A stretch of 37,285 nucleotides of DNA from a virus. Below are positions 1 to 37,285 of the stretch, in pieces (positions within the stretch are counted from its first letter, which is position 1; every line of letters begins with the position of its first letter). The notes under the pieces are model-generated. The model saw nothing but the letters and a program-made list of their open reading frames with translations. It ran no database searches and was not told the DNA's origin. Location: positions 1 to 37,285 of the IMG/VR virus record IMGVR_UViG_3300028025_001281, one strand, 5' to 3'. The translations under genes were made by a program, and so were the position numbers.

Positions 1-438
1 TCCATTCTGACGTACTCATGTTCTTAATCGAACGAGGATCAGTTGTATCGTATGCTGGCGAGCCAGAACCTCTAGCTGTGACAGGTGCAATCGGTGCAGG
101 AGCGTTTGAAGTCTTTTTTACAGGCGGGTTGTCGCTTAACTTCGCTTCAATCCTCCCTATTTCTTTGGCCTGCATGAAAGGTGATAAGCGAGATATACGT
201 TCAGCTTCTTTTGGATTAGACCCTAGGTAATAAGCCATGTCGGGGCCAACATCAGAAGATTGAATCGTTTGAGCCATCACGTCAGTAATTGGTAGCTTGG
301 GGTTATATGCGACTTGTTCAAAGTCATCATACTTTGTCCGCGCTTCTTCTTCTCTGTCGTGGTAAGACTCTAAAAGATCAGACTGCGCTCTAGCTTGTTC
401 ACGTCTAGTAATTAATTCTTCTGCCTTACGTTCTGCTA
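1..438. repeat. Left copy of the diverged terminal overlap
   Basis: Bases 1-438 align without gaps to 36848-37285, with 11 substitutions (at 128, 153, 212, 239, 254, 335, 341, 377, 410, 412 and 415). The overlap lies wholly inside the scaffold-like gene, and joining the ends restores one open frame. This is best read as an assembly overlap of a circular or circularly permuted genome, not a biological terminal repeat, which would normally be identical. Confidence 0.85.
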
Positions 439-730
439 ATACTTCAGCATATTCTTCGGGCGAGTTAAACGAATCGACTGACGGGATTTCGGCTGGAATC
501 GCCCTTGTTTGCATTTCTGCTCGCTTGGCGTTCTGTTCTCTTTCCCACTTACGTTGTTCTCTTGCAAGTCGTTTTCCAATCGCGGCGTCTAATTCTTCTT
601 GTGTGAAGGTTTTAGATGCTTCAACAGGCTTTTCTTCCAGCGATGTTACTTCAGTATCAGGAGCTGCTGTTGCTACCTGCTCTGGCGCGGCAGTTGAGTC
701 CGCTAAGACTACTTCTTGTTCTTCAGACAT
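1..730 (-). CDS. Scaffold-like capsid assembly protein, N-terminal part (cut by window end)
   Basis: The ATG is at 730 and the frame runs off base 1. It continues in frame at 36847 and stops at 36792, giving 261 residues once the ends are joined. The protein is very acidic at the N-terminus, then Gln/Glu/Arg-rich and predicted helical, with FTQEELDAAIGKRL near residue 42 and a long charged helix to about residue 125. Phage scaffolding proteins usually have this composition, and the gene lies directly upstream of a P22-like coat gene, where P22 carries its scaffold. The role would be internal chaperone of the procapsid. Sequence motifs alone do not prove this. AGGAG lies about 6 bases before the ATG, and a promoter sits at 778-806. 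Confidence 0.7.
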   Translation of the reverse strand, partial: MSEEQEVVLADSTAAPEQVATAAPDTEVTSLEEKPVEASKTFTQEELDAAIGKRLAREQRKWEREQNAKRAEMQTRAIPAEIPSVDSFNSPEEYAEVLAERKAEELITRREQARAQSDLLESYHDREEEARTKYDDFEQVAYNPKLPITDVMAQTIQSSDVGPDMAYYLGSNPKEAERISRLSPFMQAKEIGRIEAKLSDNPPVKKTSNAPAPIAPVTARGSGSPAYDTTDPRSIKNMSTSEW

Positions 731-777
731 CTATGACTCCTAAGAATCCCTAGCTAACGGCTAGTACGTTGTTACAA

Positions 778-806
778 AATATATGCTTAAACTGTTGCGT
801 TGTCAA
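778..806 (-). promoter_or_regulatory. Sigma-70-like promoter upstream of scaffold and coat genes
   Basis: Reading leftwards, a consensus -35 TTGACA (806-801) is followed by a 17-base spacer and the -10 TATATT (783-778). Transcription would start near 771, about 40 bases before the scaffold ATG at 730. The -35 box lies inside the last codons of the 82-residue gene upstream. A short inverted repeat, CTAGC/GCTAG (750-764), lies in the predicted leader. Confidence 0.6.
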
Positions 807-1035
807 GTGTTGCTTTATACGCGTTCACAACACTTTGTGTATGTATAGCGGTACAAACGGCTTTTACGCGAGCATCTTTGTCGTTGTAATCATCACCAGG
901 TTGAATAACTTGATAGCTTAATTGGCTACCAATTTGTTCGCCATTTTCTAAAATATCCGTTTTAATGCGTGCTTGCACAACATTATTTTCGTTAATCTCA
1001 ATTAAATCAACAGTAATTTTTTTCTCAATTGCCAT
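787..1035 (-). CDS. Small conserved-looking phage protein, 82 residues
   Basis: The function is not recognised. The protein is soluble and predicted to be mostly beta strands in its first half (ITVDLIEINENNVVQARI), with a helical end. It sits just downstream of the tailspike gene and before the scaffold gene. AAGGAC about 10 bases before the ATG is a fair ribosome binding site. Its last codons contain the -35 box of the next promoter. It may be a minor virion or assembly factor, but only position supports that. Confidence 0.7.
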   Translation of the reverse strand: MAIEKKITVDLIEINENNVVQARIKTDILENGEQIGSQLSYQVIQPGDDYNDKDARVKAVCTAIHTQSVVNAYKATLDNATV

Positions 1036-1052
1036 TTTTAGTCCTTTTTTAA

Positions 1053-2408
1053 CTAAGGTGATAAAGTAATAAATCCAGAACCAATCATTGATTGACCAGT
1101 ATTATTTGTAACTATAATTTGACCGCTTGCTGATACAACAGTAACCGCCACATTTGCAATAGCATTAACTGTTGTAACTGAATTACCACCAGTTGCTAAA
1201 TACAAGCCTTTAACTACGCCAACCGTATTAACTGTTGCACCAATAGCAATTAAAACAATTCCATAAACAAAGGCTTCTGTAGTTACAGTTACACTAGCAC
1301 CTGCAGCAAGTGTTGCTCCAAATGATCTAGTTATAACTCCATTAACAGGGGTATTATAGTTAATAACTGCATTATCGCTAACATTAGTTAAAGGCAAATA
1401 AACAGACAAAGAATTATTTAGCGTATTTACAGTACCACCTTGCACGTTCCAATCTACATTCATATATGTTAATCTTGCTGTAGAAGCCATTAATATATTT
1501 GTTGTAGAAGATGGAAAGGTAGCTATTGAACCACCAATTATGGTTAATCGTGTGCCTGACTTACAATCAAAATTTGGGACAACTGTTTGCAAATTGCGTT
1601 GAATAAATCTACAACCAAAAAAATTAACTGTTGGATTGGCAGCACCACCTATATCTGCCTGAAGTGCGTTACCGTTGTATTCAAAATGGCAATTTGTGCA
1701 ACTGATTGTGGCAGCGCCTACAACATAAATTTCTACAAATGTACAATCAAAAGAACAATTAGCAAACTCCCATGTTGAATTTGGGTTTTCACAAATCAAA
1801 GCATATTGAGCGCCTGAAAAAGTGCTGCTAACAAATGAGTATCGTTCCCCAGCATTTGTTGAACCAATAAAATCAGTTAAACAAGCTCCAGCAACACGAA
1901 TATTCATACCAATAAAACTAATCAAATAAACATTATCACGGAAAGTTAAACCATTCCAAAAATCTAATATGGCAATGTTTTGAAATGCTGAATAAGCAAT
2001 ATTATATGGCGCAGTTGCATCAAAATTCATAGCAACAGATGATGTTCCTGAATTTGGCCCTATTATTATTAATTTTTCCATACCGCTAGGCGATTGATTA
2101 AAAATAATATCTGATGTTGTAGCCGTTACTTCAATAGCAACAATGCTTTCTGAAGCAGTTGAAAAATTTAAAGTAGCATACTGACCAATTATTTGTACTC
2201 TAGAAACATCTACAGTAATTGTGCTAGTACATTTATATGTGCCTGCTGGAATAGTAACAACGCCTGGTTTTCCAGTAGCAATAACAGAAGCAATCGCTGC
2301 GTTTATAGCTGCCGTAGAATTTGCTACACCTGTCGGATCAGCACCAAAATCCAATACATTTACTGGCGCACCAGTAATCATTGAATAAGATACTTTAGTT
2401 AAAGACAT
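1053..2408 (-). CDS. Beta-helix tailspike / receptor-binding protein
   Basis: This 451-residue protein opens with VNVLDFGADPTGVANSTAAI (residues 16-35), the entry motif of pectate-lyase-like right-handed beta-helix tailspikes. A repetitive series of short Asn-, Gly- and Ser-rich strands follows to about residue 340. A small C-terminal beta domain (about 355-451) could serve trimerisation or receptor binding. Such proteins bind or cleave surface polysaccharide. No catalytic residues can be assigned by eye. It lacks a P22-type head-binding domain; the separate gene at 3064-3552 looks like that part. The last gene upstream ends only 11 bases away, so they are probably co-transcribed. Confidence 0.8.
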   Translation of the reverse strand: MSLTKVSYSMITGAPVNVLDFGADPTGVANSTAAINAAIASVIATGKPGVVTIPAGTYKCTSTITVDVSRVQIIGQYATLNFSTASESIVAIEVTATTSDIIFNQSPSGMEKLIIIGPNSGTSSVAMNFDATAPYNIAYSAFQNIAILDFWNGLTFRDNVYLISFIGMNIRVAGACLTDFIGSTNAGERYSFVSSTFSGAQYALICENPNSTWEFANCSFDCTFVEIYVVGAATISCTNCHFEYNGNALQADIGGAANPTVNFFGCRFIQRNLQTVVPNFDCKSGTRLTIIGGSIATFPSSTTNILMASTARLTYMNVDWNVQGGTVNTLNNSLSVYLPLTNVSDNAVINYNTPVNGVITRSFGATLAAGASVTVTTEAFVYGIVLIAIGATVNTVGVVKGLYLATGGNSVTTVNAIANVAVTVVSASGQIIVTNNTGQSMIGSGFITLSP

Positions 2409-2419
2409 ATATTTATCCT

Positions 2420-3052
2420 TTAATTTAGCTCAAAAACAGTATTTAAAAATATAGCGCAATTGCCTAAATATGCTAAACCGTTACTTGGTGTTATTTGTAA
2501 TCCATACGCATTTACTGTTGCTCTAACCAAACCTAAAATAGCTGTGCCATTAAAGGCCATGTAACAAGGAGTATATTGATTATTATTTGGTGCAACTTGA
2601 CCGCCAGGGAAACTTACACGAAATTCGGTTGGTGAACCGCTAGTAACTGTAAAAGTAATACTTAAAGAAATAAATAGCGTTTTTCCTAATTGTCTATATC
2701 TTGCGTTAGTAATAGAGGTAGTAACTGTTCCTGTATCTACAGCTAATGTAGGAGTATAAGCTGTCCATGCTTCGCCCGTACTTTCTCTTAAAATATTTAC
2801 TGTTGCAATTTTTGCAACACCCAAACCCCCCGCAGTTTTAAGAGATCCAGTTGTGGTGCTAGATGAATCTGTAGCATCACTTGTAAGCATAATTCCTGTA
2901 GCACTAAGCGCTGCCGTTGCAATGTCTCTACCTGCGGTTAAATTAGCAACTGAAACTTGTTTAGTCGTGCTGCTTTGAACAATAGGTAATACTTCAGTAC
3001 CCGCTAAAGGAACTGTTGACGCTGGTAAAGCACTAATTTTTGAATCGGCCAT
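2420..3052 (-). CDS. Tail fibre-like structural protein with ISALP/LPIVQ N-terminal module
   Basis: The 210-residue protein begins with KISALPASTVPLAGTEVLPI followed by VQSSTTKQVSVANL (about residues 5-38). The protein encoded at 33057-33698 shares this N-terminal module. The middle is Ser/Thr/Gly-rich, and the C-terminal 110 residues (from EAWTAYTPTLAVDTG) look like a compact beta domain seen in phage fibre tips. It lies between the tailspike adaptor and the beta-helix tailspike, so a part in the adsorption apparatus is likely. The exact role is unknown. Confidence 0.65.
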   Translation of the reverse strand: MADSKISALPASTVPLAGTEVLPIVQSSTTKQVSVANLTAGRDIATAALSATGIMLTSDATDSSSTTTGSLKTAGGLGVAKIATVNILRESTGEAWTAYTPTLAVDTGTVTTSITNARYRQLGKTLFISLSITFTVTSGSPTEFRVSFPGGQVAPNNNQYTPCYMAFNGTAILGLVRATVNAYGLQITPSNGLAYLGNCAIFLNTVFELN

Positions 3053-3063
3053 AATATTTCCTA

Positions 3064-3552
3064 TTAGTTATACAATACTTCAATTTTAGAAGTTATTGGG
3101 GGCGCCTCAGAAAAGATAATTGATGTAGTTGTTAAGGTATATGTATTTTTGTTTTGATAAACACCGTTAATATAAACTTGCGTATTAATTACTGGTGAGA
3201 AAGGCAATACAAAAGTAGTCTGCGCGCCTGTACCTGTAAAATTAACGACTAAATTATTACCACCTATAGAAAACACATTATCATAAGTAGCTATTGTCAC
3301 ATTATTAGATGTAGCAAGTACAAATTTGTAGCTACCTGTGGTTAACCAAATTTCACCGCCTGGCACTCGCCCCGCAGAATTTAAAATAATTGGATTAGTA
3401 TGCGCTACGGTGCCTGTGTTACTTGTGTAAGTTACTTTAGGCGTGGTTGTTCCTGCTTCATAACTGTAAATTAATCCGCCTGATAATGGTACGCCATCAT
3501 CCGTAAAAAACTGTGCGCCAACACCTGCAAATAACGATAGATTAACCGTCAT
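3064..3552 (-). CDS. Tailspike head-binding adaptor
   Basis: Residues about 8-95 resemble the P22 tailspike head-binding domain: PLSGGLIYSYEAGTTTPKVT, then NPIILNSAGRVPGGEIWL, then YKFVLATSN. A second small domain (about 100-162) carries VYINGVYQNKNTYTL, common in phage tail adaptors. In P22 the head-binding part is fused to the beta-helix; here it is a separate 162-residue polypeptide two genes ahead of the beta-helix protein. Its job would be to fix fibres to the portal or neck. The assignment rests on motif recall, not on a search. Confidence 0.65.
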   Translation of the reverse strand: MTVNLSLFAGVGAQFFTDDGVPLSGGLIYSYEAGTTTPKVTYTSNTGTVAHTNPIILNSAGRVPGGEIWLTTGSYKFVLATSNNVTIATYDNVFSIGGNNLVVNFTGTGAQTTFVLPFSPVINTQVYINGVYQNKNTYTLTTTSIIFSEAPPITSKIEVLYN

Positions 3553-3555
3553 ACG

Positions 3556-3720
3556 TTACTCCAACAAAATAAGCCCGCCATCCTCTTGTACAAGATTATT
3601 GCTGGCTTCAGTTAAAAGGTTTGATACGGATGCTCCACCGTCACGAGTGCCTGAAAATAATGTAATAACGCTACCTAAGCCGATAGCTACTCCATTACGA
3701 AGGGCAACTCCCCAACTCAT
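3556..3720 (-). CDS. Small hydrophobic phage protein, 54 residues
   Basis: The frame starts with MSWGVALRNGVAIGLGSVIT and ends 3 bases before the adaptor gene. Its ATG overlaps the upstream stop by 4 bases (ATGA), which favours translational coupling. The Gly- and Ala-rich hydrophobic stretch (residues about 5-22) could be a membrane or virion-embedded segment. The function is not recognised. The tight packing on both sides is the main reason to accept it. Confidence 0.65.
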   Translation of the reverse strand: MSWGVALRNGVAIGLGSVITLFSGTRDGGASVSNLLTEASNNLVQEDGGLILLE

Positions 3721-4019
3721 CGAATATTAATTGGTTTGCAATACACATCGCCGCTATCAGTCACACGAATTGCACTTACACGCCACGGGGCGCCTGTGCC
3801 TGGCGGTACTGTAAACGGGATTGGGGTAAAAGCTGGTATTGGTGTGCTAGCTGTAGTAGCTGTAACGCCTTCACCTACTAAAATGTACGCTGGTGTAGTT
3901 GACCATACAACCACACCTTGTGGGCCTGCGCCCCAAGTAGCTGTAGAACCTGCGGTACCTGTATATGCCGCAGTACGACCAGGGTAATTGTCATCGGCTA
4001 AGGGTCTTAAAAGTTCCAT
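3717..4019 (-). CDS. Small beta-rich structural protein, 100 residues
   Basis: The protein is Thr-, Pro- and Gly-rich (TPIPAFTPIPFTVPPGTGAP near residues 58-77). It has a predicted beta-sandwich look and ends in DVYCKPINIR. It lies between the Dps-like gene and the 54-residue gene in the late operon. It may be a decoration or fibre-associated protein. No family is recognised. Confidence 0.7.
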   Translation of the reverse strand: MELLRPLADDNYPGRTAAYTGTAGSTATWGAGPQGVVVWSTTPAYILVGEGVTATTASTPIPAFTPIPFTVPPGTGAPWRVSAIRVTDSGDVYCKPINIR

Positions 4020-4028
4020 TATTATTCC

Positions 4029-4391
4029 TTATGCTAAAAAGCGTAGCTTATACAGCGTTGATAAATATAACTCGATAATACCATCAATTAAATTCTGCAA
4101 CGGTGCATCGTCTTTATCGCATACATCGTAACGCACAGATTCAATTTCAGCAAGTTGATTTTCTAAAAATTCGACCACATTTGATGTTTTTTTGGCGGAC
4201 ATCAGGCTAATTGGCCCTACTAAACCGTGCCGCCCTTGGTACGCTTCCGCAAAACTATCGGCTAAATCAATGATATTTTCATAAAATTTCTGTAAAGCCT
4301 TATGTTTTGAGTAACTTCTAGTGTTTAAATGCACACTATGCGTTACATCACGGGCTAAAAAGAATAAACCTATAAAATCCGCGGCTTTCAT
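4029..4391 (-). CDS. Dps/ferritin-like helical protein (resembles DUF5856)
   Basis: This 120-residue, mostly helical protein contains ARDVTHSVHLNTRSYSKHKA (residues 13-32) and FYENIIDLADSFAEAYQGRH (36-55). The spaced His, Asp and Glu residues on helices recall the small Dps/ferritin-like fold of family DUF5856 in phages. Its ATG overlaps the portal stop by 4 bases, so it is coupled to portal translation. Possible roles are protecting packaged DNA, binding metal, or acting as a small structural helical bundle. The family resemblance is from memory, and metal binding is inference. Confidence 0.6.
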   Translation of the reverse strand: MKAADFIGLFFLARDVTHSVHLNTRSYSKHKALQKFYENIIDLADSFAEAYQGRHGLVGPISLMSAKKTSNVVEFLENQLAEIESVRYDVCDKDDAPLQNLIDGIIELYLSTLYKLRFLA

Positions 4392-6655
4392 TGTTGCATC
4401 CCTTCAGGTGGTAATCCCATTGGTTGTTGTGGGGGCGCCATGCCCATTTGTTCAGGTGGCATTTGTCCTTGCATCATTTCGGGTGGCATTTGTTCAGGCA
4501 TTGGTGCGTTCATTTCAGGCATTTCTCGCCCAGGCATCTCATTAACCAAATCGCCGCTAGTAATCATGCCGCTAATTGTACCCATAACAATATCTTGGAT
4601 TTGTTCAGGTGTCATGGACGCTTGAACGGCAGTAAGTCTCTTAGTTTCTGCATCAAACGCTTTAATAGTGGCTTCAAATTCTTTACGTTGGAGATCTTGA
4701 GCTTCCATTGATTTATTAACATTTTGTAGCATCCCATGTACTTGATCGAGTTCTTGGCTCATCGCTTGAATCTGTTGTTCAGCAGCCTGTAACTCAGGTG
4801 GTTTATCGTCGTCTTGCATTAATTTTGGATCAATTGTCTTAGCAAAGCGTTTTGCCATTTCTTGCGCGCCAGGCCAATCCATATTCTTAACGAACAGATC
4901 GCCAGCTACCGACCAAAGTTGCGGATTGCCTTGCAACAGTTGGCTCATCGCATCTAATGACTCTTGACGCTTAGTCATGTAGCTTGGGCCAGTAGTAACC
5001 ACTACATCGTATGTACCAACGCTAGGGTTATAGACTTTTTCTATCACCATACCCTGCTCATCAACAATTTTCTTGACGGCTTCAGGTTGCATTGGGTTAA
5101 TTTTAACCATATCGACTTCACCATCTAAACCTACAATCCTTGCAATGCGCTCGGTATCATAGATTTTAGGGATCATATCGACTAGTTGTCGAGTCACATG
5201 GCGAATAGCACGGGATAGATTATCAACATAGTGATAAGTACCTGTATCGCCTTGTTTCTCTCTTGCCAGGATAGCCCGACCTGAGCGTTCGTTGCTTGTG
5301 GCACCTAAGCTCGAGTCGTATTGGCCTGTGGTAGATTTAATGTCATCGGATGCGCCAGCTTTTGCTTGCAATAGGCCACTCGATGCCATTGGCGGTTGAG
5401 CGCGTTGCGGTAAAGGCAGTACGCTGCCCGCGCCGTCCGTTACATCTGGGTTAATTTCTAAATAAGGCCAATTGGTTGTGTTGGCTGTTTTCCAATTTTG
5501 TTCGTAGCCTTCAAACTGACCGCCATAACCAATAAACGGTGCTTTCGGTGCCAAGGCCAACATTTCAGCTTCTTGGCTAACCCAATAGTTATACATTCTT
5601 TGGGCATCTTTAGCGTTTCGCACTAAGCCTGACACATACAGACGACCATCGACTTCAAATTCATTACCAACTACCCGAACGACAGGGATCCACTTGCCTG
5701 CCCATTCTCTTTCTTCTAATACTTCAAAGCCGTTGGTTTTCATCCACATAACTTTTTTAACATCAACCATCCGACTCTTGATTGGCTTTAAGCCCATCAT
5801 CTTCATCTGTTTATCTTCAGGTGAGCCGTCAAAATGGCTCATATTGCCTGGGTATAGATTCAGTTTAGTTGGTGTATGTTTGTAGTAAAAGTATTCAGCA
5901 ATACGGATTGTATTTTCGTTTATCCATTGGCTAAGTGAGGAGTCACCTACGCCTTGCGCTAGCATGGATGAGATGGGCGCAGCGTCTGGGAACTCCCTTT
6001 CGTACTCATCTTTTTGTATATCTTCGGTAATAAAACAATACTCAGCGTCTGATCCGCATGGGTCTTGAATTAACGGATCCATGTAAACGCTAAAAGCGTT
6101 ACGGATTCTGCCAATACGGATGTCTTGATCAAAGGTTTCATCGTTACAATACTCAGTCAAAATACGGATATAACCTTCACCGTAGGTGACTTGATTGTCG
6201 CAAGCCGTATCGTATGCTACATCTGCATCTGAGATGTACTCTATATGACGCACCATGCCGTCAAAGATTTCAGCAACTTCGACATCGCCTTTATCATCCG
6301 CGGGGATTACCTTCCCAGAGGGTCGATTTTGACGCTGTTCGTTAGTAACTTGCCTGACGTGTTGAGGCAGTTTGTTAATAGTGAGGCAAGGTCTAGCGTT
6401 GATGGTCTGTCCTTGAACAGATCCGCGAGTTGCCAATACGTCAGCAGGCCATTGCCATTGATTATCTGGAGAACCAGCCATAAATCGAAGGTCATCTAGT
6501 TCATCTTCGCGGGATTCGCTATACGCTGACAACGCTGTTGTAAAGCGTGAGCGCATCGTAGATAACTTATCCTTTGGATCTTCATTAGTTGTTGGGTTGC
6601 TACCGACGTCGGCTACTTTACCGACAAGGTTCATGTTTGACTGGTCGTATGCCAT
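4388..6655 (-). CDS. Portal protein (P22-like)
   Basis: At 755 residues this is close in size to the P22 portal (725), and it follows the large terminase with only small genes between. The portal dodecamer forms the DNA entry vertex and binds terminase and neck proteins. Landmarks are RPCLTINKLPQHVRQVTNEQ (about 88-107), followed by a run ending in PSGKVIPADDKGD, and SGRAILAREKQGDTGTYHYV in the core. A long helix precedes the C-terminus. The last 60 residues are extremely Met-, Pro-, Gln- and Glu-rich, replacing what in P22 is the helical barrel tip. TAATG couples its start to the 49-residue gene upstream. Confidence 0.85.
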   Translation of the reverse strand: MAYDQSNMNLVGKVADVGSNPTTNEDPKDKLSTMRSRFTTALSAYSESREDELDDLRFMAGSPDNQWQWPADVLATRGSVQGQTINARPCLTINKLPQHVRQVTNEQRQNRPSGKVIPADDKGDVEVAEIFDGMVRHIEYISDADVAYDTACDNQVTYGEGYIRILTEYCNDETFDQDIRIGRIRNAFSVYMDPLIQDPCGSDAEYCFITEDIQKDEYEREFPDAAPISSMLAQGVGDSSLSQWINENTIRIAEYFYYKHTPTKLNLYPGNMSHFDGSPEDKQMKMMGLKPIKSRMVDVKKVMWMKTNGFEVLEEREWAGKWIPVVRVVGNEFEVDGRLYVSGLVRNAKDAQRMYNYWVSQEAEMLALAPKAPFIGYGGQFEGYEQNWKTANTTNWPYLEINPDVTDGAGSVLPLPQRAQPPMASSGLLQAKAGASDDIKSTTGQYDSSLGATSNERSGRAILAREKQGDTGTYHYVDNLSRAIRHVTRQLVDMIPKIYDTERIARIVGLDGEVDMVKINPMQPEAVKKIVDEQGMVIEKVYNPSVGTYDVVVTTGPSYMTKRQESLDAMSQLLQGNPQLWSVAGDLFVKNMDWPGAQEMAKRFAKTIDPKLMQDDDKPPELQAAEQQIQAMSQELDQVHGMLQNVNKSMEAQDLQRKEFEATIKAFDAETKRLTAVQASMTPEQIQDIVMGTISGMITSGDLVNEMPGREMPEMNAPMPEQMPPEMMQGQMPPEQMGMAPPQQPMGLPPEGMQQ

Positions 6656-6804
6656 TATTTTTTCATTTTGCCTGCTGGTTTAGCTGCGCTGCGCTTCGTA
6701 GCGTAGGCAATTGCCAGCGCTTGTTTGACAGGTTTACCTGCTTTTACTTCAGCGCGGACATTTTCTCGAAATGCTTTAGGACTAGCTGATTTTTTAAGTG
6801 GCAT
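6655..6804 (-). CDS. Small basic phage protein, 49 residues
   Basis: The sequence begins MPLKKSASPKAFRENVRAEV and continues with KAGKPVKQALAIAYATKR. It is Lys- and Ala-rich, probably helical and positively charged. Similar short basic proteins are common directly before portal genes. Its stop overlaps the portal ATG by one base (TAATG). The role is unknown; DNA or capsid-surface binding is possible. Confidence 0.7.
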   Translation of the reverse strand: MPLKKSASPKAFRENVRAEVKAGKPVKQALAIAYATKRSAAKPAGKMKK

Positions 6805-6806
6805 AA

Positions 6807-6959
6807 TTATTTCTTCTTTGCAGTTTTAGCTGAATCTTTAAAATCTTTAGCAGTTGGCGCACCTTTTGCCCCCACTTTACGCATCTTTTCTTTTGATCCT
6901 GCTTCTATTCTTGCACGTTTAGCTAGAATATTAGCATAAAGTCCAGGTTTAGTTGCCAT
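6807..6959 (-). CDS. Small basic phage protein, 50 residues
   Basis: The sequence starts MATKPGLYANILAKRARIEA and contains GSKEKMRKVGAKGAPTAKDF. This pattern is widespread in tailed phages near terminase and portal genes, with no known function. It is strongly basic and lacks a membrane segment. A GGAG ribosome binding site lies about 7 bases before the ATG. Confidence 0.75.
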   Translation of the reverse strand: MATKPGLYANILAKRARIEAGSKEKMRKVGAKGAPTAKDFKDSAKTAKKK

Positions 6960-6970
6960 TTAATTCTCCT

Positions 6971-7246
6971 TTAGCAGTTCCAATTTTTAAGTGCGGCTTT
7001 AGCGCGCGGTGCGTCGCCTTTAGCGTGTTTAACTACACCCGACATTCTGGCACAAAACGATGCTTTTCTACCAGCGTCTGCTTTTGTTTTCGGATTCGGT
7101 GCAGGTGCTTTCAAATTACTGTTGTTTTTTGCATTGTACTCGGCTCGCCCCTTGGCGGTCATCCCCGCGCCTTTATCAGTCGGGTTATAGTTTTTACCCT
7201 TACCCGTGGTCGTGCGTGGTATCGGTTTGCTTTGTTTAGTAGCCAT
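6971..7246 (-). CDS. Small basic protein between terminase and portal, 91 residues
   Basis: The chosen start is the ATG at 7246 (MATKQSKPIP), which overlaps the terminase stop as TAATG. An in-frame ATG at 7261 lies inside the terminase gene and is less likely. The C-terminus carries RKASFCARMSGVVKHAKGD and ends KNWNC, a pattern I associate with small Lys-rich phage proteins found beside terminase. Two cysteines (in SFCARM and the final residue) may pair or bind metal. The function is unknown. Confidence 0.75.
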   Translation of the reverse strand: MATKQSKPIPRTTTGKGKNYNPTDKGAGMTAKGRAEYNAKNNSNLKAPAPNPKTKADAGRKASFCARMSGVVKHAKGDAPRAKAALKNWNC

Positions 7247-8772
7247 TATGACCCCATCCAAGAGTTAGAGACTGCACCTTGATTCTGGTACGTATTCTTT
7301 CGGATTATACCCTTATATTCCCGATGTGCAACAGGAAAAGCGAAAGTCAATGCAATAGCGTCGGCTGCGTCAGGTGACGCCAGTCCTCTTGATCTCATGT
7401 CTTTCTTCGATTCCAAGAATATGCTCCCCTTGCTATCAGGCTTCATCATGGGCGAAATCAGATCACTTTTCAAGTACCGATCCGTAGGCACGCTGGCTGA
7501 CTTAAGCCATTCCCGCATATCGCCCCACATCTCCGCCCGTTTGTTACCGTACATCATACTGTTCTTTGCTTTGTTCCCGAAGTTAACACCTTTGATCTTA
7601 TAGCGTTGTTCTTTTAGCCGATCCACTACACCAGCTCCGAGTCCACCTTCGTCGATGTTGACAAGCGTTGGCTGATATTCCTCGATGGCCTCGATGACCC
7701 GCCCAACTGTTTCCATTGTATCGTCACCTTTGTGCCGCTTGATAGCAATGACATCCCGCCCTTGTCTGACAGCGATGACGGTTGAGTCCGAGCCAAACCG
7801 TGCAGGGTCAACCCCAATGATGATGGGCGCAGTATTATCCTTGTACTTCTCCCGTTGCATGGCTTCTTCGACTGTGTTGACGCTGATGAACTGATCATCG
7901 GACGCGTTCGGAAACATACCGTACACTTCGACGTGGGCTTGCACCGAGTCCGAACCGTACTCAGCGATGATCTGCTCATACACGTTCTTGTCTGTACCTT
8001 CGACTTGGCGTGAGTCAATGTTGCGGTTTTTCCAAAACTCCCGCTTAGAGTGGAACGCTTCATAAAAATACCCGCTGTTGCGCCGTGGGTTGCTAAACGC
8101 CATCCAAAACCTGTTGGGCGTGTTCTCTGTGAAGAACCCCGACGTCACCGCCCAAATAGAATCATCAATACCGCTTGCTTCATCAAATATAACCATTACC
8201 CCGTCGTAGTTGTGAACCCCTGCGTAAGCATCAGGATTCTCCGCCGACCACAGTCGTCCTTCAACGCCCCAATACCGCGTGCCTTTTTTCAAATCACGCT
8301 CGACTAGCTCAGTCAACCATTTGGCTGGCATCACCCGTGTTGCCGATACCTCAAACCAATGGCTGTTGATTGACATACTGAGCCACTTAGTAATTTCCGC
8401 CCAGGTGACGCTGCGCAGCTGCGATTCCGAGTTAGCCGACACGATGACGGTTGCGCCTATTCTGGTGGATAACATCCAATGTTCTAGCCATGAGACTAGC
8501 GCCGACTTACCAATTCCACGCCCAGACGCTACCGCTTCTCTTAGCACATCGAAGTCCAGCTTGCCTTGATTCTGCTTAATATGTTCAGCAATGTCCAGTA
8601 AGATCTCACGTTGCCATTTTCTAGGCCCTGTGAAATTCTCAAGCGGCGTGCCTTGTTGCGACCACGGATAGCAATACATCACAAACGCTAGCGGATTGTC
8701 CTTAATCGCAGGACTCCACAGGCGTGACATTAACTCTTGTTCGTCTTGCGCTGAGTATATGGTAGATTGCAT
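7246..8772 (-). CDS. terL: Terminase large subunit
   Basis: This is the ATP-driven DNA packaging motor and nuclease, 508 residues. The Walker A box is SGRGIGKS (83-90) and the Walker B box is VMVIFDEAS (192-200), the usual hydrophobic stretch followed by DE. The RNase H-like nuclease domain begins at IIIGVDPARFGSDST (317-331, with Asp322), has a second acidic site in VNIDEGGLGAG (Asp374), and ends in SPDAADAIALTFAF, supplying the third Asp. All key residues are present. The start lies directly after the small-subunit stop (TAAATG), so coupling is likely because no strong Shine-Dalgarno is visible. Confidence 0.95.
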   Translation of the reverse strand: MQSTIYSAQDEQELMSRLWSPAIKDNPLAFVMYCYPWSQQGTPLENFTGPRKWQREILLDIAEHIKQNQGKLDFDVLREAVASGRGIGKSALVSWLEHWMLSTRIGATVIVSANSESQLRSVTWAEITKWLSMSINSHWFEVSATRVMPAKWLTELVERDLKKGTRYWGVEGRLWSAENPDAYAGVHNYDGVMVIFDEASGIDDSIWAVTSGFFTENTPNRFWMAFSNPRRNSGYFYEAFHSKREFWKNRNIDSRQVEGTDKNVYEQIIAEYGSDSVQAHVEVYGMFPNASDDQFISVNTVEEAMQREKYKDNTAPIIIGVDPARFGSDSTVIAVRQGRDVIAIKRHKGDDTMETVGRVIEAIEEYQPTLVNIDEGGLGAGVVDRLKEQRYKIKGVNFGNKAKNSMMYGNKRAEMWGDMREWLKSASVPTDRYLKSDLISPMMKPDSKGSIFLESKKDMRSRGLASPDAADAIALTFAFPVAHREYKGIIRKNTYQNQGAVSNSWMGS

Positions 8773-9246
8773 TTATGCGACTTTTTGTTTGCGTTCAGGT
8801 GGTTTCACGTGGAACGCTTCTGCGTCGGTTGGTTGGCTTTCCACTTGTTTGAACACGCCTTCGATCACGCGGTGTTGCGCTTGTTCGAGTGCGGCTGTGA
8901 TCGAGATGCGCTGCTCAACATCTATCGACAGTTGTTGTTTAGCTACCCAGCCATGCTGGTGCTTAAGGATTTCTAGCGCAGCTTTAGCGTCGCCATCGGC
9001 TGCGGCTTTGTGCAGTATCGCTGACAATTCCATCTCGCCATCGGCTTTGCCTTTTTGTTCTGCGTACTCAGCGATGGGATCTAGTTGCGTGAGCTGTCGG
9101 TATTCGGTAGGGCGCATCCCAGCAGCGAGGGCAAGTGTGTCGCCTTTGAGTCCTAACTTGGCAGCGTCGTATATGCGTTGCAATCTAGCCTCGGTAGCTT
9201 CTAGCTTGCGTGGCTCATACACATAGGAATGAAAGTTATCAAACAT
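8773..9246 (-). CDS. Putative terminase small subunit
   Basis: The 157-residue protein precedes the large terminase with no gap. The N-terminal half is helical (EATEARLQRIYDAAKLGLKG, then DTLALAAGMRPTEYRQLTQL) and looks like a helix-turn-helix DNA-recognition region. A second helical part (AKAALEILKHQHGWVAKQQL) and a charged tail follow. Small terminases recognise the packaging site and regulate the large subunit. The call rests on position and helical character. A weak leftward promoter candidate (-10 TATAAA, 9274-9269) precedes it. Confidence 0.7.
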   Translation of the reverse strand: MFDNFHSYVYEPRKLEATEARLQRIYDAAKLGLKGDTLALAAGMRPTEYRQLTQLDPIAEYAEQKGKADGEMELSAILHKAAADGDAKAALEILKHQHGWVAKQQLSIDVEQRISITAALEQAQHRVIEGVFKQVESQPTDAEAFHVKPPERKQKVA

Positions 9247-9441
9247 GGTGAAATCTTATCATAGATTTTTTATAAAAAAATAAAAAGTTTGGGCAAACGC
9301 TCCGCCACAGTAGGGCCGTTCGGCTCGGACCTGCCCCCCCCATGCTAAAAGTTTTTGCCCTCTGCTAGTAAGTGCTTGCTAACAACTGTAAGCCGTGGGC
9401 TACTTGGACAATGCGGACAAGTAAGTTTTAACCGCCAGTTA
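9247..9441. other. Short intergenic region with GC-rich C8 tract; candidate packaging or control site
   Basis: Next to the small terminase the sequence is an AT-rich stretch (9258-9288). It then turns abruptly GC-rich (9299-9343) with an eight-C run ending just before 9342. A small inverted repeat, GTTTG/CAAAC, lies at 9287-9298. Two GGACAA motifs lie at 9404-9421. The region could hold the pac or cos site, but no cut site can be proved from sequence alone. Confidence 0.35.
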
Positions 9442-9612
9442 TTAGTAGTCTACTTGAATGTATTTGGCACGGTTCACACTGTTGAACATATCGCTAAACG
9501 ATGCCTTACCTTTTTTGTAATTTGGGTTGGGGATTTTACATTCCTCATTGTTTATTTTATCTTGCAGTTTTTGCGCTACTCTCATTTGTCTTAGCAATTC
9601 CTTTTTTGTCAT
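9442..9612 (-). CDS. Small basic protein in the control region, 56 residues
   Basis: The frame begins MTKKELLRQMRVAQKLQDKI and ends AKYIQVDY. AAAAGG about 8 bases before the ATG is a reasonable ribosome binding site, and an extended -10 promoter lies 36 bases further upstream. The protein is charged and helical at its N-terminus, with no membrane segment. Its isolated place between the early and late promoters would suit a small regulator, which is inference only. No family is recognised. Confidence 0.6.
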   Translation of the reverse strand: MTKKELLRQMRVAQKLQDKINNEECKIPNPNYKKGKASFSDMFNSVNRAKYIQVDY

Positions 9613-9647
9613 GGCGTGCCTTTTAATGTGGGTTAGTTGGACAATCT

Positions 9648-9656
9648 ATTATAGCA
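9648..9656 (-). promoter_or_regulatory. Extended -10 promoter (TGCTATAAT), leftward
   Basis: On the minus strand TGC is followed by a perfect TATAAT (9653-9648). A TGn extension can replace a good -35 box, and none is seen here. Transcription would begin near 9641, inside the TTGGACAAT motif at 9637-9645, which could therefore act as an operator. The downstream gene is the 56-residue frame at 9442-9612. Confidence 0.55.
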
Positions 9657-9912
9657 TTATCCAAGTGCTTAATAATTACAATTTATATTTGTGGGCAGTG
9701 CGGACTTGTCCACTACAGCCCGTACAATAGTAAGACTAAACGCGAACGATTCTCATTATCATATACATACTTAACTTTTTAAAGGTAAAGGAAATAGACT
9801 TATCCATAATATCCATAACTCAATTTTATAAGCCTCTCATTCGTTTATGCATTGTCCGCAACACTATCCATTTGGACAATTCGCAACACTAAAATATATT
9901 TGCAAATAGTGC

Positions 9913-9941
9913 TTGACAAGTGTAACAAAATTTGAGATACT
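9913..9941 (+). promoter_or_regulatory. Strong sigma-70 promoter for the early plus-strand genes
   Basis: A perfect -35 TTGACA (9913-9918) is followed by a 17-base spacer and GATACT (9936-9941). The predicted start near 9948 leaves a leader of about 37 bases before the first early ATG at 9985. The inverted ATTGTCC/GGACAAT pair (9851-9880) lies 33 bases upstream of the -35 box. Confidence 0.7.
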
Positions 9942-9984
9942 GTAATTGTAGTAATTAATCAACTAATCTAAGCAAAGGGAAAAC

Positions 9985-10194
9985 ATGAGATTAACAATAT
10001 CAAGCAAGTGGTTAAATACGGAGGCAAATCGTATTGAGAGCAATGCTAAGGATAGTCTTAGCACATGGATTGTTTTAGGAATGACTGATAAATACAACAT
10101 GAAATTAGATATTGCTTCGATGTATCGTAAGGCATCACAAATTAAAAGCATTGCATTGCGTAGAGAATATTTATCAAACAACGGCTTAATCTAA
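9985..10194 (+). CDS. First early protein, 69 residues, unknown function
   Basis: This is the first gene behind the strong early promoter, with AAAGGG about 8 bases before the ATG. It is basic and helical (KASQIKSIALRREYLSNNGL near the end) with no recognised domain. Phage genes in this place often redirect host functions, but nothing in the sequence identifies a target. Confidence 0.7.
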   Translation: MRLTISSKWLNTEANRIESNAKDSLSTWIVLGMTDKYNMKLDIASMYRKASQIKSIALRREYLSNNGLI

Positions 10195-10206
10195 GGACAA
10201 TACAAC

Positions 10207-10398
10207 ATGAAAACTATCTCAATGATTGGTAATTCACTATTAAACTATCAAGCAAAATTTGAATCAGTTATGAAAGATTCAACAAAAGAAGAAGCAACGA
10301 TGTTGCTAGATTCCATAGAATCGCAAATGTGTGAAATCCCCTATGGTGAAGAAATTTACAATATTGCTTACAAAACTTTCAAGAGTATTTTTAACTAA
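10207..10398 (+). CDS. Early acidic protein, 63 residues, unknown function
   Basis: AAGGA lies about 10 bases before the ATG. The protein is predicted helical with an acidic middle (STKEEATMLLDSIESQMCEI) and shows no family signature. It follows the first early gene by 12 bases. A tetraloop hairpin lies just after its stop. Confidence 0.7.
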   Translation: MKTISMIGNSLLNYQAKFESVMKDSTKEEATMLLDSIESQMCEIPYGEEIYNIAYKTFKSIFN

Positions 10399-10406
10399 CT
10401 AACACA

Positions 10407-10424
10407 GAGAGGGGCGACCCTCTC
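10407..10424 (+). terminator. Stable GCGA-tetraloop hairpin without a T run
   Basis: GAGAGGG (10407-10413) pairs with CCCTCTC (10418-10424) around a GCGA loop, a GNRA-type tetraloop. No T tract follows, so it is more likely an mRNA-stabilising or processing element, or a weak terminator, than a classical intrinsic terminator. Confidence 0.5.
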
Positions 10425-10455
10425 ACTAATTGACTAAACTAAGGAAAACACTAAA

Positions 10456-11064
10456 ATGCAATTCTCTATTAAACAATCTCAATTAAAAGCCCTCTTATTA
10501 CTCGCGCCTAAGAGTGATATTAGATATTATTTATGTGGCGTATTTGTGGAATACAACCAAACTACTACCCGCTTGGTAGTAACGGACGGGCATAAACTTG
10601 GTGTATTTAATCACCGTAGCGAAGATAACCAAGGTAGCGGGTCGCTAATCATCCCGCGCGATGTAATCGAAAACTTGCCAAAGGCGGGTAAAACGGACGC
10701 TATTTTAATATTCACTAAAGAGGAAAAGGCGGGTTATTGGAAGTTAGATAATTATGGCACGCAAACAATTTTTAGCCAAATTGACGGAAAATTTCCCGAT
10801 TACAGGCGGGTTTGCCAATTCACAACGGACGGCACGGTAGCCAATTTTAATTATGAGTATTTGGTGCAATTCTTAAAAGTGCAACACGCCTTGGGCGGAA
10901 GTAAGGGTTCAACCCTCAATTTATACCAAAACGGCAATTCTAGCGCCCTTGTGCATTTGGCGGGGGTTGATAATTTTGCGGGCGTAGTTATGCCGATGCG
11001 AGCCGATAGCACCAACCAAGCGGGCGCAACCGTAAGCATGGATTTTACAAGCGTATTGGCTTAA
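10456..11064 (+). CDS. Short DnaN-like (beta) sliding clamp homologue
   Basis: The 202-residue protein matches the bacterial polymerase III beta clamp from its second domain onward: RYYLCGVFVE (23-32), VVTDGHKLGVF (41-51), SLIIPRDVIENL (63-74) and IDGKFPDYRRV (109-119). It then resembles the end of the third domain (FNYEYLVQFL, 131-140, and VVMPMR, 177-182), where E. coli DnaN ends VVMPMRL. E. coli DnaN has 366 residues, so domain I and about half of domain III are missing. Twenty further residues follow the usual end. A clamp would tether the phage polymerase, or the protein could bind clamp partners. Expression is early, from the promoter at 9913, and AAGGA lies about 11 bases before the ATG. 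Confidence 0.8.
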   Translation: MQFSIKQSQLKALLLLAPKSDIRYYLCGVFVEYNQTTTRLVVTDGHKLGVFNHRSEDNQGSGSLIIPRDVIENLPKAGKTDAILIFTKEEKAGYWKLDNYGTQTIFSQIDGKFPDYRRVCQFTTDGTVANFNYEYLVQFLKVQHALGGSKGSTLNLYQNGNSSALVHLAGVDNFAGVVMPMRADSTNQAGATVSMDFTSVLA

Positions 11065-11068
11065 TACT

Positions 11069-11123
11069 GTAATCCGTCAAACCCTTAAATTTTAGGGGTT
11101 TGCTGGATTACTATTAAGTAATC
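11069..11123 (+). promoter_or_regulatory. Attenuator-like RNA element with two exclusive hairpins
   Basis: GTAATCC (11069-11075) pairs with GGATTAC (11105-11111) around an inner 11-pair stem (11078-11088 with 11092-11102). The same right arm (GATTACT, 11106-11112) can instead pair with AGTAATC (11117-11123) around an ATTA loop. The element lies between the clamp-like gene stop (11064) and the next ATG (11157). Neither form has a T tract, so any switch would more probably act on translation or RNA stability. Confidence 0.5.
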
Positions 11124-11156
11124 AATAAACTTAACTCAACTACAGGAATCTAAACA

Positions 11157-11591
11157 ATGCTAACGATGACAAAACGAGAATATAACACCAAGCCAAAGGA
11201 TTACCGCGGAATGATTGACGGTAAACCGTATCTATTGACAATGGATAAAACAACAGGCGGGACAATACTAGCGCCAGTAACCATTAAAAACAATCCAACA
11301 ATGGCGACGGTTAAGAGTTTTATTAAAAAGAATCAAGGCAAACTCTACATTAAAAATTTGTCTAATTTTGACGGCATGGTTGATTGTGTTATGCCGTGCG
11401 ATGATAAGGGTTTTAGACTAGCGCAAGCGCCCGAGGTAGGACGCAACCACGAGAATTGCCTAGGTATTCGTGGCGCTTGGTTCGTGCTACACGGTGGCGA
11501 CCGTGTTTATGAGTTTTCGGACGGACAATTCGAGGGTTACGAGATTTACAACTGTTGCGGTAATTTTTTCCTAGCCGTGGAGGTTAAATAA
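11157..11591 (+). CDS. Early protein, 144 residues, unknown function
   Basis: The protein is mixed alpha/beta with an N-terminal RGMIDGKPYLLTMDKTTGGT (residues 18-37) and a Cys-containing C-terminal half (NCLGIRGAWFVLHGGDRVYE). AGGAA lies about 10 bases before this ATG; an alternative ATG at 11166 has no such site. The family is not recognised. The stop overlaps the next start as TAATG, and the gene lies behind the two-state hairpin element. Confidence 0.7.
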   Translation: MLTMTKREYNTKPKDYRGMIDGKPYLLTMDKTTGGTILAPVTIKNNPTMATVKSFIKKNQGKLYIKNLSNFDGMVDCVMPCDDKGFRLAQAPEVGRNHENCLGIRGAWFVLHGGDRVYEFSDGQFEGYEIYNCCGNFFLAVEVK

Positions 11592-11758
11592 TGATATTAA
11601 CTATTGATTTTGACGCAATCATAGCGCACGCCCTTGAGACTGGCGCCAGTAAGTATGACTATTCTTTTCAGTTTTGGGACGCATTTAACGAGTTATATCC
11701 CGATGTAACAGATAAATATGCAAGAGCGTTAAGGCCTACGGACGAGGTTACACAATGA
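11591..11758 (+). CDS. Small early protein, 55 residues
   Basis: The start overlaps the upstream stop by one base, and the stop overlaps the next ATG by 4 bases, so the frame is packed inside an operon. The protein is acidic and aromatic (SKYDYSFQFWDAFNELYPDV). No domain is recognised. Confidence 0.6.
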   Translation: MILTIDFDAIIAHALETGASKYDYSFQFWDAFNELYPDVTDKYARALRPTDEVTQ

Positions 11759-11853
11759 AGCCATACATTGATTACATACTAGGCGCAATCTTTAGCGTTT
11801 TAATGGGGCTAACCTTGGCGGGAATATGGATATACGCTAAGGGTTGGTATTAA
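11755..11853 (+). CDS. Single-span membrane peptide, 32 residues
   Basis: The sequence begins MKPYIDYILGAIFSVLMGLT and continues into LAGIWIYAKGWY. It is one predicted inner-membrane helix with hardly any soluble part. Its ATGA overlap with the previous gene supports expression. The role is unknown; superinfection exclusion or membrane modification are possible early functions for such peptides. Confidence 0.5.
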   Translation: MKPYIDYILGAIFSVLMGLTLAGIWIYAKGWY

Positions 11854-11864
11854 TAGAGTTATCT

Positions 11865-11907
11865 TATAGCGTCTCTGTTGAGGGACGCTATAGGGCTAAT
11901 TTTAGCC
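11865..11907 (+). terminator. Tandem intercistronic hairpins
   Basis: TATAGCGTC (11865-11873) pairs with GACGCTATA (11884-11892), and the inner bases extend the stem around a GTTG loop. A second small hairpin, GGCTAA/TTAGCC (11894-11907), follows at once. There is no clean T run, so partial termination or RNA stabilisation is more likely than full termination. They separate the 32-residue gene from the gene at 11943. Confidence 0.5.
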
Positions 11908-11942
11908 AATACACTAATCTAAACTAATCGAAGGGTTACATC

Positions 11943-12185
11943 ATGGAAAAATTATTAAGAGTTGATTTTGAATCTAATAGAGTTGAGCGCACTAGGGAAG
12001 AATGGATAAAAGAGTTAATAGAATACCAAATTGATTGCCTAGACTGTGTAGACAACAACGATGCCACGCTTACTTATCTTCTACGCTATGGCTTTGTAGG
12101 CTACGACAATATGACGGACGGACGGCTAAGCGTTGAAATATATGACACGCTAGGGCATAACTACCACATTGAGGAGACTATTTAA
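11943..12185 (+). CDS. Early acidic protein, 80 residues, unknown function
   Basis: GAAGGG lies about 8 bases before the ATG. The acidic protein has a helical start (TREEWIKELIEYQIDCLDCV, residues 17-36) and a likely beta end. A repeated CTAATCTAA leader precedes it, as in other early genes here. No family is recognised. Confidence 0.7.
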   Translation: MEKLLRVDFESNRVERTREEWIKELIEYQIDCLDCVDNNDATLTYLLRYGFVGYDNMTDGRLSVEIYDTLGHNYHIEETI

Positions 12186-12187
12186 TC

Positions 12188-12361
12188 ATGGAATATATTG
12201 TTAAAAAGACTATTGAGGTTATTTATACCATTGAAGCCGACACGGAAAGCGACGCTATTAATTTAGCCAACACAATGGAACTGGACGAAGCCGACCAAAT
12301 GACAGTCTACGAGATTGAAGCCGAATCAATCGAAGAATATGAGGAGAGCGTGAAATGCTAA
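12188..12361 (+). CDS. Small acidic beta-alpha protein, 57 residues
   Basis: The frame starts MEYIVKKTIEVIYTIEADTE, a beta-strand-like opening followed by an Ala/Asp/Glu helix, and ends YEESVKC. It overlaps the next gene by 7 bases. GGAGAGCGT (12343-12351) near its end is the ribosome binding site of the next gene and recurs twice downstream. The function is unknown. The start has no clear Shine-Dalgarno, so coupling to the gene ending at 12185 is likely. Confidence 0.6.
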   Translation: MEYIVKKTIEVIYTIEADTESDAINLANTMELDEADQMTVYEIEAESIEEYEESVKC

Positions 12362-12531
12362 TCGAAATTACTAAAGAGCAATTAAGTGATTTAAATATGT
12401 TGTCCGTGCTTTGTGGCTACTATTTACAAAATATGGAACCGTCAAACGATTGTTACGAATCCGATAACGAAATGGTAGAGGACGGACAAGCGGTTCTAAC
12501 TTATCTCTATACACAATTTAAGGGGGTTTAA
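12355..12531 (+). CDS. Small acidic protein, 58 residues
   Basis: The start ATG lies within ATGCTAA, overlapping the upstream stop, and GGAGAG lies within 12 bases. The protein is acidic with a helical core (MLIEITKEQLSDLNMLSVLC). No domain is recognised. Its neighbours on both sides are small acidic frames of the same style. Confidence 0.6.
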   Translation: MLIEITKEQLSDLNMLSVLCGYYLQNMEPSNDCYESDNEMVEDGQAVLTYLYTQFKGV

Positions 12532-12533
12532 AA

Positions 12534-12761
12534 ATGCAAAATGTTAAATTAGAAAATTGGGTTTATGCGTCTATAGCGAGATTAACAGATAATTTTGATT
12601 GGGTTGGACAAGATATAGACATTGAGGATAGATGCCAATTAGAGCAGTTATTAATTGACGCTATCAGCGCAAATAAAGAACTAGCGGATAAATTCGTGGA
12701 CTTATGCTTAGACCACGGTATTGTTGAGCATGATTATTTTGACGAAATGGAGAGCGTATGA
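12534..12761 (+). CDS. Small acidic protein, 75 residues
   Basis: Probably all-helical and strongly acidic (FDWVGQDIDIEDRCQLEQLL, residues 22-41). AAGGGGG lies about 7 bases before the ATG. Its last codons spell MESV, and GGAGAGCGT (12749-12757) abuts the next ATG. Small acidic early proteins may act as DNA mimics or inhibitors, but nothing specific supports that here. Confidence 0.7.
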   Translation: MQNVKLENWVYASIARLTDNFDWVGQDIDIEDRCQLEQLLIDAISANKELADKFVDLCLDHGIVEHDYFDEMESV

Positions 12762-12922
12762 GAAAAATTAAATCCTACACGCTGAGCATCGTTTGGGACG
12801 ATGGTAAAGAAGAATCCGTTTATCCGTCAAGCAAGGTAAAAGAGGAGTTATTTGATTATTTTGACGAACTTGAGGAAGAAGAAGAATATTGCAATCCAAC
12901 AACAGAGGAGAAAGAAGCATGA
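12758..12922 (+). CDS. Small acidic protein, 54 residues
   Basis: The frame opens MRKIKSYTLSIVWDDGKEES and then has a run of Asp and Glu (residues 37-43). Its ATG overlaps the upstream stop by 4 bases, with GGAGAG as ribosome binding site. It ends in a purine-rich stretch that provides the binding site for the next gene. The function is unknown. Confidence 0.6.
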   Translation: MRKIKSYTLSIVWDDGKEESVYPSSKVKEELFDYFDELEEEEEYCNPTTEEKEA

Positions 12923-13152
12923 TTAATATTAAACGATTACAACGCTTTAAAGAGTTGTTATGGCAACGATATGACGACAGAATCAGAGACGAAGAAGATT
13001 GGTTTTATAAGGGTTGGGGGTGGGAGATTAATTTTGTAGAAAACAACGACCAAAGTAGTTGCGTCGCTTATCGAATTAAAGACGGTTATACGGATTGGAG
13101 TGATTATATTATTCTTGAAAAATATGTCAAAGAATGGAGAAAAATAGCATGA
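12919..13152 (+). CDS. Small early protein, 77 residues, Trp-rich
   Basis: The ATG at 12919 is chosen over one at 12889 because it overlaps the upstream stop as ATGA and has GAGGAG about 10 bases before it. The protein carries many Trp and Tyr residues (EEDWFYKGWGWEINFVENND) and is charged. No family is recognised. Confidence 0.65.
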   Translation: MINIKRLQRFKELLWQRYDDRIRDEEDWFYKGWGWEINFVENNDQSSCVAYRIKDGYTDWSDYIILEKYVKEWRKIA

Positions 13153-13316
13153 TTACAAGAGACGAATTAGAAGTTATATGGGACGCTTTATTCGATATGC
13201 GAGAGAATTGCATACCCGAAGGCGACCCACAATATGATGCAAAATGGAGCGATATTTGCACAACCATGCACAAAATCGAAGAAGAACTGGAGATATGGGA
13301 GAGCGTATGTATATAG
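13149..13316 (+). CDS. Small acidic helical protein, 55 residues
   Basis: The ATG at 13149 overlaps the previous stop by 4 bases, with GGAG upstream; an ATG at 13134 is less well placed. The protein is helical and acidic (MITRDELEVIWDALFDMREN) and ends WESVCI, so GGAGAGCGT (13298-13306) again abuts the next ATG. The function is unknown. Confidence 0.6.
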   Translation: MITRDELEVIWDALFDMRENCIPEGDPQYDAKWSDICTTMHKIEEELEIWESVCI

Positions 13317-13417
13317 TCTATTACAAAATACAAGGCGAGGATTACTCTATCAGATTTAACGATAAAACATCCGCTCAACTATTCGCCAACAAATATAACG
13401 GAGTAGTCTCATGCTAA
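13307..13417 (+). CDS. Tiny early protein, 36 residues
   Basis: The frame is MYIVYYKIQGEDYSIRFNDK and then a short helix ending NGVVSC. GGAGAGCGT sits immediately before the ATG. It overlaps both neighbours. It looks like a small beta-hairpin protein, and its role is unknown. Confidence 0.5.
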   Translation: MYIVYYKIQGEDYSIRFNDKTSAQLFANKYNGVVSC

Positions 13418-13473
13418 CTGCTTTTTTTGTAAGTGCTATTGCACTCTTAATCATAGCCGTATTCGACCTATAA
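13411..13473 (+). CDS. Tiny membrane peptide, 20 residues
   Basis: MLTAFFVSAIALLIIAVFDL is a single hydrophobic span. The start lies in ATGCTAA overlapping the previous stop by 7 bases, the same arrangement as at 12355. It is the last frame before the early terminator. Expression is plausible but not certain at this size. Confidence 0.4.
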   Translation: MLTAFFVSAIALLIIAVFDL

Positions 13474-13491
13474 CCCTCAACCACTAACTAA

Positions 13492-13519
13492 AAAGCCCCT
13501 TAATTGGGGCTTTATTTTT
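13492..13519. terminator. Bidirectional intrinsic terminator between converging modules
   Basis: AAAGCCCC (13492-13499) and GGGGCTTT (13506-13513) form a stem around TTAATT. ATTTTT follows on the plus strand, and an A-rich stretch gives a short T run on the minus strand. It separates the plus-strand early genes from the minus-strand primase-helicase, which ends at 13518. Confidence 0.85.
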
Positions 13520-15827
13520 ACTTAATATTGACGCTTTGGGGTGTTGGAACATCCTCAAGCGCGCGCCTTAACTCAGACTTACTCAGAATTGACGCTATTT
13601 CGGGGTCTGCAAAAATGTGCTTCTTCGTGTCAAACTCTCTCGACTTCAACCGTCCACAGTCTACCCAGCCAGCCTCTTTAAGAGCGTGTAAGAGGGCGGC
13701 TTGTGGCACTTTAACATTAGAGGGTGCTAACCCTGTTAGACGGTCACAGAGAGCGTGGAAGGGCGAACCGATAACGCCTTTGGCAAACTCACCCTTGCGA
13801 CCCTTGAGCATCTCGACCAAGAACGATTCTGCCATACTCATGCCGTGTTCAACTAGGTTCGCTTTGAACTCGGTCATCATCGGTGACGCTGACGGATTAA
13901 ACTTACTCACATCACGAGCGTGTAGCCACGCTGAAATCGACTCGAACCCACCATGTCGATACCAATCCCACATATCCTTGGCTTTGTTCGAATCCATCCG
14001 CCCTGTCGCTGACCAGACGCAAAACCATCGCCTATCTTGTGACGCTAAAGAGATTGGAACAGGGTCATTCGAGAACGCTAAAACGAATAGTCTATTAGCC
14101 ATTTGGTATGGGTGCAACCCCTTACGGTTAATCGGTAGCATCTCAGGGGGAGCCGCTATTATCGGCTTAAGTTGGTTCGCCAACTGCCTACGGGCGGACG
14201 CATCGGGTTCTTTCAATTCGTTGATTAAAAGTATTTCAGACTCTAATTGATAACCCCATTGACTATTAATCGAGTTGTTATCCATAATGCCACGATTCTT
14301 TAGATGCGAACCGCATACCGACCAAATGAATGGCGCCCACATCGTATCTTTACCGCAACCCTCATCGCCACCATGCAGAACGGCATGATTGATTTTTAAT
14401 TCGGGGTGTTGCAACTTAAAAGCCATGATGTTAAGTAAATGTTCTAATTCCTCTGGCTCAGGCACTAACTCACGGCAATGGTCTAGCCAAGACGCTATTT
14501 TCGATTCGGATGCAACCACGGCTGACACATCAGGGCGAGCGTCACGCCATCGGTTGCCATACAAATCACCGTCACGAGCGACTAACACCGTCTCGCCTGC
14601 GGCATAAGTTATGCCCACGAGCGCCTTGGCGCCCATCGCTTGCCTGTTCTGGTCAAAGCAGATAGATGCCTCAATCTTGGTGTTTGTGTGTAGTGATAGA
14701 CACTTAATGTGACGGAACAAAGCGTTAAAAGTCTGTCTCGACACCTCACGGCGGTCTTGCATATCAAAGAAAGACTCATCGTCCTGCACATACGCAAAAC
14801 GCTCATACCACTTGGACTTCTCGACCCTGCCAAGCTCCTTACGCTCGACCTCGGCTATCTTGGCATCAGCGTCATCGGTAAACATATCGGACGGCGTGAT
14901 CTTGGCAAGCGCAACAGTCATCGCCTCAGCGATCAATTTGTCACGCAAGCCATGTGTAACTTTAGGGCCACCGTTAGCGGCAACCCAATCGAGGAATGTT
15001 TGGCTGCCGAAATCGACACAATGCGAGTGCAGGCAACAATAAGAACGATCTAGGGGTTTGTACCGACCTTCGGGGTTGCCATCGGTGTGTTCGGCGTTGT
15101 TAGGGCAAGTGACTGATAACCACCCTTCGCCGTTGATCTTGGACAATACCATGCCTTGATCATTCATCCATGCTAACACATCATCGCCACCATTGTCGGC
15201 GAGTCTAATCGGTGCGTAATGATTCGTGTCAGCAGGCGCAGGTGTTACACCCAACGCCGTGCAGATGTCACCTAGCGTGTAGTCACGCTCAGGGTGAAAC
15301 TCGACTAGCTTGGCTTCGAAGTTATCACGCCCAGGCTTCAAGTTAATCGAACCTGGCAGACGCACATTACGGACTGCGTTAGTTGCTCCTGCATCGGTGT
15401 AACCTGCCGCCGCAATCGCTTTGACCGCTGCCGTGAACTCACCCTTGGTGGGTTGCTCCGAGAAAGCGTAGCCATACTGAAAATTATCAGGGCTAGTCTC
15501 AAGAATCCATGTCGGTGCAAGGGGCGGTGTTTTTGATTTCGTACCGATATCATCTAACATCATAAAGAGAACGAACTCGCAGTTGGCTGCGGACGCTGAT
15601 ACGCGTCCATCCTCAAAGCGGTCTATGATAAATGATGCCGTATTGATATACCACGCCTCACCAGCTCGCATCTTCTGACTAGGCAAATATGCAGGCCATG
15701 TACATTTGATAGCGCCGTCAGCGTGCAGTTGCAGCTCACCGTCTTTCAACTGTGGCTTTTGGCGCACAATCAAGGCAGTCTCGCCCTCTGGCGCTAAATT
15801 CGTGATAAACTCTAAAAAGTTGTACAT
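13518..15827 (-). CDS. Primase-helicase (RepB-like primase plus SF3/DUF5906-like helicase)
   Basis: This 769-residue protein has a primase-like N-terminal domain: LDDIGTKS (91-98) is a DxD-type metal site, and VRNVRLPGSINLKPG (152-166) matches the RLPG(S/T) signature of RepB-type primases. A Cys/His group (C241, H247, C264, C265, H267, C270) may bind zinc. The helicase domain has Walker A GGDEGCGKD (486-494) and Walker B EILLINELKE (531-540). It would open the origin and prime synthesis for the phage polymerase. GAAGGAAA lies about 8 bases before the ATG. The nearest model I know is the DUF5906 helicase of NrS-1-type replication proteins. Confidence 0.8.
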   Translation of the reverse strand: MYNFLEFITNLAPEGETALIVRQKPQLKDGELQLHADGAIKCTWPAYLPSQKMRAGEAWYINTASFIIDRFEDGRVSASAANCEFVLFMMLDDIGTKSKTPPLAPTWILETSPDNFQYGYAFSEQPTKGEFTAAVKAIAAAGYTDAGATNAVRNVRLPGSINLKPGRDNFEAKLVEFHPERDYTLGDICTALGVTPAPADTNHYAPIRLADNGGDDVLAWMNDQGMVLSKINGEGWLSVTCPNNAEHTDGNPEGRYKPLDRSYCCLHSHCVDFGSQTFLDWVAANGGPKVTHGLRDKLIAEAMTVALAKITPSDMFTDDADAKIAEVERKELGRVEKSKWYERFAYVQDDESFFDMQDRREVSRQTFNALFRHIKCLSLHTNTKIEASICFDQNRQAMGAKALVGITYAAGETVLVARDGDLYGNRWRDARPDVSAVVASESKIASWLDHCRELVPEPEELEHLLNIMAFKLQHPELKINHAVLHGGDEGCGKDTMWAPFIWSVCGSHLKNRGIMDNNSINSQWGYQLESEILLINELKEPDASARRQLANQLKPIIAAPPEMLPINRKGLHPYQMANRLFVLAFSNDPVPISLASQDRRWFCVWSATGRMDSNKAKDMWDWYRHGGFESISAWLHARDVSKFNPSASPMMTEFKANLVEHGMSMAESFLVEMLKGRKGEFAKGVIGSPFHALCDRLTGLAPSNVKVPQAALLHALKEAGWVDCGRLKSREFDTKKHIFADPEIASILSKSELRRALEDVPTPQSVNIK

Positions 15828-15851
15828 TGTGTTTCCTTCCGTGAATTAATT

Positions 15852-15881
15852 ACCCCTAGCCCAAAACTAGGGGTTTTTTTT
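15852..15881 (+). terminator. Intrinsic terminator pointing against the operon
   Basis: ACCCCTAG (15852-15859) pairs with CTAGGGGT (15867-15874), followed on the plus strand by a run of T (15874-15881). Both flanking genes run on the minus strand, where the hairpin is followed only by TAATTAATTC. It therefore looks best suited to stopping antisense, rightward transcription. Confidence 0.65.
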
Positions 15882-17850
15882 ACTTTCCATACCTTGTCAT
15901 AATGCTTGCCTCTACGTCTAGTGGTAATCCCTCAGCCCATACGGGTGGGGTACACATAACGTCTTTGATTATTTGTACTGCTATTTCGGGTGTTGCTGAC
16001 TCGACCACAATTTCATCATGGACGTGAAGTACCACATCATCCAAGCCTCGCAAAGCGTGTCGCAGTAAGTCATTGGCGACTGCTTGTGTAATGTTTTCAC
16101 AGGCCAAACCTTTCCAGAGTCTTGCTCTAGGCCACTCTTTAGCGTCTGCTGCTGGCTTCCACGATGCTTTGGCATAACTCACTCCATCTGTATCTAATCG
16201 GGCGAATGGATAGCATAACACACGCCCACTAGGAAGTGCATACCACAAGTGTTGCCCATCAAATAAATAGGTTACTCGCCCTGCTCTAAACTCATGACCT
16301 TTGTTACGCATCGCACGTGTATAGGCATTTTCAAGGTCTTGCCAGTACGGCACCGACCACGGGTTAGCTAGACGCCACGCATTAACCATCCGCTTGGCTT
16401 CAGGTTCGGGTAACAAAATGCCGTACGCCCTACCCATCGCAGCGAACGCTCCCACGCCACCTGCGAATCCACACGCTAACTCTTGCACCTTGCCGATCTG
16501 CCTCTGTTCGCTAGTAATCTGATCAACTGGCACATGAAACGTCGCACTAGCGTTAACCTTGTAAACATCCTCACCAGTACGGAACAGATCTAGCTTACGA
16601 ATACCTGCTGGACAGTTAGATAGCCACGGATTAACCCGTGCTTCAACGGCTGCCCAATCTGCAACGACTAATGATTTTCCCCGATCGGATACGAGGGCAG
16701 GTCTAAGCATTGACTTGAGTACATCGGTAATACGTCGTCCAAAGGCAGGGACAATTGCGTGGCCTCTAACCATAGCGGATCTAACGGCATCAGGCTCCTT
16801 GGCACACTTTCGGGTAAAGTTGTGTACTTGCGCTCCGTAACTACTTGCCCTACCTGTGGCTGCGCCACCAGCAAAGACAAATGCTCCACGAACTCGGTTA
16901 TCTTCTTCATCTGCTAACTCCTTTAGTCTTTTAAATTTTGCGACACTAGACGCCCATAGGTCGTCCGCACATTGGATAACATCTGCAACTTGCGGCGGAA
17001 CTTGGTCGGGATTTTCTTCAGCACACACAAGTAGATTAACTCGAACTGTCTTGTCGATTGAGTATTTTTTGTCACCATCTTTGTAGTTTTCCATCAATTT
17101 CTTGGCCTGATCGCCAACTCTAGCGAGAACCCACTCACGCATCCGTGGACTTCTCACACTTAATATTTCACCATCTGTCAATTCTGCTACTAAATTTTCT
17201 ATTTCTATTAACTCTGCACTAGCATACTTGATTGCTGACTCGGCTAAAGGTTTGTCTAATAGCACGCCACGGTCATTAATCTTTTCATTTACATGATAGT
17301 CTAACAGCTCATCATCTGAAAGCTGGCGCATAGCTTGGCTAATCGCACGCATTGCTCGAACATCCTGCTCGCAGTAGGCAACCATCTCAGCCATCAGCGT
17401 TACATCATTATTAAATGTACCGTCGGCCTTGGGGATAGATAGCAAGCGAATCAGTTGATTGCCACGGTGATCCTTACGCATATTCACGCTTGCGAATCTG
17501 CCCACGTCATCAAGCGAGCCTGGCGCACAGTTGGCACGAGCCTGCGTAGCTGTACAATAGAACTGTTCCGTAGTCGGTTCTGGGATTCCTTTGTCTGGGC
17601 AGAGGACGTACCACATAATCAAGCGCTCGAACGCAGCGTTATGCGCCCGTATTTGACCGCCATCTTTGATGTGCTGAATCACTCTGTCAGGGAACGGTTG
17701 ATCAGGTAGCCACGACTGCACTTCCTCATCGTCAAACGCATAGGACAAGCAAAGCACAGACGTGCTGGCATCCCTTGCGTAGTTATAGACGCCACGGCTG
17801 GGTAGATCACAGCGTGAGCGTGTCTCGAAATCAATATATAGGATTGTCAT
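15880..17850 (-). CDS. Family A DNA polymerase with 3'-5' exonuclease
   Basis: This 656-residue polymerase replicates the phage genome. The exonuclease domain shows YIDFETRS (5-12, Asp7 and Glu9), HNAAFERL (70-77) and YCEQDVRAM (159-167, Tyr159 and Asp163). The polymerase domain shows motif A VVADWAAVEAR (395-405, Asp398), motif B SEQRQIGKVQELACGFAGG (447-465, Arg450 and Lys454) and motif C LHVHDEIVVE (608-617). The proofreading and polymerising residues I can identify are present. No good Shine-Dalgarno precedes the ATG; instead a long inverted repeat ends 7 bases before it. Confidence 0.92.
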   Translation of the reverse strand: MTILYIDFETRSRCDLPSRGVYNYARDASTSVLCLSYAFDDEEVQSWLPDQPFPDRVIQHIKDGGQIRAHNAAFERLIMWYVLCPDKGIPEPTTEQFYCTATQARANCAPGSLDDVGRFASVNMRKDHRGNQLIRLLSIPKADGTFNNDVTLMAEMVAYCEQDVRAMRAISQAMRQLSDDELLDYHVNEKINDRGVLLDKPLAESAIKYASAELIEIENLVAELTDGEILSVRSPRMREWVLARVGDQAKKLMENYKDGDKKYSIDKTVRVNLLVCAEENPDQVPPQVADVIQCADDLWASSVAKFKRLKELADEEDNRVRGAFVFAGGAATGRASSYGAQVHNFTRKCAKEPDAVRSAMVRGHAIVPAFGRRITDVLKSMLRPALVSDRGKSLVVADWAAVEARVNPWLSNCPAGIRKLDLFRTGEDVYKVNASATFHVPVDQITSEQRQIGKVQELACGFAGGVGAFAAMGRAYGILLPEPEAKRMVNAWRLANPWSVPYWQDLENAYTRAMRNKGHEFRAGRVTYLFDGQHLWYALPSGRVLCYPFARLDTDGVSYAKASWKPAADAKEWPRARLWKGLACENITQAVANDLLRHALRGLDDVVLHVHDEIVVESATPEIAVQIIKDVMCTPPVWAEGLPLDVEASIMTRYGK

Positions 17851-17857
17851 AGGTAGG

Positions 17858-17926
17858 TGGGGCTAGTCGGTTTTCTTAGTTGTTCGACTTGTGTGTACTA
17901 GACTGAATACTTACAGACTAGCCCCA
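17858..17926 (-). promoter_or_regulatory. Inverted-repeat leader of the DNA polymerase gene
   Basis: TGGGGCTAGTC (17858-17868) and GACTAGCCCCA (17916-17926) are exact 11-base inverted repeats separated by 47 bases. In the leftward transcript the stem closes 7 bases before the polymerase ATG at 17850, in a leader with no clear ribosome binding site. It could be a translational operator or a weak terminator after the upstream gene. Confidence 0.55.
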
Positions 17927-17931
17927 TTCTT

Positions 17932-18597
17932 TTAGCTGCGACGTCTACGCGCTGTTGTTACAGGCGCAGGTGCTGGTACTTGAAGTTCTACTTCAACTGC
18001 GGTTTCTTCTGCTGGCGTACCAGCTTCATCAGTCATGCTCATCCAACTTGTAATCTTAAAAATTGGTGTGTAAATGCGACCATAAGACTTGTGACTGTAA
18101 TGCTCTTTTTCTAGCAAAACAATCGGTACAGGCAACTTCGGGTCTGCGTCTACTTGCGTAGCGATGGCAACTGCAAGGGCTTGTACAGAACGCTTACCAC
18201 CAACCGAAGTTGTGGTGTAGCGTACTTCCATGCCCTTATCTTCGCCAGACAAACACTTCATAGACATACCGACCTGAGTCTCCCAACCTTTACGAGCCAT
18301 TGGGGGCGCTGCTTCTAACTCAGGCAATGGCTGGCTTACGCTAACCATCTTCTCGCCAAGCACTTCACCGTCACCCCATGCAATAAAACCATGCACGAAT
18401 GAGAACGGATTGACTGCCCATGTCGAGTCATCTTCGACTTCGGTCTGATCTGCACCGAACACCCAATGACCTGTTTTGTCCATCTTGAGGATAACAACAC
18501 CTGCTGCGCCAACATCGGTTTCTAAGGCACGAAGTGCTGTCGATAATGAAGTTACAGAGGGTAGATTTGCTGCTGAAAACGTAGTGATGTTTGACAT
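17932..18597 (-). CDS. Putative replication accessory / ssDNA-binding protein
   Basis: This 221-residue protein lies between the RecB-like nuclease and DNA polymerase genes. It is beta-rich with an N-terminal half of alternating strands (VVILKMDKTGHWVFGADQTE) and an acidic, Pro/Ala-rich tail that ends in ARRRRS. A disordered charged tail and this gene neighbourhood suit a phage single-stranded DNA-binding protein, such as members of DUF2815-type cassettes. I do not recognise the family with certainty. Confidence 0.55.
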   Translation of the reverse strand: MSNITTFSAANLPSVTSLSTALRALETDVGAAGVVILKMDKTGHWVFGADQTEVEDDSTWAVNPFSFVHGFIAWGDGEVLGEKMVSVSQPLPELEAAPPMARKGWETQVGMSMKCLSGEDKGMEVRYTTTSVGGKRSVQALAVAIATQVDADPKLPVPIVLLEKEHYSHKSYGRIYTPIFKITSWMSMTDEAGTPAEETAVEVELQVPAPAPVTTARRRRS

Positions 18598-18608
18598 TAG
18601 TTTAGTTC

Positions 18609-19736
18609 CTATTGGATTTTAGAAAGGGCTGCAACAAGTTGCTTCCCGATTTGTACTACGGCTGGACGGGGATCTTCTTCCCGTGCCAACGTACTGCCAC
18701 TACTTACTGCTATTACTAAGTCGTCAGGCAATTTATCACCTAACTTCTTGAGTACCTTTTCCGCAACTGCTGGTGTAATGAGTTTAGTCACATACAACTC
18801 AGCTTCGGGTATTACTTTTGCTAACACATCTGCTGCCTGATCTTCATTAGCCCATTGGCGTGTAGCACGCTTATTGACTAACTTCCAACCTGGCACAGGC
18901 TTGTCGGCTTCTAACATTTGATGCGCTAATGCTCGCAGATCAGTAATCCATTGTTCTAACAGATCACAATTCTTGAGATAGCCACCTATCATATCAGCAT
19001 CTAGGCTCACCAACTGAGCCTGTAATGCACGATCAACTGCGCCTGTCATCTTAGGGCAAATTGGTTTTGCAGCGCACCATCGGCAATGCTCACCAGCGCT
19101 CAGTCCAGCGTTCTTCTTCTGTGACTCTTTCACGGATGCAACTAAATTATTTTCAAAAATTTTGACGCGCTCAACTGTTGTCACCCAGCGCTTGACACTT
19201 GGTGGTTGCACGATAACGCACTCGATTTCTGTTGCGCCATCAAACACCCATGCTACTGAAGGTGTACGCATAGCTGCTGCTGCATAGAATAAGAGCTGTT
19301 CGTTTTCCTCTACGCCTACTGCAACGCCATCGCCAAACTTCCAATCCAGTACGATAGCCCGATTACCAATACGGCCTAGTAAGTCACATGAGCCAAACAC
19401 GTCAGGTAAGAAGTCACCAAAGCCAACTTCAGTCTCTACGGCATATTCCATTTCTAGGTTAGGGTCTATCTCGCCAAGTAAATTAAGGGCAACGTGGAGT
19501 TTGTTGTCGATATGATCTTGCGTCAGCACTTGGTCTTGATACTTCATACCGATTAAAGACTCAGGTGTTACGCCTTGGTCTAGCACTTGTGAGATAGCCG
19601 TATGAAGTAATGTACCTAAGTCAGCGTAAACGCTACTTGGACGCGGAGGCATCTTGGCGCATAGCGCTACAGAGCCTGGGCAACCCATAACGCGTTTCGC
19701 AGTTGAGCCACCGACGATATTTGAATGTTGAGCCAT
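18609..19736 (-). CDS. Cas4/RecB-like PD-(D/E)XK nuclease with probable Fe-S cluster (DUF2800-like)
   Basis: The 375-residue protein has the nuclease core DVFGSCDLLGRIGN (Asp118), followed by AIVLDWKFGDG (Asp131 and Lys133). It has four well placed cysteines: Cys19 in MGCPGS and Cys218, Cys221 and Cys227 in EHCRWCAAKPICP. This is the arrangement of AddB- and Cas4-type iron-sulfur nucleases. GTLLH (41-45) supplies the conserved His. It probably degrades or trims DNA ends in recombination or replication. It is the first gene of the leftward replication operon, with AAAGGAAA before its ATG and TATAAT further up. Confidence 0.8.
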   Translation of the reverse strand: MAQHSNIVGGSTAKRVMGCPGSVALCAKMPPRPSSVYADLGTLLHTAISQVLDQGVTPESLIGMKYQDQVLTQDHIDNKLHVALNLLGEIDPNLEMEYAVETEVGFGDFLPDVFGSCDLLGRIGNRAIVLDWKFGDGVAVGVEENEQLLFYAAAAMRTPSVAWVFDGATEIECVIVQPPSVKRWVTTVERVKIFENNLVASVKESQKKNAGLSAGEHCRWCAAKPICPKMTGAVDRALQAQLVSLDADMIGGYLKNCDLLEQWITDLRALAHQMLEADKPVPGWKLVNKRATRQWANEDQAADVLAKVIPEAELYVTKLITPAVAEKVLKKLGDKLPDDLVIAVSSGSTLAREEDPRPAVVQIGKQLVAALSKIQ

Positions 19737-19771
19737 TTTAGTTTCCTTTAGTTTATTTGTTTAGAAATTTT

Positions 19772-19777
19772 ATTATA
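19772..19777 (-). promoter_or_regulatory. TATAAT -10 box for the replication operon
   Basis: A perfect TATAAT reads leftwards at 19777-19772, 35 bases before the nuclease ATG at 19736. The -35 region is AT-rich with TTTAAC-like sequence but no clear consensus. The 75-base gap between the divergent genes (19737-19811) is AT-rich throughout. A rightward promoter for the VRR-NUC gene must lie here or overlap, but it is not obvious. Confidence 0.45.
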
Positions 19778-19811
19778 CATACATTTTTAATTATGTGTTA
19801 AACTTTTTTAC

Positions 19812-20105
19812 ATGAATGAAAAAGAAATTGAATCTTATTTTAAATGGGCAGTAATGTCAATAGGCGGAAAGACTTATAAGTTTAGGTCAATTAACCAGCG
19901 TGGCGTGTCAGATCAGATTGCGTGCTTGCCCAATGGCGATACGTGGTTTGTGGAATTAAAGACAAAAGGCGGTAAAGTGTCTGCCCTACAGAAATTTTTT
20001 ATGGAAGAAGTAACGGGGTTATCCCAACAATATGCGTGTTTATGGACTAAGGAGCAGATAGATGAGTGGGTTAAGGTTACGCGACTACCAAGAGATAGCC
20101 GCTGA
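19812..20105 (+). CDS. VRR-NUC domain nuclease
   Basis: At 97 residues this is a minimal VRR-NUC protein of the PD-(D/E)XK superfamily: RSINQRGVSDQIACLPNGDT (25-44, Asp34), then WFVELKTKGGKVSALQKFF (45-63, Glu48, Lys50, Gln60). Family members cut branched or flapped DNA, like FAN1-type nucleases. It overlaps the helicase gene by 44 bases, which couples the two. No clear Shine-Dalgarno precedes the ATG, so the start is less sure. Confidence 0.85.
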   Translation: MNEKEIESYFKWAVMSIGGKTYKFRSINQRGVSDQIACLPNGDTWFVELKTKGGKVSALQKFFMEEVTGLSQQYACLWTKEQIDEWVKVTRLPRDSR

Positions 20106-21402
20106 TTTTTTATATGAGCATGACCGTGCTATGATTCTTGCGCCTGTGGGTGCAGGTAAAACGGCTATCACGCTACGCGCCATGTACGATTGTTTGTATA
20201 ACGGCGTTGTAACTCGGTGGCTAGTCATCGCACCAAAGCGTGTCTGTACGGACGTATGGCCTGTCGAGCAGCCGAAATGGGCGCCTTTTATGAAGTTAGC
20301 CATCGCCGTAGGCACACCAAAGCAACGCAAAGAAGCGTTTGAGTCTAAGGCGCTAGTGGTTGTAACTAACTACGACAATTTACAATCGTTGCCAGATGAG
20401 ATGGACTTCGACGGTATTGTGTTTGATGAGCTGACTAGGTTAAAAAATCCGTCAGGCGCACGCTTCAAAGCCCTTAATAAAGTCATTGACTCCATCAAAA
20501 TACGTTGGGGTTTGACAGGATCGTTTACTAGCAATGGCCTTGAGGATGTGTTTGGACAATGTAAGATTATCGACCAACAGTTGTTAGGGCGGTCTAAGGG
20601 GGCTTTTATGCAAAAGTATTTCATCCTAATGAACAAAGACTTTGGCGAGTGGGCGCCACGTAAGGGCGCGCTGCCTGAAGTCATGCACACGATTAAACCT
20701 GCGACGTTTGTACTAGATGCTGGCGAGTACGCTGATCAGTTGCCACCGTTACATATCGTAGAGATGCGTTGCGATATGGCTGACCGTAGCCACTATGAGA
20801 AGATGAAGAAGGATTTTGTTGTGCAGTTTGGTAAAGAAAAAATTACGGCGGTTAGCGCAGCCGTTGTTACACAGAAGTTACAACAAATGTCGTCAGGGTT
20901 TGTTTACAGTACCGAAACAACAGCGTCCAATACACCTGGGCGGATGAACGTCACCCAAACGCCTATTTGGTTTAGCACCCATAAGTTTGATATGTTAGAT
21001 GAGCTGCTCAATGAGAACCAACGGGCGAATACCATTATTGTTTACAACTACGTCGAGGAGCTGGCAGAACTCAAGCGTAGGTATCCTAGCGCACAGACAA
21101 TCAATGACCCGCAGTCGATTGCCCGTTGGAACGCAGGCGAAATAGAACTGTTGTTAATTCACCCGCTATCAGCAGGGCATGGGTTAAACCTACAACACGG
21201 CGGATGCAAGATGGTGTTTGTGTCTCTGCCGTGGTCGCTAGAGTATTACGAACAAACCATCGGTAGACTGCATAGGAGTGGTCAAAAGCATGACGTGTGG
21301 GTTTACATCCTGATCACAACGAAAACGATTGAGGAGCGCATTTTGGGCGCCTTGAAGGATAAAAAGGCGTTATCGGAAATAGCTATGGAGGAGCTGACAT
21401 GA
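20062..21402 (+). CDS. SNF2-type DNA helicase/translocase
   Basis: The 446-residue protein has a Q-like motif RLRDYQEIAADFL (5-17), Walker A APVGAGKTAI (27-36), motif II FDELTRLK (121-128, DELT in place of DEAH), motif III GLTGSF and motif VI QTIGRLHRSGQ, all typical of short phage SNF2 helicases. It uses ATP to move on double-stranded DNA, probably with the VRR-NUC partner, in recombination or fork remodelling. AAGGAG lies about 9 bases before the ATG, inside the nuclease gene. Confidence 0.9.
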   Translation: MSGLRLRDYQEIAADFLYEHDRAMILAPVGAGKTAITLRAMYDCLYNGVVTRWLVIAPKRVCTDVWPVEQPKWAPFMKLAIAVGTPKQRKEAFESKALVVVTNYDNLQSLPDEMDFDGIVFDELTRLKNPSGARFKALNKVIDSIKIRWGLTGSFTSNGLEDVFGQCKIIDQQLLGRSKGAFMQKYFILMNKDFGEWAPRKGALPEVMHTIKPATFVLDAGEYADQLPPLHIVEMRCDMADRSHYEKMKKDFVVQFGKEKITAVSAAVVTQKLQQMSSGFVYSTETTASNTPGRMNVTQTPIWFSTHKFDMLDELLNENQRANTIIVYNYVEELAELKRRYPSAQTINDPQSIARWNAGEIELLLIHPLSAGHGLNLQHGGCKMVFVSLPWSLEYYEQTIGRLHRSGQKHDVWVYILITTKTIEERILGALKDKKALSEIAMEELT

Positions 21403-21617
21403 ACGAACAACAGTTGATTAAATTGTTAGAGAGTGCCGAAGGTACGATTGCACGGTTGATGTTAGAAGTTAATCGGTTATCTAAAGAAGTTGAGTTGCGT
21501 GAGCTAACCGATGATGAAATAAAAGAAGTGTACGACCAGTATTTTGATGTTAATAATTTTGGATGGTTACAAAGGGAATGTATTAGAGAAATTTTACAGA
21601 AAGCGAGAGAAAAATGA
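21399..21617 (+). CDS. Small acidic helical protein with KAREK tail, 72 residues
   Basis: The ATG overlaps the helicase stop by 4 bases. A first helix (EQQLIKLLESAEGTIARLML) is followed by LRELTDDEIKEVYDQYFD and the tail ILQKAREK. It is clearly related to the gene at 21703 (LRDVSDKEIEELA... LLQKAREK). The tail codons double as the ribosome binding region for the next gene. The function is unknown. Confidence 0.7.
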   Translation: MNEQQLIKLLESAEGTIARLMLEVNRLSKEVELRELTDDEIKEVYDQYFDVNNFGWLQRECIREILQKAREK

Positions 21618-21706
21618 ACCAAAATATTTTTTGTAGCAAATGCCACAGAATACCTAGTCAATGTTGTTGTGCAAAAGCAATATTAAAGAAAGCGAGTGAG
21701 AAATGA
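21614..21706 (+). CDS. Cys-rich mini-protein with KASEK tail, 30 residues
   Basis: MNQNIFCSKCHRIPSQCCCA contains CxxC followed by CCC, a possible zinc knuckle, and the frame ends ILKKASEK. It overlaps both neighbours by 4 bases. It may be a remnant of a larger member of the same tail family, or a true mini zinc protein. Confidence 0.5.
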   Translation: MNQNIFCSKCHRIPSQCCCAKAILKKASEK

Positions 21707-21924
21707 CTGAATCAGTAGCGTATATGTCTGAAAATGGCGTACTTTTTAAAGAAATGCCACCAAACCCTATGTTTGAATTGACGCCACTTTATAAGTTGCG
21801 TGACGTATCAGACAAAGAAATAGAAGAACTTGCAAGTTTTATTTTTACTGAAGATCGAGCGTATGAATACTGCGATGTGTATAAATTTGCTAGAGCATTA
21901 CTACAGAAAGCAAGGGAAAAATGA
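21703..21924 (+). CDS. Small protein related to the gene at 21399, 73 residues
   Basis: The C-terminal half (LRDVSDKEIEELASFIFTED) and the tail FARALLQKAREK align with the protein at 21399-21617, so the two are paralogues. The N-terminus is different. AGCGAG lies before its ATG. Similar frames occur in many phages next to recombination genes; the function is unknown. Confidence 0.7.
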   Translation: MTESVAYMSENGVLFKEMPPNPMFELTPLYKLRDVSDKEIEELASFIFTEDRAYEYCDVYKFARALLQKAREK

Positions 21925-22553
21925 GTTACATTGTCGCATCGTTACCACCTGTTAAATGTTTTGTAAAGCGTGAGTTTTTGTACAACGACCACAAAGGGCA
22001 TGGCGAGTTAGAACCTTGCGTTTGGGTTAGCCTTAAAGCCTTGCGTGGGCAAGTGTTTCGTATTGAATCGTTATTGCCTGCGTATGGCGCGTTGTACGAT
22101 AAGTTGCCCATTCATGCGTATGTCTGGCACGCTGACGCTGGTGATCTGCCAATTGATGTGTTGCAGTTGTGGGATTGCATGAGTTACAGATTTACCATTA
22201 TTGAAAAGATTGCTTTGCGTAACCTAGGCGTAAAGTTTTTGGGTAAAGACAAAGCCTGGCACTTTGGGCGCTATTTGTTTACGGTAGACTTCTGCGCAGA
22301 CGGCTTGGATGTAGACACAACCTTTACCGAGCAGGCCGAAGAACACAAGTCTTTTAACTTCATCCAGTTAGAGAACGGTCAATTTGCTACGCAACCCAAC
22401 AACCGTTGCTTGTGGTACGACCAGAGCCTGACCCCTGCTGAGACTAAGTTTCCTGACTTTCAGGCAGCGCAACGCCTATGGACAGTCGATGGCACGCGCA
22501 AGTGGTCGGCAGGCGATGATTGGTTTTATGACATTAAAGAGAGGAAAGAATGA
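21921..22553 (+). CDS. Conserved-looking phage protein, 210 residues
   Basis: The protein is rich in aromatic residues, with CFVKREFLYNDHKGHGELEP (13-32) near the start and KSFNFIQLENGQFATQPNNR in the second half. No signal peptide or membrane segment is seen. It overlaps the previous stop by 4 bases, with CAAGGGAAAA upstream of its ATG. I do not recognise its family. Its place after the helicase suggests a part in DNA metabolism or host takeover, which is inference. Confidence 0.7.
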   Translation: MSYIVASLPPVKCFVKREFLYNDHKGHGELEPCVWVSLKALRGQVFRIESLLPAYGALYDKLPIHAYVWHADAGDLPIDVLQLWDCMSYRFTIIEKIALRNLGVKFLGKDKAWHFGRYLFTVDFCADGLDVDTTFTEQAEEHKSFNFIQLENGQFATQPNNRCLWYDQSLTPAETKFPDFQAAQRLWTVDGTRKWSAGDDWFYDIKERKE

Positions 22554-22723
22554 AAAGGTTATTACAATACAAAGCCAAGCTGAAGGCGGCAATGGCTGAA
22601 GAAACAATCAGGGCGAGGCAGTACAACGCTGCGCTTAGATCATTAAAAAAAATTACTGCTGAAACAATTGAACTACAAAGAAAGGTCGAAGATGAACTCG
22701 CTAAGTATACAAAAGATATTTGA
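22550..22723 (+). CDS. Small coiled-coil-like basic protein, 57 residues
   Basis: The frame starts MKRLLQYKAKLKAAMAEETI and is helical through its length, with Leu/Ala heptad spacing. GAGAGGAAAG precedes the ATG, which overlaps the previous stop. The HNH gene at 22692 begins inside its last 32 bases. The function is unknown. Confidence 0.6.
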   Translation: MKRLLQYKAKLKAAMAEETIRARQYNAALRSLKKITAETIELQRKVEDELAKYTKDI

Positions 22724-23171
22724 TTATTACGATGGAAAATTATATTGGAAGATAAGTCCAGCTAAAAACGTGCCTATTGGTCGTCGAGCAGGTCATAAAA
22801 CATCTTTAGGGTATAGGACAATTAGGTTTAATAAACAAGCCTATTTTGAACACGTGTTAATTTTTATACTTTTTAATGATTATCGACCCCCGTTAGTAGA
22901 TCATATTGATGGAAACCCATTAAATAATTTAATTGAAAATTTACGTGAAGCAACAAGCGCGCAAAATCAACATAACAGAAAAAAACCAAAAACTAACACT
23001 TCAGGAATTAAAAATGTTAGCTGGCACAAAACTACTAAAAAATGGGAAGTTAGAATTGGTTTAGATAATCAACGATTATATTTAGGTAAATTTGAAGATT
23101 TAGAATTAGCTGAACTTGTTGCAATTGAGGCACGAAATAAATACCACAAAGAATTTGCGAGGGGCCTATGA
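22692..23171 (+). CDS. HNH homing endonuclease with AP2-like domain
   Basis: This 159-residue protein has the HNH core PPLVDHIDGNPLNNLIENLR (66-85) followed by EATSAQNQHNRKK (86-98), and a C-terminal AP2-like DNA-binding part from SGIKNVSWHKTTKKWEV (104-120) to about residue 157. Free-standing HNH genes of this kind spread by cutting related phage genomes. The ATG at 22692 (AAAGG upstream) is preferred; one at 22668 would extend it by 8 residues inside the previous gene. By eye it is more AT-rich than its neighbours, as expected for a recent insertion. Confidence 0.85.
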   Translation: MNSLSIQKIFDYYDGKLYWKISPAKNVPIGRRAGHKTSLGYRTIRFNKQAYFEHVLIFILFNDYRPPLVDHIDGNPLNNLIENLREATSAQNQHNRKKPKTNTSGIKNVSWHKTTKKWEVRIGLDNQRLYLGKFEDLELAELVAIEARNKYHKEFARGL

Positions 23172-23362
23172 AACCTTTATCTTGGCGCAAGCTGCAAGCC
23201 GTACTGAATCAGCTCAATGAGTCTGAAGTATTAATTATGCTGATTGAGGAGCGACGTGGCCTCAAACGCGCATCCATTATGGAACGCTTGCACATGAGGT
23301 ACAACACCTTGCGGGTTAGCCGTGAGCGAATTGAGATTATGAAGGAAGCTATTGCGCCATGA
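23168..23362 (+). CDS. Small basic protein, possible helix-turn-helix, 64 residues
   Basis: The ATG overlaps the HNH stop by 4 bases. The middle LKRASIMERLHMRYNTLRVS (31-50) could form a helix-turn-helix, and the protein is positively charged overall. It may bind DNA as a regulator. No family is recognised with certainty. Confidence 0.6.
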   Translation: MKPLSWRKLQAVLNQLNESEVLIMLIEERRGLKRASIMERLHMRYNTLRVSRERIEIMKEAIAP

Positions 23363-23529
23363 CCGAACCTGATTTCTACGCTTGGTCACATGCCAATTTA
23401 GTTGAATTTGCAACAGAAGCGTATTCTCGGATTTTAGAGGATACTTATGAGATAGAATTATTAAAACGAGACTTGCGAACGGCTATCCAAGCCTATCGAC
23501 AAGTCAATACAAGGAGCAACTATGAATAA
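23359..23529 (+). CDS. Small acidic helical protein, 56 residues
   Basis: The frame opens MTEPDFYAWSHANLVEFATE and stays helical. GAAGGAAG lies about 12 bases before the ATG, which overlaps the upstream stop by 4 bases. Its end carries AAGGAGCAACT, the ribosome binding site of the next gene. The function is unknown. Confidence 0.6.
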   Translation: MTEPDFYAWSHANLVEFATEAYSRILEDTYEIELLKRDLRTAIQAYRQVNTRSNYE

Positions 23530-23698
23530 TACCGATAAGAATATGATCACGCAAATGATTCGGGCAGGGCGATTTAACCCTGAGATATGCGAATTATTAC
23601 GCCAAAAGCAAGTTGAAGATTCTAAAAAGATGATTAAGCAAATGGGCGAAAGATATTGCTGCCATGCTATTAATGCACCAAAGAAAGGTGCTTACTAA
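23522..23698 (+). CDS. Small basic protein, 58 residues
   Basis: AAGGAG lies about 7 bases before the ATG, inside the previous frame. The protein has a helical N-terminal part (MIRAGRFNPEICELLRQKQV), a CC pair in GERYCCHA, and a basic tail. The stop overlaps the next ATG as TAATG. The function is unknown. Confidence 0.6.
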   Translation: MNNTDKNMITQMIRAGRFNPEICELLRQKQVEDSKKMIKQMGERYCCHAINAPKKGAY

Positions 23699-23880
23699 TG
23701 GACGACGATTACGAAGAATATGTGCCTGTGCCACAGAACAACGAAGGCCACATGAGCCAGCAAGAAGTTGCAGATGAGTTAGGGCTTTCCCGTAGTCGAG
23801 TTAGCGAGATTGAAAGTATGGCGTTACGGAAGTTTAAGTACCACTTGTTAAAGAAATATTCACTAGGAGACGTGATATGA
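23698..23880 (+). CDS. Stand-alone sigma factor region 4-like protein
   Basis: Only 60 residues long, it has an acidic start (MDDDYEEY) and then HMSQQEVADELGLSRSRVSE (18-37) with IESMALRKFKYHL. This matches the region 4.2 helix-turn-helix of sigma-70 (EVGKQFDVTRERIRQIEAKALRKL), the part that reads the -35 box. No other sigma region is present. It may bind RNA polymerase beta flap or DNA and redirect host transcription towards late promoters. The match is by eye, but the order of residues is very specific. Confidence 0.75.
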   Translation: MDDDYEEYVPVPQNNEGHMSQQEVADELGLSRSRVSEIESMALRKFKYHLLKKYSLGDVI

Positions 23881-24086
23881 AAACAGACGGCGTAGTTATT
23901 TTAGTAGCATTATTTGGCATTATTGTTTGCACTTATTTGGTCGGCATGACCGAGTTAACGCGTAGAGAAGATCGAGCCAAGGTTAACTGCGACGTATTGA
24001 TGGGCGGTTGGCACCCCGATACCGCTAAGAAATACGCTGAGTTATGTATGCAAGCGCGTGAGATGGCTAGGCAACAGTCACGCTAA
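23877..24086 (+). CDS. Single-span membrane protein, 69 residues
   Basis: One N-terminal span (GVVILVALFGIIVCTYLVGM, 5-24) is followed by a charged, Cys-containing helical tail (about 30-69). AGGAG precedes the ATG, which overlaps the sigma-like gene by 4 bases. It ends 9 bases inside the converging endolysin gene. It may help lysis (spanin-like topology), but no lipobox is visible. Confidence 0.65.
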   Translation: MKTDGVVILVALFGIIVCTYLVGMTELTRREDRAKVNCDVLMGGWHPDTAKKYAELCMQAREMARQQSR

Positions 24087-24614
24087 CATGGTTGACGCGG
24101 ATGTTTGCACGTCAGCTACACGCTTGAGCCATCCTTTGCCGTATGTCTGGAAGGTCGGCAACGACTTGTAAAACGCTTCTTTGCTGTTGCTGAACTTGTC
24201 TAGCAAGTCTTTACCTTCTGCATCTTGGATTGCTTTCATGGTGGCGGGGCCAATAGAACCATCAGCAGTCACGCCAAGGGCTTTCTGTATCATCTTACGA
24301 GCAGCGGTTGGCCCAGCATTAATAGCAAAATCAAACACGGCGTAATCCACGCCAGCAGGTAAATCATCACCTCGAACGGCATCCCAATAATTTCTTTTGT
24401 ATAACGGTTTAACATCTTCTTTCTTTAGCGCTTTCATATCATCTTGAGTTACTTCATGTCCTATGTACTTCTCCCAATTGGCTTGAGTACAACCGAGCAT
24501 AGTAGAACCCTTGCGCCCGTCTGGTAACTTATTGCCAGGATCGCGCTCATCGTTTGTAAAACCACCCTCATGGGCGATGACCATATCAAAGGACTTATCC
24601 CAATTACTAATCAT
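24078..24614 (-). CDS. Endolysin, GH108-type muramidase
   Basis: The 178-residue protein cuts the glycan chain of peptidoglycan at the end of infection. MVIAHEGGFTNDERDPGN (11-28) has the catalytic Glu16 of the GH108 family, and FDFAINAGPTAARKMIQ lies in the core. The C-terminal half carries GVTADGSIGPATMKAIQ, the peptidoglycan-binding type repeat found in this family. There is no signal peptide, so export would depend on the holins directly upstream. The ATG overlaps the preceding gene by 4 bases. Confidence 0.9.
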   Translation of the reverse strand: MISNWDKSFDMVIAHEGGFTNDERDPGNKLPDGRKGSTMLGCTQANWEKYIGHEVTQDDMKALKKEDVKPLYKRNYWDAVRGDDLPAGVDYAVFDFAINAGPTAARKMIQKALGVTADGSIGPATMKAIQDAEGKDLLDKFSNSKEAFYKSLPTFQTYGKGWLKRVADVQTSASTMLA

Positions 24615-25009
24615 TTCTTGCCTTTCATATCCATGATTTTCTCAAGCGTACGACCACCAAAGTAAAAGCTCATTATGAGCATACCCCATTGGCCTAACAA
24701 TTCAACATAGTTGTTGTTTACCTCAATATCCCATGCGGACATCATGCCAAACGTAGTATATGTCACTAGAATGAATACAAGGGTCATAGGACGAATGTTC
24801 TTAGACATCCAAGAGTCTGACATCATGTCAGCTTGCACGCGCTTGGTCAGCTCTTGCTGTTCGTTCATGTCGGCTTGCAATTGCGCCAGCTCGCCATTCT
24901 TCTGCATCTCTAATAGCTTGAGTTGGGCTTCTTGTTTGGCTTGCGGATCAGGCACAAACTTATCTACCAACTTCATACCAACGCTTAAAATGTCATCTAT
25001 TCCAAACAT
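24611..25009 (-). CDS. Holin-like membrane protein (3TM-holin type), 132 residues
   Basis: The N-terminal half is a soluble coiled coil (KQEAQLKLLEMQKNGELAQL, 25-44). Membrane spans follow around IRPMTLVFILVTYTTFGMMS (72-91) and LLGQWGMLIMSFYFGGRTLE (104-123). This layout matches the family named holin of 3TMs from gene-transfer agents. It lies directly before the endolysin and overlaps it by 4 bases. It most likely forms the lysis pore. Confidence 0.75.
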   Translation of the reverse strand: MFGIDDILSVGMKLVDKFVPDPQAKQEAQLKLLEMQKNGELAQLQADMNEQQELTKRVQADMMSDSWMSKNIRPMTLVFILVTYTTFGMMSAWDIEVNNNYVELLGQWGMLIMSFYFGGRTLEKIMDMKGKK

Positions 25010-25299
25010 TATTTATCCTTCCTAAAATGTAGCAACGCCAAGTCAAATATAATAATTGATGCGCCAATGTCTTTGGTTATCCACAGAGGAAACAAAGTGT
25101 CTACAGGGTACGCGCCATACTCAAAGAAGTGTAGCGAACGCATGACCTGAACCATTAGCCCCATTGTCATTACAAATATGCCAATTTTAGATAGCATACG
25201 CATATCAGTAAAGAATCCTGAAAACGCTAAGAACGCTACTACAAAGACTGCAATTAGTTCAATTACTAGAATGGACATGAGCCAATGAATGATTGTCAT
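25009..25299 (-). CDS. Multi-span membrane protein, lysis cassette, 96 residues
   Basis: Three hydrophobic segments are visible: residues about 5-29, 36-53 and 70-88. The middle loop (RSLHFFEYGAYPVDTLFPLW) is aromatic. The ends overlap both neighbours. It may be a second holin, an antiholin or a pinholin; nothing decides between them. Confidence 0.65.
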   Translation of the reverse strand: MTIIHWLMSILVIELIAVFVVAFLAFSGFFTDMRMLSKIGIFVMTMGLMVQVMRSLHFFEYGAYPVDTLFPLWITKDIGASIIIFDLALLHFRKDK

Positions 25300-25655
25300 T
25301 TTCTTGTTTTTGGTTTATGTTTAATCTCATCAGCAATTTCTTTGATGTCCATGTGTTCGCGCTTCACCATGTAATTAGATACCCAATTGATGACAGCTAC
25401 ACTACACAGTCCAAGTACCCATGCCAATCCAATCTGCATATCCAACTTCTCAGGGTTAATGCCTAGTTTTTCAGCAACAATCCCTGTAAAAGCAAAGCCA
25501 GCCATTGCGCTAATTCCACCTGCAATAAACACGCTTGCAACTTTACCTTTTTCCTGTAACTTTTCAGGAGTCCAGAACATAGCAAGCGACAAGCCGCCGA
25601 ATAAACCACCTAGGGCAGGCGCTAGCTTTTCAATCAGAAATCCTTCAGGCATCAT
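25296..25655 (-). CDS. Holin-like membrane protein, 119 residues
   Basis: Gly/Ala-rich hydrophobic segments lie at about 9-29, 40-62 and 75-94, followed by a basic tail (DEIKHKPKTRK). The size and topology fit class I holins. It is stop-start overlapped with the 65-residue gene upstream. The exact family is not recognised. Confidence 0.65.
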   Translation of the reverse strand: MMPEGFLIEKLAPALGGLFGGLSLAMFWTPEKLQEKGKVASVFIAGGISAMAGFAFTGIVAEKLGINPEKLDMQIGLAWVLGLCSVAVINWVSNYMVKREHMDIKEIADEIKHKPKTRK

Positions 25656-25849
25656 TTTACGATTACTGTTTGTAGTAACTGCATAAAAGTGTCCTTGCCA
25701 AAGAACGTAAACGCTAAAATTCCGTACAACATATACTCGATTCGTTGCATACGTTTCTCACCAATAGCAAATAATTCCTCGATGCGCTTATATCGTTCCG
25801 CGCATACTGCCTCATGCACGCTAATTCGTGTATTGTTCTCGGCTTCCAT
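25652..25849 (-). CDS. XhlA-like single-span lysis protein, 65 residues
   Basis: A charged helix (HEAVCAERYKRIEELFAIGE, 12-31) leads into one membrane span (residues about 40-60, MLYGILAFTFFGKDTF). This order, amphipathic helix then C-terminal anchor, is seen in haemolysin XhlA-type phage proteins, which assist holin and endolysin. It is the first gene of the lysis cluster. Confidence 0.6.
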   Translation of the reverse strand: MEAENNTRISVHEAVCAERYKRIEELFAIGEKRMQRIEYMLYGILAFTFFGKDTFMQLLQTVIVK

Positions 25850-25851
25850 AT

Positions 25852-27552
25852 TTACCTTGCAAGTGCGTTTTTATTCTCGCGGATAACTCCACCCGCCTGC
25901 ATACCTATTAAAGCGTTACGGACGCTTTCATCGCTTAATCCTTCTGCCAAATTTTTATACTTATCATATTTAGGTAAAATATTAGCTTGGCCTTTTGGCG
26001 ACAACATACGTTGCCGTGTATACGCTGAAAGTAATTCTGGCGCAATTGCACCTATAAATGCACCAGGGCCGCCGCCAACTACTGCGCCAGTAAAAGCACC
26101 TGCGCCACTAAGACTACGACCTAAAACTGTTCCTGCGCCTGGCGTACCAATTGTACTAGGGGGTACGTTAACTCTAGGGAATGTATTAGCAAATTCAGCT
26201 ATAGTTTTTAAATCGCCTGTCATAAACTTATCGTTTTGAATATCTCGACTTAATTTTTTAGCGTCTACAGAACCTGAACCTACACGAATAGCATCTTCAA
26301 TTGTATGACTAATTGCCATGCGTTGACGCGATGCTTTAAATTGTTCTAATAAATTTGCTAATTTAGGGTCGCCAGATGCTTCTAAATTACGCGCAATTTG
26401 ACCTTCTAAAGCCGTAGATATATCAAGTTGCGATTTAGCTAAAGCATTTTCGCCTTTTCTAAAATTACCGCTAGCTTGTTCACGTAAATTTTTAATGACA
26501 TCTACGGCATCCGCAGCGTCAAATTTTTCAACTTGATATCTAGAAATTAATTTACCTACTTCATCAGGTACGGCTTCAGGAAAAGATTTAGATGGGCCTG
26601 TATATTTTGATTGAATGTTAGCTAAATCATCTAAATAAACATTATCCGCAACAATGTTGCCTAAATTTTTAATAGGTTCATAGCCTTTAGCGTATTCTGT
26701 TGCGCGAATACTTTTCATTGCTTCAGGTGTCAACGCAGAATTTTCAGTTAAACCAACCGCACGACGCGCTACTTTATCTGCCACTTGTTGATTATTAATA
26801 GACGCAAGTTGCTCTAAATAAGTTTTACCCGCAATTCGTTCTTTTATAACATTTGCGCCAGTAGGCGTTAAACTACCTGGCGTAACAACAAAACCTTCTC
26901 TTTGCGCGGCAAGAACATTTGCATCGCGAACAACATTAGCTTCTTTTTGTGACTGTAACAAAGCATTTTTAGACTTTGCCATCATTTCTACTGGTTTTAC
27001 TACAACATTAAGTGGGTTTGTAGCCGATGCAGCCGTTGTTAATGCACCTGCGGTCTTAGCTAAGCCAACTTTACTTGCGGCGGCTGCACCGCCTGAGAAT
27101 AACAACGATAGATCACTAATAGCGCCAACAGGATCTTCAGCCACAGTACGCTTAATTTTTTCCCAATCACCATAACGATCTTTATAAATACCGCCAATAG
27201 CGTTAGCCGTATCAATAGATTTTGCTAAACCTTCAGGGTTTTCGCTAACATTTACAACAAATTTTTGTGCTTGTTCTGGCAAAGCGTTATAGAAACCGCC
27301 GCCAATAGCTTGGCTTATTGTTTGTAATGTTTCTGCTGGACTTGTAACAGCTTGATACACTCCTGAAACAGCGCTAGCGGCGCTTTTAGGTAAGTTTTTT
27401 AACGCGGCAGCAGGTACTTCGCTACTAGCATAAGCACGCCGTTGATATGGCGCGTCAGACATAGTAACAGAAGATTTATCCCAAGTAATATCTTCTTTTT
27501 GAGGGGATACTGACGCTGCAGGCGCGTCCCAAACAATTTGTTCAGCAGACAT
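25852..27552 (-). CDS. Putative DNA ejection / internal virion protein, 566 residues
   Basis: The N-terminus has short repeats of the type IVWDAPAAS and ITWDKSSV, found in phage internal proteins. The body is Ala-rich and helical (KSAASAVSGVYQAVTSPAET). A glycine-rich hydrophobic segment (AGAFTGAVVGGGPGAFIGAI) near residue 490 could enter a membrane. Three such genes in a row (also 27552 and 28788) correspond in place and size to the P22 ejection proteins gp7, gp16 and gp20. No lytic transglycosylase domain is visible. The start overlaps the previous stop. Confidence 0.65.
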   Translation of the reverse strand: MSAEQIVWDAPAASVSPQKEDITWDKSSVTMSDAPYQRRAYASSEVPAAALKNLPKSAASAVSGVYQAVTSPAETLQTISQAIGGGFYNALPEQAQKFVVNVSENPEGLAKSIDTANAIGGIYKDRYGDWEKIKRTVAEDPVGAISDLSLLFSGGAAAASKVGLAKTAGALTTAASATNPLNVVVKPVEMMAKSKNALLQSQKEANVVRDANVLAAQREGFVVTPGSLTPTGANVIKERIAGKTYLEQLASINNQQVADKVARRAVGLTENSALTPEAMKSIRATEYAKGYEPIKNLGNIVADNVYLDDLANIQSKYTGPSKSFPEAVPDEVGKLISRYQVEKFDAADAVDVIKNLREQASGNFRKGENALAKSQLDISTALEGQIARNLEASGDPKLANLLEQFKASRQRMAISHTIEDAIRVGSGSVDAKKLSRDIQNDKFMTGDLKTIAEFANTFPRVNVPPSTIGTPGAGTVLGRSLSGAGAFTGAVVGGGPGAFIGAIAPELLSAYTRQRMLSPKGQANILPKYDKYKNLAEGLSDESVRNALIGMQAGGVIRENKNALAR

Positions 27553-28778
27553 TATTGATACTCCTTAGTGCCGTCCGCATACTCTAGTATTGTTTTTCCT
27601 GCATTAGGGCCACTAGTAACTTTACCTGTTCTAACAGGCGCGCCCCGTGGCAGATCAACTTTAAGGGGGATATTAGTTTTAATACCTTCTACGTTTTTAT
27701 TGTGCAATTTAATAACATTTCGTGCTGCGGTATCATTAATATCGAGTACTTTACGAATAGCTTTTTCGTCCATTGTAATTGCCCCCGCAGCAATTTTTTC
27801 TGCGTACATACGGTCAGCGTCAGATAATCCAGTACCCGCACCAAATTGTTTAATTAACTTAGCCGTATTTTGACCCATAGCGGCGGCATACGCTTGAGAG
27901 TTAGCAGACGCATCTGCGTAACCAGCATCAATACCCGCCGTTTTAAGTGCTTGGTTAAGCCCCACAAAGAAATCAGCCCCTGCGCCTGTAATAGCGCCAG
28001 ATTTAAGAAGGTTACGACCAACTTCGTTTGTTTGTAAAATAGACGCTGCATCCAAAGCGCCTTCTTTACTTTTAATAAGCGTTTCCGCTTGTTTTCCACC
28101 AAGTGTTTTTTCAAACTCTTTTTCTTGTGGAGGTAAATTAACTTGCGTTGACGGCGCGCCTGCACGTTTTAATCCAGTTTGATACGTTAAGAAATTTGGA
28201 TCTTGCTGACTAAGTTGGAAATTTCTAAACTCAGTTGTAGGCGCGCGTTGTTTAAAAAATTCATCTGTTTTAGTGCCAAGCATTGTAAAATGGTCTTTAC
28301 GTTGCGTTTCATTCATAGACGCTACAGATTGCCATTGTTGTTTAGCTTCGTCAGGTGTTATTTTACCTTTTTTAACGCTATCTTCTAAATGCGCTAAAAC
28401 ATTATTATCAGACGGGTTAAACACTAAATTTTTAAATGATTCTCTACTATGTTCTAAATCTTGCGCAGTAATTTCATTTTGAATTTTAGTAGCTTGTAAA
28501 GCTGATGTTTTTGCCGCCGCTTGTTTTTGCCCAAATTCTAATCCTAATCTAGGATCAATTTTAGTTACCTTAGAAATATAGTCAGGATCGTTAGGATCTA
28601 ATTCACGCAATCTATTAATATTTTCTATACCTTGTTGCGCTTCTTGCATTTTTAACGCATTAAGTTGTTGACCTTGTTGTCCACTTTGAATCTGCGTCAT
28701 TGCCGCCAATTGATTTAATGGATTTTCAATTTGAACGGGCCTATAGCCCATTGCGATATTTGGATCAATAGTTGCCAT
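27552..28778 (-). CDS. Putative DNA ejection / internal virion protein, 408 residues
   Basis: The protein is Gln-rich and helical (MQEAQQGIENINRLRELDPN near residues 44-63), with EYADGTKEYQ at the end. The low-complexity, coiled-coil-rich composition is usual for phage proteins that leave the head with the DNA. It lies between the two other candidate ejection proteins. Its homologue is not recognised. Confidence 0.6.
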   Translation of the reverse strand: MATIDPNIAMGYRPVQIENPLNQLAAMTQIQSGQQGQQLNALKMQEAQQGIENINRLRELDPNDPDYISKVTKIDPRLGLEFGQKQAAAKTSALQATKIQNEITAQDLEHSRESFKNLVFNPSDNNVLAHLEDSVKKGKITPDEAKQQWQSVASMNETQRKDHFTMLGTKTDEFFKQRAPTTEFRNFQLSQQDPNFLTYQTGLKRAGAPSTQVNLPPQEKEFEKTLGGKQAETLIKSKEGALDAASILQTNEVGRNLLKSGAITGAGADFFVGLNQALKTAGIDAGYADASANSQAYAAAMGQNTAKLIKQFGAGTGLSDADRMYAEKIAAGAITMDEKAIRKVLDINDTAARNVIKLHNKNVEGIKTNIPLKVDLPRGAPVRTGKVTSGPNAGKTILEYADGTKEYQ

Positions 28779-28787
28779 AATTATTCC

Positions 28788-29681
28788 TTATCCTATTCCA
28801 GTTCCACCATAAGTAAGCGGTGTAGAATAATCCATTGTTGTAGGGCCAGTTAAATAATTTCCACCACGGTTAGCCGCTAATTGATTTACTAAATTTTGAT
28901 TTTGATAAAAATTTAATGCTTGACCAACACCACCACTTAACGCGTTAGAGCCGCCAACGTAACCAGATGCTCTTGCGTTGCCTGAGCCAATAATATTACT
29001 ACCTTGAGCTGCGCCAAAAGTACCTAATGTATTAGCGGCTCCTGTTGCGTAATTTTGTGACGCTTGTTGAGCTTGTTGCGTAGCTGATTGTCCTACGCCT
29101 GCAAGGCTTTGCAATGGCGCAAGCGTATTAGTTCTTTCAGTTTGGAAACGGTTAAACGCATTACCGTATTCTTGCGCTTGTTGCGCGCGATTAGCTTGAT
29201 AACGATTAAATGCGTTTTGATATTCTTGCGATGCTAGACCTTGCCCGTATTGTTGCGCTCCTTTAAGAGTAGCGCCTGACAACAAGCCACCTCTTGATGC
29301 TGCCGTACGGTCAAGCGCTTTCATGCCTTCGGATAGACGGAACGCATAGCCTGGGTCGGTTTGAAAATCAGACGCGCCGAAGTTTCTCATAGCAGATGCT
29401 GGATCGTAACCTGCAACGCCACCAAACTTAGCTGAACCGTATGGGCCTTGTAATTGCGATAACAACATATTTGTGCCTGTAAGACCAGCTTCTCTAAAAG
29501 GCGCGTTTAGCTCAAGTTGTTTTAAATACTGTTCACGTTGAAGTGCGGTTTGTTGATCTGCAATATCACGTTGCGCTTGCGTAGCTTCGCCTGCTGCTTG
29601 TGATTGCGCGCTAGATGCTCGACTAGCTGTGTAAGCACCTAATATAGCACTACCGCCTATTACGGTTGCAATTCCAGACAT
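28788..29681 (-). CDS. Putative DNA ejection protein (P22 gp7/gp20-like position), 297 residues
   Basis: The N-terminal hydrophobic glycine-rich stretch (IATVIGGSAILGAYTASRAS) is followed by a long Ala/Gln coiled-coil region with repeated NAFNR(Y/F)Q segments. The sequence is nearly free of Cys. This type, common in podovirus tail-module genes, is thought to form part of the ejection channel. The end (TPLTYGGTGIG) is Gly-rich. The exact counterpart is uncertain. Confidence 0.65.
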   Translation of the reverse strand: MSGIATVIGGSAILGAYTASRASSAQSQAAGEATQAQRDIADQQTALQREQYLKQLELNAPFREAGLTGTNMLLSQLQGPYGSAKFGGVAGYDPASAMRNFGASDFQTDPGYAFRLSEGMKALDRTAASRGGLLSGATLKGAQQYGQGLASQEYQNAFNRYQANRAQQAQEYGNAFNRFQTERTNTLAPLQSLAGVGQSATQQAQQASQNYATGAANTLGTFGAAQGSNIIGSGNARASGYVGGSNALSGGVGQALNFYQNQNLVNQLAANRGGNYLTGPTTMDYSTPLTYGGTGIG

Positions 29682-29682
29682 A

Positions 29683-30555
29683 TTAATTTCTCCTTATCGC
29701 TAAACTTAACGCTTGACGATAGTCAATTGTAACTTCTTTACCTAAATTACCGCCTTGACAACCGTCAATAGTTGTAGCAGCTACTAAATTTATATCTCCA
29801 TTATCCAACAAAATCATGATTGCGTTGGGATTTTTTGAATGATTCGTAAATCTACCCGCAGGCGTACGCAAACCATTAATTCTAGCGGGGGCAATTATCT
29901 CCCCTGCAACAATGTTTCCTGTAGCAAATAGCCCTTGTCCATCTATATTTGATGGCGCAACCATTACTTTATAGCTACCTAACGGGAAATCACATTGATC
30001 ATCTAAATTTTGAACTTGTTTTTGTACTGTTTCTTGATCAAAACCGTATTCAGCAATAGCAACGTAATAATCCGCAATATCTTCAGAATGGTCAAAAGAT
30101 AGCAATAATTGCCTATTTTTTTGATGTTCTTGCCAAGTTTCGCTTTTATTTAAAAACATAGCTTCTAAAGTTTCTATATTTGTTTCGTTAGTTGCGTAAA
30201 TGTTTTGCCAAATTACAGTCTCATGAATATACCCAATTTTGCGCCCTGGTTTGCTTACAAAAGTTTGTGGCGCTGTTAATTCAGTATGCGTACCATCATC
30301 ATTGATCATTGTAACCCTACCAGCCAACATATTGTTTAAATGTGTTGTAGTTTGGTAATGACCAATTGAAAATGATTTAGCGGGGATAGTTACTTCACGA
30401 ATATAAATGTTAGGGCCAAAACGATGCACAACAGGACAATCAATTTGCGGTTGCTGTAAAAAAGCATCCTCAAGGACTTCAATCTTACCTTTTAAGTCAA
30501 AAGATTTATTAGGTAAAAACCCTTGTCCGTAAGTGACGTTCATCTCAATTTGCAT
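29683..30555 (-). CDS. Cupin-SET fusion protein, possible lysine methyltransferase
   Basis: The 290-residue protein has two domains. Residues about 45-122 look like a cupin beta barrel (EVTIPAKSFSIGHYQTTTHL, then NNMLAGRVTMINDDGTH, and GYIHETVIWQNIY). Residues about 193-282 form a SET domain: GQGLFATGNIVAGEIIAPAR, GRFTNHSKNPNA (234-245) and GKEVTIDYRQ (272-281, Tyr279). These correspond to the SET signatures with NHS and the (E/D)-x-TIDY catalytic tyrosine. SET enzymes methylate lysines using S-adenosylmethionine. The cysteine clusters of pre- and post-SET regions are absent. It lies within the virion genes, so its substrate may be a virion or host protein; that is inference. Confidence 0.75.
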   Translation of the reverse strand: MQIEMNVTYGQGFLPNKSFDLKGKIEVLEDAFLQQPQIDCPVVHRFGPNIYIREVTIPAKSFSIGHYQTTTHLNNMLAGRVTMINDDGTHTELTAPQTFVSKPGRKIGYIHETVIWQNIYATNETNIETLEAMFLNKSETWQEHQKNRQLLLSFDHSEDIADYYVAIAEYGFDQETVQKQVQNLDDQCDFPLGSYKVMVAPSNIDGQGLFATGNIVAGEIIAPARINGLRTPAGRFTNHSKNPNAIMILLDNGDINLVAATTIDGCQGGNLGKEVTIDYRQALSLAIRRN

Positions 30556-30556
30556 A

Positions 30557-31426
30557 TTATTCTAGCAATAAGTTGTTGAATGTTGCTGCTTGCGTTGTAA
30601 TCCAACTTGTGCCATCTGACACAATGGTAGCCCAATTACCTGCTACGTTATCTAGTATGGCTGTACCCGCAGCCCCGCCTGATCTTGATACAACATTACT
30701 AGACGCTGACACTAATGATTGATTCTGATAGTTAATAAAATATAAAACCCGCCCTGTGTTGGTAGATGGCGACGGTAACGTAACCGTGCAAGTAGAACCT
30801 GTCTTATTGTTTATTAACCATGTATCTGTAGATGCTACACTAAAATCAGCCGTTTTGGTAACTGGCGCATTTGTTGTTACGGTGCCATTAGTAGCTACGC
30901 TAATTGAACCTGTGCCATTAGTAATGGCAATTCCTGTACCCGCCGTCAACGTGGCTTTAGTCAGGGTATTCCCTGTTGTGTTACCAATTAATAGTTGACC
31001 GTTGGTGTAGGTTGTTTGTCCTGTACCGCCGTTATCCACGTCTAGAGTGCCAGCAAGCGTTACGGCGCCTGTAGTAGCCGTGTTAGGTGTTAAGCCTGTA
31101 GAACCCCCGCTAAACGACAATACGCCTGTGTTAGCAACACCGATAGTTCCTGCGCCGTTAGTAACACCAATACCTGCACCCGCAGTTAAAGTATTTAAGT
31201 CATACTTTTTACCTGCCGTATTACCAATTAATAATTGACCATTAGTAGGGTAACTACTTAGCCCTGTACCGCCATTAGGAATTTGAACAATGCCTAAATT
31301 AGCGCCTACAATCGAATAAAGGTTATTAAAAAATCTAAACCACTCCCGTGACATTAAACCTGTACGTGGATCTATTAACTCAACTCTAGGCGCAGGAATC
31401 TGCGTGATGTTAATTGGATCAGGCAT
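30557..31426 (-). CDS. Repeat-containing tail fibre-like protein, 289 residues
   Basis: The N-terminus PRVELIDPRTGLMSREWFRF (13-32) is a short anchor found in many phage structural proteins. Two internal repeats (51-99 and 132-180) share NGGTG, NGQLLIGNT and TLTAGxGIxxTNGxG, separated by 81 residues. The rest is a beta-rich fibre tip. It overlaps the gp10-like gene by 8 bases, so it probably attaches near the tail hub. Confidence 0.75.
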   Translation of the reverse strand: MPDPINITQIPAPRVELIDPRTGLMSREWFRFFNNLYSIVGANLGIVQIPNGGTGLSSYPTNGQLLIGNTAGKKYDLNTLTAGAGIGVTNGAGTIGVANTGVLSFSGGSTGLTPNTATTGAVTLAGTLDVDNGGTGQTTYTNGQLLIGNTTGNTLTKATLTAGTGIAITNGTGSISVATNGTVTTNAPVTKTADFSVASTDTWLINNKTGSTCTVTLPSPSTNTGRVLYFINYQNQSLVSASSNVVSRSGGAAGTAILDNVAGNWATIVSDGTSWITTQAATFNNLLLE

Positions 31427-33053
31427 TAGTTGGTGACAGCAATAGTTCAGCGTTGGTAATGGCTATCTTTACTGGATCGGTGCCTGACACTTCATAGACA
31501 CGATCACGCAACTTTTGCGTCATGCCAAGTCTACGCCAAAAAGTACGAAAGCCATATTGACCAATTTTGCCCATTGATGACCAATGTTCATTAGACCATG
31601 TATGCCCCGCATCATCTGACCAACGCAACATAGCTTGTGGGTTATAGCCAGCCGAGGCTGGATATCCAATAGTCTCTAAAATATAACCGTTAATATCGGG
31701 GCTTGTATTAGTACCTAATGTTTCAAAGTTATCATTAGCTTCAGTAGTTAATTCTAGCCCTGCTTGCGTAGCTATAGTAAATTGCACATATTCAGCAATA
31801 ATTTCTTTGCCATCTTCTGTTATTAAATCTTCTGCGTCATACGCTGGATATAAATTTAGCCCAACGCCTGTTTCAGCGTTAAGTTGCAAAGTATGTTGGG
31901 CGGTACGTTTAAAGTTATTTTGACCTGGCATTAACGCGCGCCATGAACGTAACCACTTTTGAGGTTGCCCATTATCTGCGTAAGTATCTAAATCAAGTTG
32001 ATAGATGTTGCCGTCTGCGTAATCGCCAACAATAATTGTACCGCCAAAGTTACATTGGTTATTACTACGATGCCTTGTAAAATTACCCCCCGTAAAACCT
32101 GCGCGTTCATGCCATGCTTGTGTAGCCACGTCATAAACCCATGTGGCGTCGCCTGTAGGAAAACTAAGCACATAAAACGCGTGGCCGTCTTGTTGATATG
32201 TGTACGCCACCGCATCGGATATATTGCCGTACTGTTGTATTTGCCACTCAATCGCATGAGTAGAAACCCGAACACCTGTGTAGCCGTTAGCACGGTAAAC
32301 GATACCTTGCCCGCGCGCATCTGTACCTAGCCAAAATAAACCGTTGTCTAGTTTAGCAACTGAAAATGGTGCAACGCAACCAATTTCATTAAAAGCACCT
32401 TGAATACGCGTTAAAGGAAAGTCGGTGGCGCCTGAGTCATACCAAACTTCTACTGAATCCGTACCAAACACCCATAGCTCACGGTGATCCGATATAAGCG
32501 CAACTACGCCGTCTGGAGAGCCTTCAGCGCTAGCAAAATCTAACGGGTCAACAGATGTACCGTCTAATAACTGAGAAACCCATATCTTTTGACTATTTGG
32601 CTCGTTAAAAACAAAATAACCATCTAAGTATGATACAGTTACAGCGCCAGGAAAATCAGGATCTGTAATCTTAGCAAACACGCCCGTTACTTCGTTATAG
32701 ATAAAACCATCAGGATTACACGCTAAGAATATTTGCGTGCCATTATCGGCAATAGATACGGGGCCATTACCTGTTACAGTACCTAAAAGCGCTGGTGTAG
32801 CCGATGTACTTGTTAATTTATAAAACTCTTGTCCAGACACTACATAGAAGTCTGAACCGTTTGTTTGATGCGCCCATAATGCGCGGATAGGGCCAGTACC
32901 AACAGTTTGTAAAAACTTTAGCCCTGGGGCGCGCTGTAAAAACCCTGTTTCTTCTCCTTCAGTTACAACTTCAGGAAAAAGATTAACCATACGGGCATCC
33001 GCCGCATTAACGCTACGTGCAACATACGATTGACCTAAAATCGGGGTTTTCAT
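31419..33053 (-). CDS. P22 gp10-like tail hub / packaged DNA stabilisation protein
   Basis: The 544-residue protein has the markers of this family: NAADARMVNLFPEVV near residue 16, YLDGYFVFNEPNSQKIWVSQ, DPLDFASAEGSPDGVVALI, and HRELWVFGTDSVEVWYDSGA (around 190-209), with FWLGTDARGQGIVYR. In P22 gp10 hexamers close the portal below gp4 and carry the tail needle and tailspikes. The extra 70 residues compared with P22 gp10 (472) are at the C-terminus. The order gp4-like, then gp10-like agrees with the P22 map. Confidence 0.88.
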   Translation of the reverse strand: MKTPILGQSYVARSVNAADARMVNLFPEVVTEGEETGFLQRAPGLKFLQTVGTGPIRALWAHQTNGSDFYVVSGQEFYKLTSTSATPALLGTVTGNGPVSIADNGTQIFLACNPDGFIYNEVTGVFAKITDPDFPGAVTVSYLDGYFVFNEPNSQKIWVSQLLDGTSVDPLDFASAEGSPDGVVALISDHRELWVFGTDSVEVWYDSGATDFPLTRIQGAFNEIGCVAPFSVAKLDNGLFWLGTDARGQGIVYRANGYTGVRVSTHAIEWQIQQYGNISDAVAYTYQQDGHAFYVLSFPTGDATWVYDVATQAWHERAGFTGGNFTRHRSNNQCNFGGTIIVGDYADGNIYQLDLDTYADNGQPQKWLRSWRALMPGQNNFKRTAQHTLQLNAETGVGLNLYPAYDAEDLITEDGKEIIAEYVQFTIATQAGLELTTEANDNFETLGTNTSPDINGYILETIGYPASAGYNPQAMLRWSDDAGHTWSNEHWSSMGKIGQYGFRTFWRRLGMTQKLRDRVYEVSGTDPVKIAITNAELLLSPTNA

Positions 33054-33056
33054 TGT

Positions 33057-33698
33057 TTAGGCGGCTACGCCTTTGATTACCGCAAAGTTAAATACAGGCG
33101 TTTCTGTAGTTGATCCGCCTGTAGTTCTAAAAGTAATATTAAAACTACCTGCAGCAACAGCAGTAACCATTAAATCATATAGGTCAGTACCTGATTTTTG
33201 ATTGAGGATAATTACATCCGTTGCAGCAACGGTGCTATTTGTAACCGTAAAAGTTGCTGCGGTAGCAGAACCTGCGGCGCTAAATAGTGTAATTGCGCCA
33301 GTTGTTTTATTGAGTGTTACGCCTGTTGTTCGGCTAGTTCCTTGTGTAACTGTACCGCCAGCACCTGTTGTATAACCAACGCCTGCCGTGCCAGTTGAAA
33401 CAATCGAACCCGAAGCAGTTAAGTTAGTTAATGTTGGACTACCTGTGCAATTAGATATATTGCCTGACGTTGGCGTGCCTAATACTGGTGTAACCATTAC
33501 CATACTAGTGCTAGTACAAGCAGAAATATTGCCTGACGCCACCGTGCCAAGCGCAGGTGTAACAAATGTAGGACTAGTAAACAAATTGGTTACAGACAAT
33601 TGTTTAGTCGTGCTAGTTGATGATTGCACAATTGGCAATACATCAGCCCCAGCTTGGGAAGTTGCAACGGGTAAAGCTGAAATAGCAATCGTAGCCAT
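33057..33698 (-). CDS. Fibre/decoration protein with ISALP module and C-terminal decoration domain
   Basis: The first 40 residues (IAISALPVATSQAGADVLPI, then VQSSTSTTKQLSVTNLF) repeat the module at the N-terminus of the protein encoded at 2420-3052. Then come SPTFVTPALGTVASGNISAC-type repeats (about 42-90). The last 100 residues (from GTVTQGTSRTTGVTLNKTTG to NFAVIKG) match the protein encoded at 34653-35057. It looks like a mosaic of structural domains. It sits between the gp4- and gp10-like genes, so a neck-associated protein is likely. Confidence 0.7.
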   Translation of the reverse strand: MATIAISALPVATSQAGADVLPIVQSSTSTTKQLSVTNLFTSPTFVTPALGTVASGNISACTSTSMVMVTPVLGTPTSGNISNCTGSPTLTNLTASGSIVSTGTAGVGYTTGAGGTVTQGTSRTTGVTLNKTTGAITLFSAAGSATAATFTVTNSTVAATDVIILNQKSGTDLYDLMVTAVAAGSFNITFRTTGGSTTETPVFNFAVIKGVAA

Positions 33699-33707
33699 AA
33701 TTTATCC

Positions 33708-34424
33708 TTAATAATTTCCTGCAAATATATTGTAGCGTTGGCGTGTACCAACGATACTGTACGGTAATGACATAATATCATCTGGGTTATTAATACGTTT
33801 TATGTTGCGTTTAGACGCCATTGCAATCCTTGATACCTGTGGACTTGGTTCAACACCAAATTCGGCAGCAAACTCACAAGCCAAGTTATACCTAAAAGCT
33901 CTTAAATAGCCTGGTGGAAACAATATGTTAGTTGCAAGCGTAGCTGGCTGTGTTAGCTCCTGAACCGAAATAAAATGCCATTGCAACACTTTAGTTGGTT
34001 TAGGATAGATAAACATCTCAATGTTAGGGTACGTCATATTAGTAAATATGACTTGCGGATAGGTGCTAGTGACTGTCTTAACCGCAATACCATTGTATTG
34101 CTGTTGGTTAATCATCTTAATACCAAACGAGATACCGTTGGCAGGATCAATAAAGTAAGTCGAATCGTCTAATAGAACAGGTCGATTACCTACAAAGTCA
34201 CCTGTAGGCCCTAGCGTTCTACTGAGTACATTAGGAGGCCAATTGAATACTTGGTCTTGCGTAGAAAATACTGATAGACGCTCAGTATTCCATGAATCAA
34301 TCATTTGATTTAAAGCAGCTAAAGCATCTTGCGATGTGGCGGCAGACGGCGTTTCACCTTCCGCCAATACCCCTAATAGACGTAGCGCCCCATTAATTTG
34401 ATCGTTGGCGGTAAAAATTGCCAT
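33708..34424 (-). CDS. P22 gp4-like head completion / tail accessory factor
   Basis: The 238-residue protein opens FTANDQINGALRLLGVLAEG and has AALNQMIDSWNTERLSVFST (35-54) and QVFNWPPN, the hallmark of the P22 gp4 family, which binds directly to the portal ring. The remaining beta-rich part includes IEMFIYPKPTKVLQWHF, and the helical end contains YLRAFRYNLACEFAAEFG. It is longer than P22 gp4 (166). Confidence 0.87.
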   Translation of the reverse strand: MAIFTANDQINGALRLLGVLAEGETPSAATSQDALAALNQMIDSWNTERLSVFSTQDQVFNWPPNVLSRTLGPTGDFVGNRPVLLDDSTYFIDPANGISFGIKMINQQQYNGIAVKTVTSTYPQVIFTNMTYPNIEMFIYPKPTKVLQWHFISVQELTQPATLATNILFPPGYLRAFRYNLACEFAAEFGVEPSPQVSRIAMASKRNIKRINNPDDIMSLPYSIVGTRQRYNIFAGNY

Positions 34425-34434
34425 AACTCACCCT

Positions 34435-34617
34435 TTACTCGATAGTTTTACGACGTCTTTTTACTTCCAATGTATTGACAGGAGCCGCAATCATTTCTTC
34501 TTCGGATGGCGTATCGTCAGTATAACGCACCCAGCCATTTTGTTCATCAAATTCTGCTTCTTGTTCCATCGTAGCAACTTTACTGCCGTGATCAGGATGT
34601 CTTAAATATATAGTCAT
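34435..34617 (-). CDS. Small phage protein, 60 residues
   Basis: The protein starts MTIYLRHPDHGSKVATMEQE and ends with a basic tail (EVKRRRKTIE). Short proteins with the MTIYLRHP opening are common beside neck genes in phages of this type. An acidic middle (DDTPSEEEMI) separates the two parts. The function is unknown. No good ribosome binding site is visible, and a strong hairpin lies just upstream. Confidence 0.65.
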   Translation of the reverse strand: MTIYLRHPDHGSKVATMEQEAEFDEQNGWVRYTDDTPSEEEMIAAPVNTLEVKRRRKTIE

Positions 34618-34629
34618 AATTTATTCGGT

Positions 34630-34648
34630 AGGGGGCGTACTGCCCCCT
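34630..34648 (-). terminator. GC-rich hairpin after the 134-residue gene
   Basis: AGGGGGC (34630-34636) pairs with GCCCCCT (34642-34648), five bases past the stop of the gene at 34653. There is no T run on the minus strand, so it is probably a weak terminator or 3'-end stabiliser. Confidence 0.5.
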
Positions 34649-34652
34649 GATT

Positions 34653-35057
34653 TTAAGATGCGCCGTGGATAATAGCAAAGTTAACAATAACTGCTTCACC
34701 TAAAGCACCGCCGCTATTGTTGTACAAACCAATTACAGCTGATCCTGCAGCTTGGCTAGATACAAAAGGCCAATATGCGCCTGCTGTACCACCGCCTGAA
34801 ACGCTAACAACTACTACGTCGTTTGCGCTAATTGCGCTGTTTGTTAACGTAAATAAAGCAGTTGCTCCGTTAGCTAAAGACGCATTGTTCATGGTAATAC
34901 GACCCATAGACTTATTTAGCGTAACACCTGTAGATTTACTTGTTGCCTGTGTAACTGTTCCTTGCGCTGCGGATGAATAACCTAATTCTTGACTTGCGTA
35001 ACAAGTCGTAAATTCAGGGTCACTATACGCAACACCAATTGCTTGGGTATTTGGCAT
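34653..35057 (-). CDS. Decoration-like structural protein, 134 residues
   Basis: GTVTQATSKSTGVTLNKSMG (about 33-52), FTLTNSAISANDVVVVSVSG and the end VNFAIIHGAS align with the C-terminal 100 residues of the protein at 33057-33698. It is beta-rich, small and placed soon after the coat gene between hairpins, suggesting a high-copy capsid decoration protein. That role is inferred. Confidence 0.7.
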   Translation of the reverse strand: MPNTQAIGVAYSDPEFTTCYASQELGYSSAAQGTVTQATSKSTGVTLNKSMGRITMNNASLANGATALFTLTNSAISANDVVVVSVSGGGTAGAYWPFVSSQAAGSAVIGLYNNSGGALGEAVIVNFAIIHGAS

Positions 35058-35076
35058 AATCTTTTCCTTTTAAAAT

Positions 35077-35092
35077 CCCCGCCGAAGCGGGG
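35077..35092 (-). terminator. TTCG-tetraloop terminator-like hairpin
   Basis: Read leftwards, CCCCGC and GCGGGG enclose TTCG, the most stable tetraloop type, and are followed by ATTTTAAAA. It lies between two decoration-like genes and probably causes partial termination or sets an mRNA end. Confidence 0.65.
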
Positions 35093-35100
35093 GGTTAATA

Positions 35101-35505
35101 TTAACCAGCTATGCGGTATAAAGTCCAAGTACCGTCACCAGTTTTACGAGCGCGGAACGTAGCACCAGAGTTTTCTAGTATTACCATGTTACCGAGCAAA
35201 GTCCAACCAGTAGCAGTTGCCAAAGTGCATTGATAAGCAGTATCATCAACAGCAACTGAAAAATCAAATGCGCTGTTAACTTTAACTGCACTATTAATCG
35301 CAGCTTCTAAATCAGCAACTGTAGGCAAAGTCGCCACAGTATCAGCTGAAGTATTGCTTGTGATTAGACCATTTGCTAACTGAGCGCCAGTTAGAGTAGC
35401 GGTTGTTGCTGTTATTGCTAAAGGCGGGCCTTGAACAATAAGCATAGCTTCATTGATATTGCCAGCGCCAACTTGATAACCACTTGTACCGTTAGGTAAA
35501 GCCAT
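35101..35505 (-). CDS. Small beta-rich structural protein, 134 residues
   Basis: The N-terminus (MALPNGTSGYQVGAGNINEA) is followed by a Thr/Ala-rich beta domain and a conserved-looking end (GNMVILENSGATFRARKTGD). It is the first gene after the coat terminator, and AAGGAG lies before its ATG. It may be a decoration or capsid-stabilising protein. The family is not recognised. Confidence 0.7.
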   Translation of the reverse strand: MALPNGTSGYQVGAGNINEAMLIVQGPPLAITATTATLTGAQLANGLITSNTSADTVATLPTVADLEAAINSAVKVNSAFDFSVAVDDTAYQCTLATATGWTLLGNMVILENSGATFRARKTGDGTWTLYRIAG

Positions 35506-35525
35506 AATAATTCTCCTTAAATATT

Positions 35526-35551
35526 AAAAAAGCCCCCGTTTACACGGGAGC
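35526..35551 (-). terminator. Intrinsic terminator after the coat gene
   Basis: GCTCCCGT and ACGGGGGC form an 8-pair stem (one G-T pair) around a 4-base loop, followed on the minus strand by TTTTTT (35531-35526). It lies between the coat stop (35560) and the next gene (35505), so part of the transcription would end here and raise coat mRNA relative to downstream genes. Confidence 0.8.
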
Positions 35552-35559
35552 ATTTAGGT

Positions 35560-36768
35560 TTAACCCCACAGACGGCAAGCCATTTGTGGTCGGATTGCGC
35601 TGAAACCGTATAGAACGTCAATACGGCAAGGTAAACGGTCATTGTTGATGTCGTACTGACGTACTATACGCATCGAGATACCGTTGTGAACTTGACGTGA
35701 AGCCATGTCTACACCTTGTGGTAATAGCAAGTCAGCAGTCGCAAAAGTGATCGCATCTTTGTGATAGATCAAGTTTTGTGGGTAAGCTGTTGCAGATCCA
35801 CCTAGGAAAGTTAAAGCAGCACCAGAAGCAGGGAACGCATTGATAGTAGCCAATGCGTTAGCAGAGGTGTACATCGCTGGCGATACTGTTAGGGTACCAG
35901 TTGTGGTTGAAGAAATGTCTAGGTTAGCAGTTACAACAAACTGTTGTAGTGAACCTGTTGACTGACGAGTCTGTGGGTTAACAGCATATACGTTAGCAAC
36001 AGTAAACACATCACCAATTCTGAAAGTTGGTGAACCTGAGCTAAAGCTAATTGCTAATGATGTAGAACCTTCAGCAGTTACGGTAGAAGCAACAATTGGT
36101 AAAGTTGGAGTCGTACCAGTTGTATGCTGACTAATAGATTGGCTCATGTTGATTTCTTCAAACCCTAATACACCTTCGCCCATCATACCGTTCTTGAATT
36201 GGCGGCTGATAGTGTCAGTTGGGTTGAATAAGCCTTTCATACCTTCAACCAAGCCAGCGTTAGCGGCAGGGTTTACAGTAGCATAACGTGGGGACATGAC
36301 AGCAGCAGCTTCGTTCAATTTCTGTTGAGCTTGTAACAAGACCAAAGAAGTTGATGGAACTGTGCCTGGTGTACCAACAGACTGATAAATACTCTTAAAA
36401 GAAGTAGCTACGTCAGCATCAATACTTGAGGCTAACTGGCTAATACGAGGTTTTAGAACACGCTCAGCGAAGTCATCTAACTGCATAGTTAATTCAGCAG
36501 ATGTGAAGTTGACACCAATGTGCTTTTGACTAGCAACAGTCAAAGTTGTGAACTGTTCGTTGTCGTCTTGAACTTGCAAGGCGGCACCGTCAGTTACCAA
36601 GGCACGATCTGGTAGACGAATACGGAGTGTGGATCCAATTTTGGCACCTTCAACGGCAAAAGAATCGTCGTATTGGCGGTTTACGTTACGAGTAATCACA
36701 AGGTTGTTCTCAAGAATTTCGAGAGCTTTTCTTGTGATCATATCAATCGTTAAGATCGAATTTGACAT
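35560..36768 (-). CDS. Major capsid (coat) protein, P22 gp5-like
   Basis: The 402-residue protein forms the icosahedral shell. It opens with ILTIDMITRKALEILENNLV and has GSTLRIRLPDRALVTDGAAL, and KHIGVNFTSAELTMQLDDFA, the conserved N-terminal part of the P22 coat family. A beta-rich insertion (about 225-340, including FRIGDVFTVANVYAVNPQTR) corresponds to the extra I-domain of P22 coat. The end has the typical DINNDRLPCRIDVLYGF. It is slightly shorter than P22 gp5 (430). AAAGGAC precedes the ATG, and a strong terminator follows. Confidence 0.9.
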   Translation of the reverse strand: MSNSILTIDMITRKALEILENNLVITRNVNRQYDDSFAVEGAKIGSTLRIRLPDRALVTDGAALQVQDDNEQFTTLTVASQKHIGVNFTSAELTMQLDDFAERVLKPRISQLASSIDADVATSFKSIYQSVGTPGTVPSTSLVLLQAQQKLNEAAAVMSPRYATVNPAANAGLVEGMKGLFNPTDTISRQFKNGMMGEGVLGFEEINMSQSISQHTTGTTPTLPIVASTVTAEGSTSLAISFSSGSPTFRIGDVFTVANVYAVNPQTRQSTGSLQQFVVTANLDISSTTTGTLTVSPAMYTSANALATINAFPASGAALTFLGGSATAYPQNLIYHKDAITFATADLLLPQGVDMASRQVHNGISMRIVRQYDINNDRLPCRIDVLYGFSAIRPQMACRLWG

Positions 36769-36791
36769 AATAAAGTCCTTTTATAAAATAG

Positions 36792-37285
36792 TTAGCGGTT
36801 TCTCAATGCTTCGTACTTTTTGATCTGTCGGTTTCGTTCAGCTTCAATCCATTCTGACGTACTCATGTTCTTAATCGAACGAGGATCAGTTGTATCGTAT
36901 GCTGGCGAGCCAGAACCTCTAGCTGTGACAGGTGCAATCGGTGCAGGAGCGTTTGAAGTCTTTTTTACAGGCGGATTGTCGCTTAACTTCGCTTCAATCT
37001 TCCCTATTTCTTTGGCCTGCATGAAAGGTGATAAGCGAGATATACGTTCAGCTTCTTTCGGATTAGACCCTAGGTAATAAGCCATATCGGGGCCAACATC
37101 GGAAGATTGAATCGTTTGAGCCATCACGTCAGTAATTGGTAGCTTGGGGTTATATGCGACTTGTTCAAAGTCATCATACTTCGTCCGAGCTTCTTCTTCT
37201 CTGTCGTGGTAAGACTCTAAAAGTTCAGACTGCGCTCTAGCTTGTTCACGTCTAGTGAGTAGTTCTTCTGCCTTACGTTCTGCTA
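36792..37285 (-). CDS. Scaffold-like protein, C-terminal part (variant copy)
   Basis: This is the 3' part of the gene that begins at 730, joined through the overlap. It stops at 36792 and is open to the right edge, where its frame corresponds to residue 98 onward. The C-terminus is basic (RNRQIKKYEALRNR), as in P22-type scaffolds, where a basic helical end binds the coat. This copy differs from the left one by three conservative changes (Asp/Glu, Ile/Leu, Arg/Lys). Confidence 0.75.
   Translation of the reverse strand, partial: AERKAEELLTRREQARAQSELLESYHDREEEARTKYDDFEQVAYNPKLPITDVMAQTIQSSDVGPDMAYYLGSNPKEAERISRLSPFMQAKEIGKIEAKLSDNPPVKKTSNAPAPIAPVTARGSGSPAYDTTDPRSIKNMSTSEWIEAERNRQIKKYEALRNR
36848..37285. 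repeat. Right copy of the diverged terminal overlap
   Basis: This segment matches 1-438 with no gaps and 11 substitutions. It marks where the sequence closes on itself, so about 36,847 bases are unique. Confidence 0.85.

Follow-up and report, generated by a model that had tools for sequence, protein, structure and literature searches.

A short DnaN relative encoded by an exchangeable phage gene keeps the pocket for clamp-binding motifs and lacks the dimer-interface regions

A clamp-like gene among small plus-strand ORFs

The window, by which we mean the whole stretch of 37,285 nucleotides that was analysed (IMG/VR record IMGVR_UViG_3300028025_001281), contains a hypervariable accessory cluster in which one ORF encodes a short relative of the beta sliding clamp DnaN, here called mini-beta (Table 1). 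An in-frame stop at 10435 lies upstream of its ATG, so that no domain I precedes it, and no pieces of domain I or of the N-terminal half of domain III were found elsewhere when the whole window was checked. A strong hairpin lies on either side of the gene, which may form a transcription unit of its own; its earlier assignment to an "early operon" is plausible given the plus-strand cluster of small ORFs, in which no strongly conserved neighbour of mini-beta was found. The two ends of the window (1-438 and 36848-37285) form a 438-base direct repeat of 97.5% identity, which is an imperfect terminal overlap reflecting population variation or assembly.

Table 1. Features of the mini-beta gene, its product and its surroundings (res, residues of the 202-residue protein; beta, E. 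coli beta)
Feature	Position	Strand	Remarks
Accessory cluster, hypervariable, small plus-strand ORFs	9342..13306	+	between terminase small subunit and primase-helicase
G+C-rich hairpin, 5' of mini-beta	10407..10424		-14.0 kcal/mol
Ribosome-binding site AAGGA	10441..10445	+	sequence, 5' of mini-beta ATG
mini-beta CDS (putative pocket-only beta-clamp relative)	10456..11064	+	202 aa, ATG start
Domain II equivalent, res 1-120	10456..10815	+	beta ~126-255; two beta-alpha-beta3 half-domains
RYYL, res 23-26	10522..10533	+	beta R152-L155; loop II and pocket subsite I
TDGHKL, res 43-48	10582..10599	+	beta T172-L177; pocket subsite I
FPDYRRV, res 113-119	10792..10812	+	beta F241-V247; pocket subsite I
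C-terminal half of domain III, res 121-182	10816..11001	+	beta ~314-366
NYEY, res 132-135	10849..10860	+	beta N320...Y323; pocket subsite II
VVMPMR, res 177-182	10984..11001	+	beta V360-R365; C-terminal lip of pocket
C-terminal tail past clamp end, 20 residues	11002..11061	+	family-variable, lower model confidence
Long hairpin right after mini-beta	11069..11111		possible terminator or processing site; -25.9 kcal/mol for 11062-11160
Primase-helicase (context)	13518..15827	-	without clamp-binding motif
Family A DNA polymerase, PF00476 (context)	15880..17850	-	without clamp-binding motif

The first-pass annotation had described a reduced DnaN-type protein without domain I and about half of domain III, and this description proved exact when the protein was aligned to beta: mini-beta consists of domain II and the C-terminal half of domain III, with domain I and beta ~256-313 missing. 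All the motifs it had named are present (RYYL 23-26, TDGHKLGVF 43-51, IDGKFPDYRRV 109-119 and VVMPMR 177-182). The relationship is far beyond chance, as is evident from a Pfam search, in which the window protein matched the beta central domain PF02767 only (E=1.8e-10, residues 17-115), from a search against solved structures, and from the structural superposition given below. In the search against solved structures P. aeruginosa beta was matched at E=6e-14 in two stretches, residues 2-128 corresponding to beta 127-257 and residues 130-182 to beta 319-366. The three-domain set of DnaN (PF00712-PF02767-PF02768) is incomplete in mini-beta, which scores 49.9 bits against the TIGR00663 cut-off of 137.65, and the protein also differs from the gp45/PCNA type, which has two complete clamp domains per subunit, in having one complete domain and one half-domain. 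Its beta-alpha-beta3 half-domains together with the DnaN sequence similarity place it in the clamp superfamily.

Predicted fold, lost ring features and kept pocket

A monomer model of the window protein, computed with AlphaFold from an input that included 53 family members, has three beta-alpha-beta3 units (pLDDT 91.6, pTM 0.85). Foldseek with this model retrieved E. coli beta at 5e-11, and VIA-align superposed 172-176 of its residues on solved clamps over beta ~126-366 at about 2.2 A (Z 17-18), so that the proposed check by structure prediction against DnaN yielded a beta-clamp fold matched over ~175 residues, not one short motif. Since one rigid superposition spans the deletion, domain II and the last half-domain keep their relative positions in the model, and the pocket lies between the two. 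Compared with DnaN (E. coli 2POL/1MMI; PF00712, PF02767, PF02768), the window protein thus shares the domain II fold, the C-terminal half of domain III, the pocket for clamp-binding motifs (CBMs) and the superposition, but has neither domain I, the N-terminal half of domain III nor the dimer residues; its pore helices are shortened or lost, K198 is lost, and it is encoded by an accessory phage gene.

Both halves of the dimer interface are missing in 63/63 aligned members of the family. The hydrophobic interface residues of beta, namely I78, F106, I272 and L273 (PMC11139829), all fall in the missing regions, the last two in the N-terminal half of domain III. The first pore helix of the window protein is four residues shorter (beta 140-143 missing) and the second has five residues in the model, while a Skate-type member, modelled at pLDDT 88.1, has no second pore helix at all. 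At the position of K198, a pore DNA contact of beta (PMC5042465), a basic residue is found in 73/73 DnaNs (a set drawn nearly entirely from beta- and gammaproteobacteria) versus 1/63 members, and 47 of the 63 have an acidic one; the R197 position is basic in 29/63 members versus all 73 DnaNs, and E202 and K235 are also lost. Conversely, positions 148/149, next to the pocket, carry basic residues in 55/63 members versus 2/73 DnaNs, and these gained lysines could also point to DNA binding. Judging from alignment and model, mini-beta is predicted to be unable to dimerise via the known interface and to have lost the pore features for holding DNA, and it is probably monomeric. Closure as a trimer, which had been put forward earlier, is therefore not supported: the protein has three half-domains rather than two full domains, and the missing interface regions, the reduced pore helices and the mostly acidic K198 position all speak against it.

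The pocket is the part that has been kept. Using the pocket residues listed in PMC11139829, we found 16/18 to be identical to E. coli beta in the window protein, versus 35/156 elsewhere. Across the 63 members the pocket columns have a mean entropy of 1.17 bits versus 2.60 for other columns (p=4e-7); positions 148-158 were left out of this test because the pattern used in the IMG/VR scan, D[IV]R[YF]YL[NC]G, forces residues 150-157, where conservation is thus partly a product of the search. Among positions that are near-invariant in DnaN, the members retained 0.76 in the pocket versus 0.46 in the others (p=0.01), and pocket residues are largely kept also in 20 members found without the search motif. 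Some drift is seen at R176, L177, V344 and M364. In BcepC6B gp31 (L113:2992-3591) and a relative (L115:2992-3597) the VMPMR lip is lost, the corresponding residues being AGCRL and VMGWQ, and these two proteins provide a natural test of the importance of the pocket. Pocket conservation suggests that mini-beta may bind CBM peptides or proteins, and it is consistent with the notion, already raised in the first-pass annotation, of a decoy for clamp-binding proteins.

A widespread and exchangeable family

The same annotation considered a clamp of this kind unusual here, but the gene is not rare: by tblastn, 248 GenBank phage records match mini-beta, 196 of them over >=80% of the query, although a few of the 248 represent full-length DnaN or host contamination. 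The matches include the podovirus BcepC6B, the myovirus Bcep781, Skatevirus and Dhillonvirus EP23, as well as Vibrio, Acinetobacter and Pseudomonas phages and a lambdoid Hafnia phage. Matches in Rhizobium 16-3, RHph_X2_25 and Aurantimonas AmM-1 are full-length DnaNs and were not counted as members. Two records were set aside: MG065691.1 (L035, an UNVERIFIED record named "Campylobacter phage A11a"), in which the matching gene translates to E. coli DnaN and is probably host contamination, and CAKLQH020000026.1 (L037, "Acinetobacter phage MD-2021a"), which contains a chromosomal rpmH-dnaA-dnaN-recF-gyrB stretch. Similar matches covering about 82% of the query also occur on the Cupriavidus/Acinetobacter plasmids NZ_CP073678.1, NC_015724.1 and NZ_CP032280.1, perhaps within prophages. 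The IMG/VR scan gave about 100 mini-beta loci, and the ORFs of those inspected, at about 150-232 residues, are too short to include domain I as well. A deletion at beta 140-142, found in 63/63 members versus 0/73 DnaNs, points to a single origin of the family.

Many of these genes carry another name. The profile PHROG_3007, "RusA-like Holliday junction resolvase", matches mini-beta along its full length (E=3.3e-32 over 1-185 of 190 positions) and also matches all 53 members tested; the same 53 are matched by the processivity-factor profile PHROG_947. In Pfam, 51 of the 53 match PF02767 and none matches RusA (PF05866) at E <= 0.01. The RusA label on PHROG_3007, phrog_12598 and many RefSeq records (for example NC_005887, NC_054639, NC_004333 and NC_016566) therefore looks like a propagated misannotation. 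Skate gp41, Bcep781 gp15, EP23 gp08 and BcepC6B gp31, which belong to PHROG_3007 and share the family and architecture of the window protein, are of the type recorded as a resolvase or as a plain beta subunit; the annotators of Bcep781 had described gp15 as a "DNA Pol III b subunit fragment". In a partial literature search we found no published mechanism for this family, and nothing of use on a phage short clamp, a decoy clamp or beta*.

With dN/dS values of 0.06-0.19, mini-beta is under strong purifying selection, and it is an exchangeable accessory gene. Among 19 near-complete relatives, picked by polymerase alone (71-97% identical), it is present in only three and absent from 16. For two of those without it, G021 and G025, DNA identity to the window is about 92-93% next to the terminase genes and 82-91% next to the replication genes, and the cluster in between has been replaced. 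The carrier G002 matches the window at about 93% in the terminase/portal block and at 84-92% in the replication block, and mini-beta, at 71% nucleotide identity, is essentially the sole part of the cluster that still aligns; its protein is 73% identical to that of the window, versus 97-99% for polymerase, helicase and terminase. In Bcep781 and EP23 the gene lies on the plus strand amid minus-strand structural genes, like a moron.

In two phages whose terminase side is about 92% identical to that of the window, the cluster that holds mini-beta in the window contains a gene for a 232-aa DUF7227 protein (L304:8487-9185 and L305:13392-14090). DUF7227 occurs in 6/16 relatives without mini-beta versus 0/21 carriers (Fisher p=0.003, uncorrected for descent). 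In G025, a small ORF close to the accessory cluster contains a low-complexity stretch in which ARAGARAG is repeated (L305:14710-14886).

The presence of a family A polymerase in the phage, as implied in the first-pass annotation, is confirmed by the PF00476 match. The search for a clamp-binding motif that it had proposed gave a negative answer: none is found in the window polymerase or primase-helicase and none is conserved in relatives. More broadly, compared with 11 related records, no canonical CBM was found in the window polymerase, primase-helicase, helicase, exonuclease or SSB-like protein, and the sole conserved candidate, QLSLPL, is encoded by an ORF that runs within the polymerase gene in a different frame. 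Of 31 carrier records, some of which may be fragments, 20 have a family A polymerase match and 11 have no PolA match; Pol III alpha was matched in 0/31, and PolB in none of the 11 without PolA. Mini-beta is most likely not the processivity ring of the phage polymerase.

Possible roles of the pocket

We lean, with some reservation, towards a reading in which mini-beta is a ring-less, pocket-only derivative of the beta clamp that catches host CBM proteins, as a decoy or as an adaptor, its gene being an accessory one for interaction with the host. The computed part comprises the homology and the fold, the absence of the interface, the retention of the pocket, the changes in the pore, the accessory distribution and the purifying selection; the monomeric state, CBM binding and its physiological outcome (inhibition, hijack or anti-defence) are inferred. 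The protein would preserve in rigid form the groove that receives Pol III alpha, clamp-loader delta, Hda, Pol II/IV/V, MutS/MutL and ligase, and, as a soluble competitor, it would occupy the CBM of one or more of these host proteins, which would then be kept off the host clamp or brought to the phage's own work. Binding of delta is ~50 times tighter for the beta monomer than for the dimer (PMC11139829), so that an unattached pocket could be an effective competitor. In several carriers (yong1, Skate type) no polymerase gene was detected; these phages presumably replicate with host Pol III and would be harmed by a potent general decoy, which would call for a selective target or a limited dose.

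Several other explanations may be considered. A true miniature clamp, in which several copies form a ring (e.g. four subunits of three half-domains, giving the 12 units of beta2 and PCNA3) and tether the polymerase, would use the same beta-alpha-beta3 building blocks, would have parallels in T4 gp45 and PCNA, which close rings with fewer domains per subunit, and would suit the 20 carriers with a family A polymerase; it is nevertheless highly unlikely, as both known interface regions are missing, two of the three pore helices are shortened or lost, K198 is mostly replaced by acidic residues, the polymerase has no CBM and near-identical phages live without mini-beta. Unlikely, too, is a monomeric adaptor or processivity aid for the phage replisome, its pocket docking a phage (or host) protein and its basic loop II binding DNA, like UL42. 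Ring-less viral clamps do exist (PMC9690074), the loop with the gained basic residues touches DNA in beta (PMC5042465), and the gene adjoins the polymerase gene in BcepC6B and lies between cII and replication genes in yong1. However, the replication proteins have no canonical CBM, 16 of the 19 phages with closely related polymerases do without the gene, 11 of the 31 carrier records have no PolA match, and the net charge of mini-beta is near zero. A monomeric adaptor for some phage protein with an unusual motif is conceivable.

That mini-beta acts as an anti-defence or antitoxin sponge, the pocket capturing a host factor that attacks via the clamp (a SocB-like CBM toxin, or a defence or mobile-element protein), we regard as quite unlikely. 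SocB blocks replication via the clamp pocket (PMC9690074), the cluster is hypervariable with swapping of cassettes, and DUF7227 is found only in relatives without mini-beta, a pattern that may, however, reflect shared descent. A decaying, functionless dnaN remnant would account for the missing half of the protein, but this is very improbable in view of the low dN/dS, the intact ORF and ribosome site and the same architecture in 63 aligned members. As for a RusA-like Holliday junction resolvase, the database label by itself speaks for it, and its probability is next to nil given the profile matches and the beta-clamp fold.

Other short or viral clamps offer partial parallels to a pocket-only mimic. 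E. coli beta* is a UV-inducible short beta made from an internal start in dnaN; like mini-beta it has no domain I, but it retains the whole of domain III with its pore residues. T4 gp45 and PCNA share the clamp fold with mini-beta but have two full domains and close as trimers. Herpesvirus UL42, which also has the clamp fold, demonstrates that a ring-less clamp can work, although unlike mini-beta it is basic, binds DNA and is tied to a polymerase. The phage Twort protein Gp168 inhibits the clamp by binding the clamp channel itself (PMC11139829); both proteins would be phage strategies directed at the host clamp network, with mini-beta imitating the clamp and binding its clients.

A broader proposal, on which we are nearly evenly divided and end slightly on the doubtful side, is that phages repeatedly carry a monomeric, ring-stripped docking site as an exchangeable weapon or shield that titrates CBM proteins, which could include the clamp loader, Hda, repair polymerases, mismatch repair or clamp-dependent defence; with the same hesitation, it may be seen as the converse of the phage strategy of blocking the clamp directly. 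The existence of near-identical phages with and without mini-beta makes its role directly testable. If the pocket-only reading is right, a big phage family filed as a DNA-cutting enzyme or as a plain clamp would in fact mimic the bacterial replication hub, its label in annotation pipelines would need correction, and it would represent a new route by which the clamp network is attacked or redirected as well as a natural soluble reagent for clamp-binding motifs.
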